DNA from: Molanna angustata
Lineage: Eukaryota; Arthropoda; Insecta; Trichoptera; Molannidae
DNA length: 64,000 bases
Direction of reading: 5' to 3'
Assembly (NCBI GenBank): GCA_963576475.1
Contig: OY754972.1
Location: 7,025,427-7,089,426, forward strand
How positions within the stretch are numbered: the first letter of the stretch is position 1; each line of letters opens with the position of its first letter. A model generated the notes under the pieces. It saw only the letters and a list, made by a program, of their open reading frames with translations. It did no database searches and was not told where the DNA came from. Made by a program: the position numbers and the translations under genes. This document shows positions 1 to 64,000 of this stretch, piece by piece.

Positions 1-315
1 TTTATTTATCCCCACCATAATATTTTAGAATGTTATATGTATGTATGTGGGAATTTTTTTCTTGTGTCAGTATCAATTCTTTAATTAGAAAGCTTTCAAG
101 GTTAGATATTCAAAATATCGCTTCCTTTACTACCAGTAAGTAACATAGGCGAATGAAAAATCCATTTTTTAATGTTTTATTTGTGTTATTTTTCAATTTT
201 TCATAAATTTTCCTACAAAATATATCACGAATGAAACGTCAAAATATGTACTTTTTCATAAACAAATATTTCTTCTTTTTTTAACTTTTCTACGGACAAT
301 TCTTGGTAGAACTCC
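1..315. other. AT-rich stretch, no gene seen
   Basis: No reading frame, RNA gene or clear repeat boundary is visible. The last part (about 290-315) resembles sequence near 44190-44215, so the edge of a repeat family probably begins here. Confidence 0.5.
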
Positions 316-482
316 ATTTCAAATAATAAATAAATTTGGAATGGTAAAATAAAACCAAAGTTTTCAGTTCTACTAATTTAATGACACTGACTAGTTTCGG
401 TCATCCAGTGACCATTTTCAAAGTGTGAAAAAACAAGAGGTGGTTGGTGTTTATATAATATCTGGTTAAGGGGTTTGCAACA

Positions 483-526
<44 letters not shown>

Positions 527-693
527 TGTTGCAAACCCCTTAACCAGATATTATATAAACACCAACCACCTCTTGTTTTTTCACACTTTGAAAATGGTCA
601 CTGGATGACCGAAACTAGTCAGTGTCATTAAATTAGTAGAACTGAAAACTTTGGTTTTCTTTTACCATTCCAAATTTATTTATTATTTTAAAT
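316..693. repeat. Near-perfect palindrome (foldback repeat) with T16/A28 centre
   Basis: Two arms of about 180 bp are reverse complements of each other and meet at a run of 16 T followed by 28 A (483-526). I see only about two mismatches: a T/G pair inside the GGTAAAATAAAACC segment and one near the outer edge. The flanks diverge immediately outside. A diverged relative lies at 44190-44460 and shares the outer GACAATTCTTGG-type sequence and the ACTAGTTTCG-type core. It could be a foldback transposon, or two inverted copies of one retroelement end. Confidence 0.8.
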
Positions 694-745
694 ATTTCTT
701 CTTCTTATTATTATTATTATTCGTTAAGTAGACCTAGATAAAATA

Positions 746-1183
746 TGTCCATATTTTTTTTTACAAAGAATATGAATATGTCACGTCCTTATATATGAAA
801 AATTTCTTCTTCTTCTTTGTTTAGTAGACGTGTTGATCTGTTCAGAAACTATGCCTCCTGGGTTGAAGTCCAGCTATCCTTCCATCTCTTGGGTGGTTTT
901 CCGGGTATAGGCGGCGGCCAGAAGGGATTTCATTCGCCGCTATATATGCAAGTCTATCACTCCAATGCCTTCTTCTGGATCTACTCCACCGAACGATTTC
1001 CTCAATTCCACATGTTTTCCTTATTTGAACATTGCAAACACGATTTCGGAGAGTTTTACCAGTGATTGACCGTGGAACCTTCATCTCCGTTGTCCTTAAG
1101 AGCCCCTTGGTTCGTACAGTGTCCACAGCATACGTCATGATCGGTCGCACGCATGTCTTATATATTCTGACCTTACTGTCCAT
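746..1183 (-). mobile_element. LINE 3' fragment (C-terminal end of reverse transcriptase ORF)
   Basis: Minus-strand translation of 842-1183 gives a segment with YKTCVRPIMTYA, LLRTTEMKVPRSITGKTLR and VRWSRSRRRHW. This is the conserved C-terminal region of LINE reverse transcriptase proteins, after the catalytic domain. There is no catalytic motif, so it is a 5'-truncated dead copy. A second copy of the same family, also minus strand, lies at 9394-9780 and shares the same flanking 3' sequence. Confidence 0.8.
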
Positions 1184-2150
1184 ACAAATATTTCTTTATT
1201 CAAATGTCAGAAGTGCGTATTTACACGAATAACATAATATTCTCAAGTATAACTTAGCGTTAGAGTGAAAAACATTGTGATTATTTCGTTTAAGTAATTT
1301 TAATGATTTTCATATTTATAGAAAGTAAAAAATTTATAAGGAAATTTGCAACTACTGATGGAATGAACTAATAGCATTATCTATCGGGAATTACAAATAC
1401 AAAATACTTTCACACTAGATATATTTGATTCAATGTCAAAAAATCTACATTTTCGTGAGCAGATATTTGTTTGTGTCAGAGGCACGTAAACGAAACGGAA
1501 CCAACGGAACTGTTATGAGTTAACTCATTATGTATTTTATTTTTTATTTATTGTATTGGATTTTTTTACTCATTCGTATTTTATATCATAAAAAATAAAC
1601 AGTTTCTAACATTTACCATCCCGAGCAGCGCCGGGTACAAAAAACTAGTAAATAATAAATTCATTTCGAGCAACTGCAGTTCGAAACTTTTGGTATTGAA
1701 AACTTTAAGTTCGGTATAAAATAAAGACTTTGGCATCGCTTTTAAATAATAACAAGTGCATTGTGAATGTGGTTCACCTTTAACTTGTACAACAGAGTTC
1801 GATAAACTATGTATAGTTGAATTTTAAATTAAGTCAATAGGAAACTAGTTAATACATTGAATTCCTTTGTAAATGGATAAAGTTCTTATTTTCTTAGTTC
1901 TGTGGAAGTAAAATATCCTCAAATGGGTTAATATTATTACTTTATTCACAAACATTACTGTTTGAGTTCGGGTAGTAAGTTATTTTTTTTTAAATTAAAT
2001 ACAAAACCATTACATTTTTAAGTTATAGCATCTAAATGACGGAGTGCTGATATCACATTATCTGATGCTGTGATAACTTATAAGGTTCTTACTTGGAGTA
2101 AGAACGTTTCTAAATAGGAACGCAACTATTTCAGCGTTATAGAATACCAA
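1184..2150. other. AT-rich DNA with a possible Helitron 3' end near 1620-1648
   Basis: No gene is visible. At 1620-1635 there is a short GC-rich hairpin (CCCG...CGGG), followed by A-rich spacer and CTAG then T (1645-1649). This is the usual shape of a Helitron 3' terminus. The 5' end was not found, so the call is tentative. Confidence 0.35.
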
Positions 2151-2400
2151 ATTGGACTAAGGGTCGTATTACGGAAGTTATTAATTTGAAAAAAATATAA
2201 GAAAAAGTTGAGGTTTTGAGGGCAGTATTCTCGCAGTACGGGACCTTACCTTTTTCTTACATTTATTTTAAATAACTCCCGTAATATGACTCTAAGTGGA
2301 ATAGTAACGCACCTATTTTAGCCGGAAAGTTCTTAAAAAGTTATAGAATCTATAACTTTTTAAGACCTATAAAAGTTATAGAACGTTTTGCCTGAGGAAT
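2150..2400. repeat. Imperfect inverted repeat, MITE-like
   Basis: A segment at about 2158-2212 (GGTCGTATTACGGAAGTTAT onward, then AAGAAAAAG) is matched in inverse orientation at about 2250-2296. A second small hairpin, AAAAGTTATAGA/TCTATAACTTTT, follows at 2336-2360. This suggests a decayed hairpin element. No target duplication could be defined. Confidence 0.45.
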
Positions 2401-3240
2401 TATTTCAAAGAAAGTATAGACGCTGTTAAAATTCGGATCAATATTTTCATTTGATAGATAAGAGGTGTACGAAAAAGAGAAGCTATTATTTATTTTATAT
2501 TTTGATATGTTTGATATTCATAAATGTATGGAAAAAAACAAGATTTATTTACAATTAGTAAAATAATACGAGATCTACTTTATTTATAAGCAGATAACCC
2601 CAGCCTAAATCTCCCAGTATTTTTTTTCTTTATATGGCAAATCACCATTTTTAGAGTGCTATATATGCCGTCAGTATTAAATATGAAAGACAATCATAAA
2701 TGTTGCTCTTTATAATCGCAAGAATTGCATGTTTAATGGACCCAAAGTTATTGTTACCAATTAACTGTCATTGGCCAAGATCACCTACATATTATATTGT
2801 GTCCCTCCAGTAATTTGCACCCATAATTGCATTTTCATTTGCTCGTCATTGATCTTCTTCAGAGCAACCTCCTTTCATAAGCGGGCAATTACCAGCTGAT
2901 GTGGCATATTCTGCGTCTTCCGTGTCATGTCCTGGTCATCCTCTAGCATTCTCCATATTTCCAAGTTCATCTTTGTTAAGTTATTTTTTATAAAAATTGT
3001 AAAAAAGCTATAAAACCATACTAAAAAGAAACACAATTTGCAATATTTCACAATAGTCAAACTTTACTTCTATAGTAGATATCTGTGGTTACTCATTGTT
3101 CATAAATATATTGTATAAACATCTTTGTAATGCACCACAACACTGAAAAGGATATAAAATATAATTTACAAAAATGTAAATTGCCACTGTATACTATAGC
3201 TGTCGTAAGTTAAAAATATTGTTCATATTATGATAACACC
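2401..3240. other. AT-rich stretch, no gene seen
   Basis: Only short frames without recognisable motifs are present. I see no RNA gene or clear repeat. Confidence 0.5.
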
Positions 3241-3249
3241 AATTATTAA

Positions 3250-3720
3250 GATTTCATGTATTTATTTATCTTGAAGCCAGAGTGCAGGACATTTTTATGA
3301 TATGCCCAGATAAACACCATACAATCACGCCATTTCCCTATTTGGGTTAGGCAGACAGAACCACAGAACAGAATTTTTAATGAATTATCAATTTAAAAAA
3401 ATTCTGTGCGAGAGCATTGTCACCTCATGTATGTACAAGGACCATTACTTTCATTATTTACAAAACCCAATTTCTCAATATATGGCGTTACAAAAAAGGT
3501 TTGTTCGTTACTTCATAGATGGCGTTAGTGTTTTTCAGCTTGTTTTAAAAAAAAAAGGTTTCTCATTATTAAAATATATAGAACTTTCAATATTGCATTG
3601 ATAAGGGAACTCAATAAGAAGGCACAATAGGTGAACGTTGCGCAAGCGCATAAAGTGAACACGTAAACCAGCCTTGAGTTCCTGGTTCTCCTAATAAAAA
3701 TAATAATAGTAAATTTGATT
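3250..3720. repeat. Fragment of a foldback repeat family
   Basis: Shares long stretches with the foldback element at 18958-19505: the 'TTACTTCATAGATGGCG' region, the 'CATTGATAAGGGAACTCAAT' region, 'GTTGCGCAAGCGCATAAAGTG' in part, and the terminal CTTGAGTTCCTGGTTCT. The left terminal repeat is not clear. Another fragment lies at about 13785-13960. Confidence 0.6.
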
Positions 3721-3832
3721 TAGACGTAAAAGTATATTTTAAAATTAATACATCTAGTATAAACAAAATATATATAAAAAAAATTTTTTGAAACATTGCG
3801 TATGGTAAGAGCATCTAAAACTATGGAGAACA

Positions 3833-4138
3833 TTAATAGTTTTTAATTATGTATTTAGCACCTAGCCTACGAAAGGTGACAAGACTTATGTTTGGTGGTA
3901 TACTATTATACATTTTGAGACCTTTATGGTATAAAATATTTTGTGTACTTGTTAATCTCGTTTTTGGAAGTCTAAAATCCTGACATCCTCTCGTAGGGTA
4001 AGTGTGAATATTGACATTTAATAATATATTTTTCTGCATATATTTTGGAAGCATATTATTTTTTAGTTTGTAAATCAAAGTTAATGTGTTGTGTGTAATG
4101 TATTTCTTTACTGTAATTAATTTTAGTTTATTTAACAT
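3833..4138 (-). mobile_element. LINE C-terminal fragment (Jockey/CR1-like)
   Basis: About 100 residues of uninterrupted frame contain TLTLIYKLKNNMLPKY, HTYPTRGCQDFRLPKTR and LKMYNSIPPNI. This pattern (Y-K-x-K, L-P-x-Y, T-R, F-R-L-P, G-L-K-x-Y-N-S-x-P) is the usual C-terminal tail of Jockey/CR1-type reverse transcriptase ORFs. The catalytic region is missing, so it is a truncated copy. Confidence 0.75.
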
Positions 4139-4840
4139 AAGGTCTTGTATATCTGTTGCATTTTAGAATTGTTCTCATTCCCATGTTATGATCGATCTGT
4201 AATTTTCTATTTTGAGTTTTGAGAACAATAATAATTTAAATGGGGAATTACAATCGAACTAAAAATTAATCTTGATGTGTGAAAATCCAAGTTATTTCTT
4301 CTTCTTTTTAAGAAACCAACTTTTTGCCATTTTTTCATAATATATTCCTATAATATTCCAAATTCTTCTCTATTGAGATGTTAAATAAAATTTAAAAAAT
4401 AAATGTTCGTCTTAAAACAACTAGACTATAGTTTCACAATATATACTCGACAACTGCAATGCATTGCTGACAGTCTTCGTTCAAGTTCCGTGGCCTGGAA
4501 GAACTTCGGGTTACGAATTTCCATAGAAATAGAATTCGAGATGGGTTTTAAAATACTTCTTGTTCGCCTCGAGTGGATGAAACATCCATAGATATTGAAA
4601 AATCATTCCATCTACTATCTTTGTGTTTGTTTTTTCACTCCGAATGATAATTTAAAAATGGAATCAAACTGATTTAAAAATCAAATCTTCATAAAAGGAT
4701 TGCATTTTTTGATTTTTCTTAGCAATAGATCCAGGAGGGCGTTCAAATCTTTGTAAATGTCAAAATTATTATTGTCTTTACTCAGCTTTTGTATTTACAC
4801 AGCAATATTTTTAGTTACATTTAAATGTCACATTTTTGCA
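4139..4840. other. AT-rich stretch, no gene seen
   Basis: No convincing frame. A short piece at about 4330-4385 (ATATTCCAAATTCTTCTCTATTGAGATGTT) resembles a terminal segment of the foldback family at 18958-19505. Confidence 0.45.
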
Positions 4841-4846
4841 TTATGA

Positions 4847-5084
4847 TATGAGAAAGGTATCAAGCGGGCATAGGGCAGGGGGAATAGGGACTGGATATCT
4901 TTCGTTGGATATACCATAAAATATTTTGTTATCCACGTATACAATTACAACGTGGTTCTCTATAAATAATGGCGTTGACAGGGGTACGTTCTGCAACCAT
5001 GGATATTCAATCTGTATATTAATTTCTGCATAAGATCCCTTAGGAATGACAGCAATGGTCTGAAACTGAGTACTGTTAGAGTGC
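4847..5084 (-). CDS. Candidate terminal exon of an unrecognised protein
   Basis: The minus-strand frame ends at a TAA near 4847 and reads back through about 78 residues that look protein-like, including FQTIAVIPKGSYAEI, IEYPWLQNVPLS and NHVVIVYVDNKIFYG. A plausible splice acceptor (CTCTAACAG on the minus strand) precedes it at about 5085, so it could be a last exon. Against this, no partner exon was found. The opposite strand near 5050-5110 also reads LSTVRVRDLMYADDKVL, resembling a LINE reverse transcriptase YADD region. I do not recognise the protein family; function unknown. Confidence 0.3.
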
Positions 5085-5264
5085 GTGATTTGATGTATGC
5101 AGACGATAAGGTACTGTTCGAAGAGTATATGAAGTGTGGCGAATAGCCAACATAAGTACTTTGAAAGTAAATCCGTCAAATAGTTCATGAACCCGCGAGG
5201 GGGGTCATCGACCACTAGTGTCGGCTTTACAACAATATTCTTTTTAATCAAATGTACCTACCCA

Positions 5265-5950
5265 GTATTGTGTTCAACGGGGTGTTCAATGACCCTGTTT
5301 AATGAACCTCGGGGGTGAGGTATTTAAGAATACCACCGATGAATTCATGATCTCTTTTAGTACCTGGTCTACAAGTACAACTTTCGCGCCCGTGTTATTT
5401 TCAATTAACGAAACTATTATTATTCTATTGTTTTAATTGTATTGTTAATGTACTGAACATTTATTTTATTTTATTTTATTTTATTTTATTTCATTTCGTG
5501 TAACTCAATATATCAAATGTAAGTGTACCTAATGTGTTTCCTTACTCTCTGCTTTATTGACCTACTGACTGTAAATATTTAATTTGATGGTACATGTACC
5601 CGAGTATTTAGTAATCACCCTCTGTCAATACTTCGTCTTCTTATTGTGACTTGTTAAGCTAAGATCAATTTATAAATTTAAACTAAGTAAAGCATCATTT
5701 TACTTAGTTGACAGAATCTGTCCCGGTGACCTCGTTTTAATCTTCGGAATTGATCGCTAACACGTCACAATAGGAAGCAATTCGGGTAGCTACTCTAACT
5801 GCATTCCCTTCAGGAGTCAAGAATCAATTCTGGATCAAACGGAACTGAGCCCTCGGTTCAGACTTTACTGAAAGCACCTTAAACCTTAAGGGTCAATCAT
5901 AGGCCCTCGGTTCGGTCTTTCCCGAAAGTACCTTAAACCTCAGGGGCTCC
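5265..5950. other. Possible solo LTR and short tandem duplication
   Basis: About 5272-5770 starts TG and ends CA, has a TATTTAAG box near 5320, pentameric TTTTA runs near 5465, and no coding frame, so a solo LTR is possible. No target duplication was found. At 5846-5945 a roughly 54-bp segment beginning GCCCTCGGTTC is duplicated in tandem with about ten differences. Low certainty. Confidence 0.3.
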
Positions 5951-5954
5951 AGTC

Positions 5955-6660
5955 CACAGAAGGATGCGTAGAGAACGGACTGAGTATGAATGCCAGCAAA
6001 TCAAAGGTAATGGTATTAGAAAAGAATGAAAGCAGATTAGCGTGTCAAATAAAAGTAGACAACGAATGGCTCAAACAAGTTGACGAGTATAACTATCTGG
6101 GAAGTATGTTTCAAAGGAATGAACGGCCTGACTAGGATATTGAAAGACGAGTTATGCAATTATGAATGATCGCAACATATCAAAGATACCAAAGTTGCCA
6201 CCATAAAGCAATCGAAGTGCCAATCGTGATGTACGCAAGTGAAACCTGGACATGGCAGAAGTCACATGAATGCAGAATAAATGCAGTGTTCAATTTGTAA
6301 TAGAACGATGTATTACAGTAAGAAATGAGGACATAAGAAAAGAATGTAGGATAAAGATAAATGTTATTAATAGAATAAAAGTAAACACATTAAGATGTTT
6401 TGGTCACATAGGAAGAATGAATGAAGAACGCCTGACGAATAAAATATACAAAGCTGACAGGAACGGGATAAGAGGTCGGGGCACCCAAGAAAAGGATAGC
6501 TCGACCATGTGAACGATATTCTGAAAGACGGAAATGTACAACAGACGAACATGTATGAGACGATTCATGAATGTTGACGAAGCGATGATTGTGTGTCAAG
6601 ATAAATTAATGTGGCGTTCGGTTCTCTCTGCTTACCCGTCAGGGACATGGCGTAATACTT
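5955..6660 (+). mobile_element. LINE fragment (reverse transcriptase C-terminal region), decayed
   Basis: Reads, with stops and frameshifts, through GLSMNASKSKVMVLEKN, DEYNYLGSMF, VMYASETWTWQKSHECRINAV, and after a frame change RCFGHIGRMNEERLTNKIYKA. These are hallmarks of the region after the YADD box in LINE ORF2. Internal stops (for example near 6135) show that it is dead. It ends in ACTTACTTACTTACT (about 6656-6675), the kind of short-repeat tail seen on other copies here. Confidence 0.8.
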
Positions 6661-6679
6661 ACTTACTTACTTACTCAGC

Positions 6680-6915
6680 CTCTTCTTGAGTCCAGTATTG
6701 GACAAAGGCCTCCTGCTTGGACTTCCACTGGTCTCTATCCTGTGCCATTCTTCGCGATTCTGGACCTGCCATTTTTTGGATGACATCGGACCATCTAGTC
6801 TGGGGTCTTCCCACGCTTCTGCTTCTTGTTTTTGGCCTCCAGTCCATCACAACTTTTGTCCATCGGTCGTCCTACATCCGAGATATATGACCCGCCCAAC
6901 TCCACTTTAACTCTG
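6680..6915 (-). mobile_element. LINE 3' fragment
   Basis: Minus-strand translation is a typical LINE tail: a W-x-GH-x-x-R-M-like region, then R-P-K-T-R-S-R-S-V-G-R-P-Q-T-R-W and D-V-I-Q-K-M. It lies back to back with the plus-strand fragment ending near 6660. 5'-truncated, no catalytic motif. Confidence 0.65.
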
Positions 6916-6934
6916 TAATGGTATGTACCTATGT

Positions 6935-7540
6935 ATGTATGTATATTTGGCTATTTTGGAAAAGGGAACAAAATTATATTATTGAGTGTATGATTAGTGA
7001 TGAGACACTGGATCATTTATTTCTTGAATGCCCCATAAACGATAGGTCTTACAGATCGGAGCTCATCGTTGCTGTCCGTGGACCTCTTCAAGGTCCCATT
7101 GGACATGCGGACTTAGTGATCTCGAAGAACAATTACAAAGCCTTCAAACGATTTTGCCATAGATACGGTGCCTTATTATCCGAATATTCTCACTGACTTG
7201 TCTGTTTCCAGAGATCTTGGTCACTTCTCTGATGCCCTATATATATGGATCTGAAGTCGCCGACAGTCCGCAAGTGTGAATCTCAATTCGCACTTGTTGA
7301 TTATTCTTTTGCACCATGGTGCCGAGATCGCTAATCTAGAGGGCTCCATGAGCTACTCTTCGTGCCATGCATTGTTTTTTTTTTTTGTCGTTCATTCTAG
7401 CGTTCTGCGAAGGGGCCGTTGACAGTCCCATATGCGGAGCGGGTGGTGGTGGAAGTAGCGAAAAAACTATAGGTATCAATCCTTTTATACCGACCTCATA
7501 GAGATTGGGGTTCCAATGCCAACTGTTGAGCTACAATTCC
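6935..7540 (+). mobile_element. LINE C-terminal zinc-motif fragment and 3' tail
   Basis: The frame ending near 7196 contains ISDETLDHLFLECPINDRSY. This fits the C-terminal Cys/His region of R1/I/Jockey-type LINE ORF2 (D-H-L-F-x-x-C-P). The following GC-richer, non-coding 340 bp probably belongs to the element's 3' UTR. Confidence 0.6.
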
Positions 7541-8336
7541 AGGCAGGTGAACATTTTGATCAAAAAATTCATCAAAATTAATGACATTAAAATCTAACTC
7601 TGTACATAAAATTAAAATTGATTGAAGTAAAATAAATATACAAAAATAATTTAGTTTTATACTCTATTTAGACAATTTAATATGTTAACTTATATGGTGA
7701 AGAGCCAAAAAAAAAACATTAGAATAATATGTACTTATGATGAATGGTACGAACTTCAACTGATAGTTGAAATACCTAAATATATATTTTTATTAAAATA
7801 GGTTGAAGAATTAAAGCAATAGTTATGCCTCTGAAAATGAAACTATGTATTTTTACAATCTAAAAACGTATGGTGTAGTTCACAAATTAAACTCATTTAT
7901 AGGTTAAAATTAATAATAGAAACATTATTGAATTTCACTAGTGCCATAGATCCTAGATACAAAAATAACAAAATGCATTATCCGTGATCAAATATTTCAC
8001 ACTTATTTCCAATGGCCATAAACTTTAATTGTGTGATAAAACCACACTCGGGAGATGAGAATTCTCTACTCGATGACTTTATATATGTAGTATCTATAGC
8101 ATTATATCATAGATTATTGCAAATTACATTCCATAGAAGAATATTATTTCATCATTTTATAATAATATTAGACCGATGACATTATGTAGGTAAGTACATA
8201 TTTCGAAATTATTAAATATATTGCTTGTTGACTAATCGGTCCAGAATAAGAAGCGTGTATTATAAATTTGATATCTGTAACAGCATTGAGTAATATAAAA
8301 ATGAACATGCAGATGTTGCTTAAGATAAAATTCAAA
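7541..8336. other. AT-rich stretch, no gene seen
   Basis: No recognisable frame or repeat. Confidence 0.5.
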
Positions 8337-9243
8337 CTTAAGGGGGGGACTGCTGCCAACGTACCTATTTTTCAATTTGATATACCATCATTATTTCTTA
8401 TAAAATCGTTTTCTTCTTCTTCTTCTTCTTCTTCCTCAGCCATCTCTCCACTGCTGGATGTAGGCCTCTTCTAAAAGCTTCCACTCGTCTTTTTTTGGGC
8501 TTTTTGAACCCATCTGCTTCCAGCGACAGGGACAATATCATCGGCCCGCCTTTTCTGGGGCCGGCCTATTCCCCTTTTCATATCCCATGGTCTCCAATTT
8601 AGTATTCTGGGTGCCCATATGTCCGTACCCTGTCTGAAATCTGAAAAATCGTTTTGAAAAAATAATTTATAGTGTGGGTATTAATAAAGAAAAATATTTC
8701 TTTACTTTTTGATAATGTTTTGTATAAATTCTTGTAGAAAAATAATGGCATACACCGATTTTCAACGTTTATCTTATATTTTTAATAAAATATAAGGCGT
8801 AGTTCAACATTTTTATTTTAATTAAAGAAGACAAAAATATCTAGAAAAATATGATGTGACGTTGGTAAATAAACCTAAAAAAACATTTATTTTCCATTCA
8901 GCGCCATTGCGAAATAAAAGTTTTTATGGTTTATGACCAAATATGATATTTGGTTTTTTTGGTTTATATTTATAAACCTGATGCATTAATGCAACGTTAC
9001 ATCGTATTTTTCCAGATATTTTGATCTTCTTTAATTTATAAAAAAAATATAATGCTCTATACCTTATAGTATTTTTAGAAATTTAAGATAAATGTCAAAA
9101 ATCGGGGTATGCTTATTATTTTCCTACAAGAATATATACAGAACACACTAACTAGGTTATTTTTTTCAAAATGATTCGTTTTATAGTAATGATGCAAATT
9201 CAAATTGAAAAATAGGTACGTTGGCAACAGTCACCCTCTTAAG
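8337..9243. mobile_element. Long-TIR transposon flanked by TTAA, with nested LINE fragment
   Basis: The two ends are inverted copies. Inside flanking TTAA sequences, the left end reads GGGGGGGACTGCTGCCAACG and the right end, reverse-complemented, GAGGGTGACTGTTGCCAACG; the match continues through GTACCTATTTTTCAATTTG. A further inner inverted repeat pairs about 8700-8860 with about 8995-9140. A LINE 3' fragment preceded by a TTC repeat interrupts the left arm at about 8405-8640. A TTAA duplication is typical of piggyBac-type insertion, but the G-rich tip is not the usual CCY, so I leave the superfamily open. Confidence 0.65.
8405..8640 (-). mobile_element. LINE 3' fragment nested in the 8337-9243 element
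   Basis: Sequence from the TTC repeat to CCCTGTCTGAAAT resembles other LINE 3' fragments in this window in base composition and layout (CATCTCTCCACTGCTGGATG start, GGGGCCGGCCTATTCCCC middle). AT-rich transposon sequence on both sides continues the host element: AAAATCGTTTT occurs on both flanks and looks like a target duplication. Confidence 0.55.
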
Positions 9244-9393
9244 AAAACGTTAAGATTAAAATTAATGATGATTTCATACTTAACTATGATCTCAATGAAT
9301 ATTTACTACTGTGTGTAGATTAAGGTTAAATTATTTTATGATCGAGTACTGATATATACATATGTTTTTAAGATTAAGACAACATAAAATTTG

Positions 9394-9780
9394 TCCATAT
9401 TTTTTTTACAAAAAATGTTAATTTGTCACGTACTTAATTATGAAATATTTCTTCATCTTCTTTGTTTACTAGACGTGTTAGTCTGTAATTCAAAAACTAT
9501 GCCTCCTGATATGACGAAGTCCAACTATCCTTCCATCTCTTGGATGGTCTTCTGGGTGGATGGCGACTAGGAGGGACTTCATTTGCTGCTATATACGCAA
9601 GTCTATCACTGTCGATTCTGGCTACTTTTGGATCTACTCCACCGAACGATGTCCTCTATTCCACATGTTTTTTCTTATTTCAACATTGCAAACACGATCT
9701 CGGAGAGTTTTTCCAGTGATTGACCTTAGAACCTTAATTTCCGTTGTCCTTACGAGCCCCTTGGTTCGTACAGTATCTGA
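9394..9780 (-). mobile_element. LINE 3' fragment, same family as 746-1183
   Basis: Collinear with the 746-1183 fragment (shared GTCCATATTTTTTTTACAAA, TTTAGTAGACGTGTT-type and CTATGCCTCCTG segments) but more decayed. The minus-strand translation still shows the T-x-E-x-K-x-L-R core. No catalytic domain. Confidence 0.75.
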
Positions 9781-9925
9781 AATATTTATTTCAATTTTTC
9801 CGGCGAATTTCATTTCGTAAATTTTCGGGTATACTTACTATATTTTTACTCTATGGAAAGAATTATGTGTTAAAAAACCTTTTACTTTTCATATCAAATG
9901 ATTCACATACAAAATTTGCATATTA

Positions 9926-10000
9926 CTAGCTTCATGTAAACTGTCGATAGCAATAATATGTTCCTATAGTTGAAGAATTATCATGGATTTCCACTCCGAT
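9926..10000 (-). mobile_element. Remnant of the Helitron-like family terminus
   Basis: The sequence TACTAGCTTCATGTAAACTGTCGATAGCAATAATATG closely follows the 3' tip of the Helitron-like copies at 21690, 22807 and 32917. Only the tip is kept. Confidence 0.5.
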
Positions 10001-10106
10001 CTGCAGAACGTACAACACTATCCATAATACAGAATTTCTCAGCTCGTAGTTCGAAGTACAATCAGCAAGACTATAGGAATAGCCTAAGTCCGGATATTGC
10101 ATAGTC

Positions 10107-10590
10107 TAAAGTGCACTTTACACGAACACTATTTTCAACGGGTTTCAGGTTTTCGACGGGATTTTCAACGCGATGAGCAAAAAAATAGAAATCAACGCGA
10201 TTTTCATCCTTTTTGGTAAAACAGAAATCTGTAAAATTATTCGCTGTCGTCGTTACCGACGAGTCAAAATGGCTACCGTTTGAGTTGACTTTTACGTGTG
10301 ACATTCGCTCGCGATGTATTTTGTTTATTTGGAAAGTGTCGAAACTTTCGATATACTATATAATAATTATTATATAATTTTTCGATATACATTTATTTAT
10401 ATTATATTAAACATTTGCACATATAATTGTGTAAAGTACTGTAAAGCGATGCTTGGAGTAACCTCTATTTTGGATGCTGTTTTAAGCGTTGCGTGTAAAG
10501 CGATGTTTGGAGTAACCTGTATTTTGGATACTATTTTAAGCGTTGGAAACCGGGTCGCGTTGAAAATAGTGTCCTTGTAAAGTGCACTTA
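10107..10590. mobile_element. Non-autonomous DNA element, ends AAGTGCACTTTACAC
   Basis: The ends are inverted copies: AAGTGCACTTTACACGAACAC then TATTTTCAACG on the left, and CGTTGAAAATAGTG, TCCTTGTAAAGTGCACTT on the right. A relative with ends AAGCGCACTTTACACAGAC is at 49443-49786. Inside, a roughly 60-bp segment (TGTAAAGCGATGYTTGGAGT onward) is duplicated in tandem at about 10440-10545. No transposase is seen. Confidence 0.7.
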
Positions 10591-10944
10591 ACTCACTTTG
10601 CATTTTCAAGACAAAACTAAAGAAGGAATATTTTTATCCCTGAACACCTGATCCCGATTTCCTCTCCTTGTCCTTGCCCTATCCTTTTTTGCAATGCATT
10701 TTCATTTTTTTGTTTTAATTGTATCTAAGTGTTTCATATATTTTCTTTGTTTGTTTTTTGTTTCTGACAATGCAAACCTTCGGGACCACTATCGAACTCT
10801 CGTAGTTCAACCAACATCGTCCTGTGTAAAGTCCCCGGACCTTGGGCAGAAATTCTTTTGTTGTTGTACATACACAATTTTGTCGATCTTTTTAATCTGG
10901 TTGGTTGAACAGTACTATGAACAGAAAGATAAATAAATAAGAAT

Positions 10945-11210
10945 ACGTACCAAACTATAAATCCTCAAATCCAAATTGTTGAATATTTTTAGATATAGTG
11001 TTTTCTACAAAATAACAAGTATGTTAGGATAGGATAGAGTAAGTACCCCGAATATGTAAACAGGTTGATGGTTTGTATGAAGATAAAGTATCAAACTTTT
11101 GAGAGTCCCCGTAGACATTGTATATTTTGTCATGCAAATTGTATGATACGATGTATTCACTAAATTGAATTTATTTACAAAAATTGACAAAAAAAGTTTG
11201 AGATTTTTTT
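10945..11210 (-). mobile_element. Diverged Helitron-like fragment
   Basis: Follows the Helitron-like consensus: ACGTACCAAACTATAAATCC, then ATTGTTGAATATTTTTAGATAT, then AGGATAGGATAG, and finally the CAAATTGTATGA and CACTAAATTGAATTT segments. Both termini are missing. Confidence 0.6.
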
Positions 11211-11217
11211 TTACAAA

Positions 11218-11393
11218 AAAATGAATATGTCCTTGTTAAACAAGTACATATACATCTTCCTACGTTCCCTAAAATAAGCAAATAAATGCTTGTGCAAATA
11301 AATGGTGAACGAAATCGGTCGAGGCAGGATTCGAACTCGCGACCACTGGATTACTAACCCAGCGCACTAACCGCTCTGCCACCGACCTATCTA
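11218..11393 (-). mobile_element. tRNA-derived SINE, family A
   Basis: On the minus strand the head reads as a tRNA-like cloverleaf: A-box TGGCAGAGCGGTTAGTGC, anticodon arm CTGGGTTAGTAATCCAG and B-box GAGTTCGAATCC, then a non-tRNA tail. The tail is shared with copies at 27390-27556, 59500-59690 and 60795-60955. The anticodon triplet differs between copies (AGT here, AGC at 27.5 kb), which argues for a SINE and not a tRNA gene. Confidence 0.85.
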
Positions 11394-11504
11394 AAGTACA
11401 TCTAAGTACATTAGAGAGATGTACTGCTATAATGTACTTAGGTAGGAATGTATTTTTTACAGAAAATTTGGCGTTTTTCGATATTTTATTTTTTTATTGT
11501 AATA

Positions 11505-11652
11505 TAGGCAGTAAAAACATGAAAAAATTACTAATATAAAACATTTGTCAGTAAAATGGCATTAAAAATATGAAAAAATTACTAATATAAAACATTTGTC
11601 AGTAAAATGGCAGTAAAAACATGAAAAAATTACTAATATAAAACATTTGTCA
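11505..11652. repeat. Three-copy tandem repeat, 51-bp unit
   Basis: The unit beginning GGCAGTAAAAACATGAAAAA and ending AACATTTGTCAGTAAAAT occurs at about 11506, 11557 and 11608; the last copy is cut short before a poly-T run. One A/C-type difference separates copies. Confidence 0.85.
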
Positions 11653-11689
11653 TTTTTTTTTAATTTTGAGTATAGGTATAAGTTTTATG

Positions 11690-11995
11690 AATTTTAGGGT
11701 TTTGTGCATCAAGCAGATCAAATTTTAAATATCTAGGGCCCAGATGCTGCTGTGTAAGTAGATGTGACGCACCGCGTAAATACAGGTTGGATGAAGTTGG
11801 AGAGCCTTGACGGGAGTATTGTGCTATCCGAAAATGCCTATAAAGACCAAAGGAAAAGTATACAAAACAGCTGTTCGCCCGGCTATGCTCTACGACTCGG
11901 AGTGCTGGACCACAAAGAAAAAGCACGAACATAAACTGCATACAACCGAAATGAAAATGCTAAACTGGCGGAATCCTATCAAATCAATCTGGAAA
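11690..11995 (+). mobile_element. LINE reverse transcriptase C-terminal fragment
   Basis: Translation gives THRVNTGWMK, then after a frame change MPIKTKGKVYKTAVRPAMLY, DSECWTTKKKHEHKLHTTEM. This is the canonical region downstream of the YADD motif in LINE ORF2. It is frameshifted and truncated. Confidence 0.8.
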
Positions 11996-12052
11996 GTAAT
12001 ATTTTGTATAAAAATGTCCTTGCAATAAATATCTCCTGTGTTAGGAGGTGAA

Positions 12053-12165
12053 CAGCGGCCGCTATGGGGGCAAATCTGGTTAACCGGCTGAATCAAAACC
12101 ATCCATGTTTACCCATATCATGGATGGTTTTAATTCTGCCATCAGACTTGCCCCCCTGGTCTCGC
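12053..12165. mobile_element. Short hairpin MITE with G-run termini
   Basis: Inverted halves: TATGGGGGCAAATCTGGTTA then GAATCAAAACCATCCATG on the left, and CATGGATGGTTTTAATTC then CAGACTTGCCCCCCTGG on the right. The same terminal style (G5-6, C, then ...GAATCAAAACC) recurs at 20085 and 21540-21595. Confidence 0.65.
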
Positions 12166-12469
12166 ATTAGTACAAATTCTACCGTCCTTCAAGAGTACCA
12201 GCACAAAGTCAATCAACCAAAGACCTTACGATCAACATATTCCCTGTTAAATCGATCTTTATTAAAATAGTCAATTTGAACGCACGCCATTTTCAATAAT
12301 TATTTGAAATCGTCTAAGTATTTGTCAGAAACAAATAACACTGTTGAAAATCATGCCACATTTCACATAACTGAAAAATAAAGTCACGTAATAATTTTTG
12401 GATAGTTCAATCCTGGGTGGAACCTACCATTATTCCAGGGAGAGACCAATCCACTATTTCCATCTCACA

Positions 12470-13043
12470 TAGGGTTACTATATCTCAGGATTTGTCCTGA
12501 GATTTCAGGATTTTTCGACTTTTCTCAGAATTGCGGCCGGATTTTGCAAATCTCATGATATCTCAGGATTTTCAATAAAACACAGCTTACATTTTAAAGA
12601 TCTCTTTAATTAAAAGTTAAACAAACTAAAAATAATCTTCCTTTGGTAATAACCCAAGTAGGTACTTAATCAGTTTTATCGTACTTAATATGTGAAGATA
12701 CCTTTTTAAGTTAGGTTTTTTTCTTTAATTATTGATTTATAAAATGCCTCACAAGTTAAATTCTTCAAATTATATTGAACTAAAAGTATAGCTCGAACTG
12801 AAGACACCTTTAGTCGGTTTCTTTCTTTCGACCATTGAGCCCCCATGATAGAAAAAACTCTTTCTACGTTTGCATTCTGGGCTGTAATTGCAAATATATA
12901 TTGACAAATACGCAGTATCTCTGGTAATCGTGAAATACCTATTATCTTGAAAATGTTTTCCCACAACGCATAAAATCTCAGGACTTTTCCATGGAAATCA
13001 GCCCTTTTCTCCGGACTTTTGATTTTTTCATCTGGTAACCCTA
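12470..13043 (-). mobile_element. hAT-superfamily element, internally deleted
   Basis: Termini TAGGGTTACT and GGTAACCCTA are inverted, and an exact 8-bp duplication ATCTCACA flanks the element (12462-12469 and 13044-13051), the hAT signature. The minus strand from about 13043 to 12706 reads without stops through NANVERVFSIMGAQWSKERN and LKVSSVRAILLVQYNLKN. This is the hAT C-terminal dimerisation region (A-x-V-E-R-x-F-S). The catalytic part is absent, so it cannot move on its own. The T-rich CTCAGGATTT repeats in the left half are non-coding. Confidence 0.9.
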
Positions 13044-13206
13044 ATCTCACAGGATCTGTACATATCTATGTAGGTTACCTACTACAGATAATAGTGGGAT
13101 CATAGTCTCCTGAGTTAAAACTAGGTCAGTCCTCAATCCAGGTGAAAACGTATGAAATGTTCTAGCTGGTATTCGTTATTATAACTAAAGATATTTAGTT
13201 TCGGAA

Positions 13207-13375
13207 CCTGCCCCCCTAGACAACATGTCATTAAAGCTAAGCGTTATATCGCTAAGCGATAGAAATGTATGAGATTGGTGGCTGTCACGTGATGTCATAG
13301 CCACCAATTCCATACATTTACTATCGCTTAGCGATATAACGCTTAGCTTAAATGGCATGTTGTCTAGGGGGGCTG
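13207..13375. mobile_element. Palindromic MITE, arms about 80 bp
   Basis: Left arm starts CCCCCCTAGACAACATG and runs through AGCTAAGCGTTATATCGCTA; the right arm is its near-perfect inverse ending CATGTTGTCTAGGGGGG. Arms are separated by only a few bases around 13292. Flanks share CTG, a possible 3-bp duplication. Confidence 0.8.
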
Positions 13376-15133
13376 ACAAGAAATATTTCACTTCAACTTA
13401 TAAACGCTCTGGAATGGAATGAAAGGGAAATCAAATTTGAATGGCATTAACAAAAGTAAATAAATTGATAGGGAATATTAACTGTTTAAGTACCTTGTTT
13501 CAAGAACAGTTATTTATAATATATGTAAAAAAAACAAATATGACATCGTTGTACTGACATCTATGTGAAAATAGATCGAGGCATCATAATTTACTCAATT
13601 GATAGAGATACCAGGAGTAGGGACACGTAAGTATGACTGTCTGCCATTGCGAACATTAATTTATTAGTGGAAGGTAATTTTTGAGACTTAATTTTTTTCC
13701 ATATTTTTTTATAAACTGTCATAACCTAGCACACACTTTTGGGACACCCTGTATACGCAAACATTGAATTTTTATACCTGCTAGGAGTCAATGATATTTT
13801 TTAGCAATATAATGATAATAAAGACGAAGTTGATTATCATAGGTGAACCGATTTCTCAAAAGTTGGCGTTAGAAATAAAATTCTCCGTCACTTCCATAGA
13901 TGGCGATGATGTCATCAGCTTATTTCAAACACTTAAATATTGATTAGTATAACTCAAATAAGACAGAATATCAATCGCTAGTCAGCCGCCTTCACAATAT
14001 TGGGAATGAATACTCTCATTTAGGTGACATTTTTATGCTGCCCAAACATATAAACGGACGATATACACATTTTTTTATGAGAAAAACAACTTGTGATATT
14101 TTTTAGTGCGGATTTGTATATTTTCGGTTGTAAAATGTTTATTTTTTGTATATTTTTTTGTTTATTTATATTTTTAAGATATTTTGTTTTCTATACAACA
14201 CATGTAGGTATATATGTCAAGATATAATAGTATGGAGGTCAGTTCTTTTTTCCTACCCAGAATATGAAAACAGCATGATGGTATGTATGTATGTTTGGAG
14301 ATGAAGTATCAAACTATTAAGTCTTCTTATGTATTGTGTATAGGCGACTACCATACAAATTGTATGAAGTGATGTCGTCACTAAATTCAATTTTTATAAA
14401 AATTGTTAAAAAAAAATTAAGATATTACTATAACGTTAATTTTTTTTATAGAAAATTAAATTATCTAGTTGGGGTGTTGGGGTGTCGGCTTTTTTCGATT
14501 TTTTTAAAAACCCATCACTATTTCTTACTGTCCAATTCATAGAATTATAATGTATAGAAGCCGCGTGTAGTACAAATTTCGAATTCAAATGTATGCCAAG
14601 TTTTTTTTACATGTGTGTGTGAGGCGGTAGATCGGTTGATCTACGTATTATGTAGGTGTGCGTATCGGTAGGTGTACGTATACTAGAAATTCGTCTGTTT
14701 CAGCGTAGTTTTAGTTGGCATACATTCATTGAGCTGACTAGGTATCTGTATCATATATATCTAAGGTCCAATAATTAAAATTACGAAACAAAATTTTTAA
14801 AAGTATGTCTTCGCATATACGACTTGTTACGACGGAACGTTTTCGCCGAGGCTTCTCGACATTATCAATGTAGGACTATTCCAATACTACTTCAAATATT
14901 TACCATGTTGCCAGATGTGTGAGCAGTCTCATTGATGTTATCAAGTTATAAATTAAAAGAGTGGGGATACATTTTTGAAATATGAATATTTTTATACAGT
15001 GTTGCCTTTTATTTTTTATTTATTTATGAGGCTATTTCATATTTTTTTCTAGCATACACATACAAATGACATTATAACTATTGCATTATGCAAATCGGTT
15101 GGTGTATAATAACTATTTACAAATACTATCAAA
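13376..15133. other. Intergenic DNA with repeat fragments
   Basis: Contains the terminus GGGACACCCTGTATA at 13741-13755 (same tip as the mariner-type element at 40507-41267), a fragment of the 18958 foldback family at about 13785-13960, and a Helitron-like fragment at about 14190-14520 (CCTACCCAGAATATGAAAAC onward). The rest is AT-rich without a gene. Confidence 0.6.
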
Positions 15134-15631
15134 TCAACTGGCGTTTTCCTTCTGAAATGTTGAACGAAGAAAACAGTATATTTTTTTGTATAATAAATTC
15201 ACATCGTTCTTGAATTCGTCCAGTTCGTCTTTCAATACATCGACTCTTGAGTGAATCGTCTGTCTAAAAAGGTCAACCACATCTTGGACTGAATCCTTTA
15301 TAGTCCTCTTCTTCTCTAACCAAAAATAATTATTTGTCGTAGCGGGTGTTTTCAACAAACCGTCAATGGCACTACTGCACCATGATGTAATCGGGTAAGA
15401 GTCTGTATTTTTCCTGTAGGAACATGCGCTGCACTTTTTTTTGCCGTTTAACTTCGAAGAGATGAACTCGACGATATCTCTAAGAACTGTGGCAAGATCC
15501 TGTAATACATCCTTGACCAAGTTTTTAATCATCACGAAAATCTGACAGGGGCTCATATTCGTTAACATTTCAACTATCATTATGAACGCGATCCATATTA
15601 ATAGGCATTTAATGAAGTTGCGCAGTTCCAT
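15134..15631 (-). CDS. Uncharacterised small protein with N-terminal hydrophobic segment
   Basis: 165 residues from the chosen Met (an in-frame Met 18 codons upstream would add a short lead). Residues about 6-27 (FIKCLLIWIAFIMIVEMLTN) are strongly hydrophobic and may be a signal peptide or anchor. Then follow a K/V/L-rich helical stretch, a KKKCSACSYRK CxxC motif and an SWCSSAID motif. The C-terminal 60 residues are charged and helix-prone (DSVQDVVDLFRQT, VDVLKDELDEFKND). Base composition is more balanced than the surrounding AT-rich DNA, consistent with real coding. It resembles the neighbour at 17304-17693 in layout (hydrophobic start, KKCSxC, second Cys cluster, helical tail). I do not recognise the family. 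It could be a single-exon gene or one exon of a larger gene. Confidence 0.55.
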   Translation of the reverse strand: MELRNFIKCLLIWIAFIMIVEMLTNMSPCQIFVMIKNLVKDVLQDLATVLRDIVEFISSKLNGKKKCSACSYRKNTDSYPITSWCSSAIDGLLKTPATTNNYFWLEKKRTIKDSVQDVVDLFRQTIHSRVDVLKDELDEFKNDVNLLYKKIYCFLRSTFQKENAS

Positions 15632-15763
15632 TGACAAATCAATATCCAATGTCAAAAAATAAATAAACGTCAATAAATATGACAAATATATCAGTGATCA
15701 TTAATTTGAAATAAGGAACGTTCTCGTTAATTTAATACAATACCATAGAAAAACGTATTTATA

Positions 15764-15890
15764 GAACAAAGATTTCCATATAATATACTAGATGGAGTAG
15801 GTACTCATAGATTTTCATATACACAGAACAAAGATTTCCATATAATATACTAGATGGAGTAGGTACTCATAGATTTTCATATATGTAATA
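15764..15890. repeat. Two-copy tandem duplication, 61-bp unit
   Basis: AGAACAAAGATTTCCATATA...GATTTTCATATA is repeated immediately (second copy from about 15826) with no visible difference, so the duplication is recent. Confidence 0.85.
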
Positions 15891-16290
15891 TACTAGATAC
15901 GTACCAAACTATAAACACTTAAACACAAATTATTTACTAAGTATTTTTTTGACGTTTTGTTTTTTATATAAAACAAAATAATGTAAGTCAGGATAGGATA
16001 GTATGAAGGTCAGTCTGTTTTACTACCCAGAATATGAAAACAGCATGATGGTATGTATGTATGTTTGGAGATTAAGTAGGTATCACACTATTGAGTGAGA
16101 TATTGTGTAGTGTTTACTGTCTTACAAATTGTATGAAACGATATCGTCACTAAATTCAATTTTTATAAAAATTGTTAAAATAACATTGATATGTACTACT
16201 ACAATGTTCATATTTTTTATAACCAATTAAATTATCTAGTTGGGATATTTCGGCTTTTTTCGATATTATTAAAAACTTTGGAAATAAAGG
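15890..16290 (-). mobile_element. Helitron-like fragment
   Basis: Matches the Helitron-like copies from ACGTACCAAACTATAAAC through TACCCAGAATATGAAAAC to AAATTATCTAGTTGGG and CGGCTTTTTTCGATA. Both termini are missing. Confidence 0.7.
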
Positions 16291-16464
16291 CAGTTAAACA
16301 CATAAATCTAAATTATTCATAAAATAATGTTTTTCTAAATAAAAAATGTTTGAGAAACTTTAGAATTTTTTTGAATAAACATAATTGCGATTTTGCATTT
16401 GTCTATATTTATACCAATTATGATTTTAAAAAATAAAATAGGTGATAGAGATTTAAAAAAAAAT

Positions 16465-16770
16465 ATTTTTATCATAATATACTAGATGTCGTAGTTAACA
16501 AATTTTGTATGAATCGAAGTGAGGCATTTTTCTAGGGGATTTTTGACGTTTTGGTTCCAGACCACATCGTTTTTCTATGGAGAACAACGACTAATGCGAA
16601 TTGTTTTCGGATTAATTTGTCTATTAATTAGTAACAGTTACATATCTAGGATGTGTTGAAATGTAAGGGAAACTGAAATACATATGTTGCCAACCAAAAC
16701 GTCAAACGCGCGATATTCCGTGACTCACTTTTTGCACGGACTACTACATCAAGTATAATATTATAATAAA
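16465..16770. mobile_element. Imperfect inverted-repeat MITE
   Basis: Left part ATCATAATATACTAGATGTC... TTTTTGACGTTTTGGTT has a rough inverse at the right (AACCAAAACGTCAAACGCG... ATCAAGTATAATATTATAA). Decayed. No transposase. Confidence 0.5.
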
Positions 16771-16784
16771 AATCTTTGAAGTCA

Positions 16785-16992
16785 ACAGATGGTGTCAGAG
16801 CGTTTGTCACCCGACAATAATTTTACACATAGTTTGGTGCGTACACTCCATAGAAAAGAGAACTTATTTACACTCGACGTTCAATCTGAACGCCACAAAG
16901 TGTCTTTCGAACGTCTGTTTCCGGTCATTATGAACGGCTTAGAGCGTCATTACATAAGTGCACTCGGCGTTTAATGTGAACACAGCCCAGCA
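16785..16992. mobile_element. Fragment of MITE family ending GAACACAGCCC
   Basis: Shares GGTGCGTACACTC, GACGTTCAATCTGAACGC-like, TCTTTCGAACGTCTGTT and the right tip GTGAACACAGCCC with the fuller copy at 36566-37130. Confidence 0.65.
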
Positions 16993-17303
16993 CGGACAGA
17001 CATGCGAAGTTAAATAAAAGGGTGTTAAAAAAGAACAAAGTGATACGAAAAGACCTAGCACTCTGCACAAGTGGCGAGTCTATTGTCATGTGGCAATTTA
17101 TTTGCAATAAAAAAATAAATTAAACTATATTAAAGTACATGTTATTTTTTCTCTGGATTAAAAACGCTGGTAAATTGCAAGAAATTGTCATGTTAGCAAT
17201 AAACTCACTACTTGCACAGGATGCAAGGAAATCTAATAAATAATTGTTTCGCTTGTTTATTGAAATCAAGTCAAATGTTTGTAAAAAAAAATAATTCATT
17301 ATT

Positions 17304-17693
17304 TCATTTCAAATATAAATATTTTTTTATTTTTTGACGGTCAGTGAAGATTCTGTTGATTAATTCTTTTGTATTGTCCAATCCGTTGGCGGCTCTTTCG
17401 TACAATGCCGAAATTAGACGAGATGCACACAATTTAATATCTTTGTGTCCTGTGAAAAGATTCGCGGCGTACATATCAATCTTTTCAAGAAAACTCGGTT
17501 CGCAGCAGACTCTGTAGGACTTCGCAGAATACAGTACCAAGTCTTTGTTTGGTGTTTTTCGAAAGATTGATGGAAACTTGCAAACGCTGCATTTTTTCGG
17601 TACTTTACGCTTGACAGAATGACATGGATCAACTAAAATCAATAGCACGCTGAGGCTTATCAAAAACAACGTCATCGTATTTATAATATTCAT
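17304..17693 (-). CDS. Uncharacterised small, probably secreted, Cys-containing protein
   Basis: 129 residues from the chosen Met; an upstream in-frame GTG-started extension exists, but the internal Met is preferred because a typical signal peptide begins there (MNIINTMTLFLISLSVLLIL, then VDPCHS as a likely cleavage area). The mature part has KKCSVCKF (CxxC), a YRVCCEP double Cys, a later LCASRL Cys and a basic C-terminus. No known domain is recognised. It lies on the same strand about 1.7 kb upstream of the 15134-15631 gene and shares the layout and KKCSxC motif, suggesting tandem paralogs that have diverged fast. It could also be an exon of a longer gene. No promoter could be identified. 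Confidence 0.55.
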   Translation of the reverse strand: MNIINTMTLFLISLSVLLILVDPCHSVKRKVPKKCSVCKFPSIFRKTPNKDLVLYSAKSYRVCCEPSFLEKIDMYAANLFTGHKDIKLCASRLISALYERAANGLDNTKELINRIFTDRQKIKKYLYLK

Positions 17694-18124
17694 TTTGAAA
17701 TAATCATGTGCTAAAAATTTGATTTTGGTCCAGTTTTCAGCCCAACTGTTGTGGTCCCATAAATTAAACACTTATTTTTTTTTGTTTTTCACTAACTCAC
17801 ATTGAATTTAATTATTTTTACATAGTATTTTGATTATTTAAAATTGTAGTGCATTGAAGATTTGTCTACATGGCGACAAAATTTGTTTAAAACTGTCAAT
17901 TATGCAAATCGAACATATTTTATTATTATTCAAAACTATTCAAATTTAATCTGTGTACTCGTATATTTAAAGTAGGTATTTATTTTTCATAAAGATACTA
18001 CACTTTTTTGCAAAAATGAAATTAAAACATACCTAGTATGTTTGAAATGCATAAGAGAATGGCCAACTATTAACCCCACTAAGGAAGGTTTTTTTTTAAT
18101 TCTGCTATGCTAGAAAGTTTTTTA
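17694..18124. other. AT-rich upstream region, nothing specific
   Basis: Presumed 5' flank of the minus-strand 17304-17693 gene. I saw no firm promoter element or repeat. Confidence 0.4.
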
Positions 18125-18878
18125 GAATAAATTAATATCTCGGAAACTAGTGATACGAATTTGAATAAATTAATATCTCGGAAACTAGTGATACGAATTT
18201 GAATAAATTAATATCTCGGAAACTAGTGATACGAATTTGAATAAATTAGTATCTCGGAAACTAGTGATACGAATTTGAATAAATTAATATCTGGGAAACT
18301 AGTGATACGAATTTGAATAAATTAATATCTCGGAAACTAGTGTTACGAATTTGAATAAATTAATATCTCGGAAACTAGTGATACGAATTTGAATAAATTA
18401 ATATCTGGGACACTAGTGATACGAATTTGAATAAATTAATATCTCGGAAACTAGTGATACAAATTTGAATAAATTAATATCTCGGAAACTAGTGATACGA
18501 ATTTGAATAAATTAATATCTCGGAAACTAGTAATTTGAATAAATAAATATCTCGGAAACTGGTGATACGAATTTGAATAAATAAATATCTTGGAAACTAG
18601 TGATACGAATTTGAATAAATTAATATCTCGGAAACTAGTAATTTGAATAAATTAATATCTCGGAAACTAGTGATACGAATTTGAATAAATAAATATCTCG
18701 GAAACTAGTGATACGAATTTGAATAAATTAATATCTCGGAAAATAGTGATACGAATTTGAATAAATTAATATCTCGGAAACTAGTGATACGAATTTGAAT
18801 AAATTAATATCTCGGAAACTAGTGATACGAATTTGAATTAATTAATATCTCGGAAACTAGTGATACGAATTTGATTTA
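18125..18878. repeat. Minisatellite, 38-bp unit, about 20 copies
   Basis: The unit GAATAAATTAATATCTCGGA followed by AACTAGTGATACGAATTT is repeated about 20 times head to tail. Two units lack the six bases GATACG and are 32 bp long. Scattered point variants (CTGGG for CTCGG, AAATA for AATTA) allow sub-ordering. No spacer diversity, so it is not a CRISPR-type array. Confidence 0.95.
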
Positions 18879-18957
18879 GCATATCCATACTCCTATTGAA
18901 AATAGCAATATGGTAAATTGAATTTATTTTTAAATGCATATTGTATTTTTCACCTGT

Positions 18958-19505
18958 CGGGAGTCAAACGATATTTTTTTGACAAACTTTTTAGCATCTC
19001 AATAGAGACGAAGTTGGAATATTGAAGAACCAGGAACTCAAGGCACCTACAGGGCGTACATATACATTGGTACAAGTATGTAAACAAGCCAAAAAAGAAA
19101 TAATATGTCTGGCGCAGTTCAGGGTTGTCATCTGTGTGAGAACTCTTTCACCTCATTTATAAGGACTGTTCCTTTCATTGTTTACAAATAAACCAACTTC
19201 TCAATAGATGACGTTACAAAGTTTTTTCGTTACTTCATAGATGGCAATAGTAATAATGTCCTATTTTCAGGTGATCTGTTACTCATTATTTAAATAGGTA
19301 TATGAAACTTTTCAAAAATTGCATTGATAAGGGAACTCAATAAGAAGGTATAATTGGTGGACGTTGCGCAAACGCATAAAGTGGTCATATAAAGCAGACA
19401 ATGACAGGTCGTAAACCCTATAGGTGCCTTGAGTTCCTGATTCTTCTACAATATTCCAACTTCGTCTCTATTGAGATGTTAAAAAGTTTGTCAAAAAAAA
19501 TAGTA
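18958..19505. mobile_element. Foldback element with about 85-bp terminal inverted repeats
   Basis: Left end TTGACAAACTTTTTAGCATC...GACGAAGTTGGAATATTG...AGGAACTCAAGGCACCTA is matched inverted at the right (TAGGTGCCTTGAGTTCCTG ... CAATATTCCAACTTCGTC...AAAAAGTTTGTCAA). The interior has no coding frame. Related fragments are at 3250-3720 and 13785-13960. Confidence 0.85.
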
Positions 19506-20084
19506 ATAGGGTGTAAGCAGTTTTTTCATATTTTTTAAATGGGTGAAAAAGGGCGTAAAGTAAAAGGAATATTTTTAATTTTTAAGTGTTTATTAATAAG
19601 CCGAAACTCGGTTTATCGTAATTTCCAAAAAAATCTTAGAAAGGACATGTTTTTTAAACCAAACATGTATTTTTAGACGATGAAACAAACAAAGATTTTA
19701 GACAGTGAAACATAAAAAATTGCAATGAAATAAATTGTTTTAAGTTATAATACTTTGGTCATATTATTACTATTTATGTTTTTTTGTTGTTCATATTGGG
19801 TGCATTTTTATACTTTTTTGCTTTCAATATATTCTGTTGTTAATATTTAGATAAGATATTAAAATTTATTATTTTGTATACTTATTGAATTTTGTTGTTT
19901 TGTCTGATTTTTCTTTGTAGGTACCTATATATAACTATATTTCTTTTTCTGTAACATGTGCTATACTTAAAATAAATAAAAAAATAAATTAAACCTTTGA
20001 AATAAACATTAATTTATGTGTAAGTATTTATTTATTTGTAAAATAAGTTTATTTTTTAATTTGTAATATTTTTTATAATTACTA
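19506..20084. other. AT-rich stretch, no gene seen
   Basis: Only A/T-rich low-complexity sequence. Confidence 0.5.
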
Positions 20085-20213
20085 CTGGGGGGCTAAACCG
20101 GCCAAACAATAGAATCAAAACCCTCATGGATTTATGTAATTATGCTCTATAATATCTTAAGGTATTATATAATCCCATAAGATAATTCTATCCATGATAT
20201 ACTTAATTATCAT

Positions 20214-20440
20214 GTCGGTTTTCGTGGCTCAGTTGTTTAGGTATCTGACTGCTGAACCAAAGGTCCCGGGTTCGATTCCCGGTGGAGACACAGTTGTAAA
20301 TTGTGTTTTCAGTCTGGATCTGTGAGAAGATTAATATCGTATGTCTCCAGAATGTGGCAACTTGTTATTGGGTGCGTGTTTAATTAATATTTGACATACT
20401 TAGTACCTGTTAGAGCTGTTAGTTGCCCGAAAAACAATTA
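20214..20440 (+). mobile_element. tRNA-derived SINE, family B
   Basis: The head has an A-box-like GTGGCTCAGTTGTTTAGG and a B-box GGGTTCGATTCCCGG followed by TGGAGACACAG. The tail has TTTTCAGTCTGGATCTGTGA, GTGGCAACTTGTTATTGGGT and GTTAGTTGCCCGA. Further copies: 31690-31885 (minus), 35697-35890 (plus), 62135-62285 (plus, degraded). Confidence 0.85.
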
Positions 20441-20447
20441 TATATGG

Positions 20448-21485
20448 ATTAATTTATATTTTTAATAAATAAAAATAAAAACACTATTGACACCAGGGGA
20501 CAGCCTGACACTACTAAACAATATAAAATTATTGTACATTATTGCGGAACTCACATACCTACTTGTACTTGCCCCGAACTAGAAAGCACACAAAAATATA
20601 AATATTTGGGAACCACAATTGACAATAATTTAAGATGGACGGAACACATAGAAAATGTAACTAAAAAAACCCGACAACTTACATACATTTTCAGAAATAT
20701 TAGAGATATTTTTGATCTGAAAAACCTTAAAGACAATATATTACGCACTGGGCCAAACTGTACTCTCATATGGTATTATTGGTTGGGGTGGCATGGCTGT
20801 GACAAATCTTTACCCAGCCGCAATTGCTCAAAAGTCGCTTATCAGAGTAATCTGTAGAAAGCCCTATAGATACCCATCTGATGAACTTTTCAAAGAATTT
20901 ACAGTACTCGACATCCGACAAATATACATTAAAACAATAATCAAACACATTCATCGAAATACCGCACTATATACACCACGATACTTACTTTCAATGGACA
21001 CTAGAAATAGGAGACTTCTACAGCCAACTACTACACAGACGACATTTGCCCAAAGATATATTCATTTCCTAGGCCCAAGAATATATAACAAAATAATCCC
21101 GAACTTTGACAACTCAATCTCACCAAGTGGGAAAAACTTGGCAAAATTGGTGACCAAGTGGCTCATTGATAGAGGAAGAAATGAATCAGAAAAAGACTTG
21201 ACCTACATCATAAAATAACAAAATGACAATGCTTTAGACGATATATGTACATGAGACAAATTACACTTACATACATATATTCCATGTAACTTTTAAGTGT
21301 TTATAATCTTATAGGTACCAATTTTTTATATATATACCTAATGTTAAAATTTATATGTGATAATTTGTAAATTTTCTGGAAAAAAAATTAAAAAAAACAA
21401 AAAAATTCCACTATTTATATAATAAATAGTGGAATTAATTTTAAACAAGTGTTTTTATTTTTATTTATTAAAAATATAAATTAAT
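20448..21485. repeat. 38-bp perfect inverted repeats bracketing a LINE remnant
   Basis: 20448-20485 (ATTAATTTATATTTTTAATA... AAAAACACT) and 21448-21485 are exact reverse complements over 38 bases and face inward, 1038 bp end to end. A second hairpin (TTCCACTATTTAT/ATAAATAGTGGAA) sits just inside the right repeat at about 21405-21433. Confidence 0.9.
20555..21220 (+). mobile_element. LINE reverse transcriptase C-terminal remnant (Jockey/CR1/R1-like)
   Basis: First frame: YKYLGTTIDNNLRWTEHI, then TRQLTYIFRNIRDI. After a frameshift near 20750 the frame continues as SYGIIGWGGMAVTNLYPAAI, QKSLIRVICRKPYRYPSDEL, to about 21218. This is the region after the polymerase active site (YLG-x-x-I-D-x-x-L-x-W-x-x-H; Y-G-I-x-x-W-G). 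One frameshift and no endonuclease or catalytic part. Confidence 0.85.
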
Positions 21486-21689
21486 TTAAATGGAATTCCA
21501 TCAAGAACTGACGATCAAAAAGTTAAATCTAATTATATATGGGTTATTATGAAGGTTTTGATTCCATGACTTGACCAGACCTGCCCCCCTGATGTATTTA
21601 CTAGTATGGTTGACTGGTAGAAATTGCTTACGGGCAATAAGTCCGTCACATTATGTGATTTTTTTTTGCATAGTAAAATTAATTTATTA

Positions 21690-22719
21690 CTAGTTGCATG
21701 TAACACATGAGATCCAACTGTCGATAGCGATAGTATGTATAGTTGAAGAATATGTACCAAACTATAAACCCATAGATACAAATTATTGAATATTTTCAGA
21801 TATTTTGTTTTCTATACAACATATGTAGGTATGTATGTCAAGATAGGATAGTATGGAAGAAGATCCTTTTTCCTACCCAGAATATGCAAATTGCATGATG
21901 GTTTGTATGTATGTTTGGAGATGAAGTAACAAACTATTAAGTCTTCTTACATATTGTGTATAGGCGACTGCCATACAAAATGTATGAAGCGATGTCGTCA
22001 CTAAATTCAATTTTTAAAAAAATTGTTAAAAAAAAATTGAGATCTTCTACTACAATGTTAATATTTTTTATAGAAAATTAAATTATCTAGTTGGGGTGTT
22101 TCGGCTTTTTTCGATAATTGTAAAAGTTTTGGAAATATAGGCAGTTAAACTCATAAATTTATCATAAAAAAAATATTTTTCTTAATAAAAAATGTTTGAG
22201 AAACCCTGGAATTTTTTTGAAAAAACTAATTTGAGATTTTGTATTTGTCTATGTTTGTACCAATTTTCAGCGTTCTACCGTTTATGGTTTCTGAGATATA
22301 TGGAAAAATAAAATAAAAATTCAAAAGTTGATAACCCCTGACTGAAACAAAAATTCAAAATTCCGAGTATAAAAGTTTTGTAGGCCTGTAACTGTTTATA
22401 TATTCTGAAATTTTAGGCTCTGTAAATTGAGCGGATCAAAAGTTATAAGGGGGGGACGGACACACAGACACACACACACACAGACACACACACAGACACA
22501 CACACACACAGACACACGAAATGTTCTACTCCGAATTCTGAGTAAATCCGTGTATGGAACATATATGCTGCGAAGCCTCTAAGTTGGTGTTTTTTGACTT
22601 CAAAGTTGGAAAATCCATGAAAAAAGTAGACCTCTCCATACAATTCTCGCGTATTCTGGCTTGATACATTGTCGATATGTTAAGAGAACAAAGTTCTCCT
22701 GAACAAATCGACAGTTGGA
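21690..22719 (-). mobile_element. Non-autonomous Helitron-like element, copy 1
   Basis: Read on the minus strand it begins TCCAACTGTCGATTTGTTCA and ends ATCGACAGTTGGATCTCATG, TGTTACATGCAACTAG, followed by T. The features match Helitron/Helentron architecture: TC start, CTAG end with a small CATGT/ACATG hairpin just before it, and a TCCAACTGTCGAT repeat placed terminally at one end and subterminally at the other. The interior has a GT/GTGTCT microsatellite (22452-22516 on plus) and no long coding frame, so it depends on another element for movement. Confidence 0.7.
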
Positions 22720-22806
22720 ATATCATCCCTCTACCAAAGAGTATATAATATCTTACGGATACCCTCTACCTCATCACTTTTCTATGTGATACGAGGTATC
22801 AATAAA

Positions 22807-23864
22807 CTAGTTGCATGTAACACATGAGATCCAACTGTCGATAGCGATAGTATGTATGTATAGTTGAAGAATATGTACCAAACTATAAACCCATAGATAC
22901 AAATTATTGAATATTTTCAGATATTTTGTTTTCTATACAACATATGTAGGTATGTATGTCAAGATAGGATAGTATGGAAGAAGATCCTTTTTCCTACCCA
23001 GAATATGCAAATTGCATGATGGTATGTATGTATGTTTGGAGATGAAGTAACAAACTATTAAGTCTTCTTACATATTGTGTATAGGCGACTGCCATACAAA
23101 ATGTATGAAGCGATGTCGTCACTAAATTCAATTTTTAAAAAAATTGTTAAAAAAAAATTGAGATCTTCTACTACAATGTTCATATTTTTTATAGAAAATT
23201 AAATTATCTAGTTAGGGTGTTTCGGCTTTTTTCGATAATTGTAAAAGTTTTGGAAATATAGGCAGTTAAACTCATAAATTTATCATAAAAAAAATATTTT
23301 TCTTAATAAAAAATGTTTGAGAAACCCTGGAATTTTTTTGAAAAAACTGATTTGAGATTTTGTATTTGTCTATGTTTGTACCAATTTTTAGCGTTCTACC
23401 GTTTATGGTTTCTGAGATATATGGAAAAATAAAATAAAAATTCAAAAGTTGATAACCCCTGACTGAAACAAAAATTCAAAATTCCGAGTATAAAAGTTTT
23501 GTAGGCCTGTAACTGTTTATATATTCTGAAATTTTAGGCTCTGTAAATTGAGCGGATCAAAAGTTATAAGGGGGGGACGGACTCACAGACACACACACAG
23601 ACACACACACAGACACACACACACACAGACACACACACAGACACACACACACACAGACACACGAAATGTTCTACTCCGAATTCTGAGTAAATCCGTGTAT
23701 GGAACATATATGCTGCGAAGCCTCTAAGTTGGTGTTTTTTGACTTCAAAGTTGGAAAATCCATGAAAAAAGTAGACCTCTCCATACAATTCTCGCGTATT
23801 CTGGCTTGATACATTGTCGATATGTTAAGAGAACAAAGTTCTCCTGAACAAATCGACAGTTGGA
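22807..23864 (-). mobile_element. Non-autonomous Helitron-like element, copy 2
   Basis: Same orientation and very high identity to copy 1 with a period of 1117 bp, so the two stand head to tail. It differs mainly by a longer microsatellite (23580-23660) and a few substitutions. Terminal features are as in copy 1; the 5' TC is preceded by A. Between the copies lies about 87 bp of other sequence with a GATACCTCGTATC-type hairpin. Confidence 0.75.
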
Positions 23865-24194
23865 TTAATCGTTTTCATTTATTAATCAACTGAGATTATT
23901 TGAAATCTGAATTTTATGGTTACAAATACAAACGTTCTTGTTTTCGAATCTTGAACAAAAATAACGACTTCTATTCAAATGAATGCCTATATAGTAATAT
24001 AGTGTGTGCATGGAACAAAAGAATAAGAAAATTTGGCATCGGAATAATATATCTATGCCAAATTTCATTTTCCCGCATCCAAAATCTACATAACATTAGA
24101 TTCACCTACTTTCGTCGTCCAACAATGCCAAACAATAGTAATGATATCGACTACCTACATTTTGGATAATTCCACTTTCATAAATGCAGGTTTT
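23865..24194. other. No gene recognised
   Basis: A short open frame (23900-24169, plus) has no motif I recognise. Flanked by the Helitron-like copy and the minisatellite. Confidence 0.4.
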
Positions 24195-24785
24195 TATTCG
24201 TAATATTTATCTTTCTGAATTTGGAGTGAATATTGAACAATTTCTTTCCCCTACCTATATGAATTTGGAAAAAATATGGAACAAATTCTTACCAATCTGA
24301 ATTTGGAGAGAATATGGATCAAATTCTTTCCCTTAGGTATTTGAATTTAGAGAGAATATGGAACAAATTCTTACCCATCTGAATTTGGAGAAAATAAGGA
24401 TCAAATTCTTACCTTTCTGAATTTGGAGAGAATAAGGAACATTTTTTTTCCATTACCTATCTGAATTTGGTGAGAATATGGAACAAAATCGTACCTATCT
24501 GAATTTGGAGAGAATATGGAACAAATTCTTCCCCAACCAATCTGAATTTGAAGAGAATATGGAAAAAAATATTTCCCTTACCTTTCTGAATTAGAAGAGA
24601 ATAAGGAACAAATTCTTACCAATCCGAATTTGAAAAGAATATATGTAGAACAAATTCTTAACTATCTGTTTTTGGAGAAAATATTGAACAAATTCTTACC
24701 TTTCAGAATTTGGAGAGAATATGGAACAAATCATTTTCCTTTCCTCTCTGAATTTGGAGATTATGTGGAACAAATTCTCGTTAAT
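24195..24785. repeat. Degenerate minisatellite, about 40-50-bp unit
   Basis: Units of the form CTGAATTTGGAGAGAATATG-GAACAAATTCTTACC recur about 13-14 times with length variation around CCCTTACCTAT. Much more diverged than the 18125 array. Confidence 0.85.
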
Positions 24786-27389
24786 TAAATCCTAATTATA
24801 AAACTCTTTAACGATCAATGGCCTTACTAATATAATACCAATACATAGCCTTATCTTGATACTCAAGTATTATACTATTTTCGAACTTTCGCTAAGAAAC
24901 TACCACTTTAATGGGGAAGAATTTGGTACAATAGGTATGTTATAATCGTGTAATTAATTAGAATGTACATACACTCATGATAGAGAATATTATCAAAGCG
25001 GCAGGCCGATAGTTTATAAGCGTAGCTTATATACGTAATTTCGAGATAAACACCGCTGATATGATTGATAATTATTAATGATCTAGAATCAGGTAGGTTT
25101 AAAAAAATGCGGAGTCATTTGAAAATGAGCGGAGAAAATACTTGATAAGTGACAATATGCTGTATGTCCAAAACATGCGAATATTTTTACGTATTCTTTT
25201 TTTCGAGTAAGGCTTTTAAGAATCAAACTAATCCAAAGTAAACCAGACCGAGAATGTATAGACATGAAATAAACAATATTTTCTGGTATATACCTAATAT
25301 TATCTGGTATATATGTAATATAATAGCCACCAAAATTTGGTGGCAGGGTCACGTGTTTTTACAACCAATGGGTTTCTTTAGCATTTACTACTCGCTTGCT
25401 GAGGATTAGAGTATTCTATGTCCATTTAAAAAAATGATAGTTTGAATTTTTAATATGTTTTAACACAAAATCCAATACTTGAAGTACGAAAATTTGAGTC
25501 TTCTGATATCAATGTCAAATGTAAAATTTCCAGTGTCAATATTAATGGGACGAAATATATATTTTTTTGTAATTTTCATTCTCATTTTACTCAGATTCAT
25601 ACACTATCCTTAGCAAGCAAAATACATTCAAATTTCCACGCTATAATGAGAATAAGGGTTGTGCCACTGTGTTTCGTCTGACATCTGACAAATTCACATA
25701 TTTTTAAAGCACAAAAAAAACCGAAACAAACGTATCCAACACACAATTTCTGTTATACCCAGTACCTACAAGCTTTGACGTATGAATTTAGCATGTAATT
25801 TATTCTTAAAGATTCAATGTATGTAAAAAAGAGACTGGTTTCTAGTTTTTCTGGGTGGACAGTGAAAACAGAGTGAGCTTTTAAAGATTTTTCCTTTAAT
25901 AATTTTATATAGAAAACAATTATACATTAAAATGTATTAATTATCGTTTCTGATACCCCTATTTGTTAACACCAAACGACATTGTGAGGAAGATTCCAAT
26001 AATTTTGAAAAATTTATGAAAAGGTGAAACTAATTACTCTTTCAAAATATACTATCTTAGGAAATATGTTGCACTCTATATACATAGGTAAACAAATCAT
26101 TTTTACTAATATAATGAATTTGAATATTTTGGAATGGTTCCGAATGAAAATTGAAACAAACACTAATATCAAAATGTATATGTTGTTGACAAAGGGATTT
26201 CAATATCGAGAAGCAAACACTTTTTCTGTTATCTAAAGAATATTTCGTGAATATCTGATTTATTATATGGCCAATGAATATGATTAGAGTACCCCACCTG
26301 CCACCTCTTTCCGTGTACCAATCCCCAGGGGATATCTCCTGGCCTAAAGTCGTAGTTTATGTCAGCTCTATATTATATTCCATAATCTGTTATCACTTCT
26401 GTATAATAATATATTCCTACCGTGTAAAACCCAAATTGTGTTCTAGGCACCCACGTATTTTTCTAGAAAAACCATGAAAACTGAGAAATAACTGACAAAA
26501 TCTTCTAATTATATAATTTGGGACTTTATTTGAATACCCGCGGTCCCTTCTATTTTAATTCATAATACATCAAGTTTTTTCCTCTCTAATAAATAATGCA
26601 TGTGATGTAAAACCCTTCTCTCTATATATATGGATTTGGAATAACGCCAAGACAAGACGACTCTTTTTCAACATCCTCAAAGGATTACACCGACTCATGG
26701 AAATACTTTGATTTATGTAAGTGTCTATATTTTATTTTATCGTGTTGTGCCACTCTAAAGATCACTGCCCTTTGAAAATATTACTTGTTTGTGTCGTATG
26801 GTATCAAAAGTTTACAAACAATAAATATATTATTATATTTTTGGCTCTACACAAAAATTTTACCATTGGTACCTAGACAAAGTCAAATTGATAGCTATCA
26901 ACTTCAAATGAATAGGTGTCAAAGAGAGAAATTGACGGTCACAAGTAACACCAAGTGAACGATATGTAGGCTATTGTAAGATTTTATTAATATATATTTA
27001 TTCTATAGTACATTAACAACGGTAGCAACGTTTTTTTTATAGCAAAGATGTCAAATTCAATGGTTGGACCTCAAATCATAATATCAGAAGATAGCCCACC
27101 CATATATCAGAAGATTTGAACTATGAAGATAACAATCGATCATAGGCTAAGATCAATCTCATTGATTCCTAATAAATATTCAATACATAATTGGTTGCCA
27201 ACGTATCCACATGTTTCTTTTATTGGTTAATTTTTTAAACTTTTTTTTTAATATCATATTTTGTTGGTAAATAATAATTACCTTGTATTTTTGAGTAAAC
27301 AATTACTCATTAAGGACACAAAACAATCAATGCGCACACTGTATTTTATTTTAAATATTAACTTTTTTTTTTTTAAAAAATAAAAAAAT
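24786..27389. other. AT-rich intergenic DNA, no gene seen
   Basis: 2.6 kb without a recognised frame, RNA or repeat boundary. A possible splice donor (ATTTAT/GTAAGT, about 26715) follows a GC-richer patch, too little to call an exon. Confidence 0.45.
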
Positions 27390-27556
27390 AAATATGTCCT
27401 TGTTAGACAAGTACATATACATCTTCCTACGTTCCCTAAAATAAGCATAAATGCTTGTGCTATAGGTGAACGAAATCGGTCAAGGCAGGATTCGAACTCG
27501 GGACCACTGGATTGCTAGCCCAGCGCGCTAACCGCTCTGCCACCGACCCATCTAAA
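27390..27556 (-). mobile_element. tRNA-derived SINE, family A
   Basis: Minus strand: GGTCGGTGGCAGAGCGGTTA, anticodon arm CTGGGCTAGCAATCCAG, B-box GAGTTCGAATCC, then the family tail ending near AACAAGGACATATT. A few substitutions from the 11218 copy. Anticodon-like AGC. Confidence 0.85.
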
Positions 27557-27965
27557 CTTGTTTTTTTACACTATATTACATACATATAATTTGGTCAATA
27601 ATTCCTTTAATTTAGTTTTATTCAATTCAATTTAATTCAGTTTTATTCATGCATTGAGACAAGTGGGGTATAAATCGTAATATGAGTTTCCAGTGGTTGA
27701 TGCTTCCCCCCACTCCTTACCCTACCTTTCTCCGTTCCCATCCTGTTTTCAAAATTCTTTACATCTTGTAATACATATATTTTATATACATTATTCTTGT
27801 TTACTGGTGTATTTTACAAAATAAATAAATTATGTTAAAAATAAAATATAAATTTAAAATAATTTACTTGATACTGGCAAAAGTCTCTGAGGAGCAGTTA
27901 GAACTACATAAAATACATAATATTATGAAATCTACCATCTGCCGTCATAATCTATTTCTAAGGTT

Positions 27966-28047
27966 TTATCCTTTTCTCTTCCGGTCGATTGCCGAAGTTG
28001 CTGTATTTCTGCACGTGTGTTAGAAAATACACTAAAACAAATCCAAA
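27966..28047 (+). promoter_or_regulatory. Candidate 5' leader with TOP-like pyrimidine tract
   Basis: CCTTTTCTCTTCCGGTCG about 65-80 bases upstream of the eS28 start resembles the terminal oligopyrimidine tract of ribosomal-protein mRNAs, which places their translation under growth control. Transcription start is inferred, not shown. Confidence 0.4.
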
Positions 28048-28245
28048 ATGGACAAAACATTCGTACGAGCGAGAGTTATCATGGTTCTGGGCCGTACAGG
28101 ATCCCAGGGACAGTGTACACAGGTCAAAGTTGAGTTCATTGGCGAACAAAACCGTCAAATCATCCGCAACGTCAAAGGACCTGTCAGGGAAGGAGATATT
28201 CTGACTCTTCTCGAATCTGAACGTGAAGCCAGAAGACTAAGATAA
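28048..28245 (+). CDS. RpS28: 40S ribosomal protein S28 (eS28), intact intronless copy
   Basis: 65 codons, the full length of eS28, starting ATGGAC in a good context (CCAAAATGG). Residues 14-65 (from [17 protein letters not shown] to SEREARRLR) look like a standard animal eS28. eS28 is a small-subunit protein of the translation machinery that sits near the mRNA exit region. The first 13 residues ([13 protein letters not shown]) are unlike the usual start, where Pro follows MDK and a Lys precedes VLGRTGS. No intron interrupts the frame. The upstream CCTTTTCTCTTCCGG (about 27969-27983) resembles a pyrimidine-rich 5' TOP leader. It could be the working gene or a retrocopy with a conserved leader. 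No poly(A) tract is visible right after it. Confidence 0.85.
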
Positions 28246-28734
28246 ATAATATTTAAGGTACCCGTTTAAATAACATATATTAATTTCAGAATTACTCCGT
28301 GTACTAACATTTTTCTTAATTAGCAAATTTCTATGTTATCTACGAAACAACGTGGACATGTTGGGTTTAACTGTCAATTTGCATTTTATGTTGATAGAAT
28401 TATCAAAACGCCATCACTTTATTTATAATTCTCAATGTCATACGGATACGTGTTTGATGGAATTGTTGTATTTCGTGACACTTCATGTAACATGTTTTGT
28501 GAGGTTATGTATCAGTGGTATGATTATATTACTATCCAAGATCACACATATGGTAACATCAAAGAAGACAAGATTGTAGAGTTCGCCAACGATATAATGT
28601 TTGTGAAGTCATCAATCCACACACCAATTTGAATACAAAAATTTACTCTGATTAGAATTAATCAATAAAATCAGTTGAAGTTGTGTAGAGTATTACTAAT
28701 CATTTTTCTCATGATACCATACATTTGCAACCGT
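28246..28734. other. 3' flank of the eS28 copy, nothing specific
   Basis: Short open frames (for example 28435-28632) carry no recognisable motif. A GT...AG pair at about 28257-28289 could be a tiny 3'-UTR intron but is unsupported. Confidence 0.35.
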
Positions 28735-31425
28735 GTTGTAGAGATGTGTAAACCTACGCTGCGCCGGGCAATTGAGTCAACTCAGTTTACGTCGCCAGTG
28801 TGTTAACTTGTTCAAAATGTGTTGGCGCACAGTTTGATTTGAAAGGTGTGAAATTACCCGTTTGGTAATTATTTACAAGTGGCCTAAGTTGCCATTTTTG
28901 TTGATTTTTTGTCCATAAATAGATATAATATACAGATTACAGGAAAAATATTGATTTTCCGGGAAATTAAATTACGAAAAATGTATGAAGTAATTTACAT
29001 AAATGTCGGATTTCACGACACCTATTGTGGAGTTTGCGAGTAACTATTTTCTCATTTTGACGCCAAATTCACAAACAGTAATTCAATTAAATCACAATTT
29101 ACACACTTAACCCAATCAAGACGGGTAGGTACAAGTACTTGCATTCCCTACGGACGGACAGTATTTCGCATCGCACACAGTTTTTTTTTCAATCTCGTTT
29201 TAATTGAATATAATAACGGTAAAAAAAAAATCTAACGATGTAGGTATATGATAAAAAGATCAAAGATAAACAAAAGATCACATAAACTCAATGAAATTGA
29301 ACATTTCATAATATAAACATAAGATAAATGAAGAATAATGTTATCGTATTTATCTCCATACAAAAAAGTACATGCCGTCATCGATATGTCACATGATCCT
29401 TCCGGCATTTGATGTAGATAAGGAATATGCGCCGATTGTGTATTGGTATGCATCGAATTCAAAGCAAAATGTTGAGCGCGAAACAACAATATGAACTGGC
29501 GCAGAATCCCGCTTTCCTACGCGAATGCGTATTACATCCTTACAAAGCGCGGGAGAGTGTGAATTTCGCCGTCGATGATCGATGAATTTCAGTGTTGAGA
29601 GTTTTAATTTTTTTAAATAATTTAACAATTGTTTTGTTGATTCACCGACAGATGTCTTGAAGTCAAATATATGGGAGAAATATTCATCCAATTTTCGTCT
29701 CAATCAAGTATGAATTTACTGAGATATGAAGGTTCAAAATTGTGTATAGCCATGAGGGCATGTATAGATGACGCTCGGCGTTTAGGCACGCACTCGGTGG
29801 GCATCTATACATGACGCTCGTCTTAAAAAGGTTAAATACTAGTGTCCGACCGAAGCTTCGGCCACCTTCGGCAAAAAAAAACATCTTCGGCTTCGGGGCC
29901 AAAAATAACCCGAATTTTTGGCCGAAGCCGAAGCTTTTTGTTAGCCGCTGAAAATAGTTAAAACTTGTAAAAACATGCGCGAACATGCGGGCGGGTGTAG
30001 CGGGTGTATAGATTCGGCCGGCCCAGTGTCGCGTGCCGACTGTCGACAGAAACAAAACAAGAGTAGTTCTGAACGCACGTGATAATTAATCAAATGATTA
30101 ATTATGTTATTAATAAATTGTATTTGTGAACTGTGTTTTGTTGGTTTGAATTCGAAGAAAGTGTGAGTAAAACATTAAACGTGAGTATTTTTTTGTTGTT
30201 GTTAAAACATTTTTTAGTAAAATCAAAACTTCGGCCGAAGGTTATGGCTAAGGCCGAACAATCGGCTTCGGCTTCAGCCAAAATCTGACCTTTGGTCGGA
30301 CACTATTAAACACGCGTAATATCTATAAACATGCGATTTTAACGATAAAAAAACTGGGAAAATTATAACTATATTCTTAACGTATATTAAGTCAATACGT
30401 CAACCGCGACAGTAAACTGAAATATTAAACCACTGATGAAAATATAATAAGGTAGTATTAAAACTAGTAGGTACCATACAACTAACTAAATATGTCACAA
30501 AATATAATTTATTTGTAAATTATAATCAAACGCGAATACATAGTTATCAAATTCACTATTTAGAATACATAATTACTATTCTTACCATAAGTTTGTTTAG
30601 AATGGGTTGGTTGGGAATACTTACGAATCTCACCGTAATTCTTGTTTTTAATGGTGTCAAAAATAATTCAATCCCTGATATGCAAGTAGTATTTAAATAT
30701 TTAATATAGTTTTTATAACCTTGTATTTTTTTATTTTAAATTTTTAACGAATTTTCAAAGAATTATCATTAATATTTTCACCACATGTTTCTATATTAAC
30801 AATTACTTTGGAAATTCACCGATAGATGTCTAAAAAGCAACTGTTTGCATGTATCTCTTCATATATTTTTCGTAATTTAATTTTTATTAACTGTACAGGC
30901 GTTTCCCGGAAAAATAGTTTTTTTTCCATAATTTGGATAATATTATCTATCTATAGACAAAAAAATAAACAAAGTTGGTGACTTAGGCCACTTGTAAATA
31001 ATTACCACCTGCTTTTTAACCGGCTTGTTGAGTTTTGTTTTTTTAATTGAAGAAGGAATGATAAATAGAATCATTAAAGTAGTGATATTTATAAGTGAGT
31101 ACAGGAAATATAATGAATACCCAAATAAACCTTACTTATATACAATCCATACATATTTTACTTTTATTATTAGCTCAATGAACTGGCGCGACGTCGTGAG
31201 CTACCAATCACTGAATTGCTTGGAAATGTGTCATGAGTCAAGTTAGCGAGCCAACTCATCACACGCATTCCATTTAGTTACGCCATGGCGCAATTTTGAG
31301 TTAACGCAGTGAGCTGCGTCAGTTACTGAGTTGACACAAGGAATTTTGTTGTGTTACCCATGTATACCGCGGTGTGTAAAATTGTCACCCGCATTCTTTT
31401 ACTTGTCGATCTCTACTGTGAAGTG
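28735..31425. mobile_element. Inverted-repeat composite element (decayed)
   Basis: 28855-29010 (TTGGTAATTATTTACAAGTGGCCTAAGTTG..., then CGTAATTTAAT inverse) and 30840-31010 are inverted copies of each other. Outer parts both carry GTTAACTCA/TGAGTTAAC and GTAGAGAT/ATCTCTAC motifs. The interior contains the hAT element 29840-30305 and AT-rich DNA. I see no transposase. Confidence 0.5.
29840..30305. mobile_element. Small non-autonomous hAT element
   Basis: Terminal inverted repeat TAGTGTCCGACC / GGTCGGACACTA. Flanking 8-bp sequences TTAAATAC and TTAAACAC (29832-29839, 30306-30313) match at 7 of 8 bases. Subterminal CTTCGGCC repeats on both sides. No transposase frame. The 8-bp duplication and TAG...CTA tips point to hAT. 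Confidence 0.85.
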
Positions 31426-31689
31426 AAGTTATAAGTATGTATCTTTAATCTTAAGACACAAAATCTAGTATTAAGTTTGTGTGAATTGTTGATACGCCTA
31501 TATTAATTTTACTCAACCGTATATATAAAAAAATATATATAAAGATTTCTCCGACCTTCAACAAAAACCGACCAGCGTCTGCAGTCTTGACAGTTGTTCA
31601 ATCAATTTTGCATTTTTTTATTGTTGCTGATATAACAACTCTTCATTTGCATTCCTGAGCATTTTTTTAAAAGATTTTGTAAGAGTCTA
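31426..31689. other. No gene seen
   Basis: AT-rich sequence between the composite element and a SINE. Confidence 0.4.
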
Positions 31690-31885
31690 ATATTGTATAG
31701 CGTTTCGGGCTATGTCAAATATTAATTTAACACACCCAATAACATGTTGCCACATTCTGGAAATGATTCTCACAGATCCAGACTGAAAACACAATTAAAA
31801 AACTGTGTCTTCACTGGGAAACAAACCGAGACCGTTGGCTCAGGATTAGGATATCCAACCAACTGAGCCACGTTGAACAGTTGTG
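31690..31885 (-). mobile_element. tRNA-derived SINE, family B, diverged
   Basis: Inverse of the 20214 copy: contains TAACACACCCAATAACATGT, GATCCAGACTGAAAACACAA and a degraded head GAGCCACG. Several substitutions and a damaged B-box. Confidence 0.75.
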
Positions 31886-32325
31886 ATTTTAATATCCAAA
31901 AAATTATGAAATGTTTGTTGCTTTCTTCAAAGGATTAATTTATACTTTTTTCTTTTGTTTCAGAATACATTCATCTTAATCTTGGTATTACCATCAGTCT
32001 TAAGTTGTCACCGCAGCATGCAGAAATCAGATATAACTTTACCAACTGAATCTGTACTTTTTTAACATGTAATTAAAATCCTCTCAATTACAATATTTTA
32101 TTTTTAATCTGTCATTTCATATACATTGTACCTTTGTTATGGTTATCAGCAAATAACTTCGATCGTGTGGGCTAAATAGAAGTTTTAAACTGTCCCCCAC
32201 TCTGAAATTTGTCAAGCTGATAACTATATTCCTTGTTATTGGTAATGTAGTGTGAGCCATATGAAATATTTCTCACTCAAAATAGATATTCTAATTATAG
32301 ATGATATATATTCAGTATACTTACT
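31886..32325. other. No gene seen
   Basis: AT-rich. Nothing recognised. Confidence 0.4.
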
Positions 32326-32329
32326 TACT

Positions 32330-32790
32330 AGTCAGGGTCATGGCCATCATGTACCCTGCTGCGGACCATTGCTTTCCAGGTATTCCTATCAGCCGCCAGA
32401 TGGACGGCTCTATGGAGTGACGTAGCAGGAATATTTTGCCTTATTTGGTCGGACCAACGCATCGGCGATCTGCCTCTCAGTCTTATACCATGCGCTTTTC
32501 CGACCATGATGGACTTTTCAAGGCTGTCTTCCCCTCTACGAGTTGTGTCAAAAAACTTGGAGTACCCATTCTAGACAAAAAGACTACAATCTCACTGTGA
32601 TACGAAGTTCTTGAAGAAAAGATATATTTGTTCTTGCTGTCGAGGGAATTTTCAGCATTCTTCTCCAGCACCACATTTCGAACATGTCTATTCTGTCTTT
32701 ATCTCTAGACCGTAGAGTCCACGATTCCAATCCATAGAAGAAAATGGAGAACAAGTGTGTGCACAATCTTCACCTTTTTTTTTCTTTTTT
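32330..32790 (-). mobile_element. LINE 3' fragment
   Basis: Minus-strand frame 32584-32766 reads LFSIFFYGLESWTLRSRDKD and MFEMWCWRRMLKIPSTARTN. This is the F-x-Y-G-x-E-S-W-T / W-C-x-R-R-x-L-x-I-x-W-like signature of LINE ORF2 C-termini. The adjoining 32330-32580 is its more decayed 3' part. Confidence 0.8.
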
Positions 32791-32916
32791 TTACATAATT
32801 AAACTGCACACAAACAACACTAGGTAAAATATTACAATGAGTAGGCTTAATATATAATTGTTAAACTATCCATACCTAGTGTCAATTACTTGTGGCAAAC
32901 CAATTCATATAATTAA

Positions 32917-33913
32917 CTAGTTGCATGTAACACATGAGATCCAACTGTCGATAGTGATAGTATGTACAGTTGAAGAATAAGTACCAAACTGTAAACCCAT
33001 AAATACAAATTATTTAATATTTTAAGATATATGGTTTTCTATACAACACATGTACCTAGGTATGTATGTCAAGATAGGATAGTATGGAGGTCAGTCCTTT
33101 GATCCTACCCAGAATGTGAAAACAGCATGATGGTATGTATGTATGTTTGGAGATTAGAGCAAATTATTAAGTCTTCTTAGATATTGTGAGTAGGCTACTT
33201 CCATACAAATTGTATGAAGCAATGTCGTCACTAAATTCAATTTTTATAAAAATTGTTAAAAAAAAATTGAGATGTGCTAATACAATGTTAATATTTTTTA
33301 TAGAAAATTAAATTTTCTAGTTGGGGTCTTTCGGCTTTTTTCGATATTTTAAAAAAAATTGGAAATATAGGCAGTTAAACTCATAAATTTATCATAAAAA
33401 AATATTTTTCTTAATAAAAAATGTTTGAGAAACCCTGGAATTTTTTAAAAAAAACTAATTTGAGATTTTGTATTTGTCTATGTTTATACCAATTTTCAGC
33501 ATTCTAGCTTTTACGGTTTCTGAGATATATGGAAAAATAAATCAAAATTTTAAAAGTTGATAACCCCTGACTGAAAAAAAGTTCACAATTCTGAGTATAA
33601 AAGTTTTGTAGGCCTATAACTGTTTATGTATTCTAAAAATTTGGGCTCTGTGAATTGAGCGGATCAAAAGTTATAAGGGGGGGGGGGACACACAGACAGA
33701 CACACACACACAAAACTCACATAAAATGTTCTACTCCGAATTCTGAGTAAATCCATGTATGGGAACATATATGCTGCGAGACCTCTAGTTGGTGTTATTA
33801 GCTTGCAAAAAGTCCACTACACCATACAAAATTTTCCTTCGTACACGCATCTTGGCTTAATAATGTCGATTCATTAAGAAAATTGAATTCTCATGAACGA
33901 ATCGACAGTTGGA
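32917..33913 (-). mobile_element. Non-autonomous Helitron-like element, copy 3
   Basis: Same termini as copies 1 and 2 (minus strand: A then TCCAACTGTCGATTCGTTCA ... ATGCAACTAG then T). More diverged in the interior, with a shorter microsatellite after a run of G (33678-33715). Confidence 0.75.
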
Positions 33914-34133
33914 TAACATACTGAAATGTGAATGTGTAGTGGGTGAAAATGTGTAATGAGGTGTGCAAAATGTGTCTATGTGTCTATCTACGCTGATTTT
34001 AAATTGAACAGTAAGTTTTTGTATAGGTTTGGCAAGTTATGAAAATTATCTAGTTGAAGGGTACTTTGATGCTTATTGTAAGTGGTGAGGATTCTGTTTA
34101 TTGGTGAGTTGTATAGATAATCTATTTTGCTAT

Positions 34134-34375
34134 ATCATCTATTTTGCTTTATCTATACCTTCTGTATAGATAAAGCAAAATAGATGACGCAATTCATTAA
34201 ACTGAAATAATTGAGAATAAATATTCTGCAAGGTGATAAGTGGCCTGGGCCAAGTTGAAAACGCTTAACAATATCACCAAATGCTATTTTTTTTGTATGG
34301 GATTTGACAACATTTGTTGTAGAATTTTTTTCTACAATAACAAACGTCAAATCCCATACAAAAAAAAGCGTTATC
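34134..34375. repeat. Two adjacent perfect hairpins
   Basis: 34136-34187: TCATCTATTTTGCTTTATCT then ATAC, with an exact inverse copy across a 5-base loop. 34288-34368: TTTTTTTTGTATGGGATTTG... with inverse AAATCCCATACAAAAAAAA, centred on a GTAGAAT...CTAC region. Both may be MITEs. Confidence 0.75.
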
Positions 34376-34539
34376 GTTTACCGTTTTCGATTTGACTCAG
34401 GGGCAAGGACATAAGAAGGCTTAAAGAAATATATAATTATGGGGTTGCACTTTTTAATTATAGCTATTAAATTTAAACTTAAAAACCATGTTTCACTTAC
34501 AAGTGAAAGAAAAATATCAATATTAGGAAGATTTTGATT

Positions 34540-35332
34540 AAAACTCTTCTGGGGTGTGCTGTTGTATGGCAGCGAAACGTGGGCGAAAGCCGGAGAGAAT
34601 CTTGACTGGCTGCTTTCAAAATGTGATGCTACACAAGCTCATGACTAGGATCCATTGGTCATAGCATATGTGGTACGGAGCAGTCTGGGAAACGAGACAA
34701 CTTCTGAAGAAGGTTGCCCAACAACATACGGATCTGCTTTTTATTATTGCCGAAAGAATGGAGGGCAGAAAGTATAGAGGTCACCCTAGAGACTGTTATA
34801 TGGGCCAGGTAATCAGTGATGAGCGCTGAAGATGCTACAAAGAAATGAAGAGGCTAGTGGACAACAGAGATATGTGGAGAGATGGAGTGCTTGGTACAAA
34901 CCAATCCTAGCATTGTTGCCATGAAGAAAACGATTATCATTGCATTGAAGCATTAGATGTTTTCGAAAGGAGAGTCCTACGCCGAATATGTGGTCCTGTG
35001 AAGGAAGGAGATGAATGGCGCATAAAGAAAAATGAAGAACTGTACAAAATCTATGAAGCACCAAAGATCTCAACCCATATAAGACTGCTTAGGTTGAGAT
35101 GGGCTGGCCATGTACAGAGAATGCCAAACACGCGACTACCCAAAAAAATCATGTTTGGTCACCCGGGAGGTAAACGGAAGATGGGGAGACCAAGACTGAG
35201 ATGGGAGGACGACATACGGAGAGATGCAGAAAAGCTCCTGCAGGTCCCTAACTGGAGAACGGCGGCTGAGGATAGAAGAGGTTGGAGGCGCGTGTTGAAG
35301 GAGGCCAAGGCTCGATTTGGGCTGTAGCGCCA
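34540..35332 (+). mobile_element. LINE reverse transcriptase C-terminal fragments (two, adjoining)
   Basis: 34556-34910 carries a decayed tail (LLYGSETWAKAGENLDWLL-like with frameshifts). From about 34940 an open frame contains FERRVLRRICGPVKEGDEWR and LLRLRWAGHVQRMPNTRLPK, then GRPRLRWEDDIRRDAEKL, up to GL-stop at 35327. This is the C-terminal end of a LINE ORF2, with no catalytic region. Confidence 0.85.
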
Positions 35333-35694
35333 TCGAAGAAGAAGATTATAGCATGCAACGAAATAGTGTTGGGAGGGTTTAAACAACATTACTGAACTTT
35401 TAGATTCTGGCTAATAAGGTTAAAAGAATAAATAAAAAAAGCATACAATGGTAAAACATCAATTATTTATTTACATCAACGTAGTTACTTTACATTTAAA
35501 ACAGACAACAATAAGTATTTATAACATTTCTCATTTTTACATTAACATTTTGTATTTTGAGTATAATATATTTGTAGGAGTAATAACAAATTAAAGCTAA
35601 TAAAGATAGATTATTTGACATTATATTTAAAAGTCGATTGTAAATGACAACAACAGAAAATTATGATCAATGAATAAGAAAAAAATACTGACAA
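35333..35694. other. AT-rich, no gene seen
   Basis: Nothing recognised between the LINE tail and the SINE. Confidence 0.4.
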
Positions 35695-35696
35695 AA

Positions 35697-35890
35697 TCTT
35701 GGCTCAGTGGGTTGGGTATCTGACTGCTGATCCAAAGGTCCCGGGTTCGATTCCCGGTGGAGACACAGTTTTTAATTGTGTTTTCAGTCTGGATCTGTGA
35801 GACGATTAATATCGAATGTGGCAACTTGTTATTGGGTGCGTGTTAAATTTAATATTTGACATAGTACCTGTTAGTTGCCCGAGAAGTAAT
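35697..35890 (+). mobile_element. tRNA-derived SINE, family B
   Basis: Well-kept copy: GGCTCAGTGGGTTGGGTATC head, GGGTTCGATTCCCGGTGGAG B-box, TCTGGATCTGTGAGACGATT, TGGCAACTTGTTATTGGGTG, and GTTAGTTGCCCGAGAAG, ending in an AATAAT-rich tail. Confidence 0.85.
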
Positions 35891-36565
35891 AAATAATAAT
35901 AAAAAAATTAAATCTTTGTATGGCTTACTTATGATGAATTTATCAACCGCTTGCACACTTCCAAGGGGTTGTAAAATACCGTGTCCTACCATAAAGGTAT
36001 TAAAATGATGTGCTACATAAAACTTTCAATGTGCAAAATGACAACTTGTCCCCTAGCCATATGTACAGAAATTAGTGTTAAGGGTGAAGCTTGGGTGTTG
36101 ATTTTTTCGTAAGAGATTTTATGCTATGATAAAATCCAGAAATACACATGTAAAGTAAAAATACATTTAACTTGTTATGATATATCATTCCAGATTATTT
36201 AAAAAGGATTTGTGAATCTGGAATTGTCCATTGAATATGGAAGTTAAATAAAAACTAACCATGTACCGCCTAAATAAAAATATTAAGTCTAATAATATAT
36301 AATAATAAATAATTTATCGACTTTTAAATACATCCAATATTGCACCAAATACTAAAAAATATTTGAATATGTTTTGTGTTTAACACAATTCAAGTAAATC
36401 TATGTTTTGGAAAATACCTAAATAGGCTGATACAATTTTAATATTAAGAAATGATTTGAAATAAAATTGTTTGATTTAAGAAATGATTTGAAAAACTTTT
36501 TTCACAGACTAATAGTTAAATATGTTATGAGAATAAATCATTAGATATAACTATTAAAATGACCT
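35891..36565. other. AT-rich, no gene seen
   Basis: Nothing recognised. Confidence 0.4.
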
Positions 36566-37130
36566 GGGCTGTGTTCAGATACAACGCTCAACGTCGGGCA
36601 TTGAATGTACCTGAAGTTGCAGATTATGGCTCATTTCACTGAACGCTTTCGAGCGGCATTTCAATCTGAATGCTGCATTGGGCGTTTTAAATGTCATTTA
36701 TCATACATGTCTCTTTTATGTCTAGGTTATATTTTCTAGGTTATATACTTTTACATGTCTAGGTTATATTTTCATCGAAAGACAACAATTGGGCAGTGGT
36801 GTAAATGATCTCTGACCTTTTATTGAAATTGTTGAATGATATTTTAATACATTAACCTCTTTGTGAATGCATATTGTCATCATAAATAATGTCAACTGAC
36901 ATTATTTATGATGATGCCACACAAACAAATAGAAGTCATCATTCCACAGATAAAATAGAAGTCAACAGATACTAAAACTGTCGAGAGGACTTTTACCTTA
37001 CAATTTTACCAAGCGTTTGGTGCGTACACTCGATGTTCAATCTGAACGCTACAGATTGTCTTTCGAGCGTCTGTTATGAAAGGCTTAGAGCGTCACTAAG
37101 TGCACTTGGCGTTCATTGTGAACGTAGCCC
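36566..37130. mobile_element. Non-autonomous DNA element, ends GGGCTGTGTTCA
   Basis: Left tip GGGCTGTGTTCAGATACAAC and right tip GTTCATTGTGAACGTAGCCC are inverted at the ends. Internal repeats of GAACGCT/AGCGTC are shared with 16785-16992. No transposase. A TATTTATGATGATG inverted pair lies near 36880-36915. Confidence 0.65.
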
Positions 37131-39038
37131 TGTCTAAATTTCACAAATTATAAAAGCAAGAAAAACTAAAAATGAATTAATTTTACTAACCAATTATAAA
37201 TGGAAATTAGTGCAGTAGAAATTACAATATTACTTTACACGTAATATGATCGAATTCTTGAGAGGAATGTAAAAATGGTGATTTTTTAAAGCCACATAAA
37301 GGATTATAAATGGAATTATCACACAATTTATTTTATTGATACAGATATCTATAGATTATGACTTTAGTGACAGTTTGAAATTAAATCTTCCAATATCAGC
37401 CTATTTTGGAATACCAAAGAGACCATTTAAGAAAAATTTATTTCCTTTTTCGCCTGCTAAATCCACTATGCAAATATTGAGTAAGAATCAATTTATTGAT
37501 TAAAATAATGGCATAACACCACATCATTGTGAGAAAATCAGCCATTTGTAGAATAAATCAATATCATTGTAAAGAAATTTAAATAAAAATAGTGTGCTTT
37601 AGATATAAGTGCCTGACTGAACTACGGTTTATTTCCTTGCAGTTTTGAAAAAAAATGACATTGCGTACCCTTGCATTGATTTCTATGTGTTATAAAATCA
37701 TGCGGTTAACCATTTTTTACTAGCCTAAGAGAGAGTGAAGAATAAAAAAGATTATTAAAACAAGAATAAAAATGAATCAGTGATTTGAAAAAATTAAAAG
37801 AATGATCGACTGTCTAAATAAATAAGATACAAAAGAGAAAGGCAATTGTGGTTTCACTGGATTCATGAATCCAGGCCCACGAGCACAGGCGACCAGAGTA
37901 CCTACCAGCCAGAACAGGCGAGTCACATGAGCTTGCGACTATGTATGAGGGATTAAGGGGCCCCTTTATGACTCAATATTATGAAATCCGAATTTGATTC
38001 ACATAACATTTAGTGAGTATATATGAGACAGTTCATGAAAATGTGAAGGAAGCAATGAATGTCTATATATGTCCTCAAGTTTGTTGAAACACATAGTGAA
38101 TTTTGCAGACGCAATGATGTACATATTGTAATTTCACATAAATTTTATTCTATTTATTTTCATTTAATAAATAAAAAACGACAGGTCGTAATACCAACTT
38201 ATACATAGATAAAACACTTATTTCTGGATAACATGATTGTTTTAAAACATCCTTTTGTATTAACAATTATAAATTATTTTTCACTACGGAGCGGCAAAAA
38301 ATAAGCAAATGGACTCCATTTTTTAATAGCTTATCTATGATATAATATTACTAGCTTAATTTCAATTTTTCTTTCATTAATAATAAGCATATATTTATAT
38401 TTTTACACCACAATACTTCAAATATTATTGTCATCATGTATTGGAAATATCAATAAAATAAATATTGTTTTGGCACTTGTTTCCTGTATTAATAGGAGAA
38501 AGCCAACACTTATTTCCAGTGTTAATAGGAGAACAATTAGTCCTATGGTAACATTTTAAATACGTACCTAAAAACAATTTGGTTACCGATGGGTAATACT
38601 GAATTAAATTTTAAATGGTTGATCAAAAATATTGAAGCAGTTCATAATGTTATATAGAACAAATCTATTAAAATCAATAAAAAAATTTCGTTCATCAAAC
38701 CCCATACTTTAAGAGGTAAATTTAATAAGGGTAAATAAATACAATATGATAAAATTATTCAATATTTTCTGATTCTGAAAACGCATTCAAATTTTAATGA
38801 AATGAAGAGGTGAATCGAAGAAGGGGCCAACCGACCATTTTTCATTAAACCGTTTTTTTTCATAAAACGTGTTTTGGTGTCAGCTTCCATGTGTTCGTAT
38901 TGATAACAGCCCATTTTTCTTACTTTATCATAGACAAATGCAATATTTGATTTTTTGGTTAGTCAAAGACAAGCCCATTTTTTAAAATTGGGCCATTTTT
39001 CATCAGACTGGCAACACATCACTAAATATAAAAAGTGG
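37131..39038. other. AT-rich DNA with a small LINE tail
   Basis: A GC-richer patch at 37845-37975 is unassigned. 38025-38095 (GAGACAGTTCATGAAAATGT, then GAAGGAAGCAATGAATGTCT) resembles the tail of the LINE family at 43272. No gene recognised. Confidence 0.45.
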
Positions 39039-39247
39039 ATAACCTAGTCTTCACACCATTTTTGTAAACCTAACCTACAAAAGTTTGGTAAAAATAGGTT
39101 GGTTAGGTTTGTTTGTAGATATAATTGGCTCACGCCAGTCGCATTATATATTAAAAAAAGTAATTAAAATAAATGACTAAATTGGTATTTATACCAAACT
39201 TTTGTAGGTTATGTTTAAAAAAATGGTGTGAAGACTAGGCTATCCAT
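39039..39247. mobile_element. Hairpin MITE
   Basis: Left GGATAACCTAGTCTTCACAC...ACCTACAAAAGTTTGGTA and right inverse ACCAAACTTTTGTAGGTTAT...GTGTGAAGACTAGGCTATCC, with a few mismatches. Confidence 0.8.
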
Positions 39248-39273
39248 AAAAAGTTTGTTTAAAAAAAAAACCC

Positions 39274-39516
39274 TTGAATACTTTTGAAAAATTAAATGAC
39301 TGTAATAACTGGAAATTCAATATACTAAAAGATCGGGGATTGAATATTTCCTTTCCAACCCAAGGAATATACTCAGGACAGCTGCCCATCAAACAGGGCA
39401 AGCTCAGAGATGTCAAAAAGCTTACACAGTATCTGACTAAGGCAAAGGCAATACATTTTTATAATAACCTCTATGCTGAACCCACAAATTATTTTATTAT
39501 TTCATTGAAACAATGA
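39274..39516 (+). pseudogene. Unrecognised coding remnant
   Basis: An 80-codon frame reads NWKFNILKDRGLNISFP, GQLPIKQGKLRDVKKL and KAIHFYNNLYAEP. The R-x-L-N-x-x-F-P...P-x-K-x-x-K-L-x-D-x-x-K-L pattern looks like fragments of insect transposon-related proteins, but I cannot name the family. Hairpin elements lie on both sides. Low certainty. Confidence 0.35.
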
Positions 39517-39528
39517 AACCTGGGTGCC

Positions 39529-39664
39529 TAGTCAACGTGTCAATTTAGCAATGGAATGGAAAAGACAACTCGATGTATGGAAGTGACAGTTGCTTGTCAC
39601 GTGATATTTACATTGAGCAATCTTTTCTTTTCCATCGCTAAATTGATAAGTTGACTAGGTGCCC
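39529..39664. mobile_element. Short MITE, ends GGGTGCCTAGTCAAC
   Basis: Left GGGTGCCTAGTCAACGTGTC, AATTTAGCAATGGAA and right inverse TTCCATCGCTAAATTGATAA, GTTGACTAGGTGCCCT. Confidence 0.8.
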
Positions 39665-40504
39665 TGAACTGTATCAGAATTCATATACAACTTCCGCTAT
39701 GTATATATTGTATATCGATCATGGTATTTTTCATGTCCAAAATTTAAAGAACACAATAATAAAACCATTACGCTATTTTAAAAATAAAAACTTATTTGAA
39801 TTGTTATAATATATCGTTAGATTGTATGTAAATTAAATATCTTTGTTTAGGACGGTTTCTTAATTATACAGAATTGTCATTTTTATAAATCAATTACGGC
39901 GTACAATTTATTTAAAAAGATAATCTTAATTTTTAGTGTGCACATAAAAATATTTTTGATCAACATATTACCATCAGTTAAAAAAATCTATAGATATTTA
40001 TTAACATTTTGATTTCTTACAAAATATTTTTATATAAAGGAAGGTTTGGTGAAGTAATTTATTCAGTCCCAATGAATATGACTAGAATTTCTTTTTTATT
40101 GTAAATTATTTCTATCAATTAAATACTTCCTTTGATATGAATTATTGTCATGGAAATACACTGCATTATATTATATAAATGCAATCGAAGAATACTTTGT
40201 TAACATTGTATAATAGACAAAAACTATGTTTATTTAATATTTATTTATAAAATAAAAATTCATTTTATACTAAGTACACATGTTATTTCAATAGTAAAAG
40301 TTTTTTTTTAATATGTTTATATTCACATTTCAGTCAATATGAAAGATAAATTACTAAACTAAATGACATACACCAAAAAATAACAAAGTACAATAGTCAA
40401 TCCATGTAATTTACATTTTCTGTGGAAACCAAATATAAAACTGTGTTTTAACTCTTGTAGAAATATTGCGTGAAAGTTATTAAAAAAATATATATATATC
40501 AATA
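39665..40504. other. AT-rich, no gene seen
   Basis: Nothing recognised. Confidence 0.4.
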
Positions 40505-40506
40505 TA

Positions 40507-41267
40507 CAGGGTGTCCCAAAAAGTATGGATAATCGGTAAACCAGGGATAGAGGACCCCTAGGGCTATCCAAAAACCTCAAAGTATGTTCTACGATTTTTT
40601 GTCGTTTTCGAGTTAATTTTTTTCGAAAAACTCCGACTGTCACGACATAATTGGTCACAGAGACGCTATTTATTGAGACACTTCCTTCATTATTTTTTTC
40701 AAAATTGTTGAATAGTGTACATTTTAGATGTAATAATTTGTTTTATCCAATTTGATACCATATCTTTAAAAAAAATGTTGTATCTCAAAAATAGTCAAAT
40801 CAGAAAATTGACAAAAATGTTTAAGGGCGATTTAAAAATAGAAGGTCACATAAAAAAATTTCCCAAACATTTTTCAAAAACTTCCTTATTTCATCTTGTA
40901 TCTATTCTGTAAATTTCATTTTCCTATTCCTACGGGATCATACTTAAAAACGGTTTGAAAGTACGAGAGGGCGATATTTCACGTAATGAAATACATACAT
41001 TTCCATACAAAAATAATCATTTATTATTCTACGAGTAATACATGTATTAGAATGATGAATTTCATGTATCAAAATTTCACTACGTAAGAATTTACCTCTT
41101 GTACTTTCAAACCGTTTTTAAGTATGATCCCGTAGGAATACGAAAATGAAATTTACAGGGTAGAGAAAACGACAAAAAATCGTAGAACATACTTTGAGGT
41201 TTTTGGATAGCCCTAGGGGTCCTCTATCCCTGGTTTACCGATTATCCATACTTTTTGGGACACCCTG
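40507..41267. mobile_element. Mariner-type long-TIR MITE, ends CAGGGTGTCCC
   Basis: Flanked by TA on both sides (40505-40506, 41268-41269), the target duplication of Tc1/mariner elements. Terminal inverted repeats of about 105 bp are essentially perfect, from CAGGGTGTCCCAAAAAGTAT to TTTTTTGTCGTTTTC. A second inverted pair, 40907-40963 with 41099-41158 (CGGGATCATACTTAAAAACG), lies inside. No transposase frame. Confidence 0.9.
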
Positions 41268-42676
41268 TATATACAGATGTAAATTTAAATACATGAAAAA
41301 CAATTTCACAATTGTCATTCCATGTACATTTTTCAGATTATAGAAAATAATAACCTCTTTTCTCGCCTCCTTACAACGTCTCATACTCACACAATCTATA
41401 CTTTGAATGTTATCAGCTTTCAGCATTTCATTTTTAAATCAACGTTTCCTTGGTAGAACCATTCATTTCACTTAACTGTTATATAATTGTTTTAAATTAA
41501 AATAAATTTGTATTTTAATTGTGCTTTATTTTATAAAAGCTGAAATAAACTGAGTTTTGTTGTATTGAAATTGAGATTCAAGAGATCTTTGGTACTAATA
41601 GAAGAATAGTTGTAAATGTTATTATATAAACAAAACATTTAAGTATTAACATTTCCTAATGGTTTAGTATACTTAATAATATAAATAATATCACAAACTT
41701 GGAAATAGAAAAAATAAATAATCATAATCTAAAAATATTAGGTATATAAATTACATATAGAACACAGATAGAATATTAATAACGCATTTACAAATATCTA
41801 CGTAAGTTTGAATTTCTATTAAAATAAGGCTTCTGTAGTTTTTACGAAATATTATTGTCAGTAATTAAATCCAGTATATTCTCTATTTAGACAATGAAGT
41901 ATGAAAATTACATTGGTTTGAAAAATATTACCTGCTAGAGGGCAATATGGAATAAAAATGTTGAATTCTCGTAGAAATTTTTATAAATATCCATAAATGG
42001 AAGATACACATCATTATTTATTGTCAATTTCGATCATATTAAGTTTCCAAAATACATTGTTTTATTACAAGGTAATATATAATACATATTAAGTATGAAT
42101 GTATAAGAAGAAACATTTATTCAATTATTTTACGAAAAATAAATAAATATTTTAAACTTAACTTAAACTTGAGAATTTTTTTCTACTAACTATAATATAT
42201 TTACATAAAAGTATTAAAACTAAACAGTTTGATATGAGTTAGGTATTTAACATCCATATGTTCAATACAATATTATATTATTATCACCTATGTTAAAAAT
42301 ATTGTCTCAAAATTTCACGTATTATTATTATTTCTTACAATGAAAATGCATAACTTTTAACTATTTAATTGAGAAAGTAAATAGTATTTGAAAGGATTAA
42401 AGTAAAGCTGTATTGATATTGTAATCTCATGTTTGATATTGTAATCTCATGTTTGATATTGTAATCTCATGTTTGCAATGTATAACATATTATTTATCAA
42501 ATATACTTTATGTCATATCATGGAATTTTTATGTCACATGTTTCTGAAATTCTCATACTTTGATAAAATAAGAAGATTTCATTCAGATTGGTTGCAAAAT
42601 AGGGGAGATATTGATGTGTAACAGATCCTCATGAATAAAACACACCAACTTTCATCAAAATAAGTCGAAATCCTTT
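41268..42676. other. AT-rich downstream region of the SLC6 gene
   Basis: No gene. Includes a 20-bp tandem repeat (42415-42475). Confidence 0.45.
42415..42475. repeat. Three-copy 20-bp tandem repeat
   Basis: GATATTGTAATCTCATGTTT occurs three times in a row without variation. Confidence 0.9.
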
Positions 42677-42682
42677 TTATTT
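42677..42682 (-). terminator. Candidate polyadenylation signal of the SLC6 gene
   Basis: AATAAA on the minus strand, about 150 bases after the stop codon at 42832. AT-rich context makes chance occurrence possible. Confidence 0.35.
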
Positions 42683-42831
42683 TTTGTTGAAACGATATGT
42701 GGATTTACCCCAAACATAATTTTTGATTGCTGATAAAGATAAATCAAACCAAAATTATAACAAAAGATATGTTGCAATGCAATGTGTGTAATGTGTGTTG
42801 TTCAAAACAAAAATGCGCTTCAGAATATAAG

Positions 42832-43018
42832 TTAATTGTCATCTTCTTCATCATTTCCCGTGACACAGCAAAGACCCTCTCGTCCATCGGGCCTGATACA
42901 GAACAGAAGAGTCTCTGCCGGCGTAACTTCGTGGTCGACTATCCCGTGGAATTCTTTCAGTTCTTCTCCGGGGAACCAAGCCTTCTCGTTGTCATCGATA
43001 ACGCAAATACCAAAGCAC
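42832..43018 (-). CDS. SLC6 transporter, last coding exon (cytoplasmic tail)
   Basis: Minus strand: acceptor TATTTTTAG, then G completing the Arg codon begun in the previous exon (AG+G), then 61 residues and TAA. The tail starts CFGICVIDDNEKAWFPGEEL and contains FCIRPDGREGLCC, ending acidic (NDEEDDN). It follows TM12 and lies in the cytoplasm. Base composition is clearly coding-like against the AT-rich surroundings. Splice phase and reading frame fit the exon at 44848-45111 exactly, which is the main support for joining them. Confidence 0.85.
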
Positions 43019-43271
43019 CTAAAAATACGATAGAAATATTATTTTTTATGCTCATAAAAAAGATCTTAGATATGACAGAATAAAACACACGATTTTGTTT
43101 CCTGAATGCCTGTATTGAAATATAAGTTACGGGTACGGTCTGTCGAAGACGATCATTAGAGTGATCTCGAATCTGTTTAAAACACAAATATATACATATT
43201 TTTATTTATCATATTGATTGGTGTAACTATTAATGCTATTTTGAATATTGTTTAATTAAATTTCCACCACT

Positions 43272-43690
43272 GTGGAAATGAGGTCCCTAAGACGAATGTG
43301 TGGTAGAACGATCTATGATAGGATAAGGAATGTGGACATCAGACGAGAATGCAAGATTGAAAGAGATATTGTGAGTAGAATGAAAGTAAATACACTACGA
43401 TGGTTCGGACATGTTGAGAGAATGAACGATGAGCGCCTGACAAAGAAAGTATACAAGGCTGAAAAGATTGGAATGAGAGGTCGTGGCCGCCCGAGAAAGA
43501 GTTGGCATGATCATATAAATGAGATTATGAAAGATGGTAATATACGAAGACAGAATAATAGGAGAGCATGTATGACACAATGCATGGATGTAAATGAGGC
43601 AAAACATGTATGTCAAGATAGAGGTGTCTGGCGTTCGGTCCTCTCTGCCTACCCCAAGTAGGGATACGGCGTGATGGTATGTATGTATGT
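43272..43690 (+). mobile_element. LINE C-terminal fragment in SLC6 intron
   Basis: Open frame: MEMRSLRRMCGRTIYDRIRN, RMKVNTLRWFGHVERMNDER, GRGRPRKSWHDHINEIMKDG, to a stop near 43659. The tail ends in GTATG repeats. Same family as 5955-6660 and the split copy at 45236-46700. Opposite in orientation to the host gene. Confidence 0.85.
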
Positions 43691-44189
43691 ATATGTTTAA
43701 CTAAATTTAAAACATTGATAACAATTAATATGATTGATATTGCTATTGTAAATTTTATGACGACTCCCATTCAGGGTTTGATTCCCGGCAGTGGTAAAAT
43801 TATTTCTCGCACAAATTACTTCTTTTAAATTTTTTTTTTCCGGGTTGGAAACACTGGTGAGTTGGAAAATGTGTAATTTGCCAAGTGTGTGGAAGCATTT
43901 TCAATAGCAATGAACTCGCAAGCTGGGCAGGGTCCAAGAAATTGTTTATTGTTAATTGTTTTTTGATTTTGATACCTGATTTCAGGTATCAAAATTAAGA
44001 AATATAGCGAGTTGGTGAAGAATGCTGGAGGACACAAAAGCCCACATTGGGCTGTAAAACCATTGCTGATTGTTCTCTAAACATTTTTTATAAGACCCGT
44101 TTAAATATTATACTTAAAAAATACTACAAACAAAAACAAAAATATTTTTAATTAATTTAATTTTATCATAATTATATTTAATTTATTGA

Positions 44190-44460
44190 CAGACAATTCT
44201 TGGTGGAATTCCATTTAAAATTATTAAAATGAAACCAATATATAATTATTCCACTAATTTATTTTGTTGACTACGACTAGTTTCGTGCAAAGCACATTTA
44301 CGAATAGTACCCATACAGAAGTTAAAATTATATTTATACAAGAGGCAAGACAAAATTAAACATATATCGAAAACAGTTGAATATGGAGCCAAGTTAGTGG
44401 AATAATAATATTGGTTTTATTTTAATAATTTTAATTTTATCAGTTAAAAAGGATAGCTTT
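44190..44460. mobile_element. Diverged relative of the 316-693 foldback repeat
   Basis: Shares GACAATTCTTGGTGGAATTC with the 300 bp region and a GACTAGTTTCG core. Its own ends ATTATTAAAATGAAACCAAT... and ATTGGTTTTATTTTAATAAT are inverted repeats. Lies in the intron between the last two SLC6 exons. Confidence 0.65.
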
Positions 44461-44847
44461 AAAGTATAAAGATATGTTTAAATAATGTTTGTCTGTTTAG
44501 GCTGTGTTTCTCGAACAAAGATTAAAGTAAAAGTATAGTTAAAATACTTTGATTTCATAAAGTTATTCAAAAGTTTCATTAAAATATAATGCTGTCAAAC
44601 AACGCATTTTTGAACATTTTCATGAAATCAAAGCATTTTAACTATATTATTACCGTTACTTTTTTTGAAACAACCCAGTCTTAGTATGTTTAAATTTGAT
44701 TAAATATTTTCCAAACAAAGAAGACAAAAATATCTTTATGTCAATAAACTTTCATAAAAATATAATGCACGCTATATTTTTCATGATTTACAACCATAAA
44801 GCTGCATTTATAAAGAACTGTATACTGATTGTAAATATTTTTTTTAC

Positions 44848-45111
44848 CTGCAAATAGCTACGGCCGGAATCCACAAGACAGACGCTAAAACTAAGAATAC
44901 TATTAGGAGCACCGCCCAAACGGGCCAAGGTCTCTTCTCCGTGATGCCAGTCGCTGAAACCCATGCAGCATAGCCAGATCCCTCGGTGGCGATCTCCACG
45001 AAGGAAGCCACCAGGATGCTCAGCATGGCCAGAGGTGACAGGTACTTCCAGCACACCAACCAGTACAGGCCTGGACGCTGACCGGTCATTAGTTCTATGT
45101 CATCGGCAAAC
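44848..45111 (-). CDS. SLC6 transporter exon (TM11-TM12)
   Basis: 264 bp between acceptor TTATTCCAG and donor GTAAAA on the minus strand. Phase 2 at both ends. Encodes FADDIELMTGQRPGLYWLVC, the TM11 segment WKYLSPLAMLSILVASFVEI, an extracellular loop with GSGYAAWVSATGI, and TM12 PVWAVLLIVFLVLASVLWIP. W-K-Y-x-S-P-L is typical of the NTT4/B0AT subgroup of sodium-coupled neurotransmitter/amino-acid transporters. Confidence 0.93.
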
Positions 45112-45151
45112 CTGGAATAAGTTAGATGTCTATATATACATTTTTTTATGA

Positions 45152-45235
45152 CTAGTTGCATATAACACATGAGATCCAACTGTCGATGGCCACAGCATGT
45201 ATACTCATAGTGTAAGAATACGTAAAATTCCATGT
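45152..45235 (-). mobile_element. Helitron-like terminus fragment in SLC6 intron
   Basis: CTAGTTGCATATAACACATG, AGATCCAACTGTCGATGG matches the 3' tip of the Helitron-like family, again with T after CTAG on the minus strand. Only about 80 bp is kept. Confidence 0.65.
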
Positions 45236-45588
45236 ATGTTATAAATAAACGAATGGCTAGAACAATTTGAGGAATATTTATATTTGGGGAGTATGTTAGA
45301 TATTGAAAGAAGAATTATGGCAGGAAATAGAATAAACGGAGCACTCAGACCGGTAATGTCCGATCCAAGCATCTCAAAGGAAGCCAAAATTGCAGTACAC
45401 AATACAATTGTAGTGCCTACTTTGACGTATGCCAGTGAAACATGGACCTGGCAAAAGCCACATGAAAGTAGAATAAATGCTGTAGAAATGAGATCACTAA
45501 GAAGAGTATGTAATTGAACGATATATGATAGAATAAAAAATGAGGACATAAGGAGAGAATGCAAGATAAAGAAGGATAGGATAGGATA

Positions 45589-46394
45589 CAGTAGAATCCG
45601 TTTATTACGACTTCGTTTATAACGTCCAACCGTTTTTAGCGACGTAAATGGCGTAACTAGGTAGGTTTCATACAGACACACTATGAAAACATATCCGTAT
45701 AATACGACTCCGGTTTGTGCGACCAACTGCTTTTAGCGACCTTATTTTATAATAAATTGTCCGGTTAAAACAATGCACATCATTTTGTTTACATTAACTA
45801 CGCACAAATAATGCCTCGCCACCCCGCGTCCCGGCTTTCTCCTCTCTCCAATGCACGTGGATTGGCACACATAAATCACAGTATCACAGTCAGTTAGTAT
45901 ATTTCAACTATCGATAAGGTGGACACGTAACGCGCACTAAAATGAGTTCTGCGAAGCAAAATTGTTTCTCAATTGGAGATAAATGTGCAATAATACATCG
46001 TTTAGAAGGTGGTGAATCTAATGTAACCCTTGCAAAGGAACTTGGTGTGCCTCATTCTACAATATGCACCATAAAAAAATAAACATAAAATAGAACCCCT
46101 GTTTAATGTCAATGTTTTGAAACCTAAATGTGTGAGGGCATCCACTCAAGAACAAGTAGATCAATTATCATTAAAGTTTTAATATATGTTTAATTACCAT
46201 TAAAGTTTAACATATGTTAGAATTTGTTTTATTTTCATAGAAATTAATAGAATTGTACTTACACTACAGTAATATTAATACGTATGTATGTAATAAAAAA
46301 ACAAGCTAAATTATCCAATCGTTTTATACATCGTCCGGTTAGTAGGACATAATTTCGCCGGTCCCTTGAAGGTCGTTTTATCCAAATTCTACTG
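45589..46394 (+). mobile_element. pogo/Tigger-like DNA transposon, internally deleted
   Basis: Ends CAGTAGAATCCGTTTATTAC and (inverse of the right) CAGTAGAATTTGGATAAAAC. TA duplication on both sides (45587-45588, 46395-46396). CAGTA tips with TA duplication are typical of the pogo/Tigger group of Tc1/mariner. Carries the start of a transposase (see 45942-46082). Most of the DDE region is missing. It lies inside a LINE which itself lies in an SLC6 intron. Confidence 0.9.
45942..46082 (+). pseudogene. pogo-type transposase N-terminus (CENP-B/psq helix-turn-helix)
   Basis: 46 codons then TAA: MSSAKQNCFSIGDKCAIIHR, LEGGESNVTLAKELGVPHST, ICTIKK. This is a CENP-B N-terminal-type DNA-binding helix-turn-helix (K-x-x-I-I-x-x-x-E-x-G...A-K-x-x-G-V-x-x-S-T-I). 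The frame breaks right after it. Confidence 0.8.
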
Positions 46395-46883
46395 TATATG
46401 TAAAATGAAAGTGAATGCCTTGATGTGGTTTGGACATATTGAAAGAATGAACAATGAACGACTGACTAAAAAAATATACATGGGTGTAAGAGATGGAATG
46501 AATAGCAGGGGTCGCCCCAGAAAGGGATGACATGACCATGTGAATGATATTTTGAAAGAAGGAAACATAAAAAGTTTGAATAATCGACGAGCATGTATGA
46601 GACGATGCATGGATGTAAAGGAAGCCAGAAATGTGTGCAAAAATAGAGAAGTATGGCGCTCGGTTCTCTCTGCTTACCCCGTAAGGGACATGGCGTGATG
46701 GTATGTATGTATGTTATAAATAAAAGTACCAAACTATAAAACCTTAAATCCAAATTATTGAATATATTAAATTATTTTGTTTTCAACCAAACTAAAATAT
46801 CCCTGCTGTGAAAACAAATATTCATATTCTACATGGTTCCATCAATACAAAACCTGCAAAAAAAATTAAAAAGTAAGGCTTAC

Positions 46884-47245
46884 CTCTTCAAGCCGTACAC
46901 GTATGACACTCCGATGCATTCAAAGAAGGCGATGATTAATAGAGGAAAATTTCCACTGTACATGTCAAACAGAAGAAAGACATAGCTGCCAGCTCCGTGG
47001 GCGAAACCCATGGAGAGCAGACAGCACATCAGACAGAGGCCCCCCGTGAGGTACTCCTTGCGCAGGTTCGGAAACAGCTTCATATCCACTATGGACGTGA
47101 CCACTCCCTCCAACGTGCCAAACTGGGAGTCTATTCCGAGGGTAAACAGCATTAGGAAGAAAAGGACGGACCAGAATTGAGCACCGGGAAATTGATTAAT
47201 TGCTTCGGTAAATATGATGAATGCCAGACCGGTACCAGCAGCAGA
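46884..47245 (-). CDS. SLC6 transporter exon (TM8-TM10)
   Basis: 362 bp between acceptor TTATCTTTCCAG and donor GTAAGC. Begins in phase 0 and ends phase 2. Encodes SAAGTGLAFIIFTEAINQFP (extracellular loop 4), FWSVLFFLMLFTLGIDSQFG (TM8 with the S-x-F-G-T-x-E-G motif), KEYLTGGLCLMCCLLSMGFA (TM9) and FPLLIIAFFECIGVSYVYGL (TM10). The A-G-T-G-L-A-F-x-x-F-T-E-A signature places it in the SLC6 family. Confidence 0.95.
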
Positions 47246-47439
47246 CTGGAAAGATAAGAATGTTATTATTTAATCAATACAGTTATTGCATTATAAAATG
47301 TTTCAAATGAATTAAAACAAATTAAACAGATTTTAAACCTTGGTGGAGTAAATATAACAAAAAATGCATATCTTAATCTAAATTGGTGTATAGTTTATTT
47401 TGATATAATGATCAAAATTGTTTCAATTATATATATTCG

Positions 47440-47800
47440 TCCTTTTCCTCATGACTGAGGATAGCGGCTGCAGTCCGTCACCACACGTATGGCCCGCCTC
47501 CATGCCAATCTGTTTTGGGCTGAACGCAGAGCACCAGTCACCGAAGACCCCATTGTGGACTAAACCAAATGCTCCATCTGGTCTGTGAACGACCACGAGA
47601 TCTCTGTCCTTCCACGCTGTCCATCACAACAAGCTTCTCGAGGCAGTCTGGTTCCCTTCTGGCAATGTGTCCAAAGAATTGAAGGATACGTCAGTAACAT
47701 ATCATTGATAGACGATCCTCGATCTTCAGCTCGTCTAGAATTGACACATTCATTCTTTTGGCTGTCCATGGGATGTGCAACATACGCCTCCAGGATAAAA
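47440..47800 (-). mobile_element. LINE 3' fragment in SLC6 intron
   Basis: Minus-strand translation includes a W-R-R-x-x-R-V-V-T-D-C-type tail and RSAQNRLAWR. GC-rich against the surrounding intron. 5'-truncated. Confidence 0.6.
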
Positions 47801-48673
47801 TTATCATACACAACAAAAGAGAATGCAGACAGAATATTGAGAAAATTCCAAAAAATGGTATTAAATTCTTTAAAAATCACAAAATATACCAGAAAATACC
47901 AAAAATTTGATAAAAACTAAAAAAAAATACCAAACGTGCTCCAAAGAGGCGAAAAAAAATATGAATTTAGTACTAAAAATACTAAAAACGGTCACATTGA
48001 ACGCCAAACTCCTGTTAACCACAGACGTGTCAAAAACCATAGAGAAAATAGACGGTTAGCATTTAATCGTGTATTGAAATAGTGGGCATTAGTTTCCCTT
48101 TACATATATTTGTTTTTATTTTCAAGTGATTCCCTCATCAAGCACAAGATTTAAATCTCTTTGATGATGTATTGCAACAATTTCACTTCAGTAAATATTA
48201 TGTGTCATGTAAATTTATGTTGTAATATTATAAAACAATAAATAATGTTAAATAAATAATAATTAAAAGAAAAGACAAAAAAATAACAAATTATTACAGA
48301 GTTTTGATTTATATTGAAGGACAATTTAACAAAAAGTTATCCTTGAAATAAACTGAAATTATTTTTTCAGAAATATTTTATACCCATTAACAATGTATAT
48401 TGATTTTTGTTTTGTTATTTTCTTTATTATTCGTGTGATGCAAGAATGACATTGCAAAATATTTCCTGCAAAACCCTTATCAAAAATAGATTAAACATTT
48501 CATTTGAATATACATATTTATATCAATTACAAAAATAAGCAAATGATACAGGCCCATCAGCAATAGCTGCCTGCCTGTTAACTAATAATAATAATAATAA
48601 TATTTATATCAATGGTAAAGAAACTGCTAAATATTTTTCAAAATCTACAATTGGTAACAATGTATTTACTCAC
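47801..48673. other. Rest of SLC6 intron
   Basis: AT-rich. Holds an (AAT)n microsatellite near 48587-48605. No gene. Confidence 0.5.
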
Positions 48674-49348
48674 ATTATCAAGTTCCTTTTGAAGATCACA
48701 CTCTTTGAGGTGTGGCATTATCACAGCATCGATTCCTCCGGCAGTGTTGGTAACATTCACTATAGAACCTTCTGCGGGAAGTCTATGGGGATCGTAGTTG
48801 GGTCCAAGGATCCCCACCAAAGTCAGATTTCTCGACTCTAAACACTTTTCGTGGACCATTGTCGCCTTGAAGCCAATCACAGAAAACACAACAATGCCGG
48901 CAAACATGGACGTTAAACAGTTGGTCAAAGAGACCATTATGGCGTCTCTGTAGCAGTTGTTGTTCACAGGGTTGTAAGACGAAAATGCTATCAATCCACC
49001 AAACGCCAGACCCAGGGAGAAAAAGATCTGAGTGCCGGCTTCCAACCAGACCACAGGGTCAAGAATCTTGTGCCAACTTGGAGTGATGAAATGCAGCAGC
49101 CCGTCGCCCATCCCCTTCAGGGATATCCCTCGGAAGAAAAAGATCACAAGAACGATGTAGGGGAATGTGGCTGTGACGTAGACAACTTTGCCGGATGAAG
49201 CGATTCCTTTGATCATGCACATGTAAACAAGGATCCAAGCGATGACCAGAGCTATTCCGATCTTCCAGTTGAATGCTTCGGGAGTGTTGATGTCTTCAGA
49301 CACCATCAACGTTGTACGATACCAAAAGTATTGCGTTGGACTGCTTGC
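48674..49348 (-). CDS. SLC6 transporter exon (EL2 to TM7), 5'-most exon found
   Basis: 675 bp (225 codons, phase 0 at both ends) between acceptor TTTTTTTTCCAG and donor GTGAGT on the minus strand. Encodes PTQYFWYRTTLMVSEDINTP, TM4 (WKIGIALVIAWILVYMCMIK), GIASSGKVVYVTATFPYIVL (TM5), the TM6 motif FFSLGLAFGGLIAFSSYN, NNNCYRDA, and TM7. Y-F-W-Y-R-x-T-L and A-F-S-S-Y-N-P-x-N-N-N-C resemble the vertebrate SLC6A15-A20 (NTT4/B0AT) group and insect relatives, which move neutral amino acids with sodium across the plasma membrane. TM1-TM3, with the main sodium and substrate sites, must be encoded upstream (higher coordinates). I could not find those exons in the window. Confidence 0.95.
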
Positions 49349-49442
49349 CTGGAAAAAAAATAATCTTGTGAATTTTATTTAATTTCATAGGGCATATAAA
49401 TCTAAAGATTGCATTTTTAAAAAGCAATCTCAAATAAGTTAA

Positions 49443-49786
49443 AAAGCGCACTTTACACAGACGAGGTTTTCAACGCGGTCCGATTTTCAACTCTTAAAAC
49501 AGCATACAAAATACAGGTTATTCCAAACATTGCTTTACACAAGTATTATTTTGCTCTCTGGTTGAAAAATAAACAAAAGACACCGTGAACGTCAAAGTCA
49601 ACACAACACAAATGGCAGCTATGTTTACTCGTCGGCAACGAATAATTTTACAGATTTCTGTTTTATGAAAAATGAGACAAAACACATTGAAAAATAGAAA
49701 AAGTTCTATTTTCTTTCTCATCGTGTTGAAAAACTCATTGAAAACCTGAACCCCGTTGAAAACCGTGTCTGTGTAATGTGCGCTTA
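49443..49786. mobile_element. Non-autonomous DNA element, ends AAGCGCAC
   Basis: Inverted ends AAGCGCACTTTACACAGACG, AGGTTTTCAACG and CGTTGAAAACCGTGTCTG, TGTAATGTGCGCTT. Same family as 10107-10590 with different tip bases. Lies just upstream of the first SLC6 exon seen, probably in an intron. Confidence 0.75.
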
Positions 49787-50775
49787 AGTATTTTCAACAT
49801 ATCTCTAGTTAATGTTCGTCACACAATTTTAAAATTCGGCAAAAATGATTAAAATATCCTTTTTTACAGCATTTTTATACAGTACTACATAACTATAAGT
49901 CGAGAAATGAACATTCTATAAAATCAAAGTTAATGACCGTTAAAAGCTTTTCCATTTCAAGTCAGGATTGTTCTTAATGCAAAAAATTAATAACATTGGT
50001 TCCGAAATGGAATTTAAATCATGTATAAACCCTTTTTAACGCACGCGAAAGTCACCCTTACTAAATCATGCTTTTGATGGCGTTATAAGCCCTCTTAAAC
50101 AATCGTGTGATATATTTATCATATTCTTAAAGAAAAGGATATGTGTATGAAAATACTAAATTTAAAATTTAAGGAATATTTCAAATGGAAAAAAATAAAC
50201 ATCTCTATAATTCAGTTAGAAAATAACATAATTCATAATTCAATGATCATGAGAAATAAAAATATCAGCATTAAAGCCAGTATTTTTCAATAGAATTTAA
50301 AGTACTTTAATATATCTCTTGGAAACGACATACCTACAGGGATAATTCAAAGGAGTTTATAACATTATTTTATTGCAACTGTAAAAGGTTTATTTATGAT
50401 AAAATAACTAATTATATAATCAGTTTATTATATAATTTAATTTTAAAGTCATCTTTCCTTGGAGCCAAGGTAACAAAAAGCTGTTCAAAATTGCAAAGTG
50501 CTGAATTTGTGTTTATTTTTTTGTATGGAATTTGGCGTTTGTCAGAGAGCGGTGCCCAATACCTTAGGCATTTAATGTTCTTTTGTAAGATTGTAACCTT
50601 AATTATGAAGGTGAGAGGGATACTAAATTAACGACATTAACAATTGAACTGAAATAATTTCTCTCCATTCATCTTGTCACAAACAAGCCGCGTCTTAATT
50701 GTCTTCCAATTGTAAAACATTAATGAGCAAGAGTGTAAGGGCGGGCCTTCATCATTATTCAAGGTTAATTATTTA
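49787..50775. other. AT-rich DNA, no gene seen
   Basis: I looked here for the missing upstream SLC6 exon and saw none. Confidence 0.45.
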
Positions 50776-51315
50776 AACTTGATAATTAGTCAATGTCATT
50801 TCATGAAAGTGATGTGCCTTTTTAACAATTTTGATTTAATATTATATCATGAAAACTTGATAATTAGTCAATGTCATTTCATGAAAGTGATGTGCCTTTT
50901 TAACAATTTTGATTTAATATTATATCATGAAAACTTGATAATTAGTCAATGTCATTTCATGAAAGTGATGTGCCTTTTTAACAATTTTGATTTAATATTA
51001 TATCATGAAAACTTGATAATTAGTCAATGTCATTTCATGAAAGTGACGTGCCTTTTTAACAATTTTGATTTAATATTATATCATGAAAACTTGATAATTA
51101 GTCAATGTCATTTCATGAAAGTGATGTGCCTTTTTAACAATTTTGATTTAATATTATATCATGAAAACTTGATAATTAGTCAATGTCATTTCATGAAAGT
51201 GATGTGCCTTTTTAACAATTTTGATTTAATATTATATCATGAAAACTTGATAATTAGTCAATGTCATTTCATGAAAGTGACGTGCCTTTTTAACAATTTT
51301 GATTTAATATTATAT
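50776..51315. repeat. 78-bp satellite array, left part (7 units)
   Basis: Unit AACTTGATAATTAGTCAATG, TCATTTCATGAAAGTGATGT, then GCCTTTTTAACAATTTTGAT, TTAATATTATATCATGAA. Seven units, nearly identical, with a GATG/GACG variant in two of them. The period is 26 codons, so one frame stays open throughout by chance. The last unit is cut by the retrotransposon after TATAT. Confidence 0.95.
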
Positions 51316-51515
51316 TGTTATGAAATTAAGTACTATTTCTATTTAAATTGAAAATTTAAATAGAAATATTTTGAAAATAAGAACCCAAGAAAAATGAAAA
51401 CAAAAGATTTGAGTAGTGAGTTGGAAAAACTAGACAAACCTTGTAAAAATATAAATTGTAAAAATAAATAAGACTTTGAACCATAATAAAATAAATAAAT
51501 ATAAATTTCGGTACA
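51316..51515 (+). repeat. 5' LTR
   Basis: 200 bp, TG...CA, base-for-base the same as 57016-57215. Contains a perfect 15-bp-arm hairpin (51335-51349 with 51353-51367) and AATAAA motifs near the 3' end that could serve polyadenylation. Confidence 0.97.
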
Positions 51516-51517
51516 TT

Positions 51518-51534
51518 TGGTGTCAGGTGTGGGG
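51518..51534 (+). promoter_or_regulatory. Candidate tRNA primer-binding site
   Basis: TGGTGTCAGGTGTGGGG starts two bases after the LTR. It would pair with a tRNA 3' end ...UGACACCA, as in some tRNA-Leu species. The tRNA identity is inferred. Confidence 0.65.
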
Positions 51535-51602
51535 TATAAAAATACCCAAGTATTTTTTTGTGTAAGAAAAAAATAAAATAGTTATTTATAAAGACATTTA
51601 TT

Positions 51603-52802
51603 ATGGCATCAAAAAAAATAACTCTTTTAGAGTTGAAAGTGGTTGATTTAAAACATGAGTTGGAGGAGAGAGACGCTGATACATCAGGAAATAAAAATGC
51701 ACTTCAACTACGATTGAGAAAAGTGATGCAAGAAGTAGGTGAGGATCCAGACACATACCTTTTTGAAATGCCTTGCTCTAACAACGATCTTTGTCAAGTC
51801 TTAAAAGAACATTCCAGAGACATAGAAGAGAAGTTTCAAGAACATTCCAGAGATATAAAAGGAGAAATTAAAGAAATCAAAGGAGAAGTAGCGATGCTTC
51901 AAAAGCATTCAAATACTATAGAAAAGAAATTCCAGAATTATTCTATGACCTTTGATGAGAAGATAAATGAATTAACTAAACAGATGAAAGTTTTGGAGAA
52001 TCAAATGCTTCCTTCAATCACGCCAATGAATTCCGAGCAAAATTCAGCTGTAGATACAAATTTTAAGTGTGTAGAAGATACAAGAGTACCAACAGTGGAG
52101 TGCGTGCGAAATGATATGCCAACCTTTGATGGAAAATTCCCCTGGGAAGAATATTTAACATTGTTCGAGACAGTGGCCATGATAAATGGCTGGTCCATGA
52201 CAAGAAAGGCCTCAGTGTTGAGTGTATCATTACGAGGTGATGCTTTAAAAGTTTTGGAGACAATTCCTCTAGCTGAGCGACGAGATTTAAAATTGTTGAT
52301 TGAGAGACTTGAGATGCGATTTGGACATAAGCACATGGAACAGTTTTACAGGTCACAACTTAAGAATCGTAATCAGAAATCTAATGAAACTCTCCAGGAA
52401 TTTGAGGCGGATATAGCGCGTCTAATTAGATATGCATACCCTACGGTTCCTGATGATGTGTGTGAAAGCCTTGCAGTAGAAAAGTTCTTGGATGGATTGT
52501 GGGCAAATGAGACACAACAAGCTGTAAAACTAGCTAGACCACAAACTTTGAGTGACGCTCTAACCCAGGCACTCGAATTTGAATCTATAAAAAAATCTTT
52601 ACGAGGTCATGCTCAAGCCCGCGTTGTTGAGGCCGTTGAAGAGAATCAAAAACTCATCGAATGCATTGTCGAAAAGGTGATGAAGGCATTGCAAGGAAGA
52701 AAAAGACAGTTTCGCTGCTGGGGTTGTGGACGAGCTGGACATCTACGTAATCGGTGTCCAAATGAAGCAACAACGCATCAGCAACAGCCACAGGAAAACT
52801 AA
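51603..52802 (+). CDS. gag: Gag polyprotein with N-terminal SAP-like segment and CCHC zinc knuckle
   Basis: 399 codons from ATG. Residues about 8-42 (LELKVVDLKHELEERDADTS, then GNKNALQLRLRK) fit the SAP DNA-binding helix-turn-helix pattern (L-x-x-x-D-L-K-x-E-L-x-x-R...G-x-K-x-x-L-x-x-R-L). Residues about 70-135 are heptad-like and charged, likely coiled coil. From about 173 (MPTFDGKFPWEEYLTLFE) comes the capsid-like retrotransposon gag domain, and at 372-385 the zinc knuckle CWGCGRAGHLRNRC (C-x2-C-x4-H-x4-C) that binds RNA. It forms the particle and packages the RNA. Ends at TAA, overlapping the open pol frame. Confidence 0.95.
   Translation: MASKKITLLELKVVDLKHELEERDADTSGNKNALQLRLRKVMQEVGEDPDTYLFEMPCSNNDLCQVLKEHSRDIEEKFQEHSRDIKGEIKEIKGEVAMLQKHSNTIEKKFQNYSMTFDEKINELTKQMKVLENQMLPSITPMNSEQNSAVDTNFKCVEDTRVPTVECVRNDMPTFDGKFPWEEYLTLFETVAMINGWSMTRKASVLSVSLRGDALKVLETIPLAERRDLKLLIERLEMRFGHKHMEQFYRSQLKNRNQKSNETLQEFEADIARLIRYAYPTVPDDVCESLAVEKFLDGLWANETQQAVKLARPQTLSDALTQALEFESIKKSLRGHAQARVVEAVEENQKLIECIVEKVMKALQGRKRQFRCWGCGRAGHLRNRCPNEATTHQQQPQEN
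52793..52802 (+). promoter_or_regulatory. Likely -1 frameshift region between gag and pol
   Basis: Gag ends ...GGAAAACTAA. The pol frame (-1) is open from before this point and has no ATG near its start. GGAAAAC before the stop is not a canonical X-XXY-YYZ heptamer, but A-AAC can slip to AAA. Downstream GGG-rich sequence may help. Mechanism inferred. Confidence 0.5.
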
Positions 52803-52828
52803 AAAGGGTTGATGGGAAGGGGCAACTG

Positions 52829-55800
52829 TTGACCTACATTACCAATGCCTCAAAGAGATCTGCAGTTGTTGCATCATTCAGTGGTCGAGATACCAGTATG
52901 TTTATAAATGGCAAAGTAAATGGAAAGAATTTGAAACTTTTGCTGGATACTGGAGCAACGATGACAATCATGAGACCAGATTTGCTTTATAACAAAAAGT
53001 GTATTACACCAACTAAATGGACATTACGAACAGCTACTGGGGAGTCGGCATCTATATGTGGTGAGACATATGCCAACTTTCAAATTGGTAGTTCTATCTT
53101 CGATCATCAGGTGCTAGTGGCGAATATAGAGGAGGAAGTTATTCTCGGAATGGACATAATGGCGAAATATGGATTCCAGTTGGATCTAAAGAGGCGATCT
53201 TTGAAAATTGGAGATGAAGATGTTCTCGTGCAAGAGCGTGAGGAATTTTCTACACGTGTTCTTGCAGCGGATGTTGTAACTATTCCAAAACAAAGTGAGA
53301 TGTTAGTACGAGTCAATTTAGACTGTGTTATCCCGAATGGACATGTTTTGGTTGTGGAGTCCAACGCCAACAATGAAGCAGGAAAAGGAGTATTAATTGC
53401 AAGAGCACTGATTCAAAACCAAAAGGAAATTTTAGTCAGATTAATGAACATAAATGAATATCCAGTAACTGTCAAAAAAGGAGCTTATTTAAGTGTGTGT
53501 TCATCAGTTTCATCAGTAACACAAAATGCCTGCATCGCACAAGTTTCTTCAGAGGATGTACCAAAACATCTTGAAGACTTTGTAAAAGATGCTTGTAAGG
53601 AACTTACCAAAGAACAAAGCAAACAAATTAGATACCTCATTGCTCATTATCAAGATGTTTTTGAGAATGCGAGTCTTTCTAAAGGAAGAACCAATGTTGT
53701 TCAACATCAAATAGATACGGGTGACGCAAGGCCTATCCGCCAATTACCTAGAAGGCTACCATTAGCAAAGCGGGCGGAAGCAGATCAAATTATTCAAGAC
53801 ATGGAAAGGGATAGCGTTATTGAACCATCAAGCAGCCCATGGTGTTCACCAGTAGTGTTAGTTAAAAAAAAAGATGGCTCAACTCGGTTCTGTGTGGACT
53901 TTCGCTTATTGAATAATGTAACTAAGAAGGATAGTTATCCACTGCCTCGAATCGATGACACCCTAGATACATTGGCTGGTTGTAAGATCTTCTCAACTTT
54001 GGATCTAAAGAGTGGTTATTGGCAGGTTGGATTGGAACCCAAGGATAGAGAAAAAACGGCGTTTTCTGTAGAAAGTGGATTGTGGCAATTCAAAGTGATG
54101 CCATTTGGACTTTGCAATGCACCGGCTACGTTTGAACGACTAATGGAAAGTGTGCTAAGAGGATTATCGTGGGAGACCTGTTTGGTATACTTAGATGACA
54201 TCATCGTACTTGGGAAGCGTTTTGAAGAACATTTAGGAAATTTGGAACAGGTATTTTCACGATTGAGGTCGGCCAACCTTAAACTCAATTGCAAGAAATG
54301 TATATTGTTCCGAAAGCAAGTCAACTATCTAGGTCATGTTGTCTCTGAGGAGGGAGTAGCAGTAGATCCTGAGAAGATTAAAGCTGTTCGAGATTGGCCA
54401 GTACTTAAAGACAAACATGAAGTAAGAAGCTTTTTGGGTCTGAGTACCTACTATCGACGATTTGTTCCAGGCTTTGCTGACATCGCAAAGCCACTGACAA
54501 AACTCACGGAGGAAAGCAGTGAATTCATATGGGATTTCAAGTGCCAACATGCATTTGAAGAATTAAAACAGGTTCTAATTAATTCTCCGGTTTTGAGTTA
54601 TCCTCGAGCTGAAGGAATGTTTATTCTGGATACAGATGCAAGTAACGTTGGTATCGGAAGTGTGCTCTCCCAAGTACAAGATGGGGCAGAACGCGTGATT
54701 GCTTACTTCAGTAAAGTATTGTCGAAACCAGAACGCAATTACTGTGTAACACGAAGAGAATTGCTTGCTGTTATCAAGTCAGTTGAGCACTTTCGCAAGT
54801 ATTTATATGGACGGAAATTTCTTTTAAGGACAGATCACTCGGCACTTGTGTGGCTTTTGCGATTCAAGAATCCTGAAGGTCAAGTGGCAAGATGGATAGA
54901 GAGATTGCAAGAATATGACTATGATTCTGAACATCGAGCCGGACTTCATCATAGAAATGCCGATGCACTGTCAAGGCGACCATGTCCAGAGGATTGCCAG
55001 CACTGTAATAAGGCTGAGGAAAAGTTTTTTATAGCTTGTAGAACCACGGTCGTTGACAATTTTTGGCAAGATGATGAAATACGAGCAGACCAATTGGAAG
55101 ACCCAGATCTCAAGTTTGTAATGCAGTGGAAGGAAAATGATCAAAGACCTTTATGGGAAGAAATAGCTTCACTATCTCCAAATATTAAGTCATACTGGGC
55201 TCAGTGGCAATCCATTGTCGTGGAAAATGGGTTGTTAAAGCGTGTATTGGAGAATGAAGATGGAACACAGCAGAGACAACAACTATTGATTCCAAGGAAG
55301 AGAATTCCTGAAGTTCTTAAACTGCTTCACAATGATGTGTCTGGGGGACACTTGGGAGTTAAAAAAACCACAGAAAAAATTCGTCAACGTTTTTATTGGG
55401 TCAATTACAATGGAGATGTAAAAGATTGGTGTAGAAGATGTGTAACTTGTGCCACTTCAAACGGACCTCAGAAACGAAGGCGTGCGCCAATGAGGCAGTA
55501 TAATGTTGGTAGCCCATTTGAAAGGATAGCCATTGACATAGCGGGGCCGTTTCCCACAACGGAAAGAGGGAATAAATATATTCTGGTAGCAATGGACTAT
55601 TTTAGTAAATGGACAGAAGCCTATGCACTACCGAATCAAGAAGCTACCACTGTTGCTGAAGTCTTGGTAAGGGAACTGATAAGTCGTTTTGGAGTACCAT
55701 TGGAGTTACACTCGGACCAGGGAAGAAACTTTGAATCAGCTGTATTCCAGGGAATTTGTGAAGCATTAGGAATTCGAAAGACGAGAACAACTGCTTTGCA

Positions 55801-57004
55801 TCCACAGTCGGATGGAATGGTGGAGCGAATGAATCGAACAATTGGAAGATTTTTGTCAAAAGCAGTGTCCGATCACCAGAAGGATTGGGACGAATACATC
55901 CACTTGTTCTTATTAGCTTATCGAGCAGCAATTCATGAGACAACAGGGCAAACACCGGCAAGTGTGATTTTTGGCCGTGAGTTACGGTTACCTTGCGACC
56001 TGCAGTATGGATCTAAGCCTGGAGAAGATCTAGTTGGAGAAGATTATGTGTCAGATCTTCGGAGGAAAATGAATGCTATACATGACCGTGTACGGTCCAA
56101 TATTCAAGTAGCTAGTGACAAGATGAAGGAGCGATACGACATTAAAGCTGTGGAAGGTGGTTATCAGGCTGGAGACTTGGTTTGGTTATTTAATCCACAA
56201 CGACGACGAGGCTACTCACCAAAGCTTCAGAAATCCTGGGAAGGACCGTATGAAGTGATCAAAAGGATTAATGATGTGGTTTATCGTATACGAAGAAAAC
56301 CAAATGGGAAGCCAAGAGTGGTACATTTCAATCGCCTGGCTCCCTTTTTAGGTGATAACAAGGATGAGAAAAAAAATCCAGTTGCTCAAGTTTGCAATGT
56401 CCAAAGTGAAGAAAAGACCTTCGAGGAATTCATGATGACTCCTTATCGACGCACTCGCCATGGTGTGACTGTGGAAATTGAGCAAGACCTCTTCGATATC
56501 CCAGAAGATAATGTTTTAGCTTACTGTGTGGCTCAAGACATGAAGATGACTAGTGGTATAGCCAAAGTTATCATGAGAAAGTATGGGATGTTATATGAGC
56601 TAAAAGCCAAGAATCTGAAGATTGGAGAAGCGGTCCATTCACAGCATGGAAAACAGCATTTATTCTACATGACGAATAAGGAAACGTCTGAGGAACGAGC
56701 AGAGTATGCTCAGATGTGGAACTGTCTACGAAGTATGCGGGATCAAATGTTACAGTTGAATCTTATGAAGCTCGGCATTCCAAAGATCAGTGATGGTATG
56801 GATTGGAAAGTGGTTCGGAATATGATAGAAGAGATTTTTCATAATACTGGAATTAATGTTCTAGTTTGCTGCTATAATCCAAGATACAGTAAAAATATAA
56901 AAAAAAGTGTACCATGTTACTTTTTCAAAGCATCTCACTGTAGAGAAGGTTCAAAATGCCGATTTATTCATCTAGAGAATTCTGTTCGGGACGAACTGAA
57001 CTAA
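52829..57004 (+). CDS. pol: Pol polyprotein: PR-RT-RH-IN plus macrodomain and CCCH finger
   Basis: 1391 codons counted from a TTG at 52829; real translation probably enters by -1 frameshift from gag. Protease: LLLDTGATMT (DTG at 40-42) and VILGMD (about 104-109). Reverse transcriptase: FCVDFRLLNN at 354 and YLDD at 454-457. RNase H: LDTDASNVGIGS from Asp601. Integrase: His834 to Cys871/Cys874 zinc region, catalytic Asp903, Asp963 and Glu999 with the D-x59-D-x35-E spacing, and a GPY module at 1139-1141. These steps copy the RNA to DNA and insert it. After the integrase there is an extension of about 200 residues: a macrodomain (1213-1349) and a CCCH finger (1363-1381). No stop or frameshift is seen. 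The element lacks env. Confidence 0.97.
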   Translation: MTYITNASKRSAVVASFSGRDTSMFINGKVNGKNLKLLLDTGATMTIMRPDLLYNKKCITPTKWTLRTATGESASICGETYANFQIGSSIFDHQVLVANIEEEVILGMDIMAKYGFQLDLKRRSLKIGDEDVLVQEREEFSTRVLAADVVTIPKQSEMLVRVNLDCVIPNGHVLVVESNANNEAGKGVLIARALIQNQKEILVRLMNINEYPVTVKKGAYLSVCSSVSSVTQNACIAQVSSEDVPKHLEDFVKDACKELTKEQSKQIRYLIAHYQDVFENASLSKGRTNVVQHQIDTGDARPIRQLPRRLPLAKRAEADQIIQDMERDSVIEPSSSPWCSPVVLVKKKDGSTRFCVDFRLLNNVTKKDSYPLPRIDDTLDTLAGCKIFSTLDLKSGYWQVGLEPKDREKTAFSVESGLWQFKVMPFGLCNAPATFERLMESVLRGLSWETCLVYLDDIIVLGKRFEEHLGNLEQVFSRLRSANLKLNCKKCILFRKQVNYLGHVVSEEGVAVDPEKIKAVRDWPVLKDKHEVRSFLGLSTYYRRFVPGFADIAKPLTKLTEESSEFIWDFKCQHAFEELKQVLINSPVLSYPRAEGMFILDTDASNVGIGSVLSQVQDGAERVIAYFSKVLSKPERNYCVTRRELLAVIKSVEHFRKYLYGRKFLLRTDHSALVWLLRFKNPEGQVARWIERLQEYDYDSEHRAGLHHRNADALSRRPCPEDCQHCNKAEEKFFIACRTTVVDNFWQDDEIRADQLEDPDLKFVMQWKENDQRPLWEEIASLSPNIKSYWAQWQSIVVENGLLKRVLENEDGTQQRQQLLIPRKRIPEVLKLLHNDVSGGHLGVKKTTEKIRQRFYWVNYNGDVKDWCRRCVTCATSNGPQKRRRAPMRQYNVGSPFERIAIDIAGPFPTTERGNKYILVAMDYFSKWTEAYALPNQEATTVAEVLVRELISRFGVPLELHSDQGRNFESAVFQGICEALGIRKTRTTALHPQSDGMVERMNRTIGRFLSKAVSDHQKDWDEYIHLFLLAYRAAIHETTGQTPASVIFGRELRLPCDLQYGSKPGEDLVGEDYVSDLRRKMNAIHDRVRSNIQVASDKMKERYDIKAVEGGYQAGDLVWLFNPQRRRGYSPKLQKSWEGPYEVIKRINDVVYRIRRKPNGKPRVVHFNRLAPFLGDNKDEKKNPVAQVCNVQSEEKTFEEFMMTPYRRTRHGVTVEIEQDLFDIPEDNVLAYCVAQDMKMTSGIAKVIMRKYGMLYELKAKNLKIGEAVHSQHGKQHLFYMTNKETSEERAEYAQMWNCLRSMRDQMLQLNLMKLGIPKISDGMDWKVVRNMIEEIFHNTGINVLVCCYNPRYSKNIKKSVPCYFFKASHCREGSKCRFIHLENSVRDELN
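56465..56875 (+). other. OARD1/TARG1-like macrodomain at the Pol C-terminus
   Basis: Pol residues 1213-1349. Seen: EQDLFDIPEDNVLAYCVAQD, MKMTSGIAKVIMRKYG, LKIGEAV, HLFYMTNKE, GIPKISDGMDW, VRNMIEEIFHNTGINVLVCC. The order and spacing follow the TARG1 (OARD1) class of macrodomain, which removes ADP-ribose from modified glutamate and from O-acetyl-ADP-ribose. Residues aligned with the human catalytic Lys84 and Asp125 are Lys1284 and Asp1325, both present. The usual M-G-A-G-I-A loop reads M-T-S-G-I-A, and I-G-C-G reads I-S-D-G. A 3-residue gap follows the Asp. Alignment made by eye against the known family; activity is inferred. Confidence 0.88.
56915..56971 (+). other. CCCH zinc finger at the Pol extreme C-terminus
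   Basis: Pol residues 1363-1381: CYFFKASHCREGSKCRFIH, i.e. C-x7-C-x5-C-x3-H, the CCCH class that binds RNA in proteins such as ZAP/PARP13, tristetraprolin and muscleblind. Basic residues (S-K-N-I-K-K-S) precede it. Only about ten residues follow before the stop. Confidence 0.85.
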
Positions 57005-57015
57005 GAGGGAGGCAG
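57003..57015 (+). promoter_or_regulatory. Polypurine tract
   Basis: AAGAGGGAGGCAG lies directly before the 3' LTR and overlaps the pol stop. It primes plus-strand DNA synthesis. Confidence 0.85.
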
Positions 57016-57215
57016 TGTTATGAAATTAAGTACTATTTCTATTTAAATTGAAAATTTAAATAGAAATATTTTGAAAATAAGAACCCAAGAAAAATGAAAA
57101 CAAAAGATTTGAGTAGTGAGTTGGAAAAACTAGACAAACCTTGTAAAAATATAAATTGTAAAAATAAATAAGACTTTGAACCATAATAAAATAAATAAAT
57201 ATAAATTTCGGTACA
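57016..57215 (+). repeat. 3' LTR
   Basis: Identical over 200 bp to the 5' LTR, including the 15-bp-arm hairpin. Confidence 0.97.
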
Positions 57216-57747
57216 ATATCATGAAAACTTGATAATTAGTCAATGTCATTTCATGAAAGTGATGTGCCTTTTTAACAATTTTGATTTAATATTATATCAT
57301 GAAAACTTGATAATTAGTCAATGTCATTTCATGAAAGTGACGTGCCTTTTTAACAATTTTGATTTAATATTATATCATGAAAACTTGATAATTAGTCAAT
57401 GTCATTTCATGAAAGTGATGTGCCTTTTTAACAATTTTGATTTAATATTATATCATGAAAACTTGATAATTAGTCAATGTCATTTCATGAAAGTGACGTG
57501 CCTTTTTAACAATTTTGATTTAATATTATATCATGAAAACTTGATAATTAGTCAATGTCATTTCATGAAAGTGATGTGCCTTTTTAACAATTTTGATTTA
57601 ATATTATATCATGAAAACTTGATAATTAGTCAATGTCATTTCATGAAAGTGATGTGCCTTTTTAACAATTTTGATTTAATATTATATCATGAAAACTTGA
57701 TAATTAGTCAATGTCATTTCATGAAAGTGATGTGCCTTTTTAACAAT
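57216..57747. repeat. 78-bp satellite array, right part (7 units)
   Basis: Continues the 50776-51315 array after the retrotransposon, starting ATATCATGAAAACTTG. Seven units, GATG/GACG variants alternating at first. Ends within a unit after AACAATTTG. Joined, the original array would hold about 14 units. Confidence 0.95.
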
Positions 57748-57979
57748 TTGAAAATAAAAATATCAAATTTTATGTTTCCTGAGCTTGGGTTCACTTTGAA
57801 ATATTTCAAAATTGAAAAACACTGATCAGATATCCTTGAAAATCTAATGGGGTCTAAGAGAGTATTAAATATGTATATGTACAAATTCTCAAAATTTGAA
57901 AAAAATTGAATGAGTAGTTAATTTAGTCTACAATCGATAAAATAGAATAAACACACCGTACATAGCACACAGATGCATT

Positions 57980-58390
57980 GTGATGAAACTTTCAGAATAC
58001 AATATCAGCATAATGTCTTATAGAGCCGGTATAGGTCGTTACATGTTAACTTATAATCAGAGATTGATTTTTTTTAATATTTCTAAGCTGAGTACTCGAC
58101 GAAAAGTGGCGGACGTGGCATGTTTATTTAATATAATAAATAATGTGATGGACACACAGCTGGTTAATGACTTAAAATATAACATCAATATTAAATCACT
58201 AAGAAACCCAAATATTTTTCACATAGGGTTCTGTATATCTAACATATCATTTTATAATCCATTGTATCGCATGTGCCGTATTTACAATAGTCATAGCAAC
58301 TCCAACATAGTTGATATCTTCTGCAACACAAGAGAGGTATTTAAAAAAAGAATGCTATTGATTCTGAGTAGAGAGGAGAATTTCTGTTGA
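57980..58390 (+). mobile_element. LINE C-terminal fragment (Jockey/CR1-like)
   Basis: An open frame of about 136 codons reads NISKLSTRRKVADVACLFNI, INNVMDTQLVNDLKYNINIK, NPLYRMCRIYN and FKKRM. The L-x-x-R-R-x-x-x-D-x-x-x-L-F-x-I-x-N pattern is the tail of Jockey/CR1-type ORF2. Confidence 0.8.
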
Positions 58391-58929
58391 TGTTTTCATC
58401 CCTTTTTTTGTTATATGCACAATAGGCGTGATGACAGTAAGAAAAAATCATTGAAATTATGATTTTATTAGATAAAATATGTTATAAAGATTTGAAAAAA
58501 TATATTTATTTTCATTTTAAAAGAGCGAATAATATTAATAATATTAAAATAAAAATACAAAATCGGCCTTACTTACTATTTTTTATTCAGACGTTCTACG
58601 TACGTTGAACCAAATTTGGCGAGATTTATCAAAAAAGTGTACTTACTTTCTTCGAATTGTCGTTAAACCTGGTTTAAGTCGCGGGAATTTCAGCTGTCAC
58701 CCTAAACTATCTAGACCCCAGGTTTTACATCGGTTTAACGTATTTGGTAGCTATTTCTATGCATCGTATTTTGTATTTTTCATTTTAAATTGATATAATA
58801 TTATGGATTTTCTAGAACAAATTACAAATTATATTGATACAATAATTATAGTGAGTGAAATAAATTTACCACGAATGCGTAAAATATATAAAAATCGCAT
58901 TGACCCTTTTTTGCTATCGGGCATGATTT
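58391..58929. other. AT-rich DNA, no gene seen
   Basis: Contains TCGGCCTTACTTACTATTTT (58563-58582), inverse of 63917-63936. Confidence 0.45.
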
Positions 58930-59250
58930 AAAAATAAACTCCGATAACACCAGTCTTGAAGTATGTTTCTAAAATCAGAGAAGGCTCCATAGAGATCCAT
59001 TGTAAAATTTAAAAGATGGATCCTAAGATCAGAATACGGTACTGTGATACATATATACTGATGATTGTTGTCGTCGATACAACAAAGAGTTATATGGAGA
59101 GCTAGGTATGATGAAATCCTCGAAGGTGGGCTGATCACATACCTAATTAGAATGGACGACGACATTCCAGTAAAATGCTTCACACTCTCCAGACCACAAG
59201 GACAAATAAGACCAGGAAGGCCCAAACTGCATTGATATATCCATTCTACA
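58930..59250 (+). mobile_element. LINE C-terminal fragment, decayed
   Basis: Plus-strand translation after frameshifts gives YDEILEGGLITYLIRMDDDI, PVKCFTLSRPQGQIRPGRPK. The R-P-G-R-P-K end is usual for these LINE tails. Confidence 0.6.
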
Positions 59251-59479
59251 AATCAGAAACTGGAATACAAAGGCTTTAGAATAGAAGAGACTGCTAATAA
59301 ATTGAATCTTTCTATTGATTAAATCTGATTTAGATGTTAAAAGCAAGCAAGCCTTACCTCTTTATTCTACGTAATTCATCCAATCCAATAGAAGAAGCAT
59401 ACAACAAATCTCATATGTGCACAATGATTTAGGTAATGTTAGGTTCATTACTTTCTTTCTTTTATTGAATATGTATAAA

Positions 59480-59690
59480 TAAACATGTCCTTGTAAAAAC
59501 TCCTGATTTCGTTCACCTATAGCACAAGCATTTATTTGCTTATTTTAGGGAATGTAGGAAGATGTATATGTACTTGTTTAACAAGGACATTCACTTTTTA
59601 TTAAAAAAAAAAAGCACTAAAATGTGAACGAAATCAGTCAAGACAGAATTCGAAACCTCATCCACTGGATTACCAATCCAGCACTTGCCA
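59480..59690. mobile_element. Two inverted pieces of family-A SINE
   Basis: 59500-59592 (plus strand) holds the SINE tail (TTTCGTTCACCTATAGCACA ... GTTTAACAAGGACAT). 59625-59690 (minus strand) holds a degraded tRNA-like head. They face each other across an A-rich centre. Confidence 0.7.
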
Positions 59691-59820
59691 TTCATAAATT
59701 TTATTAAATTATACATATTTACCGTGATAATGGTTTTGTCCCTGTAATTAAATACCTTGATTCATTCTGTTGACCTTTTATATTTTTTCTGTCATCTTAC
59801 ATTCCTTTTGTTTCATTAAG

Positions 59821-60600
59821 GTTTTTTTTTTCTTTCTAATAGATATATTGCCCCTATTACAACTAGTCCATACCATTCTATCATCTATATAATATTTAAA
59901 AAATAAAATAAAACAAAATTCATATTTGACAATATTTTTTTATTAGATGCATAAAAATTACAAATTTTAGGTGACGTTGAATAATTTCAATATAAACTGT
60001 GTGTGATGACAATGATTTCAGTACATTTGCACACAATAACACAGGTGCAATCATACATGACACATAACGAAACAAAGATCACATGATAATTCCATTGGAT
60101 AAATCTTTATTAGATACGTATAACATTAAAATATAAAAAGAATACTAAAAAAATAAAACAAAATTGGATAAAAACAATGGACTCAAAAAGATATATACTT
60201 AACACATCATTGAAAGTATGACAAAATATATATCATTAAGGGCTTTTTTTTCTTTCTAATAGATATATTGCCCTTATTACAACTAGTCCATACCATTCTA
60301 TCATCTATATAATATTTCAAAAATAAATGCATAAAAATTACAAATTTCAGATGACTTTCAATATAAACTGTGTGGGATGACAATTATTTCAGTACAGTTG
60401 CACACAATAACACAGGTGCAATCATACATGACACAACAAAACAATGATCACATTGGACAGTTTTGATAATTCTTTAAAATAAAATAAATCTTTATTAGAT
60501 ACGTATAACATTAAAATATAAAAAACAATACTAAAAATATAAAACAAAATTGGATAAAAACAATGGACTCAAAAAGATGTATATATGAACAATAGACAAT
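59821..60600. repeat. Tandem segmental duplication, period about 420 bp
   Basis: 59831 onward and 60251 onward share TCTTTCTAATAGATATATTG, CTAGTCCATACCATTCTATC, ACACAATAACACAGGTGCAA and AGATACGTATAACATTAAAA in the same order, with small indels. AT-rich and non-coding. Confidence 0.85.
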
Positions 60601-60794
60601 AATAAATAATGAAAGATAAAACAATAGTCATAAATATATCTAAAGAAAGTAAAAATAAATATGCATTAAGTCAGAATAAATGGAGCAAAACCAAAGCCAG
60701 GACAGTCCATTGATATTTACAAATTAAAAAATATTCCTTTTATTTAAAATTAAATTTTCCTGAATACAGATTTTTAAAATATTTTTTTTTATTT

Positions 60795-60955
60795 AATATG
60801 TTCTCGTTTAACAAGTACATAAACATCTTCTTACATTTCCTTAATTAAGCATAAACGCTTGTGCTATAGGTGAACAAAATCGGTTGAGGCAGGATCCGAA
60901 CTTGCGACCACTAGATTATTAGCCCAGCGCGCTAACCGCTCTGTCATCGACCCTA
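60795..60955 (-). mobile_element. tRNA-derived SINE, family A
   Basis: Minus strand: GGTCGATGACAGAGCGGTTA, anticodon arm CTGGGCTAATAATCTAG, B-box AAGTTCGGATCC (one base off consensus), then the family tail. More diverged than the copies at 11.3 and 27.5 kb. Confidence 0.8.
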
Positions 60956-62134
60956 CAACAGTAAATTCAATTCCAAAAAAGTTGGGTGTTCCTACTCCTC
61001 CAAGGGTGTTCCTCTTGGTGCTATTTTTTTGAATACGCTCCTCTTCCTGAACTGTAAAAAAATATATGCATTACATAATACTTTGTTATTGTTATCAAAA
61101 AATTATGGTATTCTACTTGACATATACAAGACAAGACATTTCATAAAAGTTTTAATAATATTCAAAAATAATGGCTATCTTGGTAATATATTTCATAAGA
61201 TACGAGACCATCACTTTTATTGAAATGTGTTATTAAAATAACAAAGATGACTTTGATTATAATATTTATGAAACTGAACAATTTAGTCATCATTGATGAC
61301 TTCCTTTAGTAGTTAATAGGTACTCTGTTATCTAAGATGTGAAGTAAGGTATTTTCCTAATAACTAGAATATTCTTTGGGATCGTTCTTGAATGTAATAC
61401 TTAGCTACTAAGTACAAAAATATTATAAAAATATATTTGTCTAACTAAATTATGTTTGTTATAAAAATTACCATAGTCAAAATTTGGGTCTCGTTTCTTA
61501 TCACACATCTGCATGTATGTACATACTGTAAAGAAAAATTGATTTAAATTAGCAGTATAAACACATTTTGTGAAAAGTAATTTATCTTAATTGTAATGAA
61601 GTGTCTTTGTAATTGGTTTGTATGTTTGTTCAAATAGCAATTTGGTTTATTGTTTTTTTATAAATTATTAAGTAATAAAAAAAATGCAATAAAACACTGA
61701 ATTTGTATTTGATTTATTATGATGAAGATTAATTATATTTGTTCATTTTTGGGTCATTAATAACGCCATCTATGAATCTCATGAAAACTATATTTATGAT
61801 ACATTATTCTGACAATAAAATGGATAGTTATTATACTTGGTTTTTTCCTCGTTCAAATTATTCAGTGTATTTGCAGCCCTTTTATAAATCAAAGCTGTTC
61901 ACAAATATCACTTCATATCCTCTATACTAGTCAGAACTGTTATGTTGGAAGAATGCAGACAAGTCCTAGCTAATGAGATTCATTATACTTCATGGTTCTG
62001 GAAGTATTGGTTAGTAAGTATATGAAAAATTACCTCAGTTCAATTGATAGATTGTTGGTTGGTCTTCTGCTATCACAATATTTTCACTCTGTAATGTATA
62101 TTAAAACAATTTAATCAAAATTATATTATTTATA
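60956..62134. other. AT-rich DNA, no gene seen
   Basis: Nothing recognised. Confidence 0.45.
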
Positions 62135-62285
62135 AGGTTCTTGGTTCAATTCCCAGCGAGTACAGTTTTTTCCTGGGTTTATGAGATGGTTAACTTCATG
62201 TCTCCAAACAGTATATTATTATTGAGTGTGTGTTAAAATAATATTTTAACTGTTAGTTTACTGAGAAGCAACATAAATAACAATG
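62135..62285 (+). mobile_element. tRNA-derived SINE, family B, degraded
   Basis: GGTTCTTGGTTCAATTCCCA (B-box), GGGTTTATGAGATGGTTAAC, TTATTGAGTGTGTGTTA and ACTGTTAGTTTACTGAGAAG follow the 35697 copy. Confidence 0.65.
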
Positions 62286-64000
62286 CAATGCATACAGTTT
62301 CATGTACATATTTGTGTATTAAAAATGATTTTTTTTTCAATAAAACCTTCATATAAATGACAAAACCTATTGTTGTGTTTTAAATTTTTCAAACACTTTC
62401 ATATTGACTATATGAAGTTTATTCATTCACTATCTATGTGTATTGCAAGCATGACAGCATGTTTTACTTCAAAAATAAATAAAAAGTATGTAATAAAATT
62501 GAAAAAATGTGGTTGGTACATACCATTCTACTAATTAAATTCCACCTATGTCAAATATGTTTGTATCACTCTCAAACTCTCTTGAGGTATCATTGACATG
62601 TCTGACAATGAATCATGCGATGGGGTCTGTGTACATCACCTATAGCTGTCTTCCATAAAGTTTTTACTTGGGACTGGTCCATTGTTTAATGTGTTGAATC
62701 TGAAATTTTTTTTCACAAAGTAAATATAAAACAAAGAATTTATATACTACAGCGATAGAAATGTCTGTCCGAATTTACCAAAATACAAAAGAAAGAAATT
62801 TGACTTTTATAATTATTTGTGAAAATGAACAATGATTTAGTATTGACGATCGTAATTGGGAAAAAATAAGTTAAAATATATATTTTTTAATACATTTGTG
62901 AGTTTTGAAACATTTGGCATTGATAAGGCTGTAAAAACGGGTAGGCAGTGAGAACTGAGTGCCATACACCTCTACCTTTGGAAGTATGTGAAGATAATTT
63001 GAAATTATCATGTATGAAAATATTTAATAATATATTTATTCATTAAAAATGTATTACTATCAAAAGTACTTGACCATTATTTTTATAATAAAAGAATGTA
63101 TAGAATATCCCAACACTAGTTATAGTATAAAAGTAACTTTCCTTGCAATTTACATCACTGTTGACAAAGATGGGAAATCGAAAACTCGCTAAGATTGTTG
63201 ATAATTTGATACAAAATCTTTATCTAACTTGAAACAATGCTTCACACTTAGATTATATATGGGCTTCACAACATTTTATATTATCATCGATTACTTACGA
63301 TTGGGATACGTCGTACTTTCTAGTTGGTATCTGACGATTTATTTTCATGATTTGTTTATGATTTTTCACTTGATACACAGCAAACGAGATCCTTGAAATA
63401 ATACAAAAGAAACAAATAGTAAATCAACATGTTACATGTAGCAACAATCTAAAAAAAACTGAACAGTACCTACAATATTGAACACATCGTTAACTACGCA
63501 ATTATAAAAAAGCATACAAATGTTTTTGAAAATACGCGAAAATATATCAAATGATAAATCATCAATTATTTTAATACACATAACATACCTTTTCGTCTTC
63601 CTGCCAATTTCCAAAGGTGTAACGATTAAATTATTGCCTTATTTTGTTTGTAAATAGACAGCATGCAAATAAAACGCAATATAAAATGACAAGAATGGAC
63701 GGACAGACTGGCGCGCGAAGCGCGAAGTGTCGATAATAATGCAACAATGCAACGATGGTACCAACATAACAAGATAAATTACAACGATGCCACGTCCATA
63801 TTTGCATTACCCTAGAGTTACTTAAACCGCCTCGTTTAAAATTTAGTAAGTACACTTTGACGTAAACCAAATAGTATGTATTTACGATATCTTAGGCTGA
63901 ACCTGAGGTTTGTTGAAAATAGTAAGTAAGGCCGAATATGTTTGTCCGCCATTTTATGTGAAACACCAATCAGAGCGCATGACGTCACCATATTGTCACT
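62286..64000. other. AT-rich DNA, no gene seen; GC-richer edge near 63700
   Basis: 63705-63730 has a GCGCGCGAAGCGCG hairpin. 63980-63990 contains ATGACGTCA, a CRE/ATF-type palindrome. These could be promoter parts of a gene beyond the window, but nothing confirms it. Confidence 0.35.

Follow-up and report, generated by a model that had tools for sequence, protein, structure and literature searches.

Analysis of the window, a 64,000-nucleotide stretch of the genome of the insect Molanna angustata, identified a complete Ty3/gypsy element (51316-57215) whose Pol polyprotein continues beyond the integrase into a TARG1-class macrodomain and a CCCH zinc finger. Related elements carry the same arrangement. 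We propose that in this insect Ty3/gypsy lineage the Pol-end macrodomain, which is predicted to strip ADP-ribose placed by host PARPs, likely lifts PARP-dependent silencing, a proposal that we judge to have about as much against it as for it. Viruses are known to counter PARP defences with macrodomains. If the proposal is correct, a conserved clade of LTR retrotransposons with an eraser in Pol makes ADP-ribosylation part of the conflict between transposons and their hosts. The vague idea that PARP silences transposons would then become testable through one small domain, its natural active-site variants and its losses between close relatives. Our search of the open-access literature, outside which most subscription papers lie, found no description of a Ty3/gypsy clade with a Pol-fused TARG1-class domain and a CCCH finger.

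A complete Ty3/gypsy element with an extended Pol

As expected of a Ty3/gypsy element, paired LTRs, a target-site duplication and candidate priming sites were all present, and all lie on the forward strand. The 200-bp LTRs (5', 51316..51515, TGTT...TACA; 3', 57016..57215) are identical at 200/200 bases. A primer-binding-site candidate (TGGTGTCAGGTGTGGGG, 51518..51534) and a polypurine-tract candidate abutting the 3' LTR (57003..57015) were assigned from their sequence. The element is flanked by a 78-bp tandem repeat (50775-51315 and 57216-57749, ~7 copies per side, 99% match). The repeat continues on both sides of the insertion, so the uninterrupted repeat represents the empty site and supports the 4-bp duplication ATAT at 51312..51315 and 57216-57219. 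A preference for this satellite as target was not supported: when both strands were compared with it for 60 pieces fetched from other copies, a single piece, L043, shared 14-mers (6 of the repeat's). Exons of an SLC6-type sodium:neurotransmitter symporter (PF00209 positions 150-519) lie on the reverse strand at 44844-49375 of the window. No N-terminal exon of this gene was recognised by motif within the window, so the element may sit in an intron of the SLC6-type gene.

The gag frame (51603..52802) encodes a SAP domain near its N terminus, which scored 31.8 bits and above the Pfam cut-off, as well as a Ty3 capsid-like stretch and a C-terminal CCHC knuckle, both below cut-off. SAP (PF02037) was also listed for several macrodomain-bearing relatives from Aromia moschata, and may characterise the lineage. 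The pol frame (52829..57004, 1391 aa) is open from 52766 and overlaps gag in the -1 frame. Its Pfam domains follow the Ty3/gypsy order: aspartic protease (residues 26-111, 52904..53161, PF13975), reverse transcriptase (345-504, 53861..54340, PF00078), RNase H (568-696, 54530..54916, PF17919/PF17917), and an integrase comprising an H2C2 zinc domain (821-878) and catalytic core (896-989; together 55289..55795, PF17921/PF00665). The integrase C-terminal module (1139-1172, 56243..56344, PF22938) had been labelled "GPY" in an earlier reading of the sequence alone. Beyond it are the macrodomain (1217-1346, 56477..56866), assigned by sequence, family alignment and structure comparison, and a CCCH zinc finger of the form C-x7-C-x5-C-x3-H (C1363-H1381, 56915..56971), for which PF00642 scored 21.4 bits when the C-terminal piece was searched. 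No chromodomain after the integrase was seen among Pfam matches to E 1, and there was no env frame between the end of pol (57004) and the start of the 3' LTR (57016).

The extension is a TARG1-class macrodomain

The sequence-only reading had proposed, by eye, that this Ty3/gypsy Pol is fused to a TARG1-like macrodomain, and the fusion is now borne out by sequence, relatives and fold, each with significant matches. TARG1 was the closest solved macrodomain to the window domain by sequence as well as by structure. The model of the window domain superposed on TARG1 (PDB 4j5r, 4j5s) at 1.0 A over 138 residues, and TARG1 was the top structural match; the possibility, raised earlier, that the predicted fold might not be that of a macrodomain was thereby answered. 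The domain of one relative, P0004, matched TARG1 with an E-value of 7e-40 and 47% identity, and most family members retain 35-47% identity to the human protein. The structure model of another relative, P0012, was poor overall (pLDDT 67, pTM 0.33) and supports no claim made here.

A failure of profile searches to find the domain had also been foreseen as evidence against the assignment. This did happen in one case: the Pfam Macro model had no significant match to the window copy, whereas comparisons by sequence, through relatives and by fold were all significant. Reliance on that model alone would have left the domain of the window copy unrecognised. NCBIfam gave only a weak DarG match, at 15.3 bits against a cut-off of 250.

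The active-site pair is conserved, but the window copy has a shortened loop

Residues were mapped through an alignment of 42 element domains with TARG1, with human numbering taken as the index in the 4j5r chain plus 6, an offset fixed by the Lys and Asp named in PMC5087735. That source, as far as its available text goes, describes Lys84 as the ligand- or ADP-ribose-binding residue and Asp125 as the hydrolysis residue; PMC9411070, in the part available, treats the two as a catalytic dyad. The counterpart of Lys84 is Lys1284 (56678..56680), as first proposed. The counterpart of Asp125 is Asp1322 (56792..56794) in the family alignment, in which P0002 above all favours this placement, and not Asp1325 as had been suggested; Asp1325 aligns with Gln128. 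The gap in the pairwise alignment of the window domain with TARG1 falls after Asp1325, which accounts for the earlier choice.

With the truncated rows P0025 and P0028 set aside, 40 complete domains remain. In these, the Lys84 counterpart is Lys in 38 and the Asp125 counterpart is Asp in 38; both are present in 37/40, and in 22 of 25 clusters formed at 80% identity. One or both residues have been lost in P0018, P0019 and P0021. The counterparts of Lys84, Asp125, Asp20, Gly43 and Pro118 are each kept in 23 to 25 of the 25 clusters, which are more than 20% apart.

The phosphate-binding loop just before Asp1322 is more variable. It is full length in 37/40 complete domains but varied in sequence, reading GCGL in 11/40 and ASGL in 13 near-copies, and in the window copy and P0001 three residues of the GCGL loop are gone. 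The suggestion that the domain may be active thus holds better for the relatives than for the window copy, in which the substrate loop is shortened and hydrolysis is consequently doubtful for the whole window subfamily. The domain of this subfamily may be weak, altered or on its way out. Within a family that is itself convincing, the window copy ranks among the weaker examples.

The family has amplified recently

The M. angustata genome assembly comprises 994.8 Mb in 131 contigs. Copies were scored best-first, which makes the resulting counts lower bounds biased toward perfect copies: at least 150 genomic copies were found among 545 candidates, with the 192-residue cassette of macrodomain and zinc finger unchanged in 150/150 scored, and 84 of these 150 contained the exact 1412-aa frame. 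LTRs were checked in 20 of the 84 full-frame copies, chosen for spread over contigs. The LTR pair was readable in 14, the other six being unreadable with a simple LTR motif; ten pairs had no mismatch, three had one and one had two. AT-rich target-site duplications of 4 or 5 bp flanked 13 of the 14. The identical LTR pairs and the duplications together indicate that the family amplified recently. The identity of the 150 copies reflects this burst and the way in which copies were scored, best first; it does not point to selection on the domain. When the genome was queried with human TARG1, the best 150 of 483 candidates all showed 30-31% identity, and the 12 that were fetched were copies of the element.

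Less perfect copies also exist (L049-L060). L008 and L056 have an intact macrodomain and change frame inside the CCCH part. Frames of 1392 and 1402 aa recur among the copies; L056 was the one examined. L008 seemingly contains a second, inverted copy, and at the L007/L008 locus (G000:C9:21778531-21787813) a primer-binding-site-like leader follows the L007 LTR, as in tandem elements that share an LTR.

The cassette was most simply captured once and lost repeatedly

When proteins were searched with pol residues 780-1391, there were 1448 matches, the best 120 of which were examined. The macrodomain was present in 42/122 proteins (the window, P0001 and 40 of the best 120 of 1448 matches), a proportion that is no frequency, as the ranking favours macrodomain-bearing proteins. 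Organism names accompanied 20 of the 40 listed carriers, and 17 of these were beetles: 13 Aromia moschata, three Callosobruchus maculatus and one Molorchus minor. The other three named carriers (P0007, P0009 and P0016) were assigned to Erysiphe pulchra (two) and Klebsiella pneumoniae (one), and probably represent insect DNA contaminating those assemblies. A CCCH finger followed the macrodomain in 30/42 rows by regular expression; the other 12 include some truncated rows, and six of them (P0006, P0009, P0017, P0020, P0023 and P0026) form one clade. A search with the C-terminal region alone (149 candidates) produced no pol-length fusions, probably owing to a shortage of shared exact words; the wider query described above did recover them. 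The viral and prokaryote contigs that we scanned for the domain held no relative.

An integrase tree of 90 rows was built after dropping 15 rows with fewer than 250 aligned query positions and 17 domain-less near-copies. The 27 remaining carriers fell within one 30-row clade (SH-aLRT 99), in which three rows without a macrodomain (P0010, P0029 and P0032) were nested. A more careful tree of 44 chosen rows recovered the same clade at 100/99, and four changes were needed to explain the distribution of the domain. An exclusive clade of carriers without the three domain-less rows was rejected (AU p 0.00036). Change counts alone do not separate gain from loss; since the domain is absent from all rows outside the clade, the simplest history is one gain followed by three losses. 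With the carriers in one clade and the losses nested inside it, the distribution is most simply read as one old capture of the cassette, as the sequence-only reading had thought worth checking.

The losses include the closest relative of the window element. P0010 has 92% integrase identity to the window and lacks the whole cassette: its pol end runs from ...LAPFKGD directly to SARDEQN; in the window, the cassette intervenes and is followed by SVRDELN. The tail of P0029 may be a frame-changed remnant.

Macrodomain and integrase distances were correlated across 24 elements (r 0.60; 0/9999 permutations as high), which fits vertical descent of the two domains together. The macrodomain has evolved faster overall (mean distance 0.52, versus 0.29 for the integrase). 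When divergence is taken relative to the integrase, the window's macrodomain ranks first of the 24 by residual, followed by P0018 and P0021, both of which have lost active-site residues.

What the macrodomain may do

The mechanism that we propose has three steps. Host PARPs would place ADP-ribose on the element's proteins, on nucleic acid or on chromatin; the macrodomain would remove it and so lift PARP-dependent silencing; and the CCCH finger, by binding nucleic acid, would recruit the eraser to the RNA or DNA of the element or to its integration complex. Hydrolase activity, its substrate, the link to silencing and nucleic-acid binding by the finger are all predictions that we infer. The case for an eraser rests on the conserved Lys/Asp pair, on flies lacking PARP-1 and on the precedents described below. 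According to the available text of PMC7712786, eight mobile elements were significantly misregulated in Drosophila without PARP-1, five up and three down, and ten more rose short of the FDR limit, nine of them of the gypsy superfamily; its authors allow that the rise may be indirect. Counted against an eraser are the loop deletion and fastest divergence of the window copy, the faster evolution of the macrodomain than of the integrase across the family, the loss of the domain from P0010 and the two other nested losses, as well as the active-site losses in 3/40 complete domains and the varied loop before the Asp.

The same domain could instead be a reader that binds ADP-ribosylated chromatin and steers or helps integration, which we regard as possible but doubtful. 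In chromoviruses a chromodomain follows the integrase C terminus, and the macrodomain occupies this very place, directly after the integrase C-terminal module. The window subfamily, moreover, proliferated with the fold kept and the catalytic loop altered, as a reader could. The available part of PMC5087735 describes ALC1, a macrodomain of the same branch, as binding PAR at DNA damage, and with Lys84 assigned there to ADP-ribose binding, conservation of this lysine alone does not favour an eraser. Against a reader, the counterpart of Asp125, the hydrolysis residue and dyad partner of Lys84 (PMC5087735, PMC9411070, as far as these sources were available), is kept in 38/40 domains. Nor was a special target seen: the duplications are AT-rich, and satellite 14-mers were confined to L043 among the 60 pieces.

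We think a passenger role unlikely, in which the cassette would be a single captured piece of the host, inherited under weak selection and repeatedly lost. Such a history would accommodate the three nested losses, including that of the window's sister P0010, the fast divergence and loop deletion of the window lineage, the 3/40 active-site losses and the copies with a frame change in the zinc-finger part. An unselected domain of 130 residues would nevertheless not be expected to keep five residues in 23 to 25 of 25 clusters, or most members to retain their 35-47% identity to human TARG1. It is very improbable that the domain serves only the element's own polyprotein or particle (in processing, stability or, with the CCCH finger, RNA packaging) and has no part in host ADP-ribosylation; its position within Pol and the adjoining finger in 30/42 rows would suit such a role, but the kept TARG1-type active-site pair would be left unexplained, and the clade retains members that lack the cassette. 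A host exon joined by chance, or a misassembly, can be dismissed, as P0001, on a short contig of another data set, has the same pol-macrodomain junction and is 98% identical, and the domain recurs in 40 listed relatives and in at least 150 places in the genome.

Returning to an eraser, we offer a more detailed version only tentatively: a beetle-associated Ty3/gypsy clade would carry a zinc-finger-guided eraser of silencing PARP marks, the retrotransposon equivalent of the macrodomains of viruses, and the window subfamily's copy would be turning into a weak reader, or being discarded, while the subfamily amplifies.

Comparison with known systems

The element domain shares its class, its fold and the counterparts of Lys84 and Asp125 with human terminal ADP-ribose protein glycohydrolase (TARG1, also OARD1 or C6orf130). 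It differs in forming the C-terminal part of Pol with a CCCH finger behind it and, in the window copy, in its shortened loop. Domain-less Ty3/gypsy relatives, several of them labelled "transposon 412" Pol, belong to the same integrase family, and many have RDEQ-like pol ends; most end a few residues past the integrase module, whereas in the window the cassette lies between this module and the terminal RDELN before the polypurine tract. Chromoviruses also have an extra domain past the integrase C terminus, but by Pfam it is not a chromodomain here.

Alphavirus nsP3 and rubella virus, like the window element, have a macrodomain fold in a parasitic element, and some insect-associated viruses matched the domain model well. 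By E-value, Kadipiro virus VP8 was the first viral structural match and five thrips-associated viruses (flavi-, negev- and virga-like) were in the first twelve, with alphaviruses behind, though some viral matches superposed with a large rmsd. The matches suggest that parasites of insects have made use of TARG1-like domains repeatedly.

Retroelements with a macro domain have been described before: fish Epsilon-like endogenous retroviruses have macro-domain ORFs (PMC4977317, available in part, citing Basta et al. 2009). These too acquired a macro domain, but, compared by description only, they belong to a vertebrate lineage and carry it in additional ORFs. The available text of PMC9289625 reports that Ty3/gypsy elements of orchids fixed an AlkB m6A demethylase, for which RNA demethylase activity was shown and host surveillance discussed. 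The orchid elements are likewise Ty3/gypsy elements with a mark-removing enzyme; theirs is a plant system with the enzyme in an additional ORF, whereas the window element has a predicted eraser within Pol.
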